Assembly (NCBI RefSeq): GCF_024138125.1
Contig: NZ_CP099993.1
Location: 620,001-684,000, forward strand
Direction: 5' to 3'
Length of the DNA: 64,000 bases
Source: Halorussus salilacus
GTDB taxonomy: Archaea; Halobacteriota; Halobacteria; Halobacteriales; Haladaptataceae
Shown here: one piece after another, positions 1-64,000 of the stretch
How the letters are laid out: each line of letters opens with the position of its first letter
Numbering within the stretch: position 1 is the first letter of the stretch
Position numbers and translations under genes: made by a program
Notes under the pieces: generated by a model
What the model saw: only the letters and a program-made list of their open reading frames with translations
What the model was told of the DNA's origin: nothing
Database searches by the model: none

Positions 1-434
1 CGCATCAGCTTGCCGACCTTCTCGGGGGTCGCGCGCTCTATCTGCGAGCGAATCACGTCGGTGTTCGAGATGATACCCACGAGGTTGCCCGCGTCGTCGA
101 CCACGGGGAGCTTCTGGATGCCCGACCGGAGGATGACCCGGGCGGCGTCGTCGACCTTCATATCGGGGTGGGCGACGATGAGCTCCTGACTCATCACCTT
201 GAAGATGGGCTCGTTGGGGTCGGCCAACAGCATGTCCCGGGCCGTGACGAACCCCTCGACGCGCCGCCCGTCGCAGACGGGAAAGCCGTTGTGCTCGTCG
301 CTCTCGGCGATGCGACGCGACACCGCTTCGACGGTGTCGTCGGGCGACACCGTCGCCACGTCGCGGGTCATGTAGTCTTTGACCTTCGCGTTCCCGCTGG
401 CGGTTCCGCCGTCGGACACTGCCGCCACGTCCAT
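1..434 (-). CDS. CBS-domain protein (C-terminus outside window)
   Basis: The minus-strand frame starts at the ATG at 434 and runs off the left edge, so only about 144 N-terminal residues are visible. Two CBS repeats can be read. The first starts near residue 20 (YMTRDVATVSPDDTVEAVSR) and the second near residue 85 (VMSQELIVAHPDMKVDDAAR); both contain the usual 'G-hydrophobic-PV' strand (NGFPVCDG, IQKLPVVDD). CBS pairs bind adenine nucleotides and usually regulate an attached domain. The last visible residues (ATPEKVGKLMR) suggest the protein continues past the CBS pair. Haloarchaeal homologues often carry a ParB-like nuclease domain there, but that part is not in the window. Confidence 0.8.
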   Translation of the reverse strand, partial: MDVAAVSDGGTASGNAKVKDYMTRDVATVSPDDTVEAVSRRIAESDEHNGFPVCDGRRVEGFVTARDMLLADPNEPIFKVMSQELIVAHPDMKVDDAARVILRSGIQKLPVVDDAGNLVGIISNTDVIRSQIERATPEKVGKLM

Positions 435-545
435 GCACGCACGGACGGACCCCGTCCCCAAAAGGCTTCGCGGTCGGGCCCGGATTCGTCGGTCGGGGTC
501 AGACTCGTCGAGCGCGAGGCGTCCCGCGCCGACCGGCGGCGGCCG

Positions 546-2030
546 TCAGTCCTCCGGTTCGGCCACCGGCGGGTCGAAGGAGGTCTCGCCGCCGGGCGCG
601 TACTCACTGTCGGCGCTGGGAGCAGACTGGATCGTCTCGAAGAAGCGGTCGGTGACGACGTCGCTGACCACGTCGGCGAGCGACGACTCCTCCTCGGCTT
701 CGACCTCGCCGAGCAGGCCCAGCGAGATTTGCGCGCCCGCCATGTCGGCGTGGCCGCCCGCGCTCCCGATCTGGCCGAACGCCGCCCGAAGGGTCTCGCC
801 GAGGTCGACGTCGGTGCCCCGCGCCCGCGCGGAGACGTACACCGTGCCGTCCCTGAAGCCGTAGACCAGCGTGGTCGTGACCCGGTCCATGTTGAGCAGC
901 TGGTCGGCCGCCTGCGCCAGCGCGTCGCGGTCCGACAGCGACCCCACGCACGAGGCCAGCACGGTGCCCTCGATGCGGCGGTTGCGGATGGCCCGGGCGA
1001 TGGTCTCGAAGGTGTCGGCGCTGACCGACGGGCTCTCGACTCGCTCCAGCATCGACACGTCGGCGCGGGGCAGGAGGTAGGAGGCCGCCTCGAAGTCGGC
1101 GGTCGAGACCTCCCGCGAGAAGTCCTTGGTGTCGACCCGGATGCCGTACAGCAGGCCGGTCGCCACGTCCTCGGTGAGGTCGATACCGAGGCGCTGGAGG
1201 TGCTCGGTCAGCAGGGTCGAGGTCGCGCCCACGTCGCTGCGGAGGTCGACGAACGTCGCCTCGACCGGTTCCTTGGGCGGGTGGTGGTCGACGACCACGT
1301 CGACAGGGGTGTCGGGGGGCAACTGGTCGTTGACGCCCGGCCGGGAGTGGTCGACGAGCGCGATGCCCGCGAACTCCGAGAGGTCTGCGCCCGCCTCGAA
1401 GTTCCGCAGGTCGATGTCGAGGAGGTTGACGAACGCCCGGTTCTCCTGGTGGGAGATGTCGCCGAAGTAGCAGGCCTCGGCCTCGACCCCGACCGCCTCG
1501 GCGACCCGCGAGAGCGCCACCGCGCTCGCGATGGCGTCGGGGTCGGGGTTGTCGTGCATGAACACCCCCAGCTTGCCGTCGATCCGCCGGAGGGTCCGGC
1601 GGAGGTTCGCGGTCCGGAACGCCGCCTCGCCGGTCGAGACCGACAGGGCCTTCTCGGCGAGCGCCCGCTTGGGGTCGACCACCTTCGACGCGAGTCGGGC
1701 CATCGCGTGCCTGTCCTCGTCGCTGGGGTCGTCGCCGACGAACGCGAGGATGTAGGCGTTCGGAAACAGGTCGGCCGCGAGTTCGGTCGCCCGGCGGTTG
1801 GCCGACGACTCGCCGCCCGCCACGACCACGACCTCCGGGTCGTCGGCCGCCTCGCCGACCACCTCGGGGTCGGTCGGGTCGGCCCGGCGCGCCGAGACCC
1901 CCTCGTCGCGCAGCGCGTCGACCCGATTCTCGCTCTCGTCGACTACCAGCAGGCTCCCGGGCGCGTCGGCTATCGCCTCGATGAGCGCCTGTCCGTCGGT
2001 GCCACACCCCAGCACCAGCCGGGAGACCAT
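546..2030 (-). CDS. DHH-family phosphoesterase with N-terminal RCK/TrkA-N-like domain
   Basis: This 494-residue protein has an N-terminal Rossmann-like RCK fold (residues 1 to about 120, VLGCGTDGQALIEAI) joined to a DHH/DHHA1 phosphoesterase. Metal-binding motifs are visible at about 157-165 (MHDNPDPDA), 227-229 (DHS) and 247-250 (VDHH), and a glycine-rich GSAGGHADMAGA motif near residue 425 is typical of DHHA1. Members of this family cleave cyclic dinucleotides or short oligonucleotides. The RCK part suggests ligand control by a nucleotide or cofactor, which is inference. The C-terminal tail is acidic. A TATA-like CTTTAGG lies about 30 bases upstream of the ATG, which fits a nearly leaderless transcript. 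Confidence 0.88.
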   Translation of the reverse strand: MVSRLVLGCGTDGQALIEAIADAPGSLLVVDESENRVDALRDEGVSARRADPTDPEVVGEAADDPEVVVVAGGESSANRRATELAADLFPNAYILAFVGDDPSDEDRHAMARLASKVVDPKRALAEKALSVSTGEAAFRTANLRRTLRRIDGKLGVFMHDNPDPDAIASAVALSRVAEAVGVEAEACYFGDISHQENRAFVNLLDIDLRNFEAGADLSEFAGIALVDHSRPGVNDQLPPDTPVDVVVDHHPPKEPVEATFVDLRSDVGATSTLLTEHLQRLGIDLTEDVATGLLYGIRVDTKDFSREVSTADFEAASYLLPRADVSMLERVESPSVSADTFETIARAIRNRRIEGTVLASCVGSLSDRDALAQAADQLLNMDRVTTTLVYGFRDGTVYVSARARGTDVDLGETLRAAFGQIGSAGGHADMAGAQISLGLLGEVEAEEESSLADVVSDVVTDRFFETIQSAPSADSEYAPGGETSFDPPVAEPED

Positions 2031-2496
2031 TCTAGCCCGCGGTTTCGCTTGCTCGGCCTAAAGTCTACCGTCTACGATACGACCCGAGAATCCGGCGGGA
2101 AAAATCCGTCTTCGGGCGTCACTTCTCTGCTCGACCGTCCTTCCGAGACCAGAGAAACGGGCGCAGGGATGTCGAAGCTAGCGACTCCCTCCCGGTGAGA
2201 GGACCGCACCGCGACCGCGCGCACCACGAAGACCGTGTCGTCTCGCCATTCCGTCCCTCGGTCACGGCGCGCGCTGGCGCGGCCCTGTGCCGCGCCATCG
2301 GTCGCGCGAGGGATGAGTGAGCGACTGGAAGGAGCGAGCGAATCGGCTGGGGAGGCGTGTGGTTGCGGTCTCATAGGTATCGGGAGTAGCTAGCGTCACG
2401 TCGAGCAATCCCGTCGAATCACGTCGAGCAATTCTCCCGACTCGACCGTTCCAAAAAATCCGCGGAAACCGAGGTCTGCGAACCGGTTCGGCGAGC
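2031..2496. other. Intergenic region, no convincing gene
   Basis: This 466-base gap separates the DHH gene from nuoN. Short open frames cross it, but they are rich in Arg, Ser and Pro and lack the acidic composition and codon bias of the neighbours. The segment at about 2,290-2,370 is GC-rich and low in complexity. At 2396-2430 the 14-base word TCACGTCGAGCAAT is present twice, 21 bases apart. The right end holds the likely nuo terminator. Confidence 0.5.
2447..2462 (-). terminator. Possible T-tract terminator of the nuo operon
   Basis: On the minus strand, about 40 bases after the nuoN stop, the sequence reads CCGCGGATTTTTTGG, with six consecutive T residues at 2458-2453. T-rich tracts without a strict hairpin are the usual archaeal termination signal. 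No experimental support is available here. Confidence 0.4.
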
Positions 2497-3978
2497 CTAC
2501 GCCACGAGCGCCCCGGCGGCGCTCTGGGCGAACTCCCAGACCGGGGCGAACCCGGGCAGGAGCAGGACGGTGGCGACTGCGGCCGCCACGATGGCGGCGT
2601 AGAGGCCGACCGGCTTGGACTCGATGTCGAACTCCCGGGTCGGCTCCTCGATCCACATCGCCTTGACGACCCGCGAGTAGTAGTACAGCGACAGCGCGCT
2701 GTTGATGGCACCGACCGCCGCGAGCCACCAGAAGCCCGCGCCGACCGCGCCCGCGAACAGGAAGTACTTGCTCAGGAAGCCGCCGAACGGCGGGAGCCCA
2801 GCGAGGCTGAACATGAACACGGTCATCGCGACGCACGCGAACGGGGCCTGCTTGGCGAGGCCGTTGTAGTCCTCGAACGTGCGGCCGACCGACCAGTACT
2901 CCGCCAGCGCGATGAACAGGAACGCGCCGGTGTTCATGAAGCCGTAGACCAGCAGGTGGGTCATGCTCGCGCCCAGCACGAACTGGTCGTTGCCGCCCGA
3001 CAGCGCCGCCAGCCCGATGAGGGCGTAGCCAGCGTGGCCGACCGACGAGTACGCGAGCATCCGCTTGACCGTGTCCTGCGTGGCGGCGGCGAAGTTACCG
3101 AGCGTCATCGTGACGACGGCGAGAATCTGGACCGCGAGCACCCAGTCGATGCTCGCGAGGTACGCATCCACGGGGAACGCCACGGTGAACACCCGGAACG
3201 CCACGGCGAACCCGGCGGCCTTGGAGGCCGACGAGAGGAACGCCGAGATGGGCGCGGGCGCGCCCTCGTAGGCCTCGGGGGCCCAGAAGTGGAACGGGAC
3301 GCTCGCGGTCTTGAACGCGAACCCGCCCAGTATCATCAGGACGCCGATGCCCAGCACGCCCGTCAGACCCTCGGTTCCGGCCGCGCCAGCGACCTCGGGG
3401 AGCAACAGCGAGCCGCTGGCCCCGTAGACGAGGCTGATACCGTACGCGAGGATCGACGACGACAGCGCGCCGATGAGGAAGTACTTGAGTCCCGCCTCGA
3501 CGCTACCGCGGTTCTTCTTGAGTATCGCGACCAGCGCGTACGACGGCAGGCTGGAGAGTTCGAGGCTGACGAACACCACCGCGAGGCTGTTCGCGGCGGG
3601 CATCAGCGTCATCCCGGTCGCCGCCAGCATCACCAGCGCGTAGTACTCGCCCTGATAGGAGTGGTCGCGCATGTAGTCGTAACTGGCGACCGAGACCAGC
3701 GCGGTCACGCTCGCGAACACGAACGCGAAGAACAGCGTCATCGTGTCCACCACGAGCGTGTCGGCGTAGAGGCTGATGGGCTCGTCGCCGGTCCCCGCGA
3801 GCAGGAACCACACCGCGAACCCGGCCGCGGCGAGCGACCCGAGGACCGAGACGCCCGCGAGCAACGCGCGGTTCTCCGAGTCGGGGTCGATGCTATCGAT
3901 CAGGAACAACACCAGTGCGGTGGCGACGAGCACCAGCGTCGGTGCCAGCGCCGCCCACGCGGGAAGTTGGTACGCCAT
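2497..3978 (-). CDS. nuoN: NADH dehydrogenase-like complex I subunit N
   Basis: A 493-residue antiporter-like proton-pumping subunit with about 14 membrane helices and the ND2/NuoN pattern. The core stretch FKTASVPFHFWAPEAYEGAP and the following helix with a buried lysine (SSASKAAGFAVAF) are both present. It is the last gene of the nuo operon. Its ATG follows the nuoM stop with no gap, so the two are translationally coupled. It sits in the cytoplasmic membrane at the inner part of the membrane arm. Confidence 0.96.
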   Translation of the reverse strand: MAYQLPAWAALAPTLVLVATALVLFLIDSIDPDSENRALLAGVSVLGSLAAAGFAVWFLLAGTGDEPISLYADTLVVDTMTLFFAFVFASVTALVSVASYDYMRDHSYQGEYYALVMLAATGMTLMPAANSLAVVFVSLELSSLPSYALVAILKKNRGSVEAGLKYFLIGALSSSILAYGISLVYGASGSLLLPEVAGAAGTEGLTGVLGIGVLMILGGFAFKTASVPFHFWAPEAYEGAPAPISAFLSSASKAAGFAVAFRVFTVAFPVDAYLASIDWVLAVQILAVVTMTLGNFAAATQDTVKRMLAYSSVGHAGYALIGLAALSGGNDQFVLGASMTHLLVYGFMNTGAFLFIALAEYWSVGRTFEDYNGLAKQAPFACVAMTVFMFSLAGLPPFGGFLSKYFLFAGAVGAGFWWLAAVGAINSALSLYYYSRVVKAMWIEEPTREFDIESKPVGLYAAIVAAAVATVLLLPGFAPVWEFAQSAAGALVA

Positions 3979-5508
3979 TCAGACACCACCTCCGGCTTCG
4001 GGAACCAGCGGATTCACGGCGTCCTGAATCATCTCGAAGAAGATGTTCGGGTCGACGCCCAGCAGGATGACCAGCAGGACGAGCACCACGAGGGGTGCCA
4101 CGTCGTGGAACGCCGCCGGGCCGACCTCGTAGTCGGTCTCGACCTCGAACTCGCCGAACAGCGTGCGCTGCATCGCGAGCAGCAGGTAGCCCGCGACGAT
4201 GACGATGCCGAACATCGCGGCCGCGGTGAACGCCACCGACCCCTCGAACGCGCCGAACGCGCCGAGGAAGATGAACAGCTCAGCGGCGAACCCGGCCATC
4301 AGCGGCAGGCCCATGTAGCCGAACGCGCCCGCGACGAACACCGCCACGGTGATGGGCATCTTGCTCGCCAGCCCGGACATGTCCGAGACCATCCGGGTGT
4401 GGGTCGTGTTGTAGATGACGCCGACAGCCATGAACATCAGCCCCGAGATGAGGCCGTGAGCGACCATCTGGAAGGTCGCGCCGCCCAGCCCGTAGACGGT
4501 GTAGGCGACGAGACCGAGGATGACGTACCCCATCGACGACACCGAGGAGTACGCCACGATTCGCTTCAAGTCGGTCTGGGCCAGCGCCAGCATCGCGCCG
4601 TAGATGACGCTCACCACCGCGAAGATGGCGATGAGCTGGGCGTTCTGCTGGGCCACGTCCGGTAGCATCGTGAAGTTGAACCGGAGCAGGGCGTAGGTGC
4701 CCATCTTCAGCAGGACTCCGGCCAGCATGATCGAGACCGGCGTCGGGGCCTCGACGTGGGCGTCCGGCAGCCACGTATGGAACGGGACGACCGGCACCTT
4801 GACCGCGAAGCCGACGAACATCGCGACGAACGCCGCGAGCTTCAGCGTCTCCGGGCCGACCGGACCGAGCGAACCGAGTTCGCCCGCGCGCAGCGCCTGC
4901 GCGACCGTCGGCATGTCGAAGGTGGTGACCGAGTCGCCGAGCCCGAACACGAGCGCGACGAACCCGATGAACAGCGCGAGGCTCGCGATGTTCGTGTAGA
5001 CGAACATCTTGATCGCCGCGTACTTGCGGCGCGGCCCGCCCCAGACGCCGATGAGGACGTACATCGGGACCAGCACCATCTCCCAGAAGACGAACCAGAC
5101 GAAGAAGTCCAGCGCCGTGAAGACGCCGATGAGGCTCGCCTCCAGGAAGAGCATCAGGCCGTAGAACTGGCTCTGGCGCTCCTGAATCGGCGTCCACGAC
5201 GCCAGCAGGGCCAGCGACGTCAGCACCGTGGTGAGCGCGACCAGCGGCATGCCGATGCCGTCGAGGCCGACGTGCCAGTTGAGGCTGTAGGGTCCGGCCA
5301 CGACCCACTCGGTGTTCGTCTCGAACGCCAGCGTGCTACCCGACAGCAGGGCGTTTCCGCTGGCCTCGTACGTGCTGTACATCCAGAGGCTCCCGACCAG
5401 CGGGAGCAGGCTGAGCGCGAACGCGAGCTTCCCCGCCACCTTGTTCGGCGCGAGGAAGACCGCGGCCGCGCTCGCCAACGTTACCGCGATGAGTGCTTCG
5501 ATCCACAT
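3979..5508 (-). CDS. nuoM: NADH dehydrogenase-like complex I subunit M
   Basis: A 509-residue antiporter-like subunit. Motifs include FWEMVLVPMYVLIGVWGG, with the essential glutamate in transmembrane helix 5, then VPVVPFHTWLPDAHVEAPTP and a helix with the conserved lysine (LAGVLLKMGTYALLR). It forms part of the proton-pumping membrane arm. It lies between nuoL and nuoN, and adjacent genes touch with no spacer. Confidence 0.97.
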   Translation of the reverse strand: MWIEALIAVTLASAAAVFLAPNKVAGKLAFALSLLPLVGSLWMYSTYEASGNALLSGSTLAFETNTEWVVAGPYSLNWHVGLDGIGMPLVALTTVLTSLALLASWTPIQERQSQFYGLMLFLEASLIGVFTALDFFVWFVFWEMVLVPMYVLIGVWGGPRRKYAAIKMFVYTNIASLALFIGFVALVFGLGDSVTTFDMPTVAQALRAGELGSLGPVGPETLKLAAFVAMFVGFAVKVPVVPFHTWLPDAHVEAPTPVSIMLAGVLLKMGTYALLRFNFTMLPDVAQQNAQLIAIFAVVSVIYGAMLALAQTDLKRIVAYSSVSSMGYVILGLVAYTVYGLGGATFQMVAHGLISGLMFMAVGVIYNTTHTRMVSDMSGLASKMPITVAVFVAGAFGYMGLPLMAGFAAELFIFLGAFGAFEGSVAFTAAAMFGIVIVAGYLLLAMQRTLFGEFEVETDYEVGPAAFHDVAPLVVLVLLVILLGVDPNIFFEMIQDAVNPLVPEAGGGV

Positions 5509-7548
5509 CTAGAACCAACCTCCCATGAGACCGAGGACGACGAGAAGGACGACGAGGCCCGTCGTCAGCAGGAAGGCGTAGTTGGTCACCACGCCCGACT
5601 GGACGCGCTTGATGCGGTCGCCACCGAACAGGCTCACGCTCGACACGCCGTTGACCACGCCGTCGATGACGCCCTGATCGAACTTGTCGGCGACGCGCGC
5701 GAGCGGGAGGGTGAGACCCGTCGCGAGCCAGACCTGGAACTCGTCCTGGTAGTAGTTGTTGAACAGCACCGTCTTGGCGCTGCCGAGCTTGTCGGTGTGC
5801 TCGACGGGGCTCGGAACGGCGTAGAGCTTCCACGCGAGTCCGGCACCCGCCAGCGCGAGCCCGAGCGAGACGCCCGCGCTCAGCAGTACCGTCGTCACCT
5901 CGCCGCCCACGTACGCCGACGAGTAGGGGATGAGGTCGGCGTAGTGGTGGGCGGTCAGCGCCTCGGGCCCGGCGTCGAGCCACTGGTGGAGGAAGTCGAT
6001 TCCCTCCACGCCGAGGACCTTCTGGACCGGCACCATGTTGACCAGTCCGGCCACCGCGGCCAGAACGCCCAGCACCGCGAGCGGGACCTTGACGTTCCAG
6101 CCCACGCCGTGGGGGTTCCGGGCGGTGTCGGTCCGGGGCTCGCCGTGGAAGGTCAGCGCGACCATCCGGAAGGTGTAGAACCCGGTGAAGAACACCGCGA
6201 GCAGACCCATCGCGTACGCCCCGAGCAACAGCGGGCTGTCGAGGCCGTGGATGAGCGCCTCGTAGAGCACCTCGTCCTTCGACCAGAAGCCCGAGAACGG
6301 GAGGATGCCCGCGAGCGCGAGCGACCCCGAGAGGAACGCGTAGTAGGTCACGGGCATCCGCTCTTTCAGGCCGCCCATGTCCCACATGTTCTCGTTGTGG
6401 TGCATCGCGATGATGACCGACCCGGCACCGAGGAACAGAAGCGCCTTGAAGAACGCGTGGGTCATCAGGTGGAAGGTCGCCGCGACGTAGCCGCCAGCGC
6501 CCAGCGCGAGCATCATGTACCCGTACTGGGAGATGGTCGAGTACGCCAGCACCTGCTTGATCTCCTTCTTGACGACGCCCATCGTGGCGGCGAACAGCGC
6601 GGTGAAGCCGCCGACGAACGCGATGAGCGCAAGCACCTGCGGGAGCAGGGCGTAGAACCCGTACATCCGCGCGACGAGGTAGACGCCCGCCGCGACCATC
6701 GTCGCGGCGTGGATGAGCGCCGAGACCGGGGTCGGGCCCTCCATCGCGTCCGGGAGCCAGGTGTGCAGCGGGAACTGGGCCGACTTGCCGACGACGCCGC
6801 CGAGCACCAGCAGTCCCAGCACCGAGAACCACGCCTCCGGGCCGAGCCCGAGGAACGTGGTGGCGCTCGCGTCGCCCGCGAGCGCCTGCTCGGCGAGGTG
6901 GGGGAACGACTCGCTCCCGGCGAACGCCGTGGTGCCGAAGGTGGCGAACACGCCGACCACGCCGATGAGGAAGAAGTAGTCACCGAACCGGGTGACCAGG
7001 AACGCCTTCTTCGCGGCGCTCGGCGGGCCGTCCTCGCGGAACCAGAAGCCGATGAGCAGGAACGAACACAGGCCCACCAGCTCGAAGAACATGAACGCCA
7101 TCAGCAGGTTGTCGGCGAACACGAACGAGAGCATGCTCGCGGTGAACAGCCCGAGACCGGCGTAGTACCGGGGCAGGCCGGTCTCGCCCTCGTCGTTCAT
7201 GTAGCCGAGGCTGAAAACGTGGACGAGCAGGGCGATGAGCGAGACGATGACGAGCATCATCGTCGACAGCGGGTCGAGCAGGATACCGAAGTGGAGGTCG
7301 AACGCCGCCTCGCCGACCCCGGCGACCCACGTTATCGAGTCGTGGTACATCCCGTCGGACGCGCCCGAGACGGCCACGAACGCCCACACCGAGAGGACGA
7401 GCGACCCGGCGGTCGCGAGGATGCCGGGAATCGCGCCGCCCTTCGGGAGCAGTCGCGGGGCGAACGCGCCCACGAGCAGTGCGATCAGGAACGATACGAA
7501 CGGCAACGCCGCGATGGCCGGTGCCAGTTCGAAGGGGAGTGCTGCCAT
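5509..7548 (-). CDS. nuoL: NADH dehydrogenase-like complex I subunit L
   Basis: A 679-residue distal proton-pumping subunit. Diagnostic stretches are MFFELVGLCSFLLIGFWF (helix-5 glutamate), AQFPLHTWLPDAMEGPTPVS, and LIHAATMVAAGVYLVAR with its conserved histidine region. The C-terminus extends past the antiporter core and ends in a transmembrane helix, as expected for the long lateral helix of NuoL. The stop abuts the nuoM start; nuoK lies four bases upstream. Confidence 0.97.
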   Translation of the reverse strand: MAALPFELAPAIAALPFVSFLIALLVGAFAPRLLPKGGAIPGILATAGSLVLSVWAFVAVSGASDGMYHDSITWVAGVGEAAFDLHFGILLDPLSTMMLVIVSLIALLVHVFSLGYMNDEGETGLPRYYAGLGLFTASMLSFVFADNLLMAFMFFELVGLCSFLLIGFWFREDGPPSAAKKAFLVTRFGDYFFLIGVVGVFATFGTTAFAGSESFPHLAEQALAGDASATTFLGLGPEAWFSVLGLLVLGGVVGKSAQFPLHTWLPDAMEGPTPVSALIHAATMVAAGVYLVARMYGFYALLPQVLALIAFVGGFTALFAATMGVVKKEIKQVLAYSTISQYGYMMLALGAGGYVAATFHLMTHAFFKALLFLGAGSVIIAMHHNENMWDMGGLKERMPVTYYAFLSGSLALAGILPFSGFWSKDEVLYEALIHGLDSPLLLGAYAMGLLAVFFTGFYTFRMVALTFHGEPRTDTARNPHGVGWNVKVPLAVLGVLAAVAGLVNMVPVQKVLGVEGIDFLHQWLDAGPEALTAHHYADLIPYSSAYVGGEVTTVLLSAGVSLGLALAGAGLAWKLYAVPSPVEHTDKLGSAKTVLFNNYYQDEFQVWLATGLTLPLARVADKFDQGVIDGVVNGVSSVSLFGGDRIKRVQSGVVTNYAFLLTTGLVVLLVVLGLMGGWF

Positions 7549-7552
7549 CGTT

Positions 7553-7855
7553 TTACCACCTCATGGTTGTCGCTTTCGTCACGTCCACGTCTGCGAAGTT
7601 GCGATACAGCACGAGGATGATGCCGATCCCGATGGCCACCTCCGCGGCCGCCAGCGCGAGCGTGAACAGGCTGAACGTCTGTCCAGTCAGGTTGCCGTGG
7701 AACCGCGAGAACGCGACGAGATTGATGTTCGCGGCGTTGAGCAACAGCTCGACGCTCATCAGGAACAACAGCGCGTTCTTCCGCGTCAGGATGCCGAACA
7801 CGCCGATGCAGAACACGGCGGCCGACAGCAGGAGGTAGTACTCGATGGGTACCAT
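7553..7855 (-). CDS. nuoK: NADH dehydrogenase-like complex I subunit K
   Basis: A 100-residue protein with three membrane helices, the normal size for NuoK. The second helix carries the conserved glutamate (LFLMSVELLLNAANINLVAF) and the third another (LALAAAEVAIGIGIILVLYR); both belong to the membrane proton path. Its start overlaps the end of the upstream nuoJ2 by one base. Confidence 0.96.
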   Translation of the reverse strand: MVPIEYYLLLSAAVFCIGVFGILTRKNALLFLMSVELLLNAANINLVAFSRFHGNLTGQTFSLFTLALAAAEVAIGIGIILVLYRNFADVDVTKATTMRW

Positions 7856-8256
7856 CAGTCGTTCACCTCCTCGGCGTCGCGGTCGGTTCCGGCGGGCGTG
7901 CCCCCGTCGGTCGCGACTCGCTCCTCGGTCGCGTCTTCGTCGGCCGCGTCCGAGCGCAGCGCCGTCGTGATGACGCCGTCCTCGTCGCGTCGTGCCAGCA
8001 ACACCGCGCCGTCGAGCGCGGCGTCGAGCACCACCGCGATGACGAGGAACGCGACGAGGAAGCCCTCGCTCGGGATGGCGTCGGGGTGCTGGATGTTGAA
8101 CATCGCGTAGCCGATGCTTGCCGTGACGCCCGCGTCGCCCGCGAACTCCGCCGCGGGGTCGCCGAACGACGCGCGGACGAACACGACCGCCAGCACTGCG
8201 AACAGCGCGACGGCGGCCAGTCCCGGCAGCAAGCTACCTCTGTCTCGGTTGGTCAT
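7855..8256 (-). CDS. nuoJ2: NADH dehydrogenase-like complex I subunit J, C-terminal half
   Basis: A 133-residue protein with two to three membrane helices and an acidic, probably cytoplasmic C-terminal tail of about 45 residues. Bacterial NuoJ is one protein with five helices; here it is divided between this gene and the 8253-8522 gene, an arrangement known in haloarchaea. The helix ending in FLVAFLVIAVVLDAALDGAVLL matches the last helix of NuoJ. The ATG overlaps the preceding stop by four bases (ATGA), so the two halves are probably made in equal amounts. Confidence 0.88.
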   Translation of the reverse strand: MTNRDRGSLLPGLAAVALFAVLAVVFVRASFGDPAAEFAGDAGVTASIGYAMFNIQHPDAIPSEGFLVAFLVIAVVLDAALDGAVLLARRDEDGVITTALRSDAADEDATEERVATDGGTPAGTDRDAEEVND

Positions 8257-8522
8257 GCTTCGGTCACCTCCTCTTCAGTCTGTGCCTGGCGCGTCAACAT
8301 CACCGCGAACGTGATGAGGATGAGAACCCCGCCGACGTAGACGAGGATCTGCATCGCTGCGAGGAACTCCGCCTGCAGCATCACGTAGTGGACGGCGACG
8401 GAGAGCAGCGCGACACCCAACAGCAACGCGGAGTGCCACACGTCCCGCACCAGGACGACGCCCAGACTGCTCGCTATCGTGACGAGAGCGAACAGGCCGA
8501 ACGCGAGCGTCTCGTATACCAT
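8253..8522 (-). CDS. nuoJ1: NADH dehydrogenase-like complex I subunit J, N-terminal half
   Basis: Three membrane helices, with the NuoJ signature in the third (EFLAAMQILVYVGGVLILITFAVML), where the pi-bulge helix of complex I lies. I chose the ATG at 8522 (MVYETLAFG), which gives 89 residues; an in-frame GTG at 8531 would add three. A roughly 58-base spacer to nuoI is the largest gap in the operon and could hold a processing or internal initiation site. Confidence 0.9.
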   Translation of the reverse strand: MVYETLAFGLFALVTIASSLGVVLVRDVWHSALLLGVALLSVAVHYVMLQAEFLAAMQILVYVGGVLILITFAVMLTRQAQTEEEVTEA

Positions 8523-8580
8523 TTCAGTCACCTTGGATTTCTCAGAATCGCCCTTTTAAGGTTTCGAGATGGGCGTCTCG

Positions 8581-9042
8581 TTATTGGTAGTCTACCTCGC
8601 CTTCTCCCTCGCCGATCCACGCACCCCGGTCGGGTTCGCGGGATTCGAGGGGGTCGATGTCCTTGTACCAGGGGACGTTCTTCAACTGCTCTTTGTTGTA
8701 CACCAGATCGTCCTTGGTGTCGCCCGTGAACTCGAAGTTCTGGGTGAGCAGGATGGCGTCCACCGGGCAGACCTCCTCGCACAGCCGACAGTAGACGCAC
8801 TGGCCGATGTGGAGGTTGTACTGCTCGCCGTTGCGCTGGTCGTCCTGAACGATCTGGATGGTGTCGTTCGGACAGACGTTCTCGCACTGGCGACACCAGA
8901 TGCAGCGCTCCTGGCTGAACTTGTGGACGCCGCGGAACCGCGGGCTCACTTCGGGTGCCACGTCGGGGTACTCGACCGTGAACGTGGACCCGTCCAGTGC
9001 GTGCTTCAGCGTGGTTGCCATTGACTTGAGGACTCCGATCAT
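8581..9042 (-). CDS. nuoI: Complex I subunit I, two [4Fe-4S] ferredoxin
   Basis: A 153-residue iron-sulfur protein with two classic clusters, C47-C50-C53-C57 (CIWCRQCENVCP) and C82-C85-C88-C92 (CVYCRLCEEVCP). These correspond to N6a and N6b and pass electrons to NuoB. The ATG at 9042 overlaps the nuoH stop (TAATG). A longer open frame continues upstream but only as antisense-like shadow across nuoH, so the short form is right. Confidence 0.96.
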   Translation of the reverse strand: MIGVLKSMATTLKHALDGSTFTVEYPDVAPEVSPRFRGVHKFSQERCIWCRQCENVCPNDTIQIVQDDQRNGEQYNLHIGQCVYCRLCEEVCPVDAILLTQNFEFTGDTKDDLVYNKEQLKNVPWYKDIDPLESREPDRGAWIGEGEGEVDYQ

Positions 9043-10130
9043 TAGAGCATCACCCCGACGATGATGGCCGTGAGGATGAGATTGGCGAACGAAAGGACGA
9101 GCATGCCCTTCCAGCCGATCTCGATCAGCTGGTCGATCCGGACGCGCGGCACGGCCGACCGCGCCCACTGGGTGAACAGGAAGACCGCCCAGATCTTGAT
9201 GATGAACCAGACGAACCCTGGCAGTACCGGACCGGCCGGTCCGCCGAGGAACACGGTGGCGACGATGGCACCGCCGAGGAAGATGTGGATGAACTCGCCC
9301 ATGTAGAACAGGACGAAGTAGATGCTGGAGTACTCGGTCATGTACCCGGCGACGATCTCGGTCGGTGCTTCGGGGATGTCGAACGGGTTCCGCCCGACCT
9401 CCGCGAGGTTCGCGACCATGAACAGCACGAACGCGAACGGGTTCACGAAGGCGTACCACGACGGAATCGTTAGGCCGCCGAGGCTCACCAGCGGTTCGGC
9501 CTGCTGGGCGACGATTTCGCTCATCTGGAGCGTGCCCGCGAAGATGACGACCGACGCCGCGGTCACGATGAGCGGAATCTCGTACGCGATGTTCTGCGCG
9601 ATGGCGCGCAGACCGCCCATCAGCGAGTACTTGTTGCTCGAGGCGTACCCGGCCATCGCGAGCGCGAGGGTGGCGATGGAGGCCACCGCGAACACGAACG
9701 CGAGTCCGGTCTCGGGGTCGGCGATCTGGAGGTTGATTCCGAAGATCGACCCCATCGGGATGACCGCGAACCCGAGCAGCGCCGAGAGCGCGAGGATGAT
9801 CGGCGCGAGGTCGTACGCCGGACGGTCGACCCCGTCCGGGATGATGAGCTCCTTCGCCATGAGCTGGACCGCCGAGGCGGGGATGATGAGCAGGCCCGCC
9901 GGTCCCACGCGGTTGACGGCGATGCGGTCGGTGAACGCCGCGGTTATCTTGCGTTTGGCCCACGGACCGGCGACGCCAGCCTGCGCGAGCATGATGTTCG
10001 CGACGACGAACGCCGCGAGGAAGCCCGCGATGGCCTCCTGCCAGATGGCCATCTCGGAGCCGAACAGCAGGCGGCCGATGGTCTCGGGGAGCAGGGGGTC
10101 GGATTGGCCCTGCAGGGGGACGAACGTCAT
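9042..10130 (-). CDS. nuoH: Complex I subunit H
   Basis: A 362-residue membrane subunit with about eight helices that joins the peripheral arm to the membrane arm and lines the quinone channel. Family motifs include RIAVNRVGPAGLL near residue 70, a helix with PTEIVAGYMTEYSSIYF (the E-rich quinone-site loop), and WARSAVPRVRIDQLIEIGWK near the C-terminus. It overlaps nuoCD by four bases and nuoI by one. Confidence 0.96.
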   Translation of the reverse strand: MTFVPLQGQSDPLLPETIGRLLFGSEMAIWQEAIAGFLAAFVVANIMLAQAGVAGPWAKRKITAAFTDRIAVNRVGPAGLLIIPASAVQLMAKELIIPDGVDRPAYDLAPIILALSALLGFAVIPMGSIFGINLQIADPETGLAFVFAVASIATLALAMAGYASSNKYSLMGGLRAIAQNIAYEIPLIVTAASVVIFAGTLQMSEIVAQQAEPLVSLGGLTIPSWYAFVNPFAFVLFMVANLAEVGRNPFDIPEAPTEIVAGYMTEYSSIYFVLFYMGEFIHIFLGGAIVATVFLGGPAGPVLPGFVWFIIKIWAVFLFTQWARSAVPRVRIDQLIEIGWKGMLVLSFANLILTAIIVGVML

Positions 10131-11788
10131 CGGTCCACCTCCCCGAGAATCACGTCGAGGCTACCCAACGTCGCCACGAGGTCGGGCACGTACTCGCCCT
10201 TGCTCATCGCATTCAGCGCCGAGAGGTTACAGAAGCACGGGCTCCGAATCTTGAACCGGCCGGGCTTGTCGGTGCCGTCCGACCGGATGTAGATGCCGAG
10301 TTCGCCCTTCGCGCCCTCGACGGCCCGATAGACCTCGGTGTCGGGGTCGGGCTTGAGGGTCCGGGGGACGTTGGCCTGAATCGTCTGCTCCTCTTCGGGC
10401 CACTCTTCGAGCAGGTCGACACACTGGCTGATGATCTTGGCCGACTCCTCGACCTCCTGCATCCGGACGAGGAATCGCGCGTAGTTGTCACAGCCGTCCT
10501 CGGTCACGACGTTCCAGTCGAGTTCGTCGTAGTAGCCGTAGGGGTCGTCCCTGCGCAGGTCGTAGTCGACGCCCGACCCGCGGGCGACCGGACCAGTACA
10601 GCCGAACTGCTTGGCGTCCTCGGGGTCGAGGATGCCGGTCCCGATGGTCCGGGTCTGGAATATCTCGTTGCCCGTGATGAGGTCGTGGTACTCTTCGAGG
10701 GTCTCGGGCAGGTCGTCGATGAAGTCCCGAATCTTCCCGAAGAACTCCTCGCGGGGTTCCGGGATGTCCCAGACGACCCCGCCGAGTCGGAAGTAGTTGA
10801 ACATCATCCGCTGGCCCGTGAGGTCTTCGAGGATGTTCTGGACCTTCTCGCGGTCGCGCATCGCGTACATGAAGATGGCGGTGAAGTCGCCGTAGATGTC
10901 GAGCGCGAACGTCCCGACCGCCAGCATGTGGGCCGCGATGCGACACAGCTCGGCGCTCATCGTCCGGAGGACCTGCGCGTACTCGGGGACCTCGATGTCG
11001 TTGAGGTCCTCCGCCACGCGCGCGTACGCCCACTCGTTGAGCAGTCCCGCCGACGCGTAGTCCCACCGGTCGGGGTACGGCATGATCTGGTGGCGGTAGG
11101 TGCCCTGCTCGCACATCTGCTCCTCACAGCGGTGGAGGTAACCGATGTCGGGTTCGACGTCGGCGACCTGCTCGCCGTCGAGGACGGTCTTGAGGTGGAG
11201 CACGCCGTGGGTCGCTGGGTGGTGGGGACCGATGTTGATGAACATCGTGTCCGATTCGGCGTCCGACCGCCGGTCGTCCTGCAGGGGGTTCTTGTGCTCC
11301 TCGAACGAGACGATCTGGGGCTTGTCCTGGTCGTAGTCCGAGCTCAGGGGGTGGCCCTGCCACGTCTCGGGCAGGAGGATGCGCCGCAGGTCCGGGTGGC
11401 CGTCGTACTCGACGCCCACGAGGTCGTAGGCCTCCCGCTCGTGCCAGTTGGCCGTCTTGTACACCGACGCGGCCGACTCGCTCACCGGGTTCTCCGGGTC
11501 GGTGGGGACGACCACGCTGACCTCCTGAGTCCGGTCGGCGTACTTCGTCAGGTGGTAGATGGTCTCGTAGCGGTCCTCGTAGTCCTGCGCGGTGACCATC
11601 GAGAGGTGGTCGAACCCGGCCTCCTCGCGGAGGAGTTCGAGCGACTCCGCCACGTCGTCGGGCCGGACCACGAAGCCCTCGGCGTTGAGGTGGCTCTCGC
11701 GGCGAATCACGCGGTCGCCGAGCAGGGCGTCGAGCGCGTCGTAATCGACGCCCTCGGTGTCGGGAGTACGTACTTCCTGCGAACTCAT
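10127..11788 (-). CDS. nuoCD: Complex I fused subunit CD
   Basis: A 553-residue fusion of the 30-kDa (NuoC) and 49-kDa (NuoD) subunits. Residues 1 to about 165 are NuoC-like and end in the signature HPDLRRILLPETWQGHPL. From about residue 185 the 49-kDa domain begins (IGPHHPATHGVLHLKTVLDG), where the histidine pair lines the quinone pocket. The C-terminus VATLGSLDVILGEVDR matches the family end. The protein works in the peripheral arm. It overlaps nuoB by four bases. Confidence 0.96.
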   Translation of the reverse strand: MSSQEVRTPDTEGVDYDALDALLGDRVIRRESHLNAEGFVVRPDDVAESLELLREEAGFDHLSMVTAQDYEDRYETIYHLTKYADRTQEVSVVVPTDPENPVSESAASVYKTANWHEREAYDLVGVEYDGHPDLRRILLPETWQGHPLSSDYDQDKPQIVSFEEHKNPLQDDRRSDAESDTMFINIGPHHPATHGVLHLKTVLDGEQVADVEPDIGYLHRCEEQMCEQGTYRHQIMPYPDRWDYASAGLLNEWAYARVAEDLNDIEVPEYAQVLRTMSAELCRIAAHMLAVGTFALDIYGDFTAIFMYAMRDREKVQNILEDLTGQRMMFNYFRLGGVVWDIPEPREEFFGKIRDFIDDLPETLEEYHDLITGNEIFQTRTIGTGILDPEDAKQFGCTGPVARGSGVDYDLRRDDPYGYYDELDWNVVTEDGCDNYARFLVRMQEVEESAKIISQCVDLLEEWPEEEQTIQANVPRTLKPDPDTEVYRAVEGAKGELGIYIRSDGTDKPGRFKIRSPCFCNLSALNAMSKGEYVPDLVATLGSLDVILGEVDR

Positions 11789-12489
11789 GGCGAGTCAGCC
11801 CAGTTGTAGCGCATGACGAGGTCCTCCTCGTCGATCTCCTTCGCGAGCTTCTCGACCAGCTCGTCCTGTTCGAGGTCGCCGAACTGCTCCAGTTCGTACG
11901 GCTTGACGGTCACGGGACTGCTCTCGCCGTTGGCGATCCGCTCCTGGAGCTTGACGACGCCGTAGATGAGGGCCTCGGGGCGGGGCGGGCAACCGGGGAC
12001 GTGGATGTCCACCGGGATGACCTCCTCGGCACCCTTGATGACGTTGTAGCCCTCCTGGAACGGGCCGCCGGAGATGGCACACGACCCCATGTTCACGACG
12101 AACTTGGGCTCGGGCATCTGGTCGTACACCCGCTTCATCCGCGGGGCGAACTTCGTGACGATGGTGCCGGGCACGATCATCACGTCGGCCTGCCGGGGGG
12201 AGGCCCGCGGCACGCCCGACCCGAAGCGGTCGAGGTCGTGTTTGACCGCGTAGGTGTGCATCATCTCGATGCTACAGCACGCGATACCGAACTGTAGCAT
12301 GAACATCGACGACCCCCGCACCCAGTTCATGAACTTGTCGAACTTCGTGAGGATGAACGGCGAGGAGCCGAACGCCTCCCGTAGCTTCGAGTTGAACCGG
12401 TTGTCGACGCCCGGGCCCATCCGGGCCTCTCGGGTCTTGCTCTGGGGTTCTGTACTCCCGCTGATCGCGTCTCGTGGTTCGTTGCTCAT
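11785..12489 (-). CDS. nuoB: Complex I subunit B (cluster N2)
   Basis: A 234-residue protein carrying the terminal [4Fe-4S] cluster N2. Ligands are C71-C72 (CCSIEMM), C137 ([10 protein letters not shown]) and C167 (PGCPPRPEA), the normal set. The N-terminal 30 residues are a hydrophilic extension. It reduces the quinone together with the D domain. It overlaps nuoA by four bases. Confidence 0.97.
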
Positions 12490-12899
12490 TGTCTATCGAC
12501 GCTCCGTTGGGATTCGGTCGGGTTCTTGACCCACTCGACGGCACCCTGTCGCCACGCCCAACCGAGACCGACGACGAGGATGCCGATGAACGCCAGCATC
12601 GGATACAGTGCGCCTGCGAGTCCGACGCCTTCCATCGAGACCGCCTCCCGGTAGATGACCGTCCAGGGGAAGATGAGGACCGTCTCGATGTCGAACACGA
12701 CGAACAGTAGCGCGACCATGTAGTACTGGATGTTAAAGCGGATGCGCGTCCCGCCCGTCGGAACCTCACCGCTCTCGTACACGGTGGTTTTCCCTTTTTC
12801 GGGCACGCTCGGCCGGAGCAGGCTGGATACCGTCATCATCCCGAGCGGTATCAACAGCCCCACCAGCGCCAGCGCGCCAATAGCTATCCACGGATTCAT
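12486..12899 (-). CDS. nuoA: Complex I subunit A (first gene of nuo operon)
   Basis: A 137-residue protein with three membrane helices. The loop between helices 1 and 2 carries the NuoA signature (YESGEVPTGGTRIRFNIQYY), followed by a helix with the conserved acidic pair (FVVFDIETVLIFPW). It opens an eleven-gene unit, A-B-CD-H-I-J1-J2-K-L-M-N. No genes for the NADH-oxidising module (E, F, G) are present, so the electron donor is probably not NADH through NuoF. This is the usual haloarchaeal situation. Confidence 0.96.
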   Translation of the reverse strand: MNPWIAIGALALVGLLIPLGMMTVSSLLRPSVPEKGKTTVYESGEVPTGGTRIRFNIQYYMVALLFVVFDIETVLIFPWTVIYREAVSMEGVGLAGALYPMLAFIGILVVGLGWAWRQGAVEWVKNPTESQRSVDRQ

Positions 12900-12931
12900 T
12901 CTCCTACCACGCGGAGGTTATGACCGCACCC

Positions 12932-12938
12932 CTATAAG
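12932..12938 (-). promoter_or_regulatory. TATA box of the nuo operon
   Basis: Reading the minus strand, CTTATAG lies about 35 bases upstream of the nuoA ATG and is preceded by an A-rich element that could be the BRE. A transcript would start roughly ten bases before the ATG. A GGAG motif sits just before the start, so this leader may carry a ribosome site, unlike most genes here. Confidence 0.6.
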
Positions 12939-13157
12939 CGTTGATTCTTGTGATTCGCATGGATTCGGCCGCCTCACGCGCCTTTCGAGGGGTTGACGGT
13001 TACTGTCGAGAAACGGGAGGTTTCGAGGAGGAAGTGGCGGGACGCGAGCGGTCAGCCCCGCCGTCCCGCGAATCTCGATGCGGGATAACCGATAGTATGC
13101 CGACTCACCCCGATTCGGGGTCGTCCGCCGAGCGGACCCGTCCGATTAAGGTCGTCG

Positions 13158-13244
13158 TTACTCGCCGCCCTCGCGGAACCCGGGGGTCCCCTTCTCGTGG
13201 AGTCGCCGGGACACATCTTCATTAGTCACCCCGATCTTGGTCAT
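13158..13244 (-). pseudogene. purE: Duplicated 3' end of purE (fragment)
   Basis: The minus-strand reading VSRRLHEKGTPGFREGGE followed by a stop matches the C-terminus of the intact purE nearby (VSRDLHEKGTPGFREE). The two share an exact 17-base word, GTCCCCTTCTCGTGGAG, at 13186-13202 and 14462-14478, in the same orientation. Upstream of the homology the frame stays open to an ATG at 13244, giving a 28-residue ORF, but those first residues are probably fortuitous. I read this as a displaced purE 3' end marking the far boundary of the inserted halocin segment. Confidence 0.7.
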
Positions 13245-13411
13245 TTACGCGACAAGAAATATTATCGAGGTTTTGAATTGGCGCCGAGGAAAACCGAACA
13301 GCCTCCGCTTCGGTTGGCATGCAAAGTGCGTACAAACTTTCTGAATCAATCCGCGAGAGGGCTATTTAATAACTGAGTTTTCATTATTTATGCTAAATAA
13401 ATTAATAACAC

Positions 13412-13420
13412 TTATTTTTA
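13412..13420 (+). promoter_or_regulatory. TATA box of the halocin gene
   Basis: TTATTTTTA is centred about 28 bases upstream of the ATG at 13444. This is the distance for a leaderless haloarchaeal transcript and favours that start over the in-frame ATG at 13390. A second AT-rich box (CTATTTAATAA near 13362) could serve an earlier start. Confidence 0.55.
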
Positions 13421-13443
13421 CTATTCACAGATTCGTGATTGCA

Positions 13444-14193
13444 ATGGTGAAATCAAACCGTAGAAAGCTACTAAAGGCAGTAAGTACGGGAGTAGCGGCC
13501 AGTTCGGGGTTCGGACTCGGATCGACCAGTGTTGCCGGTTCTGAGGGCGATGGACCAGACCTTACGGAACTCGACGGTGAGCGGAAGAACCAACTCAGAG
13601 CGAAGGCAGTGAAGTCCCCCGAATTCAAGACGCTGAAACGTTATGTGAAGAAAACCTACGATGTTCGGCCGAGCATCTCGGATGCCAGCGCGTATAAGGT
13701 AGAAAACGGGAATGAGACACGGTACGGCGTTGAGATACCGCTTCCCGGTATCAAAGACTCCATTCACTCCGCGATAGCCGTGTTCGTTCGCGAGGGTGCA
13801 GTGATAGGAGCGTCTGGGAGTACGGCGAAAGTTGATGGCGAACAAGTAGTCCGATATACGCGGTTCAAAGCTGAGGACGGAGCAGTAACCGCCGAAAGTA
13901 TCTCGCTAGCCACGGAAGAAGATAGGAGGACTATTCTCAAGGACTATGGACCGTCAGGCCCACATCTCGCCGGTCAATGTAGCGACTGCGAATGGGCCAT
14001 CAGTCGCCTCTGTGGCTGGGGTTGTGGCATTTCGGCGGCCACCTTCTGTGGATTGATAGGTGTCGCCTATCCCATCGCTGGCATCGGATGCGGTTCGCTA
14101 TTTGCGCTGTACTGCTACGAACTCGACGCCTCCGGATCGTGTTACTACAAGGGGAGCGCGAAAGCGGATTGCGAATTTATGGGCTACTGCTGA
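13444..14193 (+). CDS. Halocin C8-like microhalocin precursor
   Basis: From the ATG at 13444 the product is 249 residues. It begins with a twin-arginine signal (NRRKLLKAVSTG), followed by a hydrophilic middle part (about 35-170) and a Cys-rich C-terminal domain of about 75 residues. That domain has ten cysteines; counted from the first (C179) they fall at 1, 4, 12, 16, 24, 38, 46, 55, 65 and 71. As I recall it, mature halocin C8 has ten cysteines in almost the same spacing, including the hydrophobic run between Cys 5 and Cys 6 (GLIGVAYPIAGIGC). In halocin C8 the precursor is cleaved, and the N-terminal part (HalI) gives immunity while the C-terminal peptide kills other haloarchaea. The same division is inferred here. 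Codon use is less GC-rich than in the neighbours, suggesting transfer. A longer start at 13390 would put the Arg pair too far from the N-terminus. Confidence 0.88.
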   Translation: MVKSNRRKLLKAVSTGVAASSGFGLGSTSVAGSEGDGPDLTELDGERKNQLRAKAVKSPEFKTLKRYVKKTYDVRPSISDASAYKVENGNETRYGVEIPLPGIKDSIHSAIAVFVREGAVIGASGSTAKVDGEQVVRYTRFKAEDGAVTAESISLATEEDRRTILKDYGPSGPHLAGQCSDCEWAISRLCGWGCGISAATFCGLIGVAYPIAGIGCGSLFALYCYELDASGSCYYKGSAKADCEFMGYC

Positions 14194-14241
14194 ACTCGAC
14201 CCCACCCGTAATCTACCCGTAATTTTCAATGTTAAGCGTAA

Positions 14242-14418
14242 ATGAAAGCTGGCATGGGATTGAGAGTGGGTAAGTCGAAGCGGAATCTCGTCTTGCTAGG
14301 TCAGTTCGTCGGCGTTGCCGCGTTGATCTGGGTGTTATACGGGTCCCTCGTCGAGAGTGTAATCGCCGGAGTGGTGACGGTCGCCCTCATGTACGCGCTA
14401 TTCTTTAGAAGCTCGTAA
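14242..14418 (+). CDS. Small two-helix membrane protein beside the halocin gene
   Basis: This 58-residue protein starts MKAGMGLRVGKSKRN and then has two hydrophobic segments (about 16-33 and 37-55), ending FFRSS. The positive N-terminus predicts both ends inside. It follows the halocin gene on the same strand after 48 bases containing a short direct repeat (ACCCGTAAT). I do not recognise the family. Its place in the cassette suggests a role in export or self-protection, but that is inference only. Confidence 0.6.
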   Translation: MKAGMGLRVGKSKRNLVLLGQFVGVAALIWVLYGSLVESVIAGVVTVALMYALFFRSS

Positions 14419-14439
14419 ACCGCCAGTCCGGAGTTACGG

Positions 14440-15069
14440 TTATTCCTCTCGGAATCCCGGCGTCCCCTTCTCGTGGAGGTCCCGCGAGACCTCCGCGACG
14501 CCCTCCTGCAGGTCGTCGTGGTACTCGACCAGTCGCTCGCGGAGGTCGTCGTGCTGGCGGGCGAGCATCTGGACCGCCGACAGCGCGGCGTTGAACGACT
14601 TGCCAGCGTCCACCGCGACGATGGGCGCACCGGTCGGCATCCCCACGACGGAGGGCAGGGACTTCTCCTGGACCGGCACCCCGACGACCGGCAGGGGGTA
14701 CGCCAGCGAGGCGGTCATGTTCGGCAGGTCGGCCGACTTGCCGCCCGCACCCGCGATTATCACGTCGAGCCCGCGCTCCTCGGCGGTCTCGGCGTAGGCG
14801 TACATGAGTTCGGGGGTGCGGTGGGCCGACACCACGTACGTCTCGAAGGTGAATCGGGCCTCGGGCGGGTCGTCGTAGTCGGTCACCTCCTCGAAGCCCA
14901 GTTCAGTCAGCGCGTCGTAGGCCCCGGGTCGGCCGTCCTCGGACCCGGCCATCACGTCGAGGTCCGAGTCGCTCCCCATCACGATGCCGATTTCGGGTGT
15001 GTCCTCGGGGTCCCTGTCGCGCTCTGCCTCGGCTCGCAGGTCGTCGATGAGTCTCTGGAGTTCGGTCAT
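14440..15069 (-). CDS. purE: N5-carboxyaminoimidazole ribonucleotide mutase
   Basis: A 209-residue PurE that converts N5-CAIR to CAIR in purine synthesis. The phosphate-binding motif GIVMGSDSDLDVM (about 27-39), the catalytic VVSAHRTPELM with its histidine, and the loop IAGAGGKSADLPNM are all present. It is longer than the usual 160 residues. An insertion of about 20 residues (GSEDGRPGAYDAL) lies before the SAHRTP motif, and there is a C-terminal helix ending HEKGTPGFREE. Its ATG overlaps the purK stop by four bases, so the two genes form one unit. Its 3' end is the boundary of the halocin island. Confidence 0.95.
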   Translation of the reverse strand: MTELQRLIDDLRAEAERDRDPEDTPEIGIVMGSDSDLDVMAGSEDGRPGAYDALTELGFEEVTDYDDPPEARFTFETYVVSAHRTPELMYAYAETAEERGLDVIIAGAGGKSADLPNMTASLAYPLPVVGVPVQEKSLPSVVGMPTGAPIVAVDAGKSFNAALSAVQMLARQHDDLRERLVEYHDDLQEGVAEVSRDLHEKGTPGFREE

Positions 15070-16205
15070 TCGAAGGTCACCTCCTCGCGCAGTCGGCGGG
15101 CGGTCGCCAGCAGTTCGTCGGTCGATTCGTCGTTTCGACCCACCAGCGTCATGTGGCCCATCTTCCGGAGTGGTCGGACCTCGCGCTTGCCGTACCAGTG
15201 GTAGCTCGCGCCGGGGTGAGCGAGGACGGACTCGACGCCCGCGGGATTCGCGGGCCGGGGCTCGGCCACGTCACCCAGCACGTTCGCCATCACCACGGGA
15301 CTCCGGAGGTCGGTCGCGCCGAGCGGTCGTCCGGTCACGGCGCGGGCGTGCTGTTCGAACTGCGAGGTCAGCGCGCCCTCGATGGTGTAGTGGCCCGAGT
15401 TGTGGGGCCGGGGCGCGATCTCGTTCACCAGAATTTCGCCGCCAGCGGTTTCGAAGAGTTCGATGCCGTACACGCCCCGGCCCGAGAGCAGGTCAAGTAC
15501 GTCCTCGGCGACCTCGCGGGCGCGCTCGGCCACGTCCTCGTCGGTCCGGGCCGGGACCACCGTCTCGCGGAGTATCTCCTCGCGGTGGACGTTCTCGCCC
15601 AGCGGGAAGGTCCGGGTCTCCTCGTCGCCCTTTACCCCGATTATCGACACCTCGCGCTCGAAGTCCACGAACCGCTCGGCCATCGCGGGACCGTCGAGTT
15701 CGTCGAGCGCGTCGAGGTCCTCGGCTCCCCGGACCGGGACGTTGCCCCGGCCGTCGTAGCCGCCCTCGCGGGCCTTCAGCATCACGTCGCCGAACTCGTC
15801 GAGCGCGGCTTCGAGGTCCGAGCGGTCGTCCACCCGCCGGAACTCCGGCACCGGGATTCCGGCCTCGCCGAGCGCCTCCTTCTGGACCAGCTTGTCCTGA
15901 ATCGTCCGGAGGGTCTCGGGGTCGGGGTGGACGGGCACGTCGTACTCCTCGCCGACGCGTTCGAGGGTGTCGGGGTCGGCCAACTCTATCTCGTACGTGA
16001 GGTAGTTCGCGCGCGAGGCGAGTTCCCGCACGCCGTCCTCGTCGCCGAAGTCGCCGACTATCTGGTCGCGGGCGACCGTCGAGGCCGGACACTCCGGGGT
16101 GGGGTCGAGCACGACCACCTCGATTCCGAGCGGTGCGGCCGCTTCCGCGAGCATCCGGCCGAGTTGCCCGCCGCCGACGACTCCGAGGGTCTCTGCGTCG
16201 CTCAT
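15066..16205 (-). CDS. purK: 5-(carboxyamino)imidazole ribonucleotide synthase
   Basis: A 379-residue ATP-grasp enzyme that makes N5-CAIR from AIR, bicarbonate and ATP. It begins with the dinucleotide-like VVGGGQLGRMLAEAA. The ATP-grasp core includes LKAREGGYDGRGN (about 142-154) and the metal-binding FETAGGEILVNEIAPRPHNSGHYT (about 260-285). The protein feeds its unstable product to PurE. A TATA box lies at 16232-16239. Confidence 0.95.
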   Translation of the reverse strand: MSDAETLGVVGGGQLGRMLAEAAAPLGIEVVVLDPTPECPASTVARDQIVGDFGDEDGVRELASRANYLTYEIELADPDTLERVGEEYDVPVHPDPETLRTIQDKLVQKEALGEAGIPVPEFRRVDDRSDLEAALDEFGDVMLKAREGGYDGRGNVPVRGAEDLDALDELDGPAMAERFVDFEREVSIIGVKGDEETRTFPLGENVHREEILRETVVPARTDEDVAERAREVAEDVLDLLSGRGVYGIELFETAGGEILVNEIAPRPHNSGHYTIEGALTSQFEQHARAVTGRPLGATDLRSPVVMANVLGDVAEPRPANPAGVESVLAHPGASYHWYGKREVRPLRKMGHMTLVGRNDESTDELLATARRLREEVTFE

Positions 16206-16231
16206 CTACCCCGATGTTGTGGACACGACTG

Positions 16232-16239
16232 CATAAGAT
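16232..16239 (-). promoter_or_regulatory. TATA box of purK-purE
   Basis: On the minus strand ATCTTATG is centred 30 bases upstream of the purK ATG, which fits a leaderless or nearly leaderless purKE transcript. Confidence 0.5.
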
Positions 16240-16298
16240 TTGCCAAATAGGGGCTTCAATATGCACGAACGTGAGGTATTAGTCGCGCTCGTCCGAGG

Positions 16299-18068
16299 CT
16301 ACTCGTCGTCCCCGTCCGGGTCGGCCCCGTCGGCGCGCTCGACGTACTCCTCGTCGACGAAGAACACGGTCTCGCTGCCGTGGACGGTGAGTTCGTGCTC
16401 GAACGCCCGGTAGCCGTCGAGTCGGGACTCGACGCCAGCGCGGTCGTCGGCGCGGGCGACGACGACCGGCGCGGCGGTCGACTCGACGTCGGCGAGGTCG
16501 TTCGTGCTGTCGACCTCCGCGCCGTACAGTTCGGTGTACCACGGGACGGGGAGCCGGTCGTACCAGTTGCCCTCCGCGGCCCAGTCGTCGTTCTCGGTCT
16601 CGTCGGCGACGTAGAAATCCGAGCCGTACCACAGCACGTCGGTGCCGTCGTTCCGGTCGATGGCGTACTCGACAGTCTCCAGCGTCGGCCGGAGGCCGTC
16701 TGCGGGCTGGCCGAACTGGACCAGCATGTTCTCCTCGGTTCCGGCCTCGTCGAGATACTGGTCCTGCGGGTGGGCGAACGAGGTGTCGGCCGCGGTCACC
16801 GCGACCTGCCCGGCGACGAGCAACACGACCATAGCGGCCAGCACCGCGCTCACGCCGTCCTCGTCGTCGATGGCGTCGAGCCCCCACCGGACGAAGATGG
16901 CGAGGCCGACCGCCGCGGGAATCGCCAGCGGAACGACGGCGTGGACGGTCGCCCACGGCGCCTGGATGTCGGTGGCGATGGGATAGCCGAAGATGCTGAC
17001 GAACCCGCCGTAGAACGCGAACGACACGAGGTCGCGGGGTCGGTCGCCCCGGTAGCGGTCGGCGACGAAGCCGACGCCCGCGAGCAGGGTCAGCGGCGCG
17101 GCCCCCTGCCAGAGCGTCTCGACGTAGTGGACGAGGAAGGGGATGTAGGCGTGGTCCTGGTGGCTGCCCGCCCACGTACTCGCGAACTCCTCCCACGCGC
17201 CGACCGTCCCGGCTTCGAGGACCGCGGGGAACATCGCGGGATTCGAGAACGCCTTCCAGAGCCCAGGGCCCGAGACCCCGCGGGCCCGGGGCGCGTAGAA
17301 GAAGACGACGACGGCGAGGAAGACGAAGAGGGCGGCCAGCAGGTGGGGCGACCAGTGCCGGAACGCGGTCCACCCCGACCGGACGTACCCGCGGGCGAGC
17401 GCAAGGCGCTCGCCCGCGTCGGCCCGGAGCGTGAACCGGTGGTCGAGCAGGAGGACCGCCGCGCCGACCCACGTCAGGACGTATATCAGCACGTTCTCCT
17501 TGGTGGTGAACGCCAGCGCGAGCGCGAACGTCCCGGCGTAGAGGTGGCGCGCCCTCCCGGTGTCGAACAGTCGGACGTAGAATCCCAGCGCGAAGATCAT
17601 CAGCGCCGCCAACAGCGCGTCGTTGCGCATGAACCGCGAGTAGTACAACAGCACGGGGTTGAATGCGAAAAAGAGCGCGAGCGCGACCATCTCCGTCCGG
17701 TCCAATCGCTCGCGGAACAGCCACGCCGACAGCGGGAGCAGGCCGGTCACGACCGCGACCGGGAGGCGCGCGACGAAGTCGCTCGGCCCGACCAGCCCGA
17801 ACAGGAACTTATCGACGTGATAGAGGAAGGGCCCGTGGATGATGGCGTGGTACTCCCAGACGCCGGTCTCGGCGTACCGGAGTATCCAGTAGCCGACCCG
17901 GCCCTCGTCCCAGTGGAACACCCGCGACCCGAGCCCGAACAGTCGAACCGAAAGCGCCAGCGCGGTCACCCCGACGAGCGCGACGGCCGTCCTCGTCCGA
18001 ACCCCGAACGCGGTCTCGGAGGAGGCAAGCCGCTCGCGAACGCTCGCGGGCGTCTCGTCTGCACTCAT
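16299..18068 (-). CDS. Agl23-like flippase-associated / GT-C type membrane protein
   Basis: A 589-residue membrane protein with about 12 helices in its first 420 residues and a soluble C-terminal domain. The N-terminal loop has the GT-C fold motif VFHWDEGRVGYWILRYAETG, where the Asp-Glu pair is expected near the lipid-phosphate-binding site, followed by IIHGPFLYHVDKF. This is the signature of the TIGR03663 family, called flippase activity-associated protein Agl23 in haloarchaea because of a link to N-glycosylation. The ATG at 18068 (MSADETPAS) is preferred because a TATA box (ATTTGTAT, 18100-18093) lies about 29 bases upstream. It is divergent from ribH. Confidence 0.82.
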   Translation of the reverse strand: MSADETPASVRERLASSETAFGVRTRTAVALVGVTALALSVRLFGLGSRVFHWDEGRVGYWILRYAETGVWEYHAIIHGPFLYHVDKFLFGLVGPSDFVARLPVAVVTGLLPLSAWLFRERLDRTEMVALALFFAFNPVLLYYSRFMRNDALLAALMIFALGFYVRLFDTGRARHLYAGTFALALAFTTKENVLIYVLTWVGAAVLLLDHRFTLRADAGERLALARGYVRSGWTAFRHWSPHLLAALFVFLAVVVFFYAPRARGVSGPGLWKAFSNPAMFPAVLEAGTVGAWEEFASTWAGSHQDHAYIPFLVHYVETLWQGAAPLTLLAGVGFVADRYRGDRPRDLVSFAFYGGFVSIFGYPIATDIQAPWATVHAVVPLAIPAAVGLAIFVRWGLDAIDDEDGVSAVLAAMVVLLVAGQVAVTAADTSFAHPQDQYLDEAGTEENMLVQFGQPADGLRPTLETVEYAIDRNDGTDVLWYGSDFYVADETENDDWAAEGNWYDRLPVPWYTELYGAEVDSTNDLADVESTAAPVVVARADDRAGVESRLDGYRAFEHELTVHGSETVFFVDEEYVERADGADPDGDDE

Positions 18069-18092
18069 CGTCTGCGGAAAGCATCCCGGGGG

Positions 18093-18126
18093 ATACAAAT
18101 TTTCCGGAGAGCGGTAGTTCTTTTAC
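18093..18126. promoter_or_regulatory. Divergent promoters, Agl23-like gene and ribH
   Basis: The 80-base gap holds two TATA boxes. ATTTGTAT (18100-18093, minus) lies 29 bases from the 18068 start. TTCTTTTAC (18118-18126, plus) lies 27 bases from the ribH ATG. Both spacings predict leaderless mRNAs. The boxes are only about 20 bases apart, so the two genes may interfere with or share regulation. Confidence 0.55.
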
Positions 18127-18148
18127 CCGCGCAGGACACCCTTCCGGT

Positions 18149-18550
18149 ATGACTGCACTCGGCCTCGTCGTCTCGCGGTTCAACCGCGAGGTAACCGAGC
18201 AGATGGAAGAACACGCCCACGAGGCGGCCGCCGACCGGGGCGCGGAGGTCGTCGAGACCCTCCACGTCCCGGGGGCCTACGACGCGCCGCTGGCGGCCGA
18301 CAGGCTGGCCCGCCGGGAAGAGATAGACGCTGTGGCGGTCGTCGGTACCGTCGTCACCGGCGACACCGATCACGACCGGGTCATCGCCGACGCCGCCGCG
18401 CGGGGGCTGACCGACGTGAGCCTCGACCGCGACACCCCGGTCACCTTCGGCGTGAGCGGACCGGGGATGTCGGGCGCGGAGGCCCGCGAGCGCGTCGGCA
18501 AGGGCGCGGAGGCCGTCAACGCCGCCATCGAACTCGCGGAGGAACTATGA
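18149..18550 (+). CDS. ribH: 6,7-dimethyl-8-ribityllumazine synthase
   Basis: A 133-residue enzyme of the penultimate step of riboflavin synthesis, which condenses 5-amino-6-ribitylaminouracil with dihydroxybutanone phosphate. Matching motifs are VSRFNREVTEQM at the N-terminus, VPGAYDAPLA (about 42-51, substrate loop), VVGTVVTGDTDHDRVIAD with the catalytic histidine, and TPVTFGVSGPGMS near residue 95. The family forms shells of pentamers. Its stop overlaps the next ATG (ATGA). Confidence 0.95.
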   Translation: MTALGLVVSRFNREVTEQMEEHAHEAAADRGAEVVETLHVPGAYDAPLAADRLARREEIDAVAVVGTVVTGDTDHDRVIADAAARGLTDVSLDRDTPVTFGVSGPGMSGAEARERVGKGAEAVNAAIELAEEL

Positions 18551-19689
18551 AGTTCAGCGACCGCATCCGGCGGGTCGAGCCGAGCGCGACGCTGGCCATC
18601 TCCAACCTCGCCTCCGAACTCGAAGCCGAGGGGGCCGACGTGGTGGACCTGAGCGTGGGCGAACCCGACTTCCCGACGCCCGAGAACGTGGTCGAGGCGG
18701 GCAAGGCGGCGATGGACGCGGGCCACACCGGATACACCTCCTCGAACGGCATCCCCGCGCTCCGAGAGGCAATCGCCGCGAAGCTCCGGGACGACGGTCT
18801 GGACCACGAGGCCGGGAACGTCGTGGTCACGCCCGGCGCGAAGCAGGCGCTCTACGAGGCGGTCCAGACGCTCGTCGGAGACGGCGACGAGGTCGTCCTC
18901 CTCGACCCGGCGTGGGTCTCCTACGAAGCGATGGCGAAGCTCGCGGGCGGCGACCTGAACCGCGTGGACCTCGCGCCCTACGACTTCCAGCTCGAACCCG
19001 CGCTCTCTGACCTCGCCGACGCGATGTCCGACGAGACCGAGCTCCTGATAGTCAACTCTCCGAACAACCCCACCGGAGCCGTCTACTCCGACGCCGCGCT
19101 CGAAGGGGTCGCCGACCTCGCGGTCGAGAACGACGTGACCGTCATCAGCGACGAGATCTACGCCGAAATCACCTACGGTGCGGAGCCGACCAGCCTCGGC
19201 ACGTTCGACGGGATGGCCGACCGGACCGTTACCGTCAACGGCTTCTCGAAGGCCTACTCGATGACCGGGTGGCGGCTCGGCTACTACGCGGGACCCGAGG
19301 AACTCGTCTCGCAGGCCGGAAAGCTCCACTCCCACTCGGTCTCGTGTGCGACCAACTTCGTCCAGCACGCAGGGGTCGAGGCGCTCGAACACACCGACGA
19401 CGCGGTCGAGGAGATGGTCGACGCCTTCGCCGAGCGCCGGGAGTTCCTGCTCGACCGCCTCGGCGAGGAGGGCGTCGACGCCCCCGAACCCGACGGCGCG
19501 TTCTACCTGATGATTCCGGTGGACGACGACGACCAGACGTGGTGCGAGGCGGCGTTAGAGGACGCCCACGTCGCGACGGTGCCCGGAAGCGCGTTCGGCG
19601 CGCCGGGCTACGCCCGCATCTCCTACGCCAACAGCAAGGAGCGCATCGGCGAAGCCGTCGACAGACTCGTGGACGCCGACCTGCTGTAA
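18547..19689 (+). CDS. PLP-dependent class I aminotransferase (aspartate/aromatic type)
   Basis: A 380-residue fold-type I aminotransferase. Visible signatures are SVGEPDFPTPENV near residue 37, the NSPNNPTGAVYS motif near 164, the cofactor-binding aspartate in ISDEIYAEI, the Schiff-base lysine in VNGFSKAYSMTGWRLGYY, and the C-terminal arginine region YARISYANSKERI. The substrate cannot be fixed from sequence; aspartate or aromatic amino acids are likely. Translation is coupled to ribH through a four-base overlap, although no direct pathway link is obvious. Confidence 0.92.
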   Translation: MKFSDRIRRVEPSATLAISNLASELEAEGADVVDLSVGEPDFPTPENVVEAGKAAMDAGHTGYTSSNGIPALREAIAAKLRDDGLDHEAGNVVVTPGAKQALYEAVQTLVGDGDEVVLLDPAWVSYEAMAKLAGGDLNRVDLAPYDFQLEPALSDLADAMSDETELLIVNSPNNPTGAVYSDAALEGVADLAVENDVTVISDEIYAEITYGAEPTSLGTFDGMADRTVTVNGFSKAYSMTGWRLGYYAGPEELVSQAGKLHSHSVSCATNFVQHAGVEALEHTDDAVEEMVDAFAERREFLLDRLGEEGVDAPEPDGAFYLMIPVDDDDQTWCEAALEDAHVATVPGSAFGAPGYARISYANSKERIGEAVDRLVDADLL

Positions 19690-19733
19690 TCTCCGACAGA
19701 AGACTTATACTTCTCTCCAGAACGGTAGTACGT

Positions 19734-20183
19734 GTGACAGTTCGATCTCGCCTCGGGGTTCTCCAGCTACCGATAGCTGGCCTCGGCGTCCTCGTCGTGG
19801 CGTGGACCGCCTACCAGTTCGCGACGATTCCGCCCTCCCCGCCCGAGAGCGACGGGTTCGTCGAGGGGCTGGTCGGCTTCTTCCTCGGCGTGAGCGCGTG
19901 GAGCGGGTTCCTCCTCGCGGCGCTCGGGTTCGCCATCCCGCCGGGAGACGCCCCCGGAATCCGGTTCAATCGGTGGCAACGTCGACTGTTCGTGGGTGCC
20001 GCGGCGGCGGCGGTCCTGAGCCTCGCCGCACCGTTGGTCGCGCTACTGCTACCTTCGGTTGGCGTCGGGATGGGAGTCGCCGTTCGGACGTGGCTGGTGC
20101 TGTGGCCCGCCGCAGTCCTCGCGTTGGTCGGTGGCCTCGGATGGCGCGCCGCCGAAGCGGTCGCGGTGCGGGTTCGGGCGTGA
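19734..20183 (+). CDS. Small four-helix membrane protein
   Basis: A 149-residue protein from a GTG start (VTVRSRLGVLQLPIAG). It has four hydrophobic segments at about 10-25, 40-62, 82-104 and 112-135 and short polar ends. No known domain is recognised. The GTG is chosen because the TATA box ACTTATAC (19712-19719) lies about 20 bases upstream and the aminotransferase stop precedes it. It ends two bases before the convergent methyltransferase stop. Confidence 0.7.
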   Translation: MTVRSRLGVLQLPIAGLGVLVVAWTAYQFATIPPSPPESDGFVEGLVGFFLGVSAWSGFLLAALGFAIPPGDAPGIRFNRWQRRLFVGAAAAAVLSLAAPLVALLLPSVGVGMGVAVRTWLVLWPAAVLALVGGLGWRAAEAVAVRVRA

Positions 20184-20184
20184 C

Positions 20185-20820
20185 TCACGCCCGCGCGAGC
20201 AACGTGATCCACTCGCCGTCCGAGAGCGACTCGACCTCGAACCCGGCGTCCGACACCAGCGACCGCAGTTCTCCGGCCCGATACAGCGTGAACCGACGGC
20301 TATCGCCCTCGTAGCCGTCGCCCTCTTTCTCGCCGTCGCCGCGCTTGACCGAGAGGTAGGCGACGCCGTCGGGTCGGACCGTCCGGCGGAACTCCCGGAG
20401 GGTCGCGGGCGCGTCCTCCCGGGGGACGTGGAGGAACGACGCGCACGCCCACAGGCCGTCGAAGGCGTCGGCGGCGAAGCCGAGGCTCCGCATGTCCATC
20501 CGCGCGAACGCGGCGTCGGGGGCCTCCTCCCGAGCGACCCGGAGGAACGCGGGCGTGAGGTCGGCGGCCACGACCTCGTGGCCGCGGTCGGCGAAGGTGG
20601 CCGACTCCCACCCGGGACCACAGCCCACGTCGGCGACGCGACCGGGTGCGCCGCCGGTCGCGTCCTCGACGGCTGTCAGGAACTCCTCGACCAACTCGGC
20701 GACGCCCGAGCGGTCGGCGTGGCGCTCGCGGTACTCGTCGGCGACCGACTGGTAGGTCGCCACGGTTTCGGGGTCGGTCACGTCCGGAGATTCGGAGCCG
20801 TCGCTCAAGAGTGTTGTCAC
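20185..20820 (-). CDS. Class I SAM-dependent methyltransferase
   Basis: A 211-residue Rossmann methyltransferase. Motif I is VADVGCGPGWESATF (about 62-76), followed by an acidic motif II (VVAADLTPAFLRVARE) and the motif IV region DGLWACASFLHVP. The substrate is unknown; small-molecule methylation or tRNA/protein targets are possible. The start is a GTG at 20820 placed directly against a 32-base perfect palindrome, with no clear TATA box; an alternative GTG lies at 20781. It converges with the small membrane protein gene. Confidence 0.82.
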   Translation of the reverse strand: MTTLLSDGSESPDVTDPETVATYQSVADEYRERHADRSGVAELVEEFLTAVEDATGGAPGRVADVGCGPGWESATFADRGHEVVAADLTPAFLRVAREEAPDAAFARMDMRSLGFAADAFDGLWACASFLHVPREDAPATLREFRRTVRPDGVAYLSVKRGDGEKEGDGYEGDSRRFTLYRAGELRSLVSDAGFEVESLSDGEWITLLARA

Positions 20821-20851
20821 GAGTCGTCGCGGCCCGGGCCGCGACGACTCG
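20820..20851. repeat. 32-base perfect palindrome at the methyltransferase start
   Basis: CGAGTCGTCGCGGCCC is followed directly by its reverse complement, with no loop. It covers the first base of the GTG start codon of the methyltransferase gene and could be an operator, a transcript hairpin or a dispersed palindromic repeat. Confidence 0.75.
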
Positions 20852-20909
20852 CGGGATGTTTCTGGGGCTCGGCCCTCCCGGGCTTAGCCGGACTGGCGGT
20901 CACGAGATG

Positions 20910-20945
20910 GAGCGATTTCGCCGCCGTTCGGCGGCGAAATCGCTC
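20910..20945. repeat. 16-bp stem inverted repeat
   Basis: GAGCGATTTCGCCGCC pairs perfectly with its complement across a four-base loop (GTTC). Together with the palindrome at 20820 it fills much of the 250-base gap before the phosphorylase stop. It may end transcripts or be a mobile palindromic repeat. Confidence 0.75.
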
Positions 20946-21070
20946 GGCGACCGTGCTGACTGACTCGCCAGCTATCTGTCCGTGACCGCGCGAAGCGTCC
21001 GAGGAGAGTTGGCCTCGGCTTCGTATTTAAACTCTCGCGTCCGAGTCTCGATGAAAGAACAGCCCCGGTC

Positions 21071-21895
21071 CTACTGGTCAAGACTCAGGCCGGGGTGCCA
21101 CCGGTCGACGCCCGCCTCGGCTTTCACTTCGTCCATCTTCGCCAACAGTTTGACCGCGAGGCTCGCAGTTTCGGCGGCGTGGTTCTCGCCCTCGGTCAGG
21201 AACTCGCCGGTCTCGCGGTTGGCGAACACCGAGCAGACCGCGCCCGCCCGCAGGCCGTAGATGTTCGCGAGGGTCATGATGGCGCTGGCCTCCATCTCGA
21301 TGTTCTTGACGTTGGCGGCCTTGAGGCCCTCGACCAGTTCGTCGCTCCCGGCCGCCTCGAACCCCTCGAATCCGGGCCGACCCTGCCCGGCGTAGAAGCT
21401 GTCGGCGCTCATCGTGATGCCGGTGTGGTAGTCGTAGCCGAGGCGCTCGGCCGCCGCGACGAGCGCCGAGACGACCTCGTAGTCGGCGACCGCGGGGTAG
21501 TCCTCGCGGACGTACTCGTCGCTGGTGCCCTCCTGACGGACGCCGCCTGTCGAGATGACCAAGTCGCCGACCGCCATGTCGGGCTGGATGGCCCCGCACG
21601 ACCCCACCCGGATGAAGGTGTCGGCACCGACGCGGGCCAACTCCTCGACCGCGATGGCCGCCGAGGGGCTTCCGATACCCGTGGAGGTGACGCTGATGGG
21701 CGTCCCCTCGTAGTCGCCGGTGACCGTGCGGTACTCGCGGTGGTGGGCCATCTCCTCGGCGGAGTCCCAGAACCGGGTTATCTTCTCGATGCGCTCGGGA
21801 TTGCCGGGGAGGAGGACGGCGTCGGCCACGTCGCCCTCGCCGACCTCGACGTGATACTGGACTTCGTCGTTGGGGTCTTCGCTGTCGCCGGGCAT
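21071..21895 (-). CDS. udp: Nucleoside phosphorylase (uridine phosphorylase type)
   Basis: A 274-residue PNP/UDP family enzyme that cleaves a nucleoside with phosphate to base and ribose 1-phosphate. Motifs are LLPGNPERIEKI near the N-terminus, the phosphate-binding TSTGIGSPSAAIAVEELARVG, FIRVGSCGAIQ, and the ribose-binding VKNIEMEASAIMTLA. The subfamily best fits uridine phosphorylase, but purines cannot be excluded. The ATG at 21895 (MPGDSEDP) is preferred over an upstream start at 21925 because a TATA box (CTTATTTG, 21930-21923) lies about 32 bases before it. It neighbours cytidine deaminase and a nucleoside-type ABC importer. Confidence 0.9.
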   Translation of the reverse strand: MPGDSEDPNDEVQYHVEVGEGDVADAVLLPGNPERIEKITRFWDSAEEMAHHREYRTVTGDYEGTPISVTSTGIGSPSAAIAVEELARVGADTFIRVGSCGAIQPDMAVGDLVISTGGVRQEGTSDEYVREDYPAVADYEVVSALVAAAERLGYDYHTGITMSADSFYAGQGRPGFEGFEAAGSDELVEGLKAANVKNIEMEASAIMTLANIYGLRAGAVCSVFANRETGEFLTEGENHAAETASLAVKLLAKMDEVKAEAGVDRWHPGLSLDQ

Positions 21896-21986
21896 GAATA
21901 CGGGACGTTCTCCCCGACCCCTCAAATAAGCTGTCGGTCCAGTCGGGGTCGAGACGGGTCGGAAGCGACGGCTCTCGGACCCGACC

Positions 21987-22373
21987 CTACTCCAGCATCT
22001 CCTCGGTGATGGTGTTCGGGAGGAGTTCGCCCAGCGAGTACTCTGCCACCTCGTCGCCCTCGTCGCAGACCACGGGCAGGTCGTCGTCGCAGAACTCCGC
22101 GAGCGTCTGTCTGCACATCCCGCAGGGCGTGACGCCGTCTCGCCGCGCGGAACTCACCGCGAGCGCATCGAACTCGCGGTGGCCCTCCTTGACCGCCTCC
22201 GCGATGGCGACCTCCTCGGCGTGGAGGCTGTTGCTGTAGTTGGCGTTCTCGATGTTACAGCCGACGTAGACCGTGCCGTCGGCGGTCCGCAGGGCGGCCC
22301 CGACCGGGTAGTCCGAGTATGGGACGTGCGCTCGCTCCTGTACTTCGCGGGCTGACTCGATGAGTTCGTCCAT
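21987..22373 (-). CDS. cdd: Cytidine deaminase
   Basis: A 128-residue enzyme that deaminates cytidine and deoxycytidine to uridine. The zinc site and catalytic glutamate are in SNSLHAEEVAI (H51, E53) and PCGMCRQ (C84, C87); YVGCNIENANYS forms the substrate pocket. The short tetrameric type is indicated by length. An in-frame ATG at 22394 would add seven residues; MDELIESAREVQERA matches the usual family start. With the phosphorylase next to it, cytidine can be taken to uracil and ribose 1-phosphate. Confidence 0.93.
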   Translation of the reverse strand: MDELIESAREVQERAHVPYSDYPVGAALRTADGTVYVGCNIENANYSNSLHAEEVAIAEAVKEGHREFDALAVSSARRDGVTPCGMCRQTLAEFCDDDLPVVCDEGDEVAEYSLGELLPNTITEEMLE

Positions 22374-22493
22374 GGTGGCGAGGTTGGGAGCCATCGGTCA
22401 AGTATCCCCCGTCTGCGCGGTCGGCGCTCGCGCTCGCTCGACGCCCCTCGCGCGTGGGACCCCGGCGTTCACCTCCGACGACTCGTTCCCCCG

Positions 22494-22781
22494 TTAGCTC
22501 CCGAGCCAGTCGTTGTCGGACACGTCGTAGCCGTTCCGCTCGCAGAACTTGCGCGCGCGGCGACGGACCTCCCTCGACCCCGGTCGCTCGCCGTCGGTCT
22601 CCAGTCGCTCGACTATCCAGTCGGCCACGGCCGCGATTCCCTCGTCGTCGTCGTCCGGTTCGATGTCTTCGAGTGCCCGGAAGGTCTTCCGGTACATCTC
22701 GTACTGCTGTTGGCGGTCGTCGGCGTCGGTGCGGGAGTCGTCGGCCGCTTCGATGCGGCGCATCGCTGATTCGACTGTCAC
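22494..22781 (-). CDS. Conserved acidic haloarchaeal protein, function unknown
   Basis: A 95-residue protein from a GTG start (MTVESAMRRIEAADD). It is predicted all-helical and strongly acidic in the middle (DIEPDDDDEG), with a C-terminal basic segment REVRRRARKFCERNGYDV. Composition and codon use are those of a real haloarchaeal gene. No function is recognised. It lies between cdd and the ABC importer and shares their direction. Confidence 0.65.
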   Translation of the reverse strand: MTVESAMRRIEAADDSRTDADDRQQQYEMYRKTFRALEDIEPDDDDEGIAAVADWIVERLETDGERPGSREVRRRARKFCERNGYDVSDNDWLGS

Positions 22782-22834
22782 ACCAGTACGTCGAGAGCCA
22801 CGATAGTAAAGTTCCGGACCGCTCGGGCGGTTCG

Positions 22835-23917
22835 CTACTCCTCGCCGGACTCGTAGTGCTCGCCCGCCGCCGAGGGAATCCGCGTCCGGCCGACGAACGC
22901 CAGCACCACCACGACCGTCACGTAGGGGATGATTCCGATGAGGTCGCTCGGAACGTTGTACCCGACCTGCTGGAGGCGGAACTGCAACGCGTCGAGGCTC
23001 GCGAACAGGAACGACCCGCCGAACGCGCCGACCGGGTTGTAGTTACCGAACAGGTAGGCGGTGATGCCGATCCAGCCGCGTCCGTTGATCATCGTGGTGC
23101 CGCCGCCGATGAACTGCCCGACGCGGCCGATGGCGAGCCCCGCACCGCCGATGCCCGAGAGGAATCCCGACAGCAGGACGCCCGCGTACCGGACCTTCCG
23201 CACGTCCACGCCGACGGTGTCGAGCGCCTTCGGGTTCTCGCCGCTGGCCTCTATCCACCGGCCGAACGCGGTCCGGTTCAGGACGTACCACGACGCGGCC
23301 ACCGCGACGAGCAACAGGTACACCATCGGACTGGCGTCGAACAGCACCGGACCGACGAACGGAATCTCGGCGAGTAGCGGGACCGTCCAGTCGTCGAACG
23401 TCCCGATGGTCGGACTGTTGACCTGTCCCCAGATGACCTTGCTGGCGAACGGCGCGAGACCGAGCGCGATGAGCCACACCGCCAGCCCCGCGATTATCTG
23501 GTCGGCCTTGAACTCGATACAGACTATCGCGAACAGGAGCGCGAACAACGTGCTCACCAGCACCGCGATACCGAACCCGAGCCAGAGTTGGGTCTGGTTC
23601 GGGTCGCCGCCACCGAGCGCGGCCGCGGCCGCCAGCGACGTGAACGCCGAGATGATGAGCAGTCCTTCGAGACCGATGTTGATGACGCCGGACTTCTCGG
23701 CGAAGATGCCGCCGAGCGCCGCGAACGCTATCGGAACCGTGAGCCGCAACACGGAGCTCACGTAGTTCGCGTCGACGACGATGGTGGCGAGGACGACCGC
23801 GATGTCGGTGATCGGATTCGCGGGGAACAGTAGCTCCACCGCGAGGAGCGCCGCGACCGCGAGCCCACCGAGCGCTACGAGTAGCCGACGACCGGTCGGG
23901 AGGCGGCCGACGCTCAT
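22835..23917 (-). CDS. Nucleoside-type ABC importer permease (second)
   Basis: A 360-residue permease of the branched-chain/CUT2-like superfamily with about nine or ten helices. The family stretch GGIFAEKSGVINIGLEGLLI (about 68-87) and the coupling-helix region ASGENPKALDTVGVDVRKVRYAG are clear. Such permeases pair with a BMP-family binding protein and a double ATPase for nucleosides or purines. It overlaps the other permease by four bases, and its stop ends the transporter operon. Confidence 0.9.
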   Translation of the reverse strand: MSVGRLPTGRRLLVALGGLAVAALLAVELLFPANPITDIAVVLATIVVDANYVSSVLRLTVPIAFAALGGIFAEKSGVINIGLEGLLIISAFTSLAAAAALGGGDPNQTQLWLGFGIAVLVSTLFALLFAIVCIEFKADQIIAGLAVWLIALGLAPFASKVIWGQVNSPTIGTFDDWTVPLLAEIPFVGPVLFDASPMVYLLLVAVAASWYVLNRTAFGRWIEASGENPKALDTVGVDVRKVRYAGVLLSGFLSGIGGAGLAIGRVGQFIGGGTTMINGRGWIGITAYLFGNYNPVGAFGGSFLFASLDALQFRLQQVGYNVPSDLIGIIPYVTVVVVLAFVGRTRIPSAAGEHYESGEE

Positions 23918-25221
23918 CGGTCCTCACCTCCCTCGTCGTCGTCGGACGCGTCGGTCGGCCCCGAGTCCCGGTCGGTCCCGGGGTCTTCGGGTCCCGCCCC
24001 GTCGGCGGCGACCGTCGCGTCGTCGCCGTAATCGTAGCGAATCCCGATCATCCGGAAGAACTCGGGCATCGCGACGAACAGGATGACGAGGCCGCGGAGG
24101 ATGCCGACGAGTTCCTGGGGAACCGCGAGTTCGAACTCGATGGCGAGGCTCCCGCCCTTCAACGCCCCGAACAGTAGGGACGCGGGGAGCACGCCGATGG
24201 GGTTGTTGCCCGCGAGGATGGACACCGTGATGCCGTCGAAGCCGAGCGACGGAATCCCCTCCTGCCAGTATCCGGCGACCATCAGCACGTACACCGCGCC
24301 GCCGATTCCGGCGATGGCACCCGAGAGCGCCATGCTCGTCACCGTCATCCGCTTGGCATCGACGCCGCCGTACTCGGCGGCGTCGGGCTGTTCGCCGCTG
24401 GTCCGGAGGTCGTAGCCGAACGTCGTCCCGCGGAGCATCCAGTAGACCCCCACCGCGAGGGCGATACCGCCGATTAGCACGAATATCGAGAAGTCCTGAA
24501 CGCCGAGTAGCGACGGCGGGAACTCCGCGTGCTCGGGGACCGCCCGCGTCTGGATGTTCTGCGTCTCGGGGTCCTTGAACACCTCCGAGACGAGGGTGAG
24601 CGCGAGTCCCGTCGCGACGAAGTTGAGCATGATGGTGGTGATGACCTCGTTGGCGTCGGCGTACGCCTTCAGCGCGCCCGGAATCGCGCCCCAGACGCCG
24701 CCGACCAGCGCGCCAGCGAGGAGGCCGAACGCGGCGAGGACGACGCCGCCGACGAGTCCGGCGGGCACGAACGGCGCGGCCCACACGACTCCGAGACCGG
24801 TCCCGAGCGCGCCGAGGACGAGCTGGCCCTGCGTCCCGATGTTGAACAGGCCCGCCCGGAACGCGACCGCGACCGACAGCCCGGTGAACACGAGCAAGGT
24901 CGTCTCCTTCAGCGTGATTCCGAGGTTGTACGTCGAACCGAACGCGCCCACCACGAGGACCCGATACACCTCGATGGGGTCGTAGCAGAACGCGCCGACG
25001 CCCGGAATCGAGGCGAACGGGGTCGACGGACACGGCGACAGCACCAGCCCCGAGACGAGGATGACGAGCGTGCCGACCACGACCGACAGCACGAGCGCCG
25101 CGAGGCTGATGAGGATTCGCTCGACCGCCGAGGCGTCGACGAGTCGGCCGAGGGTTCGGCCGAACCGACCACCCGAGTCGCCTCCGCCGTCGACCGAGTC
25201 CTCGGCGTCGTCGCCGCTCAT
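23914..25221 (-). CDS. Nucleoside-type ABC importer permease (first)
   Basis: A 435-residue permease with about ten helices and hydrophilic, acidic tails at both ends. Motifs are FRAGLFNIGTQGQLVLGALG and the EAA-like loop TSGEQPDAAEYGGVDAKRMTV. It forms a heterodimer with the 22835 product. It overlaps the ATPase stop by four bases, so ATPase, permease 1 and permease 2 are translated in order. Confidence 0.9.
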   Translation of the reverse strand: MSGDDAEDSVDGGGDSGGRFGRTLGRLVDASAVERILISLAALVLSVVVGTLVILVSGLVLSPCPSTPFASIPGVGAFCYDPIEVYRVLVVGAFGSTYNLGITLKETTLLVFTGLSVAVAFRAGLFNIGTQGQLVLGALGTGLGVVWAAPFVPAGLVGGVVLAAFGLLAGALVGGVWGAIPGALKAYADANEVITTIMLNFVATGLALTLVSEVFKDPETQNIQTRAVPEHAEFPPSLLGVQDFSIFVLIGGIALAVGVYWMLRGTTFGYDLRTSGEQPDAAEYGGVDAKRMTVTSMALSGAIAGIGGAVYVLMVAGYWQEGIPSLGFDGITVSILAGNNPIGVLPASLLFGALKGGSLAIEFELAVPQELVGILRGLVILFVAMPEFFRMIGIRYDYGDDATVAADGAGPEDPGTDRDSGPTDASDDDEGGEDR

Positions 25222-26774
25222 GCGTCGCCCCCGCTGGCGCTAGCGATGCTCGGGGCGTCCTCGGGCGTCTCGCCCGCCATCAGCAGGCCGAGTTGCTCTT
25301 CGGTCACGCGCTCGGGGTCCACGACGTCGACGAGTTCGCCCTCGTACATCACGCCGAGTCGGTCCGAGAGCTGTCGGACCTCGTCGAGTTTCGAGGAGAC
25401 GAGCAGGATGGTCTTGCCCTCCCGCCGGAGGTCGAGCAGGCGGTCGTGGATGAACTCGATGGACCCCACGTCCACCCCGCGGGTCGGGTGGGAGGCGACC
25501 ACCACGTCGGGGTCGCGAGCGAACTCCCGTCCCACGATGAACTTCTGCTGGTTGCCGCCCGACAGCGATTCGGCCTCGGCGTCGGGGTTCGGCGGGCGGA
25601 CGTCGTACTCCTCGATGACCGCCTCGGCGTGGTCGCGGGTCCGCGACCAGTCGATGCGGCCGTTCTCGGCGTACGGGCGGGCGTGCTGACTTCCGAGCAG
25701 GCCGTTCTCCACGAGGTCGAATCCCATCACGAGCCCGCGCTCCTGTCGGTCCTCGGGGATGTAGGCCATCCCCTCGTCGATTCGCTCGCGCCGGGAGCGG
25801 TCGGTCACGTCCTCGCCGTGGAGCGAGACCCGTCCCGAATCGGGCGTCCGAAGCCCCGTGATCGCCTCTACGAGTTCGGACTGACCGTTGCCGTCCACCC
25901 CCGCGATGCCGAACACTTCGCCCTCGCGCGCCTCGATGTCCACGTCGCTGACCTGCTCGACGCCGCGGTCGTCGGTCACGCGGAGGCCGGACACCGACAG
26001 TCCCGCCTCGCCCACGTCGGCGGGGTCCTTGTCGGCTTCGAGCAGGACCTCCCGACCCACCATGAGTTCCGCGAGTTGCTCGCGAGACGTCTCGTCGGTG
26101 TCGACGCTCCCGACGTTCTTGCCGTCCCGAAGCACGGTGATCTCGTCGGCCGCCTCCATCGCCTCCCCGAGTTTGTGGGTGATGAAGATTATCGTCTTGT
26201 CCTCGGCCGCGAGTTCGTCGAACACCTCGAAGAGGTCCTCGACCTCCTGTGGCGTGAGGACCGCGGTCGGTTCGTCGAGAATCAGTACGTCCGCCCCGCC
26301 GTACAGCGCCTTGAGAATCTCGACGCGTTGCTGGACGCCGACGCTCACGTCCTCGATCCGCGCGTCGGGGTCCACGTCGAAGCCGTACCGCTGGCTGAGT
26401 TCCCGGACCTCGCGCTCGGCGCGAGCGCGGTCGACGGCCAGTCCGCCCCACTTGCGGGGTTCGTGACCGAGGACGATGTTCTCGGCGACGGTGAGCGTGT
26501 CGACGAGCATGAAGTGCTGGTGGATCATCCCGACGCCAGCGTCGATTGCGTCCCGCGGGGTCTCGAACGTCCGGGGCTGGCCGTGGAGACGGATTTGGCC
26601 GCCGTCGGGGCGATACAGGCCGTACAGCACGTTCATCAACGTGGTCTTTCCTGCGCCGTTCTCACCGAGTAGCGCGTGAACGGTCCCGGCCTCGACCTCG
26701 AGGTCCACCTCGTCGTTGGCGACGACGCCGGGGAACCGTTTGGTTATCCCGTCCAGAGTGACGGCCGTGCTCAT
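25218..26774 (-). CDS. ABC importer ATPase with two nucleotide-binding domains
   Basis: A 518-residue double ATPase. The first domain has Walker A GENGAGKTT (about 37-45), a weak signature (VSVGVQQRVEI) and Walker B LILDEPTAVL. The second has a degenerate Walker A (GVDGNGQSELVEAI) but a good signature LSGGNQQKFIVGRE. This is the pattern of YufO/RbsA-like proteins. A TATA box (CTTAAG, near 26803) lies about 30 bases upstream, so the ATPase-permease unit has its own promoter and is separate from the binding-protein genes. Confidence 0.92.
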   Translation of the reverse strand: MSTAVTLDGITKRFPGVVANDEVDLEVEAGTVHALLGENGAGKTTLMNVLYGLYRPDGGQIRLHGQPRTFETPRDAIDAGVGMIHQHFMLVDTLTVAENIVLGHEPRKWGGLAVDRARAEREVRELSQRYGFDVDPDARIEDVSVGVQQRVEILKALYGGADVLILDEPTAVLTPQEVEDLFEVFDELAAEDKTIIFITHKLGEAMEAADEITVLRDGKNVGSVDTDETSREQLAELMVGREVLLEADKDPADVGEAGLSVSGLRVTDDRGVEQVSDVDIEAREGEVFGIAGVDGNGQSELVEAITGLRTPDSGRVSLHGEDVTDRSRRERIDEGMAYIPEDRQERGLVMGFDLVENGLLGSQHARPYAENGRIDWSRTRDHAEAVIEEYDVRPPNPDAEAESLSGGNQQKFIVGREFARDPDVVVASHPTRGVDVGSIEFIHDRLLDLRREGKTILLVSSKLDEVRQLSDRLGVMYEGELVDVVDPERVTEEQLGLLMAGETPEDAPSIASASGGDA

Positions 26775-26798
26775 CTTGGTCGGTGTTCCGGGCCAGTA

Positions 26799-26808
26799 TG
26801 CTTAAGAG
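26799..26808 (-). promoter_or_regulatory. TATA box of the nucleoside transporter operon
   Basis: CTCTTAAGCA on the minus strand, centred about 30 bases from the ATPase ATG, predicts a leaderless transcript through the ATPase and both permeases. Confidence 0.5.
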
Positions 26809-26871
26809 AACCGGATTTCCGGCCGATGCTTCAAACGAATTATCGGTGATTCGACCGACGTATCGGCGGAA

Positions 26872-27951
26872 TCAGAGGTCGCCCGGTTCGGCGGGCACCT
26901 CGATGTCGCCCGCGATTATCGCCTCGCGGGACTCCTCGACGCGCTGGACGACCTCCTCGGGGATGTCGTCTTCGAGCCCCCGACCGTACACCGCCGCGAC
27001 GCCGTCCTCTTCGAGTCCGAGCTCGTTGACCCCGCCGCCCTCGAACGCGTCGTTCACGACGCTCTCGACCGACCGGAACACGGCTTGGTCCACCCGCTTG
27101 ACCATGCTGGCGAGGATGACGTCGTCGTACTCGGGCAGGCTCTCGGACTGGTCGGCGTCCACTCCAATCGCGAATCTGCCCTCCTGTTGGGCCGCCTGGA
27201 ACACGCCGTTGCCGGTGCCGCCCGCGGCGTGGTAGACGATGTCAGCGCCCTCGTCGAACATCGACAGCGCGACCTCCTGACCCTGCGCGGGGTCGTTGAA
27301 CGACCCGACGTACGCCGACCGGACCTCGATGTCCTCGTTCGCGTGGGCGACCCCGGCCCGGTACCCGGTCTCGAACCGCTCGATGAGCGGGACCTCTTGG
27401 CCGCCGACGAAGCCCACGAGCGACTCCTCGTTGGTCTCGCCAGCACCCGCGCTGAACTCGCGTGTCGTGAGCAGACCGGCGAGGTGGCCCACCTGGAACG
27501 ACCCCTGGTGTTCCTCGAACACGTAACTGGAGACGTTGGGTTCCTCGACCGTCGTGTCCACGACCATGAAGTTCTGGTCGGAGAACTGCTGGGCGTTCTC
27601 CGCGAGCGCGTCCCGCTGGACGAACCCGATGCAACAGATGAGGTCGTAGTCGGGATTCGACGACTGGGCGAACCGGCGCTGGAGGTTCGCGACGTCGCTC
27701 TGGCTCTCGGGTTCGGCGTTCCGGAACTCCACCCCGAACTCCTCGGCGGCGTCCTGAACGCCGGTGTGGGCCATGTCGTTGAACGAGTTGTCGCCCAGCC
27801 CGCCCGTCGCGTACACCATCCCCACGTTGACCGCCCCGTCCTGTCCGACCCCGGCGGCCCCGACGTTCCCCACGACCCCGGCGGTTCCGAGCGCCGCGGC
27901 CAGCCCGCTCACGAACTGTCTGCGTGTGTTTCTCCCCCACATACCCCTCAT
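26872..27951 (-). CDS. BMP-family substrate-binding protein, paralog without lipobox
   Basis: From the ATG at 27951 the product is 359 residues. It has a twin-arginine signal (NTRRQFVSGLAAALG) but no cysteine after the hydrophobic core, so it would be released after cleavage rather than lipid-anchored. The mature part starts VNVGMVYATGGLGDNSFND, the family signature for purine-nucleoside receptors of the BMP/Med type. It is closely related to the 28105 gene, with long runs of identical DNA. It probably supplies nucleosides to the permeases downstream. A start at 27942 is equally possible. Confidence 0.88.
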   Translation of the reverse strand: MRGMWGRNTRRQFVSGLAAALGTAGVVGNVGAAGVGQDGAVNVGMVYATGGLGDNSFNDMAHTGVQDAAEEFGVEFRNAEPESQSDVANLQRRFAQSSNPDYDLICCIGFVQRDALAENAQQFSDQNFMVVDTTVEEPNVSSYVFEEHQGSFQVGHLAGLLTTREFSAGAGETNEESLVGFVGGQEVPLIERFETGYRAGVAHANEDIEVRSAYVGSFNDPAQGQEVALSMFDEGADIVYHAAGGTGNGVFQAAQQEGRFAIGVDADQSESLPEYDDVILASMVKRVDQAVFRSVESVVNDAFEGGGVNELGLEEDGVAAVYGRGLEDDIPEEVVQRVEESREAIIAGDIEVPAEPGDL

Positions 27952-28104
27952 CTCGACACCCCGGGCAAAGAAATCGACGCTTTGTTGCCGGGCGACTCGC
28001 GCGAAACCGACGAGTTCCGACTCGTCGGCGAATTCAGACTTCCGGACGAATCCCACCGCGCCGACCTCGGCCGCGGCCGAGGTCGGCGGGGCGAACCGAC
28101 GGCC

Positions 28105-29253
28105 TCAGACCTCGTCGGGGTCGGTCGGCACCTCGATGTCGCCGTCCACGATGGCGTCGTGGGAGTCTTCGAGCGTGGACGTGACCTCCTCGGGGATGTC
28201 GTCTTCGAGTCCCTGACCGTAGACGACCTCGACGCCGTCCTGTTCGAGGCCGAGCTCGTTGAGTTGGCCGCCCTCGAACTCGCCGTTCACGACGTTCTCG
28301 ACCGAGCGGTACACCGCCTCGTCGACGCGCTTGACCATGCTGGCGAGGATGACGTCGTCGTACTCGGGCAGGCTCTCGGACTGGTCGGCGTCGACGCCGA
28401 CCGCGAACCGGCCCTCCTCCTGGGCCACCTTGAACACGCCGTTGCCGGTGCCGCCCGCGGCGTGGAAGATGACGTCCGCGCCCTCGTCGAACATCGACAG
28501 CGCGATCTCCTGGCCCTGCGCGGAGTCGTTGAACGACCCGGCGTACGCCGACCGGACCTCGATGTCCTCGTTGGCGTGCTTGACTCCGGCCGTGTATCCG
28601 GCCTCGAACTTCTCGATGAGGGGGGACTCCTCGCCGCCGACGAACCCGACGACCGCGTCGTCGGTGGTCTCGCCAGCGCCCGCGCTGAAGTCCATCTCGG
28701 TCAGCAGACCGGCCATGTGACCGACCTGGAACGACCCCTCGTGTTCGCGGAACGTGTAGCTCTCGACGTTCGACTCTTCGACCACCTCGTCGACGACGGT
28801 GAAGTTCTGGTCGGAGAACTCTTGGGCGTTCTCCGCGAGCGCGTCGGCCTGCACGTAGCCGATGCAACAGATGAGGTCGTAGTCGGGGTCCGACGACCGG
28901 GCGAACCGGCGCTGGAGGTTCGCGACGTCGCTCTGGCTCTCGGGTTCGGCGTTCCGGAACGAGATGCCGAACTCGTCCTCGGCGCCCTGAACGCCGGTGT
29001 GAGCCATGTCGTTGAACGAGTTGTCACCGAGCCCACCCGTCGCGTACACCATCCCGATGTCGCCCGCGCTGTCGTCTCCGCCGTCGGAGCCGCTCTCGGT
29101 CCCCTCGTCGTCCGAGCCGTCGCTTTGGTTGCCCTCGTCGTCCGAGCCGTCGTCTTGGCCGCCGAGACATCCCGCGAGACCGGTCACGCCAACCGCGCCC
29201 GCGCCACCTGTGAGTTCGAGGAATCGCCGCCGCCGCGGATCTATTTTCACCAT
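28105..29253 (-). CDS. BMP-family lipoprotein, nucleoside ABC importer binding protein
   Basis: A 382-residue Tat lipoprotein. The signal contains PRRRRFLELTGG and a lipobox LAGC (about residue 30), followed by a highly acidic 35-residue linker and then IGMVYATGGLGDNSFNDMAH. The lipobox cysteine would anchor it to the outer face of the membrane. It is upstream of its paralog and has its own TATA box (GAATTTATG near 29285). Nucleoside specificity is inferred from the family and from the adjacent phosphorylase and deaminase. Confidence 0.9.
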   Translation of the reverse strand: MVKIDPRRRRFLELTGGAGAVGVTGLAGCLGGQDDGSDDEGNQSDGSDDEGTESGSDGGDDSAGDIGMVYATGGLGDNSFNDMAHTGVQGAEDEFGISFRNAEPESQSDVANLQRRFARSSDPDYDLICCIGYVQADALAENAQEFSDQNFTVVDEVVEESNVESYTFREHEGSFQVGHMAGLLTEMDFSAGAGETTDDAVVGFVGGEESPLIEKFEAGYTAGVKHANEDIEVRSAYAGSFNDSAQGQEIALSMFDEGADVIFHAAGGTGNGVFKVAQEEGRFAVGVDADQSESLPEYDDVILASMVKRVDEAVYRSVENVVNGEFEGGQLNELGLEQDGVEVVYGQGLEDDIPEEVTSTLEDSHDAIVDGDIEVPTDPDEV

Positions 29254-29280
29254 CTCTACCAGAGAGACACGGACAGTTCG

Positions 29281-29289
29281 GCATAAATT
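29281..29289 (-). promoter_or_regulatory. TATA box of the BMP lipoprotein gene
   Basis: GAATTTATG on the minus strand lies about 30 bases upstream of the ATG at 29253, the normal leaderless spacing. Confidence 0.5.
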
Positions 29290-29351
29290 CGTCGCTTCAG
29301 CTATCGGACGGTGGGAGATAGTAGAATCAGCGAGCGCTACGGCGACGAATG

Positions 29352-30770
29352 CTACTCCGAGTCGCCGACCGCGGTCGCCTCGACGGCCGCCTCGACGACC
29401 GCGACCGCCTCGGCCACCAGCGCGTCGACGTCGTCGCTCTCGGCGTAGACCCGGACGTACGGCTCCGTGCCGCTCGGCCGGACCAGCACCCACGACCCGT
29501 CCGGGAAGGCGGCCCGGACGCCGTACTCGGTCTCGACCGACGCCTCGGGGAACCGCTCGGGAATCGCGGTCTCCAGTCGCTCCATCGCCCCGCCCTTGGC
29601 GGCGTCGGGACACGAGACGCTGCGCTTGCGGTAGGGGCGCTCGGTCACGGGCTCTCGGAGGGGGCCGACCCCGCCAGCCTCCGCGACGAGTCGGCAGACG
29701 ACCGCGGCGCTGGTGACGCCGTCTATCCACCCGCCGAAGCGGGTGTGGACGTGCTTCCACGGTTCGGCCGCGAACGCGACCTCGGTGTCGGGGCCGCCGT
29801 CCTCGCGCGCGGTCGCGATGCCCTCGTGGAGCGCGCCGAGTCGAACGCGTTCGACTCGGCCCCCCTCGGCCTCGACGCGCTCGTCGATTCGTCCGGACGC
29901 GTTCGGCGTCGTGACGACCACGGGGTCGGCGGCGTCGCTCTCGCGAGTGTAGTGTGCCGCGAGGACCGCGACCACGGTGTCCTCGTGGACAACCTCCCCG
30001 TCGGAGTCGACCACGACGATGCGGTCGGCGTCGCCGTCGTGACCGATGCCGAGTTCGGCGTCGCCGGTCCGAACGAACTCCCGGAGGTCGGCCAGCGTCT
30101 CGGGGGTGGGCTTGCTCTCGCGGCCGGGGAAGTGGCCGTCGACGTTCGCGTTGAGGGTGACGACCTCCGCGCCGAGCGCCCGGAGTACCTGCGGCGTGGC
30201 GAGCGCGGCCACGCCGTTACCGCAGTCGACCGCGACCCGGAGGCCGTCGAGGGGCGCGCCCTGCTGGCGCGCGTCATCGGACTGCGTCCGATTGCTCGTC
30301 GAGCTTCGCTCGACGGTGTACTCGACCACGGCGTCGCGGTAGGCGTCGAGGACGCCCACGCGCTCGCTGTCGCCCCACTCGTCCCACGCCCCCGGCGGGT
30401 CGTCGGCCTCGACCCGGTCTTCGACGGTCAGTTCGGCCTCGCGGTCGTACTCCTGCCCGTCGGCGAACAGCTTGATTCCGTTGTCGGTCGGGGGGTTGTG
30501 GCTCGCGGTGATCATCACGCCGCGCCGCCCCCGCGAGGCGAACGCGAGCGCGGGGGTCGGGAGTCGGCCCGCCCGACGCACGTCGGCACCGGCGCTCTCC
30601 AGTCCGGCCTCCATCGCGGCCGCCAGCGCCGGGCCGGTCTCGCGGCCGTCGCGCGCCACGACGAACTCCGACCCGTCGCGGCCCGCCGCCCGCCCGACCG
30701 CGAGCGCCAGTTCCGGCGTCACCGTCTCGACTGCGCTCCCGCGGATGCCCGCGGTTCCGAAGAGGTCCAT
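29352..30770 (-). CDS. Phosphohexomutase family (phosphoglucomutase/phosphomannomutase-like)
   Basis: A 472-residue alpha-D-phosphohexomutase family enzyme. The phosphoserine loop is GVMITASHNPPTDNGIK (about 83-99), the magnesium loop GIGHDGDADRIVVVD and the phosphate-binding loop LVRPSGTEPYVRVY. The substrate may be glucose, mannose or glucosamine phosphate. Beside a nucleoside phosphorylase, phosphopentomutase activity is also possible. A short hydrophilic segment near residues 150-165 (STSNRTQSDDARQQG) looks like an insertion, and its DNA forms hairpins. The ATG at 30770 is preferred over a GTG at 30779 because a TATA-like box lies 26 bases upstream. Confidence 0.9.
   Translation of the reverse strand: MDLFGTAGIRGSAVETVTPELALAVGRAAGRDGSEFVVARDGRETGPALAAAMEAGLESAGADVRRAGRLPTPALAFASRGRRGVMITASHNPPTDNGIKLFADGQEYDREAELTVEDRVEADDPPGAWDEWGDSERVGVLDAYRDAVVEYTVERSSTSNRTQSDDARQQGAPLDGLRVAVDCGNGVAALATPQVLRALGAEVVTLNANVDGHFPGRESKPTPETLADLREFVRTGDAELGIGHDGDADRIVVVDSDGEVVHEDTVVAVLAAHYTRESDAADPVVVTTPNASGRIDERVEAEGGRVERVRLGALHEGIATAREDGGPDTEVAFAAEPWKHVHTRFGGWIDGVTSAAVVCRLVAEAGGVGPLREPVTERPYRKRSVSCPDAAKGGAMERLETAIPERFPEASVETEYGVRAAFPDGSWVLVRPSGTEPYVRVYAESDDVDALVAEAVAVVEAAVEATAVGDSE
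29835..29860. repeat. 26-base perfect palindrome inside the phosphohexomutase gene
   Basis: GCCGAGTCGAACG followed directly by its reverse complement, with no loop, inside the coding sequence in a region that encodes charged loop residues (RVERVRLG). Confidence 0.7.
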
Positions 30771-30837
30771 GCCCGACACTCACGGTCCCGGATACTTAGC
30801 TTTCCTCGGTTCGCGCCTCGGTCGCCGCCCGGCGACC

Positions 30838-30925
30838 GAGGCGCGTCGGCGGCGGATGCGGGGGTGGAAAGCGAGGCACGTCGGCGTCCGGTGCGGGGGC
30901 GGAAAGCGAGGCGCGTCGGCGGGCG
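30838..30925. repeat. 35-base tandem repeat, about 2.5 copies
   Basis: Two full units (30838-30872, 30873-30907) differ at a few bases and share GAGGCRCGTCGGCG...GAAAGC; a third is partial. The repeat lies in the non-coding gap between the phosphohexomutase gene and the aldo/keto reductase. Its function is unknown. Confidence 0.75.
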
Positions 30926-31016
30926 AGGCGAGGGACGCGACCGGACGCCGTCGAACCCCGTCGCTCTGCCGATTACTGAACCCTTTTGGGCCGACGCCCG
31001 GTAGGTGGAGACGAGC

Positions 31017-32027
31017 ATGACCGACGCAGACGCACTCGACCTCGACTTCGTCCAGTTCGGCGGAACCGGAATCCACACGAGCGAACTCCAGTTCGGCACC
31101 TGGCGGTTCGGCAAGGAGACCGAGCAGGGCAACGTCGAGATCGACGAGGACCGCGCGTACGAACTGCTCGACGCCTACGAGGCGGCTGGCGGGCGCTTCA
31201 TCGACGCCGCCGACGTCTACGGCGGCGGCAAGGCCGAGGAGTGGATCGGCAACTGGCTGGCCGAGCGCGACCGCGAGCGGTTCACCGTCGCGTCGAAGAT
31301 TTACTGGCAGATACGCGACGACGACCCGAACAGCCGGGGGACCAACCGCAAGAACCTCCGCCACCGGGTCGACCGCATCCTCGACCGACTCGACACCGAC
31401 TACGTCGACGTCCTCTACATCCACCGCTGGGACGACCTGACCTCGACGCGCGAGATGATGAAGACGCTGAACGGCCTCGTCGAGGCCGGGAAGGTTCACT
31501 ACCTCGGTGCCTCGACGCTGCGACCCAACGCCTGGAAGGTGGCGAAGGCAAACGAGATCGCTCGCGCCGAGGGCTGGGAGCCGTTCGCGGTCCTCCAGCC
31601 CCGCTACAACCTCGTCGACCGCGAGATTGAGGGCGACTACCTCGAGATGGCCCACAGCGAGGACCTCGCGGTCTGCCCGTGGAGCCCGCTCGGGCAGGGC
31701 TTCCTGACCGGGAAGTACAGCCGCGAGGACGGCCTCCGCGGGGAGTCGCGGGCCGCCGAGTCCAGCCGGTTCCAGGACGCCTACCTGACCGAGGAGAACT
31801 TCGACGTTCACGACGAGCTCGACGCGGTGGCCGACGAGGTCGACGCCACGCCCGCCCAGACCGCGCTCGCGTGGCTGATGCACCGGCGAGGGGTCACCGC
31901 GCCCATCGTCGGCGCGCGCACGACCGACCAGCTGGAGGAGAACCTCGCGGCGGCCGCAATCGACCTCACCGCCGAGCAGGTCGACCGGCTCACCGAGGCG
32001 AAGGGCGGTCCGTACGCCGGTCTCTGA
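31017..32027 (+). CDS. Aldo/keto reductase
   Basis: A 336-residue (alpha/beta)8 oxidoreductase using NADPH. The catalytic tetrad is recognisable as Asp and Tyr in FIDAADVYGGGKAEEWIG, Lys in FTVASKIYW and His in VDVLYIHRWDD. The cofactor site is at the C-terminal end (IVGARTTDQLEENLAA). The type is close to the voltage-gated K-channel beta/YajO-like group; the natural substrate is unknown. The ATG at 31017 (MTDADALDL) is chosen; an upstream in-frame GTG at 31005 would add four residues. Confidence 0.92.
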   Translation: MTDADALDLDFVQFGGTGIHTSELQFGTWRFGKETEQGNVEIDEDRAYELLDAYEAAGGRFIDAADVYGGGKAEEWIGNWLAERDRERFTVASKIYWQIRDDDPNSRGTNRKNLRHRVDRILDRLDTDYVDVLYIHRWDDLTSTREMMKTLNGLVEAGKVHYLGASTLRPNAWKVAKANEIARAEGWEPFAVLQPRYNLVDREIEGDYLEMAHSEDLAVCPWSPLGQGFLTGKYSREDGLRGESRAAESSRFQDAYLTEENFDVHDELDAVADEVDATPAQTALAWLMHRRGVTAPIVGARTTDQLEENLAAAAIDLTAEQVDRLTEAKGGPYAGL

Positions 32028-32189
32028 GCGGCCGCCGGTTCTACCGTCGCCCCGTCCGGGGGCGCGGGTCGCGCCGATTCGTCCGAGGGCGCTGGCCGTC
32101 CCGACGACCGACGACGCAGTCGGCCCCGAACCCGCGAAAGCGGGGCGTTCGCCGTGACTACTAAGCGTTCGGTCGTCGGAGAAGGTACC

Positions 32190-32303
32190 ATGCAACTGCC
32201 GAGTCTCACCACGCCGGAGGGGCTGTTCGACTACCTGCTCTGGAGCATCGTCCTGCTCGCGTTCGTCATCGCGGTGGTGCTGGTGGTGTTCGGGACGCTG
32301 TAG
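32190..32303 (+). CDS. 37-residue single-helix membrane peptide
   Basis: It starts MQLPSLTTPEGLFDYLLW and then has one hydrophobic helix of about 20 residues, ending VVFGTL. A TATA-like ACTACTAAG (32157-32165) sits 29 bases upstream of the ATG, which supports a real leaderless gene. The family is not recognised. It lies between the aldo/keto reductase and a convergent conserved gene. Confidence 0.6.
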   Translation: MQLPSLTTPEGLFDYLLWSIVLLAFVIAVVLVVFGTL

Positions 32304-32343
32304 CGGTGGGCGGGCGAGCCCCCGGCGAGCGACACGGGCCCGT

Positions 32344-32817
32344 TCAGAGTTCGACGCCGCTCGGGATGAGGCTGTGCTGGCGCAGGAGGTTGCCCTCGCT
32401 GTTGTAGACGAGGAAGGTCCCCTTGTCGTACTCGACGAGGTCGTCGTCGTTGATGCTGATCTCGACGTGGTAGCGTCCGTCGGCGTCGCCCGACTCCTTG
32501 CCGTACTCGCGGGCGGCCTGGATGAACTTCAGCACGTCGTCGGCGTCCTCGTTGAGTTCGAGGACGAAGTCGCCCGTGATGCGGTTGGTGACGCTGACGA
32601 CCCCGGTCGCGTCCTCGTCGTCTATCGAACCCTGGAGGCGGAACGCGACGTCGGTCTCTCCGGCGTCGAGCAGTTCGTCGTCCATCCCCGTGAGGCGCTC
32701 GCGGAGCGTCGAAGAGGGCCCCTCGAAATCGATGATTACGGTCGGCTTCCGAGCCTCGCCGCCCTCTTCGACCCAGTCGATGTTTCGAACGTCCAGCGTG
32801 AAGTAGTCGCGCCTCAT
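32344..32817 (-). CDS. Conserved haloarchaeal protein (probably DUF5793)
   Basis: A 157-residue acidic protein without signal or membrane segments, predicted mostly beta (VIIDFEG, DVAFRLQG, VVSVTNRITGDFVLELN, YHVEISIND). It resembles the haloarchaeal DUF5793 family by its start MRRDYFTLDVRNIDWVE. No function is known. The ATG at 32817 is chosen since the frame further upstream has a different composition. Confidence 0.75.
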   Translation of the reverse strand: MRRDYFTLDVRNIDWVEEGGEARKPTVIIDFEGPSSTLRERLTGMDDELLDAGETDVAFRLQGSIDDEDATGVVSVTNRITGDFVLELNEDADDVLKFIQAAREYGKESGDADGRYHVEISINDDDLVEYDKGTFLVYNSEGNLLRQHSLIPSGVEL

Positions 32818-32956
32818 TCCGTATGCCCTCGTATGGTCCGGCGCGTCATGAACGTAACGCCGCCGGAGGTCTCCGGACGGATGATTTATCAGACGTGTTA
32901 CGGATGCTCTGGCGGCGCGTCGGCCGCGTTCGCGGCCGACGCGCCGCCCGCAGTCG

Positions 32957-33061
32957 CTACGGTTCGGACCGCGCACTGAAGGCGGCGTGGCCGTCCTGAT
33001 AGCGCGTGACGCGGTAGCCCTCGTCGGTGAACGTGCACCGCAACCGCGGGACCTCGTTCAA
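32957..33061 (-). CDS. Possible small gene or gene remnant without a normal start
   Basis: The minus-strand frame reads LNEVPRLRCTFTDEGYRVTR and ends in ARSEP before a stop. It has high GC3 and a haloarchaeal amino-acid composition. The open frame continues upstream for more than 150 bases but has no ATG or GTG; a TTG at 33061 is the only candidate start. It may be a truncated conserved gene or a decayed one. Confidence 0.3.
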   Translation of the reverse strand: MNEVPRLRCTFTDEGYRVTRYQDGHAAFSARSEP

Positions 33062-33232
33062 CCGGCGCCCCCGTGTCGACCGTTCGGCCGCCTCACGAAG
33101 CGATTGCTGGCCGGTCAGTTCGGGTTTCGGTTCTAATCCTCTCGTTACGACGACGGTCTCGCTCTCCCGGGACGAGCAACGAACGATGTCGCTCCGTCCC
33201 GCGCGTCTCGTCGGGCCGCTCTCGTCCCGATA

Positions 33233-33239
33233 GCTTTTA
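33233..33239 (+). promoter_or_regulatory. TATA box of the TIGR04206-type gene
   Basis: GCTTTTA is centred 29 bases before the ATG at 33265, which supports that start over longer open-frame extensions. Confidence 0.5.
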
Positions 33240-33264
33240 CCGTCGGGGCTTCGCGGTCCTCCGC

Positions 33265-33768
33265 ATGGTCTGGGTACGCTCGGAGTACGCCGGAGAGCTC
33301 GCCGTCGTGTCGGCGTGGCTCGCGGCGCTCGTCCCGTGGAACATCACGTACTCGACGCTTTCGGGCCTCGGAAGCGTTCTGTTCGTCCGCTTTCCGTTCG
33401 CGCAGGTGCGGTTCGCGTTCGGCATCCCGCTGGCCGAGGGTGTCGCGGTCTCGACCCCACTCGGCGCGCGGGCCTACCAGCAGGGCCACCCCATCGCGGC
33501 GGCCTACACCGCGTGGGCGGTCGGCGCGGCGGTCGTGGGCGCGGCCGTCCTCGTGAGCGTCCTGCTCTATCGCTACGAGGCGCGGTTCGAGCGCTCGCGG
33601 TTCGACGCGGTCCGGGTCATCGGCGGCCTGCTCGCGCTCGCGGGCGTCGTCCTCACGGCCGCGACGTGGCTGCTCTGGACCCGGGGGTTCCCGGGTCTGC
33701 CGATTCCGGTCGGGGTCGTCCTGCTGTACCTCCTCGGCGGCGTCCTGCTCGGTGCGCGTCGGGAGTGA
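33265..33768 (+). CDS. TIGR04206-type haloarchaeal membrane protein
   Basis: A 167-residue protein with four or five membrane helices. It begins MVWVRSEYAGELAVVSAWLA, the typical start of a conserved haloarchaeal family (TIGR04206), and has the polar loop FPFAQVRFAFGIPLAEGVAV. No function is known. A TATA box (GCTTTTA, 33233-33239) lies 29 bases upstream of the ATG. Confidence 0.78.
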   Translation: MVWVRSEYAGELAVVSAWLAALVPWNITYSTLSGLGSVLFVRFPFAQVRFAFGIPLAEGVAVSTPLGARAYQQGHPIAAAYTAWAVGAAVVGAAVLVSVLLYRYEARFERSRFDAVRVIGGLLALAGVVLTAATWLLWTRGFPGLPIPVGVVLLYLLGGVLLGARRE

Positions 33769-33839
33769 ATCGATAGGGCTTCTGTGGGTTCTGTGAGCAT
33801 TTCGCGTGTCATTGCACAGTGAGAAATAGCTACGTCTTC

Positions 33840-33952
33840 GAAAGCCCCCGGACGCTCGCGGGCCTTCGGCCCGCGAGCGCCCGAAGACAAACCGCGTCTT
33901 CCGAGGTCACACTCGCTTCGCTCGCGTGACCGCCCGGCCCCTTTCAGTCCAC
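33840..33952 (-). repeat. Palindromic repeat element, copy 1
   Basis: Read on the minus strand, the element starts with GGACTGAAAGGGGCCG (33952-33937), includes inverted repeats (12-bp stem 33853-33864 with 33868-33879, loop TTC) and ends with GGGGGCTTTC (33849-33840). Both ends also occur in the 38110-38240 element. It fills most of the gap upstream of the first pilB gene; no protein is encoded. Confidence 0.65.
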
Positions 33953-34064
33953 CGTCGGAGACAGGCTCCGAGGAGCCCTCGTTCGCTTCGCTCACGAGGA
34001 CCACCCGAGGTGAATTAGTCGCCCTGCACGACACGGCGTCGGTCCCGCGAGACGCCCGACCGTT

Positions 34065-34072
34065 GATTTAAG
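34065..34072 (+). promoter_or_regulatory. TATA box of the first pilB-pilC pair
   Basis: ATTTAAGT lies about 70 bases upstream of the chosen ATG. A transcript from it would begin near 34095, giving a leader of about 43 bases. Confidence 0.45.
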
Positions 34073-34137
34073 TACCGCCGATTCGATGTGGCGGGTGAAC
34101 CGGTGTGCGGGGCACGATTCCCGGCCCGGACCCAGCC

Positions 34138-35778
34138 ATGTCCCAGTGGACCACCGACGACGTTCGGATTCGCATCCAGGAGTTCGAGCGGACGCTCCGT
34201 CGGACCGCGGAGGTCATCCGGGGGTCTGCCGTCGAGGTCGACGGCTACGACCCCGACGACCACGGGCCGCTGGTCTCGTTCTCGGGGCTCGACGGCTTCG
34301 AGGAGGTCGACCGCTACTGGGTCAACGCCCCGTTCGCCTTCGTCTCGGTCAACTACGACGACGAGGAGAACGAGCACCGCTACCACGTCGTCGAACCCGA
34401 CCTCGACGACCTCGAAGCCGACCTGCTCGACCGACTGCTCGAAGACATCCGCGACTCGCTCATCCACCGACGGGAGGTCGGCGAGGGGACCGACGAGGAC
34501 GCCGAGGCGGTGCTGAAAGACGAACTCCGCGAACTCCTGTCGGTGTACGGCGTCGAAATCGAGCCCGCGAGCTTCTATCGGCTGTTCTACTACCTCTACC
34601 GGTCGTTCCGCGGGTTCGGCAAGCTCGACCCGCTGATGCGCGACCCCGGCATCGAGGACATCTCGTGTGACGGCTACGACCTGCCCATCTTCGTCTACCA
34701 CGACGGGTACACCGACATCGAGACCAACGTGGTGTACGGCAAGGAGGAACTCGACAACCTCGTGGTCCGGCTCGCCCAGCGGTCGGGCAAGCACGTCAGC
34801 ATCGGCGACCCCGTGGTCGAGGCCACCCTTCCCGACGGCTCTCGGGCCGAGCTGGCGCTCGGCGAGGAGGTCACCCCGCGCGGGTCGGCGTTCACCATCC
34901 GGAAGTACGCCGACGAGCCGTTCACTCCGGTGGACCTGATCGAGTACGGCACCTTCAGCCTCGACCAGATGGCGTACCTCTGGCTCGCCATCGAGTCGAA
35001 CAAGTCGCTCATCTTCGCCGGGGGCACGGCCTCGGGCAAGACCACCTCGATGAACGCCATCTCGATGTTCATCCCGCCGCGCTCGAAGGTGCTGACCATC
35101 GAGGACACCCGCGAACTCGCGCTGTATCACGACAACTGGCTGTCGTCGGTCACGCGCGAGCGAAGGGGCGCGGGCGCCGACATCACGATGTACGACCTCC
35201 TCCGGTCGGCCCTGCGCCACCGCCCGGAGTACATCGTGGTCGGGGAGGTCCGCGGCGAGGAGGCCATGACGCTGTTCCAGGCGATGAACACCGGCCACAC
35301 CACCTACTCGACGATGCACGCCGACTCGGTCCAGACCGTCATCAATCGTCTCGAAAACGAGCCCATCAACGTCCCGCGGGCGATGATACAGAGCCTCGAC
35401 ATCCTCTCGGTCCAGACGCTGACCTACGTCGGCGACGAGCGCGTGCGCAGGAACCGCACCCTCGCCGAGATAGAGGGCATCGACCAGCGGACCGGCGACC
35501 TCGACTACTCGACGGCCTTCTCGTGGAACGCCAACCGGGACACCTTCCGGCGCGACGACAGCACCGTCCTCGACGAGATACAGGACGAGCGCGGGTGGTC
35601 GCGGAGCCAACTCCTCGGGGAGGTCCGGGACCGCAAGCGCGTCCTCCAGTACCTCCGCGAGAGCGGCGTCACCGACTACCGGCGGTTCACCGCGATGGTC
35701 AACGAGTACTACGCCCACCCCGAGCGCGTGCTAGACGCCATCGACCTCGACGACCAGGTCTCGGCCGGGTTCGAATGA
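34138..35778 (+). CDS. pilB: Type IV pilus / archaeal secretion ATPase (first)
   Basis: A 546-residue cytoplasmic hexameric ATPase of the PilB/GspE/FlaI superfamily that drives pilin assembly. The N-terminal region (to about 150) is followed by the nucleotide-binding core: Walker A FAGGTASGKTTSM near residue 295, an Asp box (LTIEDTRELALY), Walker B IVVGEVRGEEAM and the His box MNTGHTTYSTMHADS. I chose the ATG at 34138 (MSQWTTDD); an upstream GTG at 34105 would add eleven atypical residues. Its stop overlaps the pilC start (ATGATG), so the two are coupled. Confidence 0.93.
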   Translation: MSQWTTDDVRIRIQEFERTLRRTAEVIRGSAVEVDGYDPDDHGPLVSFSGLDGFEEVDRYWVNAPFAFVSVNYDDEENEHRYHVVEPDLDDLEADLLDRLLEDIRDSLIHRREVGEGTDEDAEAVLKDELRELLSVYGVEIEPASFYRLFYYLYRSFRGFGKLDPLMRDPGIEDISCDGYDLPIFVYHDGYTDIETNVVYGKEELDNLVVRLAQRSGKHVSIGDPVVEATLPDGSRAELALGEEVTPRGSAFTIRKYADEPFTPVDLIEYGTFSLDQMAYLWLAIESNKSLIFAGGTASGKTTSMNAISMFIPPRSKVLTIEDTRELALYHDNWLSSVTRERRGAGADITMYDLLRSALRHRPEYIVVGEVRGEEAMTLFQAMNTGHTTYSTMHADSVQTVINRLENEPINVPRAMIQSLDILSVQTLTYVGDERVRRNRTLAEIEGIDQRTGDLDYSTAFSWNANRDTFRRDDSTVLDEIQDERGWSRSQLLGEVRDRKRVLQYLRESGVTDYRRFTAMVNEYYAHPERVLDAIDLDDQVSAGFE

Positions 35779-38045
35779 TGCTCGAGTTCCTCCCCCTCGC
35801 GGTCGTCGCGCTCGTCGCGCTCGCGCTGGCGCTCGCGCCGCTGACCCGGCCCGGCGACCGGGTCGTGACCCACCTCTCGCTCGCGGCGTTCGGCGGGTGG
35901 GTCGCCGACCGCGGCAGGCGACACCGCGAGCGCCGGGGGCTCCTCCAGTCGGTCCACCTCGACGACACCTACCGGATGTACGCCGCCAAGACCCTGCTGT
36001 ACTCGGGGGTCGCCGCGGTGGTCGGGAGCGTCGCGGGCGTCTACCTCGTGGCGGGGGTGCTGGCGGTCCTCGGAATCCCGCCCGAGACGATTCGGGCGAC
36101 CCTCCCGACCCGGCTCTGGTTCCTCGCCGACCTGCTGGTCGACCCCGACCTCTCGGTCGGCGAACTGTTCGGCGTCCTGCTGGCCAGCAGCGCCGTCCTC
36201 GGCGCGGCCGCCGGGGGCCTGACCTACTGGATTCGGTGGGAGAACCTCTCCTACAGGGCGAACGCCCGCGAGCGCAAGATCGACGAGAGCATCGCGCGCA
36301 CGGTGGCGTTCGTCTACGCCCTCTCGCGCAGCGGGATGGCGTTCCCCGAGATACTGCGGACGCTCGCGCGAAACCGGAGCGTCTACGGCGAAGCCGCCGA
36401 GGAGCTCTCGGTCGCGGCCAAGTCGATGGACTACGCCGGTCTCGACATGCTGTCGGCCATCGAGCGACTCGCCGACCGCACGCCAAGCGAGAAGTTCGGC
36501 GACTTCGCCGAGAACCTCGCCAGCGTGCTCCAGAGCGGCCAGTCCATCCCGGCGTACCTCGACGACCAGTACGAGCGCTACCAGGAGGACGCCGAGGCCC
36601 AGCAGGAGTCGTTCCTCGAACTCCTCGCCACCCTCGCGGAGGCGTACGTCTCGGTGTTCGTGGTCGCGCCCCTGCTTTTCATCACCATCCTCGTCATCAT
36701 GGGGCTGATGGCGCTCGGGGACACCCTCTCGCTCCTGCGTGTCATCGTCTACTTCGCGCTCCCGCTGGCGAACGCCGGGTTCGTCATCTACCTCGACAGC
36801 ATCACCGAGTCCCTGCGGGCGACCCGCGAGGACCGCGACGTGGACCTCGCTCCGGGCTTGCTCTCGGGCGTCCGGCGGACCGATTCGCCCGACGCCGACC
36901 GGGACGGCGTCGAGCGGCCCGCGGCGTCTGCAGACGCCGCGGGCCGCGGGGCGCTCGCTCGAAGCGACGGCGGGAGCGTCACCCGCGGCGAAAGCGTGGC
37001 CCGCGACGAGACCGCGTCCCACCGCGACAACGCGGTCGCCGGGGGCGTCGCCGACGCCCCCGGCGACCCGACCGATCCGGTGGCCGGGGGTCGCCCCGAT
37101 GTCGACTCCGCCGCCGCGAACTTCGAGCGCCTCGACGCCTTCGAGCGCGTGCGCTGGCTCCGGGACCTCGTCTCGGACCCGGTCCGGACCCTCCGAGACC
37201 GACCGACACTCGTGCTCTACGCGCTGGTCCCGCTCGGCGTGCTCTCGGTTGCCGTCCGAGCGTGGCCCCACCTCGCGGCGGGGTCGCTCACGCTCCGACT
37301 CGTCGACGACTTCGTCGTGCAGGCCGCACTGGCCGTCCTCGGGGGGTTCGCGGTCGTGCAGGAGCTGCACCGGCGGCGCATCGCCGCCATCGAGGCCGCG
37401 GTGCCCGACTTCCTCGACCGCCTCGCCAGCGTCAACGACGCCGGGATGTCCGTCGTCGAGAGCCTTGGCCGGGTCGCGGGCGGGGACCTCGGCGCGCTCG
37501 ACGACGAGATAGACCGCGTGTGGGCCGACGTTCAGTGGGGCGTCGACGCCGAGACCGCGCTCTACCGACTGGAGGACCGGGTGAACACCCCGACCATCAC
37601 GCGGGTCGTGACCCTGCTCGGGAACGCGATGCACGCCAGCGGCGACCTCGCGAAGGTCCTGCGCATCGCGGCCGACGAGGCTCAGGACACCCGACGGCTC
37701 AAGCGAAAGCGCCGCCAGGAGATGCTGACCTACGTGGTCATCATCTACCTCTCGTTTTTCGTGTTCCTCGTCATCATCGGAGCGCTCAACAGCATCCTCA
37801 TCCCGAACCTCCCGACCGGGGGCGCGCCCGACGGCGGCGGAGGGGTCGGGGGCGGCCCGCTGGCCGACATCGCCAGCGTGAACGTCGACGCCTACACCCT
37901 CCTGTTCTTCCACGCCTCGCTGGTGCAGGCGGTGTGTTCGGGCCTCCTCGCCGGGCAGATGGGCGAGACGAGCGTCAGGAACGGCGCGAAGCACGCGACC
38001 GTGCTGTTGGCGGTCGCGTACGTCGCGTTCCTGGTGATGCCGTGA
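35775..38045 (+). CDS. pilC: Type IV pilus assembly membrane platform (first)
   Basis: A 756-residue membrane protein with two GspF/TadC-like halves. The first half has a motif region AFVYALSRSGMAFPEILRTL and helices around residues 300-345; the second half repeats it (DFLDRLASVNDAGMSVVESL). Between them (about 365-450) is a hydrophilic, probably disordered linker coded by DNA with two large palindromes. The C-terminus is membrane-embedded. It forms the inner-membrane base on which the upstream ATPase acts. Confidence 0.92.
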   Translation: MMLEFLPLAVVALVALALALAPLTRPGDRVVTHLSLAAFGGWVADRGRRHRERRGLLQSVHLDDTYRMYAAKTLLYSGVAAVVGSVAGVYLVAGVLAVLGIPPETIRATLPTRLWFLADLLVDPDLSVGELFGVLLASSAVLGAAAGGLTYWIRWENLSYRANARERKIDESIARTVAFVYALSRSGMAFPEILRTLARNRSVYGEAAEELSVAAKSMDYAGLDMLSAIERLADRTPSEKFGDFAENLASVLQSGQSIPAYLDDQYERYQEDAEAQQESFLELLATLAEAYVSVFVVAPLLFITILVIMGLMALGDTLSLLRVIVYFALPLANAGFVIYLDSITESLRATREDRDVDLAPGLLSGVRRTDSPDADRDGVERPAASADAAGRGALARSDGGSVTRGESVARDETASHRDNAVAGGVADAPGDPTDPVAGGRPDVDSAAANFERLDAFERVRWLRDLVSDPVRTLRDRPTLVLYALVPLGVLSVAVRAWPHLAAGSLTLRLVDDFVVQAALAVLGGFAVVQELHRRRIAAIEAAVPDFLDRLASVNDAGMSVVESLGRVAGGDLGALDDEIDRVWADVQWGVDAETALYRLEDRVNTPTITRVVTLLGNAMHASGDLAKVLRIAADEAQDTRRLKRKRRQEMLTYVVIIYLSFFVFLVIIGALNSILIPNLPTGGAPDGGGGVGGGPLADIASVNVDAYTLLFFHASLVQAVCSGLLAGQMGETSVRNGAKHATVLLAVAYVAFLVMP
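36914..36947. repeat. 34-base perfect palindrome in the pilC linker
   Basis: GCGGCCCGCGGCGTCTG is followed directly by its exact reverse complement. It lies in the coding sequence for the hydrophilic linker (PAASADAAGR) between the two GspF halves. Confidence 0.85.
37035..37067. repeat. 16-bp stem inverted repeat in the pilC linker
   Basis: GTCGCCGGGGGCGTCG pairs perfectly across a one-base loop. It encodes VAGGVADAPGD in the same linker, 90 bases after the 34-base palindrome. Confidence 0.8.
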
Positions 38046-38109
38046 GGCGGCGTTTCGGTGGGTGAACTCACCCTCCGGATTACGGCCGGTGACGCGAACC
38101 GCAGGGGTG

Positions 38110-38240
38110 GGACTGAAAGGGGCCGCCCGCTCGCGGGCCGTAGGCCCGTGGTTGCTCCGCAGGCAACTATTTCCGCGCCGGGCAGTGCTGAGAGGCGCGG
38201 AAATATCCCGGGGAGCAACCGCGAGCGGGCGGGGGCTTTC
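38110..38240 (+). repeat. Palindromic repeat element, copy 2
   Basis: Starts with GGACTGAAAGGGGCCG (38110-38125) and ends with GGGGGCTTTC (38231-38240). Between them are nested inverted repeats: a 12-bp outer stem (38125-38136 with 38219-38230), GGTTGCTCC (38150-38158) with 38212-38220, and a 12-bp inner stem (38168-38179 with 38194-38205). It sits directly after pilC and 18 bases before the TTAC flanking the insertion sequence. Confidence 0.7.
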
Positions 38241-38264
38241 TGAAACGCCACCTTCAGTTACGGA

Positions 38265-38311
<47 letters not shown>

Positions 38312-38393
38312 ATTGATTACACGGTCCACCGACGATAGCACGGCCTGATATTTCAATAGGTACTTAACCCATCAAAATCTAATTACAATTGTA

Positions 38394-39687
<1,294 letters not shown>

Positions 39688-39758
39688 GCAACCACTATAC
39701 CGAGCGGCTTTCCCGCACATCCGATGCCGTTTTGTCTCACCACCGCCCACGAACCGAC

Positions 39759-40430
39759 ATGGAGGACGCCGAGGAGTCGCCCGTCGCCGACGCGACTCGC
39801 GACGAGGTCCGGGAGACCTACGACCGCATCGCGGCCCACTTCTCCGCGACCCGCGAGTACCCGTGGCCGGAGGTCGAGGCGTTCCTCGCCGACCGGTCCC
39901 GGGTCGAGGTCGCGCTCGACCTCGGATGCGGCAACGGCCGCCACGCCGAACTCCTCGCGAGGTCGGCCGACCGCGTGGTCGGTGCCGACGCGAGTCCGGC
40001 ACTCCTCGCGGAGGCCCGCGACCGCGCCGCAGACCGCGGGTTCGACGCCGACCTCGTGGGGGCCGACGCCGCGCGGATTCCGCTCCGGGACGCGACCGCG
40101 GGGCTGGCGGTGTACGTCGCGACGCTCCACCACCTCCCGTCCCGCGAGCTGCGAATCGCGAGTCTGGACGAACTCGCGCGCGTGCTGACACCCGGCGGGA
40201 CCGCGCTCGTCAGCGCGTGGAGCACCGCCCACGACCGATTCGAGGAGAGCGAGAGCTTCGACACGACGATAGACTGGACCCTGCCGGGCGGCGAGCGCGT
40301 CGAGCGCTTTTACCACATCTACTCGCCCGCGGAGTTCGAGGCCGACATCGCGGCGAGCGCGCTCGAACTCGTCGAGTTCGAGCTTTCGAGCGGGAACTGC
40401 TACGCCACCGTCTCCCGGGCGAAACAGTAA
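39759..40430 (+). CDS. Trm9-like SAM-dependent methyltransferase
   Basis: A 223-residue class I methyltransferase. The N-terminal motif YDRIAAHFSATREYPWPEVE followed by DLGCGNGRHAELLA closely matches the Trm9/ALKBH8 family, which methylates carboxymethyluridine at the tRNA wobble position. Motif LARVLTPGGTALVSAWS is also typical. A tRNA-modification role is likely but not proved; an archaeal homologue may act on another uridine derivative. The IS element ends about 70 bases upstream and may have replaced the native promoter. Confidence 0.82.
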   Translation: MEDAEESPVADATRDEVRETYDRIAAHFSATREYPWPEVEAFLADRSRVEVALDLGCGNGRHAELLARSADRVVGADASPALLAEARDRAADRGFDADLVGADAARIPLRDATAGLAVYVATLHHLPSRELRIASLDELARVLTPGGTALVSAWSTAHDRFEESESFDTTIDWTLPGGERVERFYHIYSPAEFEADIAASALELVEFELSSGNCYATVSRAKQ

Positions 40431-40481
40431 GGCCCTTAACGCCCGGGGGTGAATTTCCGAGTGCGGGTAGAGTGACCGACT

Positions 40482-40552
40482 GCGCCGATGGTCTAGTGGT
40501 AGGACCTGAGCCTTCCAAGCTCATGGCCCGGGTTCAAATCCCGGTCGGCGCA
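40482..40552 (+). tRNA. tRNA-Gly (anticodon TCC)
   Basis: A full cloverleaf can be folded. The acceptor stem GCGCCGA pairs with TCGGCGC, the D arm is GTCTAGTGGTAGGAC, the anticodon stem TGAGC/GCTCA has loop CTTCCAA, and the T arm is CGGGTTCAAATCCCG. The discriminator is A and CCA is not encoded. There is no intron. Confidence 0.95.
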
Positions 40553-40733
40553 CTTCTGGGCCGAACCGATTCGAGTGATTTGACGGAGACGGGTCTCACC
40601 CCTCCGGAATCGGACCCCTCGCGAACGACACAGCAGGACAGACTCTTTCGACGACGAACCGCGGTACGGGACACCGATTTCTCACCGCTGGGAGATAGCT
40701 CTGGTACGCCCGGTAGAAGTAGACGGATACTGA

Positions 40734-40844
40734 TTACTCGGAGAGCCGCCCGAGAAGGCGGTCCAAGAGCTTATTCTGCCGGTCTTCGCGTCGAGGACCC
40801 TTCGAGACGCTTTGGCCCTCGAACGCGTCGTCCTTGTCGGCCAT
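40734..40844 (-). CDS. 36-residue small protein
   Basis: It begins MADKDDAFEGQSVSKGPRRE and ends LLDRLLGRLSE, a charged N-terminus and a short amphipathic C-terminal helix. A good TATA box (AATTATAA, 40878-40871) lies 30 bases upstream of the ATG, supporting expression. The family is not recognised. It follows the six-helix membrane protein gene on the same strand. Confidence 0.55.
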   Translation of the reverse strand: MADKDDAFEGQSVSKGPRREDRQNKLLDRLLGRLSE

Positions 40845-40870
40845 TCTGTGTGTTACTATTCTTTTTCGGG

Positions 40871-40878
40871 TTATAATT
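40871..40878 (-). promoter_or_regulatory. TATA box of the 36-residue gene
   Basis: AATTATAA read on the minus strand is close to the haloarchaeal consensus and is 30 bases from the ATG at 40844. Confidence 0.5.
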
Positions 40879-40892
40879 CTTTGTGGTACGGT

Positions 40893-41747
40893 TCAGTATT
40901 CGAGGTGGTAGATGGAGTACCCCACGAACGGATAGCTCACTAGAATCAATCCAGCGGTCAGGAGGTCTATCGTGAACCGCTTTTCTGTAAGCGGGACGCT
41001 GGCCCAGATTCGGAGTGGGGCACGAAGAAGGCCCTCCATCGGCCCGACGAACGACGTTCCGAAGAGACCGAGTAAACCGACTGCCAAGAGCCCTCCCGTC
41101 GCTTTCAGATACCTCGGTAGCGACCACGATTCGAGGAGCCAAATCTTGTTCCAGAACAGGGCGGCGAGACAGAGACAGACCAACAGAGCGTGAACGAATA
41201 TGAAATAGGTCTCCGCGTTCACGATTGCAGTTACGACTACGCCCCCCGAGAGATAGGCGAGCGCCCAGACCTCGACGATGATCGTATAGACCATCAGGTC
41301 GCCGTTTTCCTGTAGAACGTCGTCGTTTTCGGCTATCCAATCGGCGTATCCGCTCGCCAATCGGAAATACAGGTCCTTCGAGTTGTAATCGTCCTCTATC
41401 GCGTCTCTGATATCGTTGTGAGTCACTCCGATCTCCAGATTGGACGAAGTGTACGTGATTCCTGCGAGCGCGATGGCGACGACGAGCAACAGGAGGCCGA
41501 GAATGGAGTTGAGATTAGCGAAATACGAAAACGCCCCGTCCGAAGCGAGCGACATCGCACCGATGATGACACTCAAAAGCAGGACGTTCGCCCGATAGAT
41601 ACGAATCGCCTTGTCGTCGATGTCCGTGAGCGTTCGAGTCTGCTGTTCGAGGGTGTTTCGCCCCTCCTCCGCGATCTTACGAGCGGTTACGAGTGATGCG
41701 TCCGACGCTTTGATATCGATTCCGTCTTCGGCCCTCTCTTCGGACAT
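40893..41747 (-). CDS. Six-helix membrane protein, function unknown
   Basis: A 284-residue protein. A soluble N-terminal helix (about 15-50, ARKIAEEGRNTLEQQTRTL) is followed by a helical pair (about 54-72 and 80-100), a polar segment (100-148) and four more hydrophobic helices to the end. G+C is clearly lower than in the neighbours and codons are less biased, suggesting transfer. The helix-plus-paired-TM layout recalls SLATT-like membrane effectors of conflict systems, but I cannot show homology. It lies beside a tRNA gene. Confidence 0.7.
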   Translation of the reverse strand: MSEERAEDGIDIKASDASLVTARKIAEEGRNTLEQQTRTLTDIDDKAIRIYRANVLLLSVIIGAMSLASDGAFSYFANLNSILGLLLLVVAIALAGITYTSSNLEIGVTHNDIRDAIEDDYNSKDLYFRLASGYADWIAENDDVLQENGDLMVYTIIVEVWALAYLSGGVVVTAIVNAETYFIFVHALLVCLCLAALFWNKIWLLESWSLPRYLKATGGLLAVGLLGLFGTSFVGPMEGLLRAPLRIWASVPLTEKRFTIDLLTAGLILVSYPFVGYSIYHLEY

Positions 41748-41880
41748 GAGTTCCGGGGTATCGAAATCATCCTGACACCGAGGACATGATTCTTGCTATA
41801 TTCATCTGGAGGAAATCAGCTGGCGAATCCGGCTACGAAACGGGCGTAACCTTCTGGACCTTCCGCCCCCTTCACCACTC

Positions 41881-42141
41881 ATGAGCAAACGCCCCTTCGA
41901 GCGTCGAATCTACCCGTGCGAGAACTGCAGTCGCGACGTGACCGTTCGGTCGGTGTTCCGCCACTACGAGACCATCCACGGCGAGCGCCTCCTAGACCCC
42001 CGCCGCGAGGGACCCGACGCGTGCGCGCTGTGTCGCCTCGAACTGCCCGCCCCCGACGAGACCCACGGCTGGAAGCGCCGGGTCCGTCACTTCCGGGACG
42101 AACACGGCAAGCGCCTCCTCGACGTGGGGTCGCTCGGGTGA
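41881..42141 (+). CDS. Small two-zinc-finger protein
   Basis: An 86-residue protein with two C2H2-like fingers. The first is CENC...H-x4-H (CENCSRDVTVRSVFRHYETI, then H), the second CALC...HFRDEH. Each is followed by the same words (GERLLDPRRE and GKRLLDVG), so the protein looks like an internal duplication. Such small zinc-finger proteins are common in haloarchaea and may bind nucleic acid or proteins. Confidence 0.75.
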   Translation: MSKRPFERRIYPCENCSRDVTVRSVFRHYETIHGERLLDPRREGPDACALCRLELPAPDETHGWKRRVRHFRDEHGKRLLDVGSLG

Positions 42142-42309
42142 GACCCCGGGCGCTCGACGCCGTTCCCCGGCGTCTCGGGTCCGTTCGGGCCGCACCTTTT
42201 TTTACTCTTGCCTCCCTGTCTCCGGTATCCGTACTCCGACGACGCTCCCGAGCGCGCCGTCCCAGTCAGAGATGTCGAGACGAACCCGACCCCCGTCCCC
42301 ACGCCATCG

Positions 42310-45300
42310 ATGACTGACGCCGTTAGCGTCGTCTACCTCGCGCCGGACCGCGCGACCGCGGAGTCCGTCGAGTCGCTCCTCGAAGACGAACGCCCCGGGA
42401 TATCCCTGTCGGCGGTCACGAGCGTCGAGCGCGTCGAGCGCGCGCTCGACGCGCTCGACGGCGACCCGCCCGGCCGCGTGGTCGTCGACGCCGAAGTCGT
42501 CGGGCGGTCCGACGGCGACCTCGTCGCGGAGCTCCGCGACGCGAACCCGGACGTACCGGTCGAGACGGTCGAGTCCGACGCGTCGGGCGGCGAGCGCGAA
42601 CGCGCGCTCGCCGCCGGAATCGCGGCGGCCGCGACGCCCGCGAACGGCGACGGATTCGTCGAGGACGCCCACTTCCGCGCGCTGGCGGAGGCCGTCTCCG
42701 ACGCCATCCTCGTCATCGACACCGACAGCGTCGTTCGGTTCGCCAACCCCGCCGTCGAGGGCGTGTTCGGCTACGCCCCCGACGAACTGGTCGGCGAGTC
42801 GCTGACCGAACTCATGCCCGAGGAGTACCGCGAGCCCCACCGGGAGGGAATCGAGCGGTACCTCCGCGAGGACGAGCGCCGACTTGACTGGGAGTCCCTC
42901 GAATTCCCGGGCGAACACCGCGACGGCCACGAGATTCCGCTGGGCCTGTCGTTCAGCGAGTTCGTCCGCGAGGGCGAACTCCTGTTCACCGGCATCGTGC
43001 GCGACATCACCCAGCGCAGGCGTCGGGAGGACGAACTCCGCGACCGGGTCGACCAACAGCGCGCGGTCGCGGAGTTCTCCCAGCGCGCGCTCGAAGACCG
43101 ACCGCTCGACGAACTGTTCGAGGAGGCGGTCGAACTCGTCGCCGAGACCCTCGACCACGAGTACACCAAGGTGCTGGAACTGACCCCCGACCGCGATGAC
43201 CTCCTGTTGCGGAGCGGCGTGGGGTGGGACGAGGGCGTCGTCGGCTCGGCGACCGTCCCCAGCGACGAGGGGTCGCAGGCGGGCTACACCCTCCTCTCGG
43301 AGGAGCCGGTGGTGGTCGAGGACCTCGACGCCGAAGACCGGTTCTCGGGGCCCGACCTGCTCACCTCCCACGGCGTGAAAAGCGGCGTCAGCACCGTCAT
43401 CGGGACCCCCGGCGACCCGTGGGGCATCCTCGGCACCCACGACACCGACCGCCGGACGTACGCCGACCACGACGTCCAGTTCGTCCGGAGCCTCGCCTCC
43501 ATCCTCGCCACCGCCGTCCAGCGCCGCGAGCGCGAGCGCGACCTCAAACGCTACGGGGCGATGGTGGAGGCGGTCGGCGACGGGGTCTACGCGCTCGATT
43601 CCGAGTCGCGGTTCCTCGCGGTCAACGACGCCTACGTCTCGCTGACGGGCTACTCCCGCGAGGAACTGGTCGGCGAACGCGCCTCGACGGTCGTCCCGGA
43701 GTCGGCGCGCGAGGCGGTCGAGCCGACGCAATCGGCGCTCGACCCCGAGACCGTGACGACGACCGAGACCGCGACGACGGAGACGGCGATTCGGACCGCC
43801 GACGGCGAGGAGGTCCCCGTCGAGGCGCGCGTCTCGGCGCTCCCGCTCGGCGACGGCCGGTGGGGACAGGTCGGCGTCGTCCGTGACATCTCCGACCGCA
43901 GACGCCGCGAGCAGAAGCTCACCTCGCTCCACGAGATGATGGGGGCGCTGGCCGACGCCGAAGCCAGCGACGACATCGCGAGCCTCGCGGTCGACGCCGC
44001 GGTCGAGACGCTGGGGTTCGAGAACGCGGCCGTGGCGCTCTACGACGACGACGAGGGGCGACTCACGCCCGCCGCCCGGCGGTGGCGCGAGGACGAACCC
44101 ATCGACGAGGCGCTCCTCGGGACCCGGAGCGACGACCTGCTGTGGCGGACGTTCGTCGACGGCGAGACCCGGGTCGTCCGGGACCTCCCCGCGGAACTCG
44201 ACGCCGAGGTGTCGATGGGAGCCGCGTTGGCGGTGCCGCTCGGGAAGCACGGCGCGTTCCTCGCGGCGGACCCCGAACCGGGGTCGTTCGAGGAGACCGA
44301 CGTCTCGCTCGCCGACATCCTGTGTGCGAACGTCGAGTCGGCGCTCGACCGGGCGGGTCGCGAGGAGACGCTCCGGGACCAGCGCAACGCCCTCCGGGAG
44401 AAGAACCGAGAGCTCGAACGCGTCAACCGACTCAATCGGGTCATCCGGGAGATGACCCGGGTCCTGACCAGCGCCTCGACCGACGAGGAGGTCATGCAGG
44501 CGGTCTGCGACCGGCTGGCCGCGACCGGTCCGTACCGGTTCGCGTGGTTCGGCGAGCCCGACCCCGCGACCGGCGAGGTCGAGCCGCGAGCGTGGGCCGG
44601 AGTCGAGGAGGGGTACCTCGACGAGATATCGGTCACGGCCGACGAGTCGCCGACCGGGAGAGGACCCGCGGGCCGGGCGCTCCGGACCGGAGAGCCCAAG
44701 GCGCAGGCCGACCTGCTCGGCGACCCGCCGTTCGAACCGTGGCGCGAGCAGGCGCTCAAGCGGGGGTACCGGTCGAGCGTGTCGGTTCCGGTCACCTACG
44801 GCAACACGACGCACGGCGTCCTCAACATCTACGCGGGCGAACCCGGCGTGTTCGACGAGACCGAGCGGTCGGTGCTGGCGGAGCTCGGCGAGACCATCGG
44901 GTACGCGCTCAACGCCATCGAGCGCAAGGAGGCGCTGGTGAGCGAGCGGTCGGTCGACCTCGACTTCAGGGTCCGCGACGAGGACGACCCCATCCTCTCG
45001 TTCGTGGCCGAGACCGGGGCGCGCCTCGACTTCGAGAACGCCGTCCAGCGAAGCGACGGTCTCCTCCACATCTTCGTCACGCTCAGCGACGTCTCCCCCG
45101 ATTCGGTGGCGTCGGCCGCCGACGACATCTCGCGGATCGCGGAGGCGCGACTGGTGGCCGACCGCGGCGACGAGACCCTCTACGAGGTGGCGCTCGGCGG
45201 CGAGTCCATCCTCGCGGTGCTGGTCGACCACGGCGCGATTCCCCGGTCGATGACCATGGCGGGCACGGAGGCCCGGTTCGTCGTCCGGGTGCCACAGAGC

Positions 45301-45603
45301 GCCGACGTGCGGACCATCGTGGGGCTGTTCGAGGACATCTACGACGAGGTGGAACTGGTCGCCCGGCGGGAGCGCGACGAACCGGTGATGACCCGCCACG
45401 AGTTCGAGCGGGAGCTCGAGGACCGACTGACCGACCGCCAGCGCGAGGTGCTGGAGCTCGCGTACTTCAGCGGCTTCTTCGAGTGGCCCCGCGAGAGCAC
45501 CGCCGAGGAGATCGCCGAGGCGCTCGACGTGTCCCAGCCCACCGTGAGCCGCCACATCCGGGGTGCCGAACGGACGCTGTTCTCGCTCATCTTCGAGGAG
45601 TAG
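42310..45603 (+). CDS. Bacterio-opsin-activator type regulator with PAS, GAF and HTH domains
   Basis: A 1,097-residue sensor-regulator. In order: a receiver-like N-terminus without a clear phospho-acceptor context (1 to about 110), PAS (118-235), GAF (267-407), PAS (417-533), GAF (551-682), GAF (728-877), the Bat-associated domain (about 897-1030) and an HTH_10 domain (1040-1097) with EEIAEALDVSQPTVSRHIRGAE. Proteins of this group combine signal sensing and DNA binding in one chain and do not need a kinase. Ligands are unknown. The start ATG 42310 (MTDAVSVVYLAP) fits the receiver-like fold. Confidence 0.9.
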   Translation: MTDAVSVVYLAPDRATAESVESLLEDERPGISLSAVTSVERVERALDALDGDPPGRVVVDAEVVGRSDGDLVAELRDANPDVPVETVESDASGGERERALAAGIAAAATPANGDGFVEDAHFRALAEAVSDAILVIDTDSVVRFANPAVEGVFGYAPDELVGESLTELMPEEYREPHREGIERYLREDERRLDWESLEFPGEHRDGHEIPLGLSFSEFVREGELLFTGIVRDITQRRRREDELRDRVDQQRAVAEFSQRALEDRPLDELFEEAVELVAETLDHEYTKVLELTPDRDDLLLRSGVGWDEGVVGSATVPSDEGSQAGYTLLSEEPVVVEDLDAEDRFSGPDLLTSHGVKSGVSTVIGTPGDPWGILGTHDTDRRTYADHDVQFVRSLASILATAVQRRERERDLKRYGAMVEAVGDGVYALDSESRFLAVNDAYVSLTGYSREELVGERASTVVPESAREAVEPTQSALDPETVTTTETATTETAIRTADGEEVPVEARVSALPLGDGRWGQVGVVRDISDRRRREQKLTSLHEMMGALADAEASDDIASLAVDAAVETLGFENAAVALYDDDEGRLTPAARRWREDEPIDEALLGTRSDDLLWRTFVDGETRVVRDLPAELDAEVSMGAALAVPLGKHGAFLAADPEPGSFEETDVSLADILCANVESALDRAGREETLRDQRNALREKNRELERVNRLNRVIREMTRVLTSASTDEEVMQAVCDRLAATGPYRFAWFGEPDPATGEVEPRAWAGVEEGYLDEISVTADESPTGRGPAGRALRTGEPKAQADLLGDPPFEPWREQALKRGYRSSVSVPVTYGNTTHGVLNIYAGEPGVFDETERSVLAELGETIGYALNAIERKEALVSERSVDLDFRVRDEDDPILSFVAETGARLDFENAVQRSDGLLHIFVTLSDVSPDSVASAADDISRIAEARLVADRGDETLYEVALGGESILAVLVDHGAIPRSMTMAGTEARFVVRVPQSADVRTIVGLFEDIYDEVELVARRERDEPVMTRHEFERELEDRLTDRQREVLELAYFSGFFEWPRESTAEEIAEALDVSQPTVSRHIRGAERTLFSLIFEE

Positions 45604-45640
45604 CGCGAGGCGGCGGCTCGCCCCGCGAACCGAGGGATTT

Positions 45641-45680
45641 AGATGTATAAATCGACCGCACCCGGGTCGGATATACATCT
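45641..45680. promoter_or_regulatory. Dyad-symmetric AT-rich site upstream of the HalOD1 gene
   Basis: AGATGTATA (45641-45649) and TATACATCT (45672-45680) are exact inverted repeats enclosing CGACC...GGTCG. The right arm overlaps a TATA-like GGATATACA that would start a transcript near 45700, so the dyad may be an operator on the HalOD1 promoter. A hairpin ending the regulator transcript is the alternative. Confidence 0.5.
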
Positions 45681-45729
45681 ATCGTGAACCCCTATCCCGG
45701 TAGCCCCCCTCAGAGTGAAGTAGAGATAG

Positions 45730-46047
45730 ATGAGCCAGACAATGACCACGGAAACCTTCGACGACATGTCGGCCAGCCAGCGCGTGATCGAGGCGGTCGC
45801 AGACGAGACCGGCGACGACCTGACCGAGGTCGGCCCCCTCTATCACGTCATCGACCCCGACGCCCTCGACCGACTGTTCGCGCCGACCAACCGGACGGGA
45901 CGCACCGAGGGGTTCGTGGAGTTCACCTTCGCCGGATGCGACGTGGTGGTCCGCGGCGACGGGACGGTCGACGCGACCCGGCGCGGCATCGACGCGGAGA
46001 CCGAGAGTGACGCCCACGTTCGGCCGCGGTCGAACGCCGACCGCTGA
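45730..46047 (+). CDS. HalOD1 output-domain protein
   Basis: A 105-residue protein consisting of one HalOD1 domain, with VIEAVADETGDDLTEVGPLY, the middle IDPDALDRLF and the strand FVEFTFAGCDVVVRGDGTV. HalOD1 is a haloarchaeal signalling output domain of unknown biochemical action, often next to sensor-regulators, as here. Signs of an independent promoter lie upstream. Confidence 0.85.
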   Translation: MSQTMTTETFDDMSASQRVIEAVADETGDDLTEVGPLYHVIDPDALDRLFAPTNRTGRTEGFVEFTFAGCDVVVRGDGTVDATRRGIDAETESDAHVRPRSNADR

Positions 46048-46085
46048 CCGCATGACCGCACCCCAGCACCGCACGCGGAAGACCG

Positions 46086-46331
46086 ATGCTCGAACCGACT
46101 GAATGGCGCGGAGACCCGACCCGGCGAGCCGAGACCGACGACGCGACCAGACGCGAGGAGGCGACCGTTGAGCCCGTGTCGAGCTGCGACTACTGCGGCG
46201 GCCCGATAGCCGCCGACGAGTGGCATCCGGTCGTGACCCGACGCGACGACGGCGAGCTGGAGATCTACGCGTTCTGTGACGAGACCTGTCGGGAGGAGTG
46301 GGAGCGCGACCGCGACGACCTCGACCGGTGA
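46086..46331 (+). CDS. Small zinc-ribbon-like protein
   Basis: An 81-residue acidic protein with two cysteine pairs, CDYC near residue 34 and CDETC near residue 70, which should bind one zinc ion (TRASH/DUF7576-like pattern). The middle strand HPVVTRRDDGELEIYAF is typical. The function is unknown. The last codons are part of an 18-base direct duplication (GACCGGTGAGGCGACCCC). Confidence 0.7.
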   Translation: MLEPTEWRGDPTRRAETDDATRREEATVEPVSSCDYCGGPIAADEWHPVVTRRDDGELEIYAFCDETCREEWERDRDDLDR

Positions 46332-46387
46332 GGCGACCCCGACCGGTGAGGCGACCCGGACGCCGAACTCGACTGCGGGCCGCGGCC

Positions 46388-46471
46388 GACGATTCCGAAC
46401 CGCCGGTCTGCGGTTCCGATGCGCCTGTCTACGATTCCGAACCGCCCGTCTACGATTCCGAACCGCCCGTC
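46388..46471. repeat. 21-base tandem repeat, four copies, overlapping a stop codon
   Basis: Units 46388-46408, 46409-46429, 46430-46450 and 46451-46471 read about TACGATTCCGAACCGCCCGTC; the last two are identical. The DUF2298 gene ends inside the array: its last codons (ETGGSES) and the TAG stop come from one unit. The copies are in phase, so a stop change would add repeated tails. Confidence 0.85.
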
Positions 46472-48822
46472 TCTAACTCCGAGTAGTCCACCCTGTAGAC
46501 GACCACGCCGTCGTTCTCGAAGACGGGGTCGTACCCCGGGCGGTCGCCGAATCGGAGGTCCTCGCCGTCGTAGCGCTCGCGCTCCAGCGGCCCGACGTAG
46601 ACGTACTCCACGTCGTACTTCGCGAGGAGTTCCGCGCGGTTCTCCCAGCTCGCGTCGGTGTAGATGAAGTCAACGTCCTCCTCGCGGCGGTCGGCCACGT
46701 CGTAGCCGCGGTACGCGCCCTCCTGATACACCCACCCGACGACCGCGGGGAGTCCGGTCAGCGACGGGACCGGGCTCGACCACTGGTAGGGGCTCCCCGG
46801 TGCGGTGACGACGTGGGGTCGGCCCTCCCTGTCGTCGAGCCAGTGGATGGCCTCGGCCTCGTCGGGGTGCTGGGTTTCGAGGTACGCGAGTCCGTCGAGG
46901 GTCGCGTCGTCGGTCGCGAGCTCGCCGTCGGTCGTGAAGTGGTCCTGCATCGTGAGCCCGCCGTAGAGGCCGGTCGAGACGAGGAGGACCGCGGCCCCCA
47001 CGGCCGCGAGGTCGCCCCGACTCACGTCGAACCCCCCGACGGAGCGCGGGCGGGCGGCGGGGGCGACGCGGTCGCTCACCAGCGCCGCGAGCATGGCACC
47101 CGCCGCGGTCCCCCACAGCACCCACACCTGCATGTACACCTTGAACACCGTGTTGAACCGGCCCGCGATGGCGTTGTCCTCGACGTACGCGAACTCCACG
47201 AGCGTCACCAGTCCGGCACCCGCGATCAGGAGGACCGCCTCGTAGCCGACCGACCCGTCTGCGCGGAGCAACAGCCACCCGACCGCGAGCAGGGGGACGA
47301 CCAGCACCACGACCGGGTAGCCCGCGAGCCACGCCAGCAGGGCCGCGAGGGCCGCGAGCCCGCCGACCCGGACCGCGTCGGTATCGAACGCCTCGCGGGC
47401 CCGCGGCCAGAGGTAGCCCGCGAACACCGCGAGGAACGCGCCGTGGACGAGCAGGAGGCCGACGGCGGTCGACTGGTCGGGGAGGAACGCGAGGCTCCGA
47501 CTGCTGGAGGAGGCCAGCAGGACGCCGACGAGGAACGGCGACAGCCAGACGACCGCGAGCGCACCCACCACGCCGGTGGCCGCGAGGGCCGCCGCGACGC
47601 GGCGGCCCTCGCCCAGCAGGGCGGTCGCCGGGGACGGCTCGCCGCCACCGTCGGGCACGGGCGCGGCTCGCTCTCTCGCCGAGACGCCGGGGAACAGGGT
47701 GAGCGGGTCGGCGGGCGCGAACACCAGCGCGAGCCAGACCACGCCGAGACCGGTCGGGAGGCTCCAGACGTTGACGAGTCCGAGGAGGGCGACGACCGCC
47801 GGGAGGACGCCGAACGCGAGGAGGCGTCGCCGCCCGCGGTTCTCCGGCGGGGTCCGGAAGTAGGCGTAGCCCAGCGCGGCCGCGAGTATCAGGAACTGGG
47901 TGCTGAGCATGTGGCCGTGGAGGTCGCCGTTGTAGAACGCGAACAGCGGGAACTCGTTGATGGTGCCCGGAATCACGCGGCTCGGGGCCCAGTAGCTGAA
48001 CTCGCCGATCCCGTCGAGCACGAGCTGGCCCGACGAGGAGAGTTCGCCCCCCGAGTCCCGCAACGCGTCGGCGACCCGGTCGGCGATTTGGGACGCGAGC
48101 GTCTGGGGGAGGACCCAGATAAGCCCCACGACGGGCGCGACGAGGTTGCTGGCGAACCCGACCAAGAAGGCAGCGAACACCCCGCCGACCCGGCTCGACG
48201 CGCCCCGGGCGTCGGCGACGGCCCCGCCGAGTCCGTAGACCGCGGTCACGAGCGACGCGTAGAAGCCCGCGAGCGCGAGGTTGTAGGCGTACCGGGGCGC
48301 GGTGCCCGTCAGAGACGAGAGGACGGCCGCCATCAGGTGGCCGCCGTAGTAGTACATGACGTGGTCGCCCGCCCACCACATGTCCTCGGGCGGGAGCGCC
48401 TCCGCGCGCATCAGCGATTTGAAGATGCCGAAGTCGAGGAACTTCTCGCCGCCGCCAGGAACGATGGCGGGGTCGACCGCCCGGACCGCCACGAGGAACA
48501 GGAACGCGACGGTGAAGACGGTCACGGCCTCCGCATACGCACGCGGGCGAATCAAACCTTTATAAACTCGCGGTCGGTTGTTCCAGACGACGAGGGCCGA
48601 CAGCCCCGCGACCGCGAGGACGCCGAGCGCCGCGGTCCACCGGCCGAACGACAGGTGGCCGACCCAGTAGACGACGGTGGTCGCGACGAACAGCGAGACC
48701 GGCAGGGAGAGGGCCGCGCCGCGGTCGGGGAACCGAGGGAACAACCGGGCGGCCACCGGCAGGCCGACGAACGCGAGCGCCTGAAACGCGACGAGCCACA
48801 GCAGGACGAGCGCGTACTCCAT
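46450..48822 (-). CDS. Large DUF2298 (GT-C-like) membrane protein
   Basis: A 790-residue protein with more than 15 membrane helices and a soluble C-terminal domain of about 130 residues. The family core is the loop DFGIFKSLMRAEALPPEDMW followed by GDHVMYYYGGHLMAAVL and FPLFAFYNGDLHGHMLSTQF. DUF2298 proteins are thought to be polytopic glycosyl transfer enzymes; the substrate is unknown. The ATG at 48822 (MEYALVLLWL) is preferred because a TATA box (GGTTTATC, 48854-48847) lies 28 bases upstream. An N-terminal extension to 48966 is open but has no such support. Confidence 0.88.
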   Translation of the reverse strand: MEYALVLLWLVAFQALAFVGLPVAARLFPRFPDRGAALSLPVSLFVATTVVYWVGHLSFGRWTAALGVLAVAGLSALVVWNNRPRVYKGLIRPRAYAEAVTVFTVAFLFLVAVRAVDPAIVPGGGEKFLDFGIFKSLMRAEALPPEDMWWAGDHVMYYYGGHLMAAVLSSLTGTAPRYAYNLALAGFYASLVTAVYGLGGAVADARGASSRVGGVFAAFLVGFASNLVAPVVGLIWVLPQTLASQIADRVADALRDSGGELSSSGQLVLDGIGEFSYWAPSRVIPGTINEFPLFAFYNGDLHGHMLSTQFLILAAALGYAYFRTPPENRGRRRLLAFGVLPAVVALLGLVNVWSLPTGLGVVWLALVFAPADPLTLFPGVSARERAAPVPDGGGEPSPATALLGEGRRVAAALAATGVVGALAVVWLSPFLVGVLLASSSSRSLAFLPDQSTAVGLLLVHGAFLAVFAGYLWPRAREAFDTDAVRVGGLAALAALLAWLAGYPVVVLVVPLLAVGWLLLRADGSVGYEAVLLIAGAGLVTLVEFAYVEDNAIAGRFNTVFKVYMQVWVLWGTAAGAMLAALVSDRVAPAARPRSVGGFDVSRGDLAAVGAAVLLVSTGLYGGLTMQDHFTTDGELATDDATLDGLAYLETQHPDEAEAIHWLDDREGRPHVVTAPGSPYQWSSPVPSLTGLPAVVGWVYQEGAYRGYDVADRREEDVDFIYTDASWENRAELLAKYDVEYVYVGPLERERYDGEDLRFGDRPGYDPVFENDGVVVYRVDYSELETGGSES
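47582..47612. repeat. 15-bp stem inverted repeat inside the DUF2298 gene
   Basis: GCGAGGGCCGCCGCG pairs perfectly across a one-base loop. It encodes a charged loop (LGEGRRVAAAL) between membrane helices. Confidence 0.7.
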
Positions 48823-48846
48823 CGGTTCGTAGAACGAGCGACGACC

Positions 48847-48854
48847 GATAAACC
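48847..48854 (-). promoter_or_regulatory. TATA box of the DUF2298 gene
   Basis: GGTTTATC on the minus strand is centred 28 bases upstream of the ATG at 48822 and decides between that start and the longer open frame. Confidence 0.55.
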
Positions 48855-48985
48855 TCTTGGGGTTCGCGAGCGCGTTCGACGCCTCGAAGGCGCGAGCGGT
48901 GTCCGAACGGCGGATTCTCGACGGGCGACTCGGTGCGGGTTCGGACGGAGAGGGAGAAACTCCCATACGGCGACCGAATCACAAT

Positions 48986-48993
48986 CCTTATCT
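48986..48993 (+). promoter_or_regulatory. TATA box of the initiator tRNA gene
   Basis: CCTTATCT is centred 27 bases upstream of the first base of the tRNA, the expected spacing. Confidence 0.55.
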
Positions 48994-49016
48994 GTCGAAC
49001 GGGGTTACGAGATAGT

Positions 49017-49091
49017 AGCGGGATGGGATAGCCAGGAGATTCCGGCGGGCTCATAACCCGCAGACCGGTGGTTCAAATCCACCTCCCGCTA
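49017..49091 (+). tRNA. Initiator tRNA-Met (anticodon CAT)
   Basis: The acceptor stem AGCGGGA pairs with TCCCGCT and so has the A1-T72 pair. The anticodon stem GCGGG/CCCGC carries the three consecutive G-C pairs typical of initiators, with loop CTCATAA. The T arm is GGTGG TTCAAAT CCACC. The discriminator is A and CCA is not encoded. Confidence 0.93.
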
Positions 49092-49410
49092 CTTTTCCGA
49101 AATTCAACGCACGAGCGACGAGCGTCACGAGGAGCGAGTGCCGAATTTCGGAACGTGCTTCGGAGTGGATTTGAAATAGACCGGACGCACGCCCGCGGAG
49201 CGAAGCGAGCAGGACCGTCCGGGCGTGGTTCAAATCCACCTCCCGCTATGTTTTGTCGGACTCACTCCCGACGAGGCGTGCCAACGCCGAGTCGAATCCG
49301 AATCCGACGAACTCGCACGGAGTGGATTTGAACTAGTCCACCTCCCGCTACGTTTCCGAAATTCGACGCACGAGCGACGAGCGTCACGAGGAGCGAGTGC
49401 GGAATTCGCC
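49068..49410 (+). repeat. Repeated 3' ends of the initiator tRNA gene
   Basis: The last 24 bases of the tRNA (49068-49091) recur exactly at 49225-49248, and the last 14 bases recur at 49337-49350. The third copy is followed by about 57 bases nearly identical to those after the tRNA itself (49092-49148 versus 49351-49407). The word GGAGTGGATTTGAA also occurs twice (near 49162 and 49319). No gene lies in this 384-base gap. The pattern suggests attachment-site remnants of past integrations. Confidence 0.8.
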
Positions 49411-49444
49411 ACCGGAACCGGCAACAGCGCGAGGGGCCACGGCG

Positions 49445-49450
49445 CTTATT
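49445..49450 (+). promoter_or_regulatory. TATA box of the DJ-1/PfpI gene
   Basis: CTTATT is centred 28 bases upstream of the ATG at 49476, which supports this start over an open extension to 49449. Confidence 0.5.
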
Positions 49451-49475
49451 GAAGTACGGGCCCAATCTATCGGCG

Positions 49476-50171
49476 ATGACATCCGTACTGTTCGTAGTCA
49501 GCGAAGAGGGGTACTGGGGCGAAGAGTGCGTCGAACCGCTCGAAACCCTGAGCGAGACCGACGCCGACATCGACGTGGCGACCCCGAGCGGAGGAACGCC
49601 GGTCGTCGACGAGCGGTCGGTCGACCCCGACACCGTCGGGGAGGAGACCGCCGAGCGCGTGAAGGAGGTCCACGAGAACGACGAGCGCCTGCAGAATCCG
49701 ATACCCGTCGCCGACGCCGACGCGGATATGTACGACGCCGTGGTGTTCCCCGGCGGTCACGGCACCGAGTGGGACGTGAATCAGGACAGACACGCCCGCG
49801 CACTGCTCCGCGAGGTGGTCGAGCGCGAGGACGGCGGCAAGGCGCTGGTGGTCTGTCACGCGGTCGGCCTGCTCGCGTTCACCCGCGATAGCGACGGGGG
49901 CTTCCTCGTCGACGGCCGCGACGTGACCGGGTTCCCGAACGAGTGGGAGGAAGACATCGTGGACGACCGCGACCGGATGCCCGACGGCCGCAAGCTCCCC
50001 TACTGGGTCGAAGACGAGGTGGAGGCCGCGGGCGGCGACTGGGACGCCGAACTCGACTCGGACGCGAGCGTCACCGTCGATGGCGACCTCGTCACCGCGA
50101 GAGGCCCCGAATCGTCGGCTGCGGCCGCCCGAACGCTGGTCGAGGTACTCGGAACGACACCGCCCGCGTAG
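49476..50171 (+). CDS. DJ-1/PfpI family protein (Hsp31-like)
   Basis: A 231-residue protein of the class I glutamine amidotransferase-like fold. The nucleophile elbow is in ALVVCHAVGLLAFT, with the conserved glutamate early in the chain (YWGEECVEPLE) and VVFPGGHGTEWDV forming the second loop. This layout matches the Hsp31/glyoxalase III type, acting on methylglyoxal or in protein deglycation. No signal peptide is seen. Which activity applies is not decided by sequence. Confidence 0.85.
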   Translation: MTSVLFVVSEEGYWGEECVEPLETLSETDADIDVATPSGGTPVVDERSVDPDTVGEETAERVKEVHENDERLQNPIPVADADADMYDAVVFPGGHGTEWDVNQDRHARALLREVVEREDGGKALVVCHAVGLLAFTRDSDGGFLVDGRDVTGFPNEWEEDIVDDRDRMPDGRKLPYWVEDEVEAAGGDWDAELDSDASVTVDGDLVTARGPESSAAAARTLVEVLGTTPPA

Positions 50172-50355
50172 CGGTACGGACTGCTTACCGTCGGTTCTGG
50201 ACGGCCGTTATCCATAATATCGGTCGTTTTTGCTCCGATTGTATCGAGGAATATCCAAACCCAATTCGTATAAGCGCATCATTCTGTAGATTTGCACCAT
50301 TAATACCGCGGTAGTTAATACCACATCCGATATCTGGGTTAGTTGAACAAACCGG

Positions 50356-50364
50356 TACATATTT
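50356..50364 (+). promoter_or_regulatory. TATA box of the oligopeptide-type importer operon
   Basis: TACATATTT is centred about 31 bases upstream of the ATG at 50391. The 219-base gap before the gene is AT-rich and holds no other gene. Confidence 0.5.
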
Positions 50365-50390
50365 GTAGGTGGTGGGAACAGTTAGCCGAT

Positions 50391-52307
50391 ATGCCATCCG
50401 GCAACAGAAGTTTTGATAACATTGGGCAAGGGACGACCGGCATCAGCCGCCGAAAGTGGCTTCAGGCCCTCGGCGTCGCCGGTGCGGCTGGCCTCGCGGG
50501 CTGTCAGGGTTCCGACGATCAGGAGACGACCACCACGACCGACGACGGGACGGAGTCGGACCCGAGCACCGACTCGGAGACCGAGACCGAGACCGAGAGC
50601 GGCAGTCGGTCGGTCGGCGGCACCTACAACAGCGTCACGTCCTCCCCGTACGAGACGCTCAATCCGCTGTACAACGACGAGTACGGCGCTGGCGTCGCGA
50701 TCGGGTACGCGCTCGACCTGAACTACACCTTCGCGCCCGAGACCGAACCGTTCTGGCTCCACACGGAGTTCGAGACCGACGACAACGAGGTGTGGGTCGT
50801 GAAGGTCCGGGAGGGGCTGGAGTTCGGCGGCGACTACGGCGAGGTCACCGCCGAGACGTACACCTACCAGATACAGGAGGTCCACCAGAGCGAGTGGGCG
50901 AACACGCCCGACGCGACGAACTGGATCCGAGACGAAGAGCCCATCAACGTCGAGGAGACCGGCGAGTACGAGTTCCAGATCGAACTCCCGAGTCCGGACC
51001 CGGTGTATCTGGAGTCCTACGACCCCCAGATGTACCCCATCCCGGTCGATCTGATGCAGCCGTACGTCGACGAGGAGGACGCCGAGGGGCTACAGGACGA
51101 CGAGGACCTCCTCGAGCTGACGTTCACCGGGAACCTCGGGGCGTTCTCGCTCGACGAGTGGAACCGTAGCTCCGGAGTCACCTTCTCGCGGAACGACGAT
51201 TACTTCCTGCAAGACGTCGACGACGCGCCCGACGAATTCGAGAACGCGCCGTACTTCGAGGGCGTGCAGGTCGACGTCGTTCAGGAGGAATCTTCGCGGC
51301 TCGCCGCGCTCGAAACCGGCGAGACCGACACGGCGGCCGTCCCGCCGAACCGCGTTCAGGAGTTCCAGGACCTCGATAGCACCTACGTGAGCGTCCAACC
51401 GCAGTCATACAACGAGATCTGTGCGTACAACATGCGGGACAACGGCTGGACCGCGGGTCCGGGCAACCTCTTCCGCGAGAAGGAGTTCCGGCAGGGACTC
51501 GCCTGCGCCGTCAACAAGGAGCGACTCGTCGAGGGCGTCTACCGCGGCTTCGCCGAGATCGAGTACACCTGGCAACCCCCGTGGTCGCAGTGGTACCCCG
51601 ACGAGGACGACCTGATGACGTTCGGTACCGGCGACCTCTACGGCCCGGAGGAGACCCGGAGCCGCATCGAGAGCGCCATCGAGAACGTCGACGAGGACTA
51701 CCGCTACGACGGCGAGAACCTCGTCACGCCCGACGGCAATCAGGTCACGCTCAGCCTCTACCACAGCGCCGGGCAGAACACCGAGAAGAACTTCGCGCAG
51801 TTCATCGCCCAGGAGTTCAGCGAGAACGCGGGCATCGAGGTCGAAGTCGAGGCCATCGACGGCGTGAAGTTCTCGGAGGACTACTGGCAACAGGAGGTCC
51901 CGGACAACCCCGACGAGTACGAGTGGAGCGAAGGCCCCAACAACGCCGGACCGCGCGAGGTCACCAGCGCGAACGAGTGGGACATGTCGGTGGTGTTCGG
52001 GCTGAACGCCTACCCGCTGAACCCGCTGACGGCCGACGTGTTCTTCCTCAAGGACGGCGTCTACAACCCCTACGGCTACTACCCGTCGTGGGACGCCGAA
52101 GGGCTGTTCGACAAGGCCCGTAACGCCGAGAGCAGGGACGAACTGAAGGAGGCGCTTCGGGATATCTTCATCAACATCTCCGAGGACCAGCCGATGGGGA
52201 TGCTCGCGTTCCCCTCGGACACCATCGGGTACAACAGCAGTGTCCAGGGTCCGATGGAGGACTACTTCAGCGGTTGGGACTTCCCGGCCTGGTACTTCGA
52301 GGAGTAG
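50391..52307 (+). CDS. ABC importer substrate-binding lipoprotein, oligopeptide type
   Basis: A 638-residue Tat lipoprotein of the SBP_bac_5 family. The signal has SRRKWLQALGVAGAAGLAGC with the lipobox cysteine near residue 39, then a Thr/Asp/Ser-rich linker (to about 80). The mature domain begins GGTYNSVTSSPYETLNPLYN, a typical start of Dpp/OppA proteins. It presents peptides or other solutes to the permease pair encoded downstream. The start at 50391 is chosen from the TATA spacing and the signal position. Confidence 0.92.
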   Translation: MPSGNRSFDNIGQGTTGISRRKWLQALGVAGAAGLAGCQGSDDQETTTTTDDGTESDPSTDSETETETESGSRSVGGTYNSVTSSPYETLNPLYNDEYGAGVAIGYALDLNYTFAPETEPFWLHTEFETDDNEVWVVKVREGLEFGGDYGEVTAETYTYQIQEVHQSEWANTPDATNWIRDEEPINVEETGEYEFQIELPSPDPVYLESYDPQMYPIPVDLMQPYVDEEDAEGLQDDEDLLELTFTGNLGAFSLDEWNRSSGVTFSRNDDYFLQDVDDAPDEFENAPYFEGVQVDVVQEESSRLAALETGETDTAAVPPNRVQEFQDLDSTYVSVQPQSYNEICAYNMRDNGWTAGPGNLFREKEFRQGLACAVNKERLVEGVYRGFAEIEYTWQPPWSQWYPDEDDLMTFGTGDLYGPEETRSRIESAIENVDEDYRYDGENLVTPDGNQVTLSLYHSAGQNTEKNFAQFIAQEFSENAGIEVEVEAIDGVKFSEDYWQQEVPDNPDEYEWSEGPNNAGPREVTSANEWDMSVVFGLNAYPLNPLTADVFFLKDGVYNPYGYYPSWDAEGLFDKARNAESRDELKEALRDIFINISEDQPMGMLAFPSDTIGYNSSVQGPMEDYFSGWDFPAWYFEE

Positions 52308-52355
52308 CGCGTCGACCGACCGCATTCCGTTTTATACAAGGTAAGACACAGATAC

Positions 52356-53330
52356 ATGGGACTCGAATGGTACGTTGCGAGACGGGTGGCGTGGGCGATA
52401 GTCGTCACGTTCATCATCGTCTCTGTTACGTGGGCACTATTAGCGGCAGCACCGAATCCGGAGGTATCGCAGGCGGCGTCACAGGCGGCGTTGGAGGGCG
52501 GTGACCCGGCGGAGGCCCAAGAGCGGGCCAAAGAGCTACGCGGCCTCGACGCACCGCTACACGAACGATACATCGACTACGTGACCGGAATCTACACCTT
52601 CAACTGGGGGTGGTCCGAATCGCGAAACCAGCCGGTGACCGACGCACTGATGGAGTCGCTGTACTACACCGTCCAGTACTCGGTTCCGTGGACGATTCTG
52701 ACCATCCTCCTCGGACCGCTCGTGGGGATATACTCGGCCGCCAACCAGTACAGCTGGAAGGACCACGTAGCCACGGGATTCGCGTTCTTCGGGTACTCGA
52801 TACCGAACTTCTTCTTCGGTATCATCCTGCTACTGTTGTTCGGGGTGTACCTGGACGCGATTCCCATCGTCTACAACACCGACGTCCCGGTGTTCAGCGT
52901 CGAGAACGCCATCCAGTTGGCGATACCGGTGTTCGTTCTCGTCACCGGTTCCATCGGCGGAACGATGCGCGTCTCGCGTAACGAGTCGGCGGAGTACATC
53001 AACGCCGACTTCGTGAAGACCGCGACCGCGAAGGGCGTCTCGCCGCTTCGGGTGTACGCCAGACACATCCTCCGGCCGACCATGGTCCCGCTGTCGACGA
53101 CCATCGTCGCCCAGTTGCTCTACCTGTTCGTCGGGTCGTCGCTGCTGGTCGAGGTCGTCTTCGGCATCCCGGGGCTCGGTCGAACGACCTACCGGGCAAT
53201 CGTCTCCCAGGACACGAGCCTCGTGCTCGGGGCGACGCTGTTCTTCACGTTCATTGCGACCATCGGAAACCTGCTACAGGACCTGGTGTACACAGTGCTC
53301 GACCCGCGAATCAGCTTCGACGATAGATAA
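52356..53330 (+). CDS. ABC importer permease, DppB type
   Basis: A 324-residue permease with six helices. It starts GLEWYVARRVAWAIVVTFII and has the EAA-type coupling loop DFVKTATAKGVSPLRVYARH, which contacts the ATPases. The C-terminus ENLLQD-like stretch (GNLLQDLVYTVLDPRI) is typical of DppB. A TATA-like TTTTATAC lies about 23 bases before the ATG, so it may have a second promoter inside the operon. Confidence 0.93.
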   Translation: MGLEWYVARRVAWAIVVTFIIVSVTWALLAAAPNPEVSQAASQAALEGGDPAEAQERAKELRGLDAPLHERYIDYVTGIYTFNWGWSESRNQPVTDALMESLYYTVQYSVPWTILTILLGPLVGIYSAANQYSWKDHVATGFAFFGYSIPNFFFGIILLLLFGVYLDAIPIVYNTDVPVFSVENAIQLAIPVFVLVTGSIGGTMRVSRNESAEYINADFVKTATAKGVSPLRVYARHILRPTMVPLSTTIVAQLLYLFVGSSLLVEVVFGIPGLGRTTYRAIVSQDTSLVLGATLFFTFIATIGNLLQDLVYTVLDPRISFDDR

Positions 53331-53331
53331 C

Positions 53332-54519
53332 ATGGCGACCGATAGATCCAATTCCAAGTTCGACCAAGTCGATTGGGACGAGATTTCCAGCGGTAGCGGC
53401 CGCGAGCTGACGATTAACGCCAAAGGCACGTTGCTTTCGACACTCGCGCTGGTCGCGCTCCTGCTGTACGACCACTTCGCGGTTCCCGAGCGGACCCCCA
53501 CCTTCGATGCCATCGGGTGGGGCTACGACGTCCCATACATCGACTACATGTTCGCGTTCACGCTCGTCCTCTTCGGCTTCTACGCGGTGCTGCCGCTGTA
53601 TCAGAATCCGCGGATGACGAAGTACTACTGGCAGGAGTTCAAGCGCAATCGCCCGGCCATCGTCAGTCTGGCCTGGCTGATCGCCATCTTCCTGATCGGC
53701 GTCGTCGGCCCGCTTTTCATCAGTCCGACGGAGACCGAACTGTTCCGGAAGTACCAGCCGCCGATCTGGATGACGATAGAACAGAACTACGTCATCGAGT
53801 GCGTCGGGACGATGTCCGACGGCACCTGCGCGGGGACCTGGGAACACCCGCTCGGCACGACCCCCGACGGCCGCGACATCCTCACGATGATCGTCTACGG
53901 GATGCAGATCAGCATGAAGATCGGCTTCATCGCGACGTTCATCGCCGTAGCCATCGGCACCGCGTTCGGCACGGTCAGCGCCTACATGGGCGGGATGGTC
54001 GACGAGGTGCTGATGCGGTACGTCGACATCCAGCAGTCGTTCCCGACGCTCATCGCGTACCTGCTGATCATCTACATCTACAGCGGCGGGCTGTGGTTGC
54101 TGATACTCCTGCTGGGGCTGTTCTCCTGGGAGGGAATGGCGCGGTACGTGCGCAGTAAGGCCCTCTCGGTCACCGAGGAGGAGTACATGAAGGCGACCAA
54201 GATAAGCGGTGCGAGCACGTATCGAATCATCCGACACCATGTGATTCCGAACTCCGCGAGCAGCATCATCACCGACATCACGCTCCTGATTCCCGCGTTC
54301 CTGCTGGCCGAGGCGCAGCTGTCGTTCCTCGGACTCGGGGACTCGACGGTCTCGTCGTGGGGTCAGCTCATCGCGATCGGTCGGGACTACCTCTCGTTCG
54401 CGCCGTGGATCACGCTCGCGCCCGGCATCGTCCTCTTCATCACGATTCTCGCCTTCAACTTCCTGGGCGACGCACTGCTGGACGCGCTGAACCCAGAAGC
54501 GGAAGCGGAGTCGGAGTGA
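53332..54519 (+). CDS. ABC importer permease, DppC type
   Basis: A 395-residue permease. It has a longer N-terminal part than bacterial DppC, with two helices (about 28-48 and 65-85) before the region PRMTKYYWQEFKRNRPAIVS that usually begins DppC proteins. The periplasmic-type loop EHPLGTTPDGRDILTMIVYG and the coupling loop EYMKATKISGASTYRIIRHH are clear. Start codon one base after the dppB stop. Confidence 0.93.
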   Translation: MATDRSNSKFDQVDWDEISSGSGRELTINAKGTLLSTLALVALLLYDHFAVPERTPTFDAIGWGYDVPYIDYMFAFTLVLFGFYAVLPLYQNPRMTKYYWQEFKRNRPAIVSLAWLIAIFLIGVVGPLFISPTETELFRKYQPPIWMTIEQNYVIECVGTMSDGTCAGTWEHPLGTTPDGRDILTMIVYGMQISMKIGFIATFIAVAIGTAFGTVSAYMGGMVDEVLMRYVDIQQSFPTLIAYLLIIYIYSGGLWLLILLLGLFSWEGMARYVRSKALSVTEEEYMKATKISGASTYRIIRHHVIPNSASSIITDITLLIPAFLLAEAQLSFLGLGDSTVSSWGQLIAIGRDYLSFAPWITLAPGIVLFITILAFNFLGDALLDALNPEAEAESE

Positions 54520-54525
54520 TTCACG

Positions 54526-55566
54526 ATGAACGACACACCACTGCTCTCGGTCGAGAACCTCACCACCACGTTCAGAACGGGGAACGGAACGCTAACCGCG
54601 GTCGACGGCATCGACTTCGAGGTGCGCGAGGGAGAGACCCTCTGCATCGTCGGCGAGTCCGGGTCGGGCAAGACGGTCGCGACCGAGTCGATCACGAACA
54701 TCGTCAAGACCCCGCCCGGAAAGATAGACGGAACGGTGCGGTTCCGCGGTCGGGACATCACGGAGATGAGCGACGACGAACTCCGAGAGATCCGCGGGAA
54801 CAACATCGCTCACATCTTCCAGAACCCACAGGACGCGCTCAACCACTGCTACACCATCGGGTGGCAGATCACCGAGGCGATCCAGATTCACGAGGACGTC
54901 TCGGATTCGGCGGCCCGCGACCGCGCGGTCGACCTGCTCGACAGGGTCGGCATCGCCAACGCGACCGCGCGCTTCGACGACTACCCCCACGAGTTCTCGG
55001 GCGGACAGCGCCAGCGCGTGATGATCGCGATGGCGCTGGCGACGAACCCGGACCTGCTCATCGCCGACGAGCCGACCACCGCGCTCGACGTGACCGTCCA
55101 GTCTCAGATACTCCGACTGCTCGACGACCTACAGGAGGAGTACGGCATGAGCATCCTGTTCGTGACCCACGACCTCGGGGTCGTCGCCAACATCGCCGAC
55201 CGCATCGTGGTGCTGTACGCGGGCAAGGTGATGGAGCGTGGCGGCGTCTACGAGGTGTTCGAGCGACCCGCCCATCCGTACACGCAGGCGCTGATGAAGT
55301 GTCTCCCCGGGCGGGGAAGTACCGAGGGCGGAATCCCCGGCTCGCTCCCCGACCTTGCCGACCCGCCGGACGGCTGTCGGTTCGCGCCGCGGTGCGAGTA
55401 CGCGGTCGACGAGTGTCGGTCGGGCGGCCAGCCCGAGGAGATCGACGTCGGCGACGGACACCGGGCCTCCTGTATCTACTACCGGCCCGGCTACGACGAG
55501 TCGGTCCTGTTCGACGACCCGGTGGGAACCGACGCCGCCTCCGAGGGAGGTGTCGGCGATGACTGA
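54526..55566 (+). CDS. ABC importer ATPase, DppD type
   Basis: A 346-residue ATPase with Walker [14 protein letters not shown]-loop FQNPQDALN, signature [15 protein letters not shown] and Walker [13 protein letters not shown]. The C-terminal oligopeptide extension has the cysteine cluster [15 protein letters not shown], which in this family can hold an iron-sulfur cluster. It overlaps dppF by eight bases. Confidence 0.94.
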
Positions 55567-56920
55567 GCGCAGCGAGCCGCTTGTCTCGGTCCGGAATCTG
55601 AAGAAGCACTACCCCATCAGAGAGGGCATCTTCTCGAAGCAGGTCGGGGCCGCCAAGGCCGTCGACGGCATCAGCTTCGACATCCAACCGGGCGAGACGC
55701 TGGGGCTGGTCGGCGAGTCGGGCTGTGGGAAGTCGACCGCCGCCTCCTCGATCATCCGCCTCGAAGAGTCCACCGACGGCGAGGTGATATTCAACGGCGG
55801 CGGCCGCGGCGGCCGGACCCGAAACGAGGACGGCACCCACCCCAACGACGTGACGAAGTTCGACGAGCGCGAACTGAAGGCGTTCCGCCGGGACGCCCAG
55901 ATGATCTTCCAGGACCCCTCTTCGAGCTTCGACCCCCGGATGACGGTCGGGAGTTCGGTCGCCGAACTCCTCCAGGTCCACGGGATGAGCGACAGGGAGC
56001 GTCGCCGCGCCATCGTTCAGGACCTGCTCGAACGCGTCGGCCTCTCGGCCGACGACTACGACCGGTACCCCCACGAGTTCTCCGGCGGGCAGAAACAGCG
56101 CATCGCGCTGGCGAGGGCGCTCGTGTTGAATCCGGAGTTCATCGTGGCCGACGAGCCGGTGTCGGCGCTCGACGTCTCCATCAAGTCCGAGATACTGTCG
56201 CTGATCAACGACCTTCAGGAGGAGTTCGGGCTGTCGTTGCTGTTCATCAGCCACGACATGTCCGTTATCAGGGAAGTCTGCGACCGGGTCGCGGTGATGT
56301 ACCTCGGGGAGATCGTCGAGATCGGCGAGACCGAGGAGCTGTTCTCGAACCCCGCACACCCCTACACCGAGGCGCTCCTGTCGGCGATTCCGACGCCGGA
56401 CCCGCGGGTCACCAAGGAGGGAATCGAGCTCAAGGGGACGGTTCCGAGTCCGAGCGACCCGCCCAGCGGCTGTCGGTTCAACACCCGGTGTCACCGGGTC
56501 CTCCAGTCCGACGAGTACGACCTCGAACAGTCGGTGTGGCGGTCGGTGTTGAACTTCCGAAACAGGACGCTCGGCCGCGAGATAGACGTAGAGAGCGTCC
56601 GGAAGTTCGTTGCGGCCGAACAGGACGTCGACCCCGAAACGGTCTCGGCCGACGCGGTCAAGAGCGAGATTCGGGCGGAGTTCGAACTCCCCGACCGGCT
56701 CTCGGACCCGGACGCCGAGCGGGTGCTCGACGAGGCGCTCGACCACGTAGCCGCCGAGGAGGCCGAGGAGGCCATCGAGATGCTCTCGGAGGTGTTCACC
56801 ACGCCCTGTGAGGAGACGGCTCCGGAGTTCGTCGAGATCGGTCGCGGCCACCGCTCGGCCTGCCTGCGCAACGAACCCGACGCTCCGGGCGAGAGTATCG
56901 CGGCCCCCAACGACGACTGA
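55559..56920 (+). CDS. ABC importer ATPase, DppF type, with long C-terminal insert
   Basis: A 453-residue ATPase with Walker A GESGCGKSTAAS, Q-loop FQDPSSSFDP, signature FSGGQKQRIALARAL and Walker B FIVADEPVSALD. The C-terminal cysteine motif is split. GCRFNTRCHRVL is followed by about 110 mainly helical residues (about 320-430) before TPCEETAPEF and the final ACLRNEP, so the cluster-binding segment carries a large insertion compared with bacterial DppF. It ends the five-gene importer operon. Confidence 0.92.
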   Translation: MTERSEPLVSVRNLKKHYPIREGIFSKQVGAAKAVDGISFDIQPGETLGLVGESGCGKSTAASSIIRLEESTDGEVIFNGGGRGGRTRNEDGTHPNDVTKFDERELKAFRRDAQMIFQDPSSSFDPRMTVGSSVAELLQVHGMSDRERRRAIVQDLLERVGLSADDYDRYPHEFSGGQKQRIALARALVLNPEFIVADEPVSALDVSIKSEILSLINDLQEEFGLSLLFISHDMSVIREVCDRVAVMYLGEIVEIGETEELFSNPAHPYTEALLSAIPTPDPRVTKEGIELKGTVPSPSDPPSGCRFNTRCHRVLQSDEYDLEQSVWRSVLNFRNRTLGREIDVESVRKFVAAEQDVDPETVSADAVKSEIRAEFELPDRLSDPDAERVLDEALDHVAAEEAEEAIEMLSEVFTTPCEETAPEFVEIGRGHRSACLRNEPDAPGESIAAPNDD

Positions 56921-57153
56921 CGGCCGTCGGCCGACCCCTCGCTCCGAAGCGCGGGCCCGGCCTCGGTCGGGCGGCGGGAACGGCGACCGCCGGAACCCGT
57001 CGCCGGACCGGCGACGGGTTCCGGAAGCCGATGAAATACGTTTTGAAGCCTTGCGAGCTGGTTTTTCGAGATACTTCGATGCTCTTCAACCCCCTCCACA
57101 TGTTTCTAAATCGGCAAGAGGTTTTTTCAACCATTAGCCGAAGGAAATAGCCA
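56921..57153. other. Intergenic region before the second pilus cluster
   Basis: 233 bases without a gene. The first part has GC-rich inverted words (GACGGGTTCCGG), the second is AT-rich with TTCTAAATC near 57104, a possible TATA box that would give a leader of about 20 bases for the large pilB gene. Confidence 0.4.
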
Positions 57154-60100
57154 ATGAACGACGGATCGGACTCGGGGAATGGGTCCCCCGACGAACCGGG
57201 CGCGGAACGCAACGACGAAGCGGCCGATTCGGAGCCGGTCGACGGAGGAACCGAACCGGAGGACGACGCGGCCGACCGACGGGAGACGAACGACGGGAGC
57301 GAACCGGAGGACGATAGGAGCGAGTCGGAATCCGACGGCGAGACCGAACCGGAAGCCGACGAGACGGAAACGGGACACGGCGACGAGACGGAAACGGAAC
57401 GTGAGGACGCGAGCGGTCCGGAAGATGACGACGAGAAGGGTTCAGCGGAAGTCGAAAGCGACCCGGAACGAGACGACCGACCCGACGGACTCGACATCGC
57501 CGACGAGCAGCTCGCGTCGGCCCGCGTGACCGCGGGCGAGTACGACTGGGAGGATTTCAAGCGGGAGTTCTTCTACGAGGACGGCAGTCCCCCGACCAAC
57601 TGGCGGGGCAAGGCCCGTCCCTTCGAACCCGAGGAGTACCTCGGCCACGACCCCGAGGAGACCGACGACAGGGTCGAGACCGCGGCCGAGACCGCCGCGG
57701 GGCTCTCGACGTACTTCGAGGCGTTCCTCGACCCCGAGGAGACGCCGGTCGAACTCGGCGAGTACCTCTGGGAGCACTTCCGCTACGAGTACTACTACGA
57801 GGAGAGCGACGAGGGCGTCGCGCTCCCGCGCGACGACGCGGGCGAGGTCGTCGCCTTCGACCGCAGCGAGTGGACCGGCCACGACGACGTGGCCGCGAGC
57901 GTCTTCGAGTCGGGGCTGGCGGTCACCGACCTGAGCGCAGACTTCGAGGAGTGGCTCGACCCCGCGACCACCCCCGTCACGAAGGGCGAGTACTACTGGG
58001 AGCACTTCAAGTACGAGTACTACTACGAGGACACGACCGTCACCGCGCCCGAGCGCCCGCGAGACGAGGAGGGCGAAATCGAGCGCTTCGAGAAGGAGGA
58101 GTGGCTCGGCTTCCCGGAGGAGGACATCGAGGACCTGCTCGCGGAGGGCGCGGCGAAGGCCGAGAAGCTACTCGAAGTCGAGGACGACCGCACCCTCGAC
58201 GTGCCCGAGGAACTCGACGAGGACGCGTTCTTCTCGACGGTCGAGGGCCACACCACCCTCGTGAACCGCTACGACCTGGAGAAGGAGGTCGCGCTCCCCA
58301 AGAAGGACCATTTCCGAGAGGTCGACCGCTACTGGGTCAACAAGCCCTACTCGTTCGTGGTCATCTTCCACAGCGAGAAGGAGAACGAGACCAAGTACTA
58401 CCTCGTCGAACCGTACTGCACGCCCATCGAGGACGACCTGACGGAGTTCCTGACCGGGAAGCTCCGGTCGTCCATCAAGTACTCCAGCGACGACGTGGTG
58501 GTCGAGGCCGAGGAGGAAGAGCGCGCCGAGGTCATCGAGCGCGAGACCCTCCAGCTGCTCGCGCGCTACGACCTCTACGCCGAGAACGACGGCGAGCGCG
58601 CCGAGCAACTCAGGGAACTGCTCGACCGCTACGACGAGACCAGAGACGCGGTCTCGGCGTTCGTCGAGCGACTCCGCGAGGAGACCGACGCCGCGGTCGA
58701 ACCCGTCCGGGAGAGCTACGCGGCGTTCCGCGAGCGCAGGGAGTCGGACGACCCGGACGACGACGGAGCGGGCGACGAGAGCGACGACGAGGAGAGCCCC
58801 GAGGCCGACGAGGGCGCGGAGACGCCTGACGGCGAGGCACCCGCCGAAGGACCGGCCCCCGACGCCGAACCCGAGAGGAGCGACGAGGAGGTCGCCGCCG
58901 ACGGCGGGACCGTCGAGGACGACGCCGACGCGGGCGCGTCGGCGTCTCCGGACCCATCGGCCGGTGGCGACGCGACCGAATCGACGGACGGGCCCGTCTC
59001 GCCCGACGACCCCGTCTCGCCGGACGCGCCGACCCCCGCCGCGGCGGGGGTCGGCGCGTCGGCGGAGGGCGAGTCACCGGCCGGAGCAGACGCCGCGAGC
59101 GGCGACGACGACCCCCCCGAACCGCGAATCCGACTCGACGAGTACCTCGACCTCGACTTCGAGGCCGAGGGGAGTCTGCGCCAGCAGGTCCGGGCCGCGG
59201 TGGAGGCCAAGATCGAGGACCTCGAACCCGACGAGTCGGGCGGGCTCGACGGCATACAGGTCCGGCCCGAGCCGGTCCTCATCGAGGAGGACGACGACAC
59301 CCTCTCGGAGTATCAGGCCGAGAAACTGCTGTACTACCTCGAACGCGACTTCATCGGCTACGAGCGCATCGACGGCATCAAGCACGACATCAACGTCGAG
59401 GACATCTCGGTCGACGGCTACAACTCCCCGGTGTTCGTCTACCACACCGACTACGAGCAGGTCATCACCAACGTGTTCCACGCCGAGACCGAGCTGGACG
59501 ACTTCGTGGTCAAGCTGGCCCAGCGCTCGGGCAAGGGCATCTCCAAGCGCCAGCCCCAGGTCGACGCGACCCTGCCCGACGGCTCTCGGGCCCAGCTCAC
59601 CCTCGGCCGGGAGGTCAGCGACCACGGCACCAACTACACCATCCGGCAGTTCAAGGACGTGCCGTTCACGCCCATCGACCTCGTGAACTGGAACACCTTC
59701 AGTCTGGAGGAGATGGCGTTCATGTGGCTCGCCATCGAGAACCACAAGTCGCTCATCTTCGCCGGGGGCACCGCCTCGGGCAAGACCACCAGCCTGAACG
59801 CGGTGTCGCTTTTCATCCCCTCGAACACGAAGATCGTCTCCATCGAGGACACCCGCGAAGTGGAGTTGCCCCAGCGCAACTGGATCGCGAGCGTGACCCG
59901 CCCGTCGTTCTCGGACGACGACAAGGGCGACGTCGACGAGTTCGACCTGCTGGAGGCCGCGCTCCGCCAGCGCCCCGACTACATCGTGATGGGCGAGATT
60001 CGCGGCGAGGAGGGCCGCACCCTCTTCCAGGTCATGTCGACGGGCCACACCACCTACACCACCTTCCACGCCGACACGGTCGGGGAGGTCCTCAAGCGCT

Positions 60101-61113
60101 TCACGACCGAACCCATCAACGTCTCGAAGACGCTGTTCACCGCTCTCGACCTCGTGTCCATCCAGACCCAGACCCGGGTTCAGGGCAGCAAGGTCCGGCG
60201 GAACAAGTCGCTCACCGAGATCAACCACTACGACCCCGAGAACGACGAGATAAACGTCCAGGACATCTACCAGTGGCGCGCGGAGGACGACGAGTTCATG
60301 CGGCTCTCGGGGTCGTCGACCATGGAGGAGATCATGTTCGACCGCGGGTGGGACCACCAGCAGCTCGAAGACGAGATTCTCAAGCGGCGGGTCATCCTCG
60401 CGTACCTCATCAGGAACGGTCTCAACGAGTACACGCAGGTCGCCGCCACGGTCCAGGCGTTCATCAACGACCCCGACACCATCCTGACCCTCGTCGCGAA
60501 CGAGAAGCTCGAAGAGAGCCTCGCCGACCTCCGGGAGATGGAGAGCGTCCACATCGACATCGACCCCAAGAAGGAGGAGATGGTCCCCCGACCCGACCCC
60601 GACGAGGAGACCTACGAACTCGCGAAGGGCATCCTCGCGGAGGCCGACGAGCGCATCCTCGACGACTACCGGGGCGTGGACGCCGACGTCGACGGCCTCG
60701 CGGTCGCGCTCGCCGACGCCAACGAACCCGCCGAGGGAGCCGACGGTTCCGCGGGCGCGTCGGCGTCGCCCGACGCCGACGCGCCCTTCGGCGGCGACAT
60801 CCTCGGGACGGGCGCGACCGACGGGACCGGCCGCCCGGACGTGGCCGACGCGACCGACGAGGCGGGTCGCCACGGCGAGCGCGAACCCTTCGAGGGCGGC
60901 GAACTCGGGAGCTTCCCGGACGACGACGCCGGAGGGGACGCGACGAGCGAGGAGGTCCCAGACGACGACCGGGACGGCTCGTTCGGCGACTTCGAGGCGG
61001 CGTTCGACGAGGACGCGGAGGGCGGCCGGGAGTCCGGTGCCGACGACGGCGGAGCCTTCGACGCCGACGACGGCGGAGCCTTCGACGCCGACGACGGGGG
61101 CGAGGAGCGATGA
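57154..61113 (+). CDS. pilB: Giant type IV pilus / secretion ATPase with triplicated N-terminal module (second)
   Basis: A 1,319-residue protein, more than twice the usual length. Order: an acidic disordered start (1 to about 120); three similar modules beginning at residues 128, 202 and 278, each opening with GEYxWExFxxEYYYE; an N-terminal ATPase-associated domain (about 365-500); a second acidic linker (about 525-655); the PilB/FlaI core with Walker A FAGGTASGKTTS near 869, Asp box SIEDTREVEL, Walker B IVMGEIRGEEGR and His box STGHTTYTTFHAD; and an acidic tail rich in Asp, Gly and Ala (1,180-1,319). It powers assembly or secretion with the pilC product, which it overlaps by four bases. The modules are not recognised and may dock partners. 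Confidence 0.92.
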   Translation: MNDGSDSGNGSPDEPGAERNDEAADSEPVDGGTEPEDDAADRRETNDGSEPEDDRSESESDGETEPEADETETGHGDETETEREDASGPEDDDEKGSAEVESDPERDDRPDGLDIADEQLASARVTAGEYDWEDFKREFFYEDGSPPTNWRGKARPFEPEEYLGHDPEETDDRVETAAETAAGLSTYFEAFLDPEETPVELGEYLWEHFRYEYYYEESDEGVALPRDDAGEVVAFDRSEWTGHDDVAASVFESGLAVTDLSADFEEWLDPATTPVTKGEYYWEHFKYEYYYEDTTVTAPERPRDEEGEIERFEKEEWLGFPEEDIEDLLAEGAAKAEKLLEVEDDRTLDVPEELDEDAFFSTVEGHTTLVNRYDLEKEVALPKKDHFREVDRYWVNKPYSFVVIFHSEKENETKYYLVEPYCTPIEDDLTEFLTGKLRSSIKYSSDDVVVEAEEEERAEVIERETLQLLARYDLYAENDGERAEQLRELLDRYDETRDAVSAFVERLREETDAAVEPVRESYAAFRERRESDDPDDDGAGDESDDEESPEADEGAETPDGEAPAEGPAPDAEPERSDEEVAADGGTVEDDADAGASASPDPSAGGDATESTDGPVSPDDPVSPDAPTPAAAGVGASAEGESPAGADAASGDDDPPEPRIRLDEYLDLDFEAEGSLRQQVRAAVEAKIEDLEPDESGGLDGIQVRPEPVLIEEDDDTLSEYQAEKLLYYLERDFIGYERIDGIKHDINVEDISVDGYNSPVFVYHTDYEQVITNVFHAETELDDFVVKLAQRSGKGISKRQPQVDATLPDGSRAQLTLGREVSDHGTNYTIRQFKDVPFTPIDLVNWNTFSLEEMAFMWLAIENHKSLIFAGGTASGKTTSLNAVSLFIPSNTKIVSIEDTREVELPQRNWIASVTRPSFSDDDKGDVDEFDLLEAALRQRPDYIVMGEIRGEEGRTLFQVMSTGHTTYTTFHADTVGEVLKRFTTEPINVSKTLFTALDLVSIQTQTRVQGSKVRRNKSLTEINHYDPENDEINVQDIYQWRAEDDEFMRLSGSSTMEEIMFDRGWDHQQLEDEILKRRVILAYLIRNGLNEYTQVAATVQAFINDPDTILTLVANEKLEESLADLREMESVHIDIDPKKEEMVPRPDPDEETYELAKGILAEADERILDDYRGVDADVDGLAVALADANEPAEGADGSAGASASPDADAPFGGDILGTGATDGTGRPDVADATDEAGRHGEREPFEGGELGSFPDDDAGGDATSEEVPDDDRDGSFGDFEAAFDEDAEGGRESGADDGGAFDADDGGAFDADDGGEER
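57535..58200 (+). repeat. Three tandem copies of a ~75-residue protein module
   Basis: At protein level the starts GEYDWEDFKREFFYE, GEYLWEHFRYEYYYE and GEYYWEHFKYEYYYE are spaced 74 and 76 residues apart. The module ends align too (EEYLGHDPEE, SEWTGHDDVA, EEWLGFPEED, each then a helix). The DNA has diverged, so the duplications are old. Confidence 0.85.
59023..59060. repeat. 38-base perfect palindrome in the second pilB linker
   Basis: GACGCGCCGACCCCCGCCG is followed at once by its exact reverse complement. It encodes DAPTPAAAGVGAS in the disordered acidic linker before the ATPase core. Confidence 0.85.
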
Positions 61114-63137
61114 GCCACGGGGCCGCGACCGGCACCGAGCACACGGCCGACTCGCTGGCCGACGCCTTCTACCCCCTGTTCGCGTACCTGTTCGACGAGG
61201 ACGGCGACTTCGTCGACGACGTCGAGACCAAGCTCGCGGAGGCCAGAATGGCCGACACCGTCGAACTGTACCTCTCGCGTGCGCTCGCGGTCGGCGTCCT
61301 CGCGGGGGTCGTCCTCTGGTTGCTGGGCACCCTCGTGGGCTACGGCCTGTTCGCCACCGGTTTCGTGGACGTGGGGGTCCTCATCGGTCTACCGGTGCCC
61401 AGCGAGTCGATGGCGGCGCTCATCAACGCCGTCAAGGTGCCCGCCCTCATCCTGGTCAGCGGCGTCGTCTTCGGCGCTGTCGGGTTCGGAATCGGGTTCG
61501 GGACGCTCGCGGCGATTCCCTACTACCGGGCTGGCGAACGCAAGCGCGAGATCAACATGCTCCTGCCCGACGCAATCTCGTTCATGTACGCGCTGTCGGT
61601 CGGGGGGCTGAACCAACTGGAGATTCTGGAGGCCATCGCGAAGGCCGACGACACCTACGGTGAGGTGTCCCGGGAGTTCCAGTCGGTCGTCCAGGAGACC
61701 GAGTACTTCGACACCGACTACCGGACCGCCATCCGCAAGCGGTCGCTGGAGACCCCGAGCGACGAACTCGGTCAGTTCCTCACCGACATGCTCTCTATCA
61801 TCAACTCCGGGGGGAACATGAGCGACTTCCTCGACGACAAGAAGGACAAGCACATGCGGACCGCAAAGCAGGAGCAGGAGATGACCCTCGAAACGCTGGA
61901 ACTGTTCGGCGAGATGTACATGACCCTCTCGCTGTTTCCCCTGCTTCTCATCATCATCCTCGTCATCATGTCGATGCTCGGGCAGGCTCAGGAGTCGATG
62001 CTGTACGCCACCGTCTACGGCCTCATCCCGCTGACGGGCGTCGGGTTCCTCGTGCTGGTCTCGACGGTCAAGCAGGACGACCCCGGCGACGGCTACCTCG
62101 ACCCAGACGACGGCGGCGAGCGCGTCGCGACGACCACCGGCGCGGGCCTGCTCCACCTCGGCCTCGTCGAGAAGTACGTCGGCGAGTTCTCGGTGTTCGA
62201 CCGCATCAAGAGCCGCGAGGGGACCTACGAGACGGTCGCATTGCTCAAGCGCCCCCACGTCTTCTTCCGGGACCACCCCCTGTTCACGCTGGGGCTGACG
62301 GTGCCCGCGGCGCTGGTGCTGGTCGGCAACGCGGTCTTGACCGGCGCGGCACCCCGGACGTTCGACGGCATGATAGCGAGTCCCGTCTGGGGGACGTTCA
62401 TCTACGTCTACGTCCCGGTGTACGTCGTCCTCCTGCCGCTTGCGGTGTTCCACGAGTGGAACGTCCGGTCGCGCCGCACGGTCGTCGAGAAGCTCTCGGA
62501 CAACCTCCGAAAGCTGTCGAGCGCCAACGACACGGGGTTGACCCTCCTCGAATCCATCCGGACCGTGGCCGATACCTCCTCCGGGAAGCTGGCCGACGAG
62601 TTCGACGTCATCCACGCCAAGGTCGAGTACGGCATGGGGCTGAAGGCCGCACTGATCGAGTTCAACAACAAATACCACATCCCGCGGCTCGCGCGCACCG
62701 TCAAGCTGGTGGGCAAGGCCCAAGAGGCCTCCAGCCAGATATCGGCGGTGCTCTCGACCGCCGCGCAGGCCAGCGAGAACCAGGACGACATCGCCCGCGA
62801 GCGCCGGTCGCGCTCGCGGATGCAGGTCGTCATCATCATCATGACCTACCTCACCCTGCTCGCGGTGATGGCCATCCTGAAGGTCGAGTTCCTCGACGTG
62901 ATGGGCGGGCTCGCGGGACAGGCCGACGGCGGTGGCGGCGCGAGCGCGGGCGGCATGGACTTCGGGGGCGGTCTCGACACCAACCTCCTGTCGATGCTGT
63001 TCTTCCACGCCGTGACCCTCCAGGCCATCCTGTCGGGGTTCATCGCGGGCTACATCCGCGACGCCTCGCTGTTGGCTGGCGTGAAGTTCGCCGTCGTGCT
63101 ACCGACCGTCGCGCTCGTCGTGTTCAGTTTCATCTGA
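61110..63137 (+). CDS. pilC: Type IV pilus assembly membrane platform (second)
   Basis: A 675-residue TadC/GspF-type protein with two homologous halves. The first is INMLLPDAISFMYALSVGGL with following helices to about 330, and the second is VEKLSDNLRKLSSANDTGLTL near 455 with its helices to the end. The linker between halves is short here, unlike the first pilC. It is coupled to the giant ATPase (ATGA) and followed by pilin-like genes, so the cluster is a self-contained assembly machine. Confidence 0.93.
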   Translation: MSHGAATGTEHTADSLADAFYPLFAYLFDEDGDFVDDVETKLAEARMADTVELYLSRALAVGVLAGVVLWLLGTLVGYGLFATGFVDVGVLIGLPVPSESMAALINAVKVPALILVSGVVFGAVGFGIGFGTLAAIPYYRAGERKREINMLLPDAISFMYALSVGGLNQLEILEAIAKADDTYGEVSREFQSVVQETEYFDTDYRTAIRKRSLETPSDELGQFLTDMLSIINSGGNMSDFLDDKKDKHMRTAKQEQEMTLETLELFGEMYMTLSLFPLLLIIILVIMSMLGQAQESMLYATVYGLIPLTGVGFLVLVSTVKQDDPGDGYLDPDDGGERVATTTGAGLLHLGLVEKYVGEFSVFDRIKSREGTYETVALLKRPHVFFRDHPLFTLGLTVPAALVLVGNAVLTGAAPRTFDGMIASPVWGTFIYVYVPVYVVLLPLAVFHEWNVRSRRTVVEKLSDNLRKLSSANDTGLTLLESIRTVADTSSGKLADEFDVIHAKVEYGMGLKAALIEFNNKYHIPRLARTVKLVGKAQEASSQISAVLSTAAQASENQDDIARERRSRSRMQVVIIIMTYLTLLAVMAILKVEFLDVMGGLAGQADGGGGASAGGMDFGGGLDTNLLSMLFFHAVTLQAILSGFIAGYIRDASLLAGVKFAVVLPTVALVVFSFI

Positions 63138-63139
63138 CC

Positions 63140-63814
63140 ATGTTCCGCGAGACCATCACTTCGGACGAGAACGGCCGACCCTCCCACGAGAATCGCCGCC
63201 GCTCGGCGTCCCGACGGGAACGCTCGGGTACGCCGTCCACCCGTCTGGGCGGACTGAAAGGGGCCGAGGTCTCTCGGAGCGACCACGTCGGCGTTCGAGC
63301 CCCCGGTTCCGACGGCCGTGACGATTCCGCGCGCGCCCAGACCAGCATCGACTTCGTGGTCGGGATGAGCGTCTTCCTGCTGACGGTGGCGTTCGTCGTC
63401 GCGTTCGTCCCGGACGTCTTCGAGCCCTTCACCGCGAGCGGCGAGGGAGACGCGCTGGCGGCCGACCGGACCGCCGCACTGCTCTCCGAGCACCTGCTGG
63501 TCGACCCGGCGACGCCGAACGCGCTGAACGCCACCTGCACCGTGGTGTTCTTCGATACCGACGCCACCGCCGACGAGGTCGAGGAGTGTCGGTTCGACGC
63601 CAACGCCGACGACCTCGAAACCGCGCTGGGCGTCTCGGCGACCACCTCGGTCAACGTCACCGTCGAGGAGGACGGAGCGGTCCACGAACTCGGCGGCGAG
63701 GGACTGGAACTGCGCGCGGGAGCGACCCCGCCCGAGTCAGAGAGCGCCACGACCGCCCGCAGGGTCGTCCTGCTCGACGGCGAGGAGCGCGACCTGTACG
63801 TGAGGGTGTGGTAG
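63140..63814 (+). CDS. Pilin-like accessory protein (DUF7287 type) with odd N-terminus
   Basis: A 224-residue protein. From about residue 68 it has the type III signal-like arrangement ARAQTSIDFVVGMSVFLLTV, one hydrophobic helix and then a soluble domain (NATCTVVFFD, EECRFDA, with one cysteine pair). This is the pattern of haloarchaeal DUF7287 proteins beside pilB-pilC genes. The first 65 residues are basic, poor in order and partly coded by the repeated 16-base motif at 63251-63266, so they may be a non-native extension. The true start could be further inside, but no better ATG precedes the helix. Confidence 0.75.
   Translation: MFRETITSDENGRPSHENRRRSASRRERSGTPSTRLGGLKGAEVSRSDHVGVRAPGSDGRDDSARAQTSIDFVVGMSVFLLTVAFVVAFVPDVFEPFTASGEGDALAADRTAALLSEHLLVDPATPNALNATCTVVFFDTDATADEVEECRFDANADDLETALGVSATTSVNVTVEEDGAVHELGGEGLELRAGATPPESESATTARRVVLLDGEERDLYVRVW
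63251..63266 (+). repeat. Third copy of the GGACTGAAAGGGGCCG motif
   Basis: The exact 16-base word also found at 33937-33952 (minus) and 38110-38125. Here it falls inside the open frame of the DUF7287-type gene and encodes GGLKGAE. The rest of the palindromic element is not recognisable. Confidence 0.8.
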
Positions 63815-63815
63815 C

Positions 63816-64000
63816 GTGGCCGAGAGCGACGCTCCGCGCGGGCCGGGACGCGCCTCTTCGCGAGGGAAGGGACACACCTCCTCGCGCGGGAAGGGGCGCG
63901 CCTCCTCGCGCGGGAAGGGGCGCGCCTCCTCGCGCGGGCGGTCCCCCACCGGCGCTCGCGGGCAGGTCCACACCCTCGAAGCGTTCACCGCCGCGTTGCT
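63816..64000 (+). CDS. DUF7288-type pilus-associated protein (partial)
   Basis: It starts at a GTG one base after the preceding stop and runs off the window. The first 45 residues are basic and contain four copies of an eight-residue repeat (GRASSRGK). Then ARGQVHTLEAFTAALL begins, the conserved hydrophobic start of DUF7288 proteins that follow DUF7287 genes in haloarchaeal pilus clusters. The repeated part is not typical of the family. Confidence 0.7.
   Translation, partial: MAESDAPRGPGRASSRGKGHTSSRGKGRASSRGKGRASSRGRSPTGARGQVHTLEAFTAAL
63846..63941 (+). repeat. 24-base tandem repeat, four copies, in frame
   Basis: Units at 63846, 63870, 63894 and 63918 read about GGGCGCGCCTCCTCGCGCGG plus GAAG; copies 3 and 4 are almost identical. 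The unit length keeps the frame, so copy number changes would only alter the length of a basic N-terminal tail. Confidence 0.85.

What the first reader, a model, noticed from the sequence alone, without database searches (positions are those of the whole stretch)
13444..14193. A halocin C8-like antimicrobial precursor in a compact cassette
The C-terminal domain has ten cysteines whose spacing (1, 4, 12, 16, 24, 38, 46, 55, 65, 71) follows halocin C8 as I remember it, after a Tat signal and a hydrophilic putative immunity part. The sequence in between differs strongly from halocin C8, so this would be a new member. The usual export and regulatory genes of a halocin locus are not seen nearby; only a 58-residue membrane peptide accompanies it.
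Basis: partly seen in the sequence, partly recalled or inferred. Interest (0 to 1): 0.82.

Follow-up and report, generated by a model that had tools for sequence, protein, structure and literature searches.

The report
Halocin C8-like toxin in inserted cassette
A salt-loving archaeon carries a small, recently acquired DNA cassette encoding a distant relative of the antimicrobial peptide halocin C8 and, next to it, a tiny membrane protein that may protect the producer; the peptide family is known, but the pairing and the way the cassette sits on the end of a housekeeping gene are informative.

Summary
ORF 13444-14193 (249 aa) has a Tat-type signal, a middle domain and ten C-terminal cysteines spaced exactly as reported. 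It is a divergent but real member of the halocin C8 family: TIGR04449 E=7e-5; 43.3 bits against a profile of other members, with 0 of 5000 fixed-cysteine shuffles as high. Its middle domain is distantly related to the halocin C8 immunity part, including the predicted helix-loop-helix. Eight of ten cysteine positions equal halocin C8; the last two are shifted by one.

(1) The 58-aa two-helix membrane peptide is not incidental. Such a small membrane gene directly follows 18 of 43 halocin C8-like gene clusters but only 8 of 533 control genes (p=1e-16), in several unrelated sequence families. It is absent from the halocin C8 clade itself. I read it as a separate immunity partner (inference). (2) The pair sits in a 1.3-kb low-GC insertion at the 3' end of purE. 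A displaced native purE tail lies on the far side and an atypical tail is joined to purE; relatives have empty sites. Two other halocin cassettes show similar gene-end duplications.

New member of a known family; activity, disulfides and immunity are untested.

The parts
13444..14193 (+). Halocin C8-like precursor, 249 aa
   Evidence: TIGR04449 match; full-length homologues annotated 'halocin C8-like domain-containing protein' on Halobacterium and Haloferax plasmids
13444..13542 (+). Tat-type signal sequence (MVKSNRRKLLKAVSTGVAASSG...)
   Evidence: twin-arginine motif read from the sequence; weak match to TIGR02811 Tat-target model, E 0.013
13543..13962 (+). N-terminal (HalI-like) domain of the precursor: predicted helix-loop-helix then beta sheet
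   Evidence: PF22862 E 0.097, below cut-off; own HalI profile 15.8 bits, E 3e-5; AlphaFold2 pLDDT about 72-94 over most of it
13576..13659 (+). Predicted helix-loop-helix at the start of the mature N-terminal domain
   Evidence: helices 12-24 and 26-39 of the model, pLDDT about 90; F28 and L31 invariant in 9 homologues
13978..14190 (+). C-terminal ten-cysteine halocin domain (71 aa)
   Evidence: predicted as four helices, pLDDT 73
14242..14418 (+). 58-aa two-helix membrane peptide, 48 bp downstream; candidate immunity partner
   Evidence: coding by composition; same position and architecture in 18 of 43 family clusters vs 8 of 533 control genes; no sequence relative found
13158..13214 (-). Displaced stub of the purE 3' end (VSRRLHEKGTPGFREGGE*), left direct repeat
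   Evidence: 34 bp at 88% to the purE end; SRRLHE is the form in all 15 same-genus purE genes examined; sequence
14440..14490 (-). purE 3' end now joined to purE (VSRDLHEKGTPGFREE*), right direct repeat, probably brought by the cassette
   Evidence: differs from 15 of 15 relatives; the SRD form found in only one other of 391 genomes
13215..13443 (+). AT-rich upstream region (39% GC) with TATA-like TATTTAATAA at about 13363
   Evidence: GC; the TATA-like box is by eye only
12486..12899 (-). nuoA, left flank (host)
   Evidence: adjacent to purE without the cassette in same-genus genomes
14440..15069 (-). purE, right flank (host gene and insertion target, convergent with the cassette)

Best explanation
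This is a horizontally acquired two-gene halocin cassette. The first gene encodes a halocin C8-family precursor that is exported by the Tat pathway. It is probably cut outside the cell by a secreted subtilisin-like protease, releasing a disulfide-rich hydrophobic peptide of about 71-76 residues that damages other haloarchaea at the membrane. The producer is protected by the 58-aa membrane peptide, by the HalI-like N-terminal part of the precursor, or by both; I favour a contribution of the membrane peptide. The cassette arrived on DNA carrying the 3' end of another strain's purE and recombined at the purE 3' end, leaving purE intact with a replaced tail and the old tail stranded on the far side. 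Shown: family membership, gene pairing across the family, and insertion with a duplicated purE end. Inferred: Tat export, cleavage, killing, immunity, route of recombination.
For: Domain match, invariant cysteines, 0/5000 fixed-Cys shuffles. HalI-like N-terminal domain with predicted helix-loop-helix. Small multi-TM gene immediately downstream in 18/43 clusters vs 8/533 control genes, p=1e-16; vs 4/165 low-GC control genes, p=7e-11; vs 0/43 upstream of the same genes, p=8e-7. Partner genes in related pairs change most at third codon positions. Several unrelated partner families. Lowest GC of any 1.2 kb in the window, 51.5% vs median 67%. purE and nuoA adjacent, without cassette, 261-645 bp apart, in 13 same-genus genomes. 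purE 3'-end direct repeat. Eight S8-family peptidase matches in the genome. Two comparable insertions elsewhere.
Against: No activity, processing or disulfide data. Identity to halocin C8 over the domain is about 31%, and the window domain is a long branch in the family tree. The 58-aa peptide has no demonstrable sequence relative, so its link to the other partners is by position and architecture only. In halocin C8 one gene is reported to give both production and immunity, so a second gene is not required. An antisense small two-TM ORF lies downstream in 5 of 43 clusters, which shows the background is not zero. The insertion route is unproven and the donor was not found.
Confidence: 0.62

Rival explanations
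1. Halocin C8 mode only: the N-terminal part of the precursor gives immunity, as HalI does for halocin C8, and the 58-aa peptide does something else (processing, anchoring, or nothing).
For: The N-terminal domain is homologous, though weakly, and keeps the predicted helix-loop-helix; the title of Mei et al. 2008 (cited in PMC11509114) says this motif is essential for HalI immunity. In the sampled family, HalI-type members lack the two-TM partner, so a partner is not always needed.
Against: The window N-terminal domain scores only 15.8 bits against a HalI profile, whereas the HalI group scores 55-351 bits. The membrane-gene pairing is strong across the family.
Confidence: 0.3
2. A Tat-exported cysteine-rich protein with a non-killing role (signal or surface protein) that shares the fold.
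For: To my knowledge only halocin C8 and near relatives have been tested; the window member is distant (about 31% identity).
Against: Strain-specific low-GC cassette with a small membrane partner, hypervariable sequence around fixed cysteines, patchy presence (43 of 391 genomes): all typical of antagonism genes.
Confidence: 0.12
3. A remnant or an immunity-only cassette: the halocin gene is not expressed, or the peptide is inactive.
For: Recently acquired, divergent, no regulator or transporter nearby.
Against: Frame intact, all ten cysteines, Tat-type signal and partner gene kept.
Confidence: 0.1
4. The purE end duplication arose by simple target duplication (as proposed for restriction-modification genes) or by a lost integrase, not by homologous recombination with donor purE DNA.
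For: Insertion with long target duplication is described for restriction-modification systems (PMC3031569, citing Nobusato 2000). The repeat is short, as for an integrase attachment site.
Against: The two copies differ at 9 of 45 aligned bases (my count), mostly synonymous, and the copy joined to purE is the one unlike all 15 relatives. A fresh duplication would give identical copies. No integrase in the cassette.
Confidence: 0.35

Closest known systems
Halocin C8 (HalC8/ProC8, Natrinema/Haloterrigena; NCBIfam TIGR04449)
   Same: Tat-type signal, HalI-like N-terminal domain, C-terminal ten-cysteine domain with eight of ten identical spacings, similar CGLIGxxxPIAGxxC core
   Different: About 31% identity in the domain, strongly divergent N-terminal part, last two cysteines shifted by one, separate 58-aa membrane gene, no regulator-like or ABC-permease-like gene near by as in the N. 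altunense locus
Halocin C8-like proteins of Halobacterium and Haloferax plasmids (e.g. WP_010904171.1 on pNRC200)
   Same: Full-length similarity, about 25% identity over 82-90% of the protein
   Different: On plasmids, in other gene contexts
Small two-helix immunity peptides of circular and leaderless bacteriocins (from own knowledge)
   Same: About 50-60 aa, two membrane helices, next to the structural gene
   Different: No sequence relationship shown; function not tested here
Restriction-modification genes inserted with long target duplication
   Same: Compact antagonism-type module flanked by a duplicated host sequence, no integrase
   Different: Here the repeats are a gene 3' end and differ between the copies, pointing to donor DNA

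Membership tests
Halocin C8 family (TIGR04449) | C-terminal domain matches the family model | tested here: met
   E 7.2e-5, 23.7 bits (cut-off 24) by hmmscan; 26.5 bits, over the cut-off, in the genome search; 43.3 bits on an independent profile
Halocin C8 family (TIGR04449) | Ten conserved cysteines | tested here: met
   Ten of ten invariant in an alignment of 13 members; spacing equal to HalC8 at eight of ten
Halocin C8 family (TIGR04449) | Tat-type signal sequence | tested here: inconclusive
   SNRRKLLK motif and hydrophobic stretch present by eye; only a weak model match (E 0.013); no signal predictor at hand
Halocin C8 family (TIGR04449) | HalI-type N-terminal immunity domain (PF22862) | tested here: inconclusive
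   13.7 bits vs cut-off 27; own HalI profile 15.8 bits, E 3e-5; helix-loop-helix predicted
Halocin C8 family (TIGR04449) | Five disulfide bonds in the mature peptide | not testable with these tools
   Model of the domain pLDDT 73, no Cys-Cys distances; no solved relative
Halocin C8 family (TIGR04449) | Proteolytic release of the C-terminal peptide | not testable with these tools
   S8-family peptidase genes are present in the genome, but no cleavage data
Halocin C8 family (TIGR04449) | Antimicrobial activity against haloarchaea | not testable with these tools
   Needs an assay
Single-gene production and immunity (halocin C8 mode) | No separate immunity gene | tested here: inconclusive
   A separate small membrane gene is present, but its function is unknown

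The most novel reading that the evidence does not exclude
Across the halocin C8 family, self-immunity normally rests on a separate, fast-diversifying small membrane protein encoded directly downstream, and halocin C8, the textbook 'one gene for production and immunity', is the exceptional clade. Some of these precursor-plus-partner cassettes spread between haloarchaea without an integrase by recombining at the 3' ends of host genes, to which they lie tail to tail.
Probability: 0.3. Interest if true: 0.66.

Novelty: new member of a known kind. Interest (0 to 1): 0.46.

Why it matters
[quoted passage not shown] A family-wide small membrane partner gives named candidate immunity genes that can be tested directly, and the purE insertion shows how such cassettes can be exchanged. 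The window member adds one divergent peptide to test; by itself it is an ordinary family extension.

Tried and rejected
A single homologous family of partner peptides: rejected for the window peptide. A profile of other partners did not single it out from shuffles, and the best pairwise match was BLAST E 0.005 to the peptide following G053. 3'-end insertion as a general rule: not supported; only a few clusters show strong flanking repeats, and a translated search for them was swamped by low-complexity matches. The 19-bp repeats around the dnaK/dnaJ cassette look like a shared coding motif, not an insertion scar. tRNA targets: none found in the ten loci scanned. Viral carriage: two viral-contig scans found nothing. 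Solved relatives by sequence or fold: none. Donor of the cassette: not found among 391 genomes. Alternative start at 13390: rejected because it puts a hydrophobic stretch before the twin arginine. Makarova et al. 2019 (mBio 10:e00715-19), which I recall as expanding the halocin C8 family, could not be read, so I cannot say whether the membrane partners were already described.

Full report
Observation. The window reads ...nuoB, nuoA (- strand), a gap of about 1540 bp, purE, purK (- strand). In the gap, on the + strand, lie ORF 13444-14193 (249 aa) and, 48 bp further, ORF 14242-14418 (58 aa). Halocin C8 as encoded by Natrinema altunense AJ2 has 1, 4, 12, 16, 24, 38, 46, 55, 64, 70, so eight positions are identical and two are shifted by one.

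Family membership. NCBIfam TIGR04449 (halocin C8-like domain) matches residues 179-249 over the full model with E 7.2e-5 and 23.7 bits, 0.3 bit under the curated cut-off. The genome search scores 26.5 bits, over the cut-off. Because cysteine spacing alone could drive this, I kept the cysteines fixed and shuffled the rest. The real domain scores 43.3 bits on a profile of 37 other members, against a mean of 10.1 (sd 5.3, maximum 33.6) for 5000 shuffles. All ten cysteines are invariant across 13 diverse members; identity to halocin C8 is 31%. Full-length relatives on Halobacterium and Haloferax plasmids are annotated as halocin C8-like. The genome has a second, stronger family member at C1:2,024 kb. 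In the class sample 43 of 391 genomes have the domain.

N-terminal part. Pfam PF22862 (Halocin 8-like N-terminal domain) is only hinted at (E 0.097, 13.7 bits, cut-off 27). A profile built from six HalC8-type N-terminal regions finds it with 15.8 bits, E 3e-5. The AlphaFold2 model from nine sequences gives two helices joined by a short loop (pLDDT about 90) followed by a beta sheet; the C-terminal domain is not resolved in that model. Folded alone with ten sequences, the domain is four helices at pLDDT 73. Mei et al. [quoted passage not shown] Disulfides could not be tested. No solved relative was found by sequence or fold.

The 58-aa peptide. It has two predicted membrane helices and codon-position GC of 0.53/0.40/0.72; 0 of 3000 dinucleotide shuffles of its stretch give a comparable ORF. 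I collected family members from whole genomes and clustered them at 60% identity into 43 clusters. In 18 clusters a 40-140-aa ORF with at least two hydrophobic helices starts within -20 to +130 bp of the halocin stop, on the same strand. The same rule finds 8 of 533 genes in 40 random 20-kb stretches of genomes from the same set (Fisher p 1e-16). Against 165 low-GC control genes (4 hits) p is 7e-11. Upstream of the halocin genes the count is 0 of 43 (p 8e-7), and antisense downstream it is 5 of 43. Related partners diverge mostly at third codon positions. The partners fall into several families with no detectable similarity to each other; the window peptide matches none convincingly. Gene calling for the controls was heuristic and transmembrane prediction was a hydropathy window, so the exact numbers are rough; the effect size is large.

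Who lacks the partner. The eight clusters with a strong HalI-type N-terminal domain (over 50 bits) have no two-TM partner, against 18 of the other 35 (Fisher p 0.013). In the domain tree the HalI group is one side of a branch (support weak, 57/0), so this is probably a single evolutionary event and the p-value is not independent evidence. Still, the pattern suggests that halocin C8, the clade in which immunity was studied, differs from much of its family. Sun et al. [quoted passage not shown]

The insertion. In 13 other genomes of the genus purE and nuoA are 261-645 bp apart with no cassette; two others have different insertions at the same junction (2.3 and 9.5 kb), and two have the genes on different contigs. 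The cassette stretch 13220-14438 is 51.5% GC, the lowest 1.2 kb of the window (median 67%). On the left, at 13158-13214, lies the - strand stub VSRRLHEKGTPGFREGGE*, a purE 3' end. purE itself ends VSRDLHEKGTPGFREE*. All 15 relatives examined have VSRRLHE or VSRRLHG, and the SRD form occurs in one other of 391 genomes under the pattern used. The copies share 34 bp at 88%; over 45 aligned bases I count nine differences, mostly synonymous (sequences). So the stub looks native and the tail now on purE looks imported with the cassette. Repeats this strong flank only 0.25% of random intervals.

Similar anatomy elsewhere. G187 has its halocin gene between an ABC-permease-like gene and a displaced 401-bp copy of that gene's 3' end (88%). 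G339 has a halocin between proC and proB with copies of the proC 3' end on both sides and a third on proC itself (proC and proB identified from the translations). In all three the cassette is tail to tail with the target gene. A fourth cluster (G053) has a 27-bp perfect repeat that I did not follow up. This is not a general rule: most cassettes show no such repeat.

Mechanism and status. Most likely: Tat export, extracellular cleavage, release of a hydrophobic disulfide-rich peptide that attacks haloarchaeal membranes, and self-protection by the membrane peptide and/or the HalI-like part. Support for cleavage by a secreted protease is by analogy: halocin H4 is activated by halolysin HlyR4, while the protease for HalC8 is unidentified (PMC12893001); this genome has eight S8-peptidase matches. 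Halocin C8 is reported to round and lyse cells (PMC6759562). None of this was tested for the window protein. My estimates: family member 0.95; functional halocin 0.75; membrane peptide is an immunity partner 0.55; imported purE tail 0.7.

Novelty. The precursor is a new, divergent member of a known family. The membrane-partner statistics and the gene-end insertions may be new, but Makarova et al. 2019 (mBio 10:e00715-19), which I recall as surveying this family, was not available.

Noticed in passing
G000:C1 about 2,023,900-2,024,800 (L002, L036, L072): The same genome carries a second halocin C8-like precursor (about 289 aa) with ten cysteines, a 16-residue tail after the last cysteine and no small membrane gene behind it.
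   Followed up: partly
L088 (G013) and L087 (G015), purE-nuoA junction: Two relatives carry other insertions at this junction: 9.5 kb with two P450-like genes and a methyltransferase-like gene, and 2.3 kb with a lipoprotein-like gene. The junction looks like an insertion hot spot.
   Followed up: partly
L150 (G339) 1517-9203: proC and proB are separated by 7.7 kb with three copies of the proC 3' end, as if two elements had inserted in tandem; one holds a halocin gene.
   Followed up: partly
L165 (G187) 4939-8789: A halocin gene is flanked by a 401-bp displaced 3' end of an ABC-permease-like gene whose C-terminal end resembles that of the permease-like gene beside halocin C8 in L108 (2190-3794).
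   Followed up: partly
L152 (G053): A perfect 27-bp direct repeat flanks a halocin C8-like gene and its partner.
   Followed up: no
L050, L051, L072, L042, L048, L049: A subgroup of halocin C8-like precursors ends 16-17 residues after the last cysteine in a conserved tail (..I.VDIPYF), of unknown use.
   Followed up: no
L068 / L166 (G204): A 706-aa protein carries a halocin C8-like domain at its C-terminal end.
   Followed up: no
L031, L043, L046 (G202, G060, G117): One halocin cassette family sits between dnaK and dnaJ (the dnaK-dnaJ identification is by eye from the translations).
   Followed up: no
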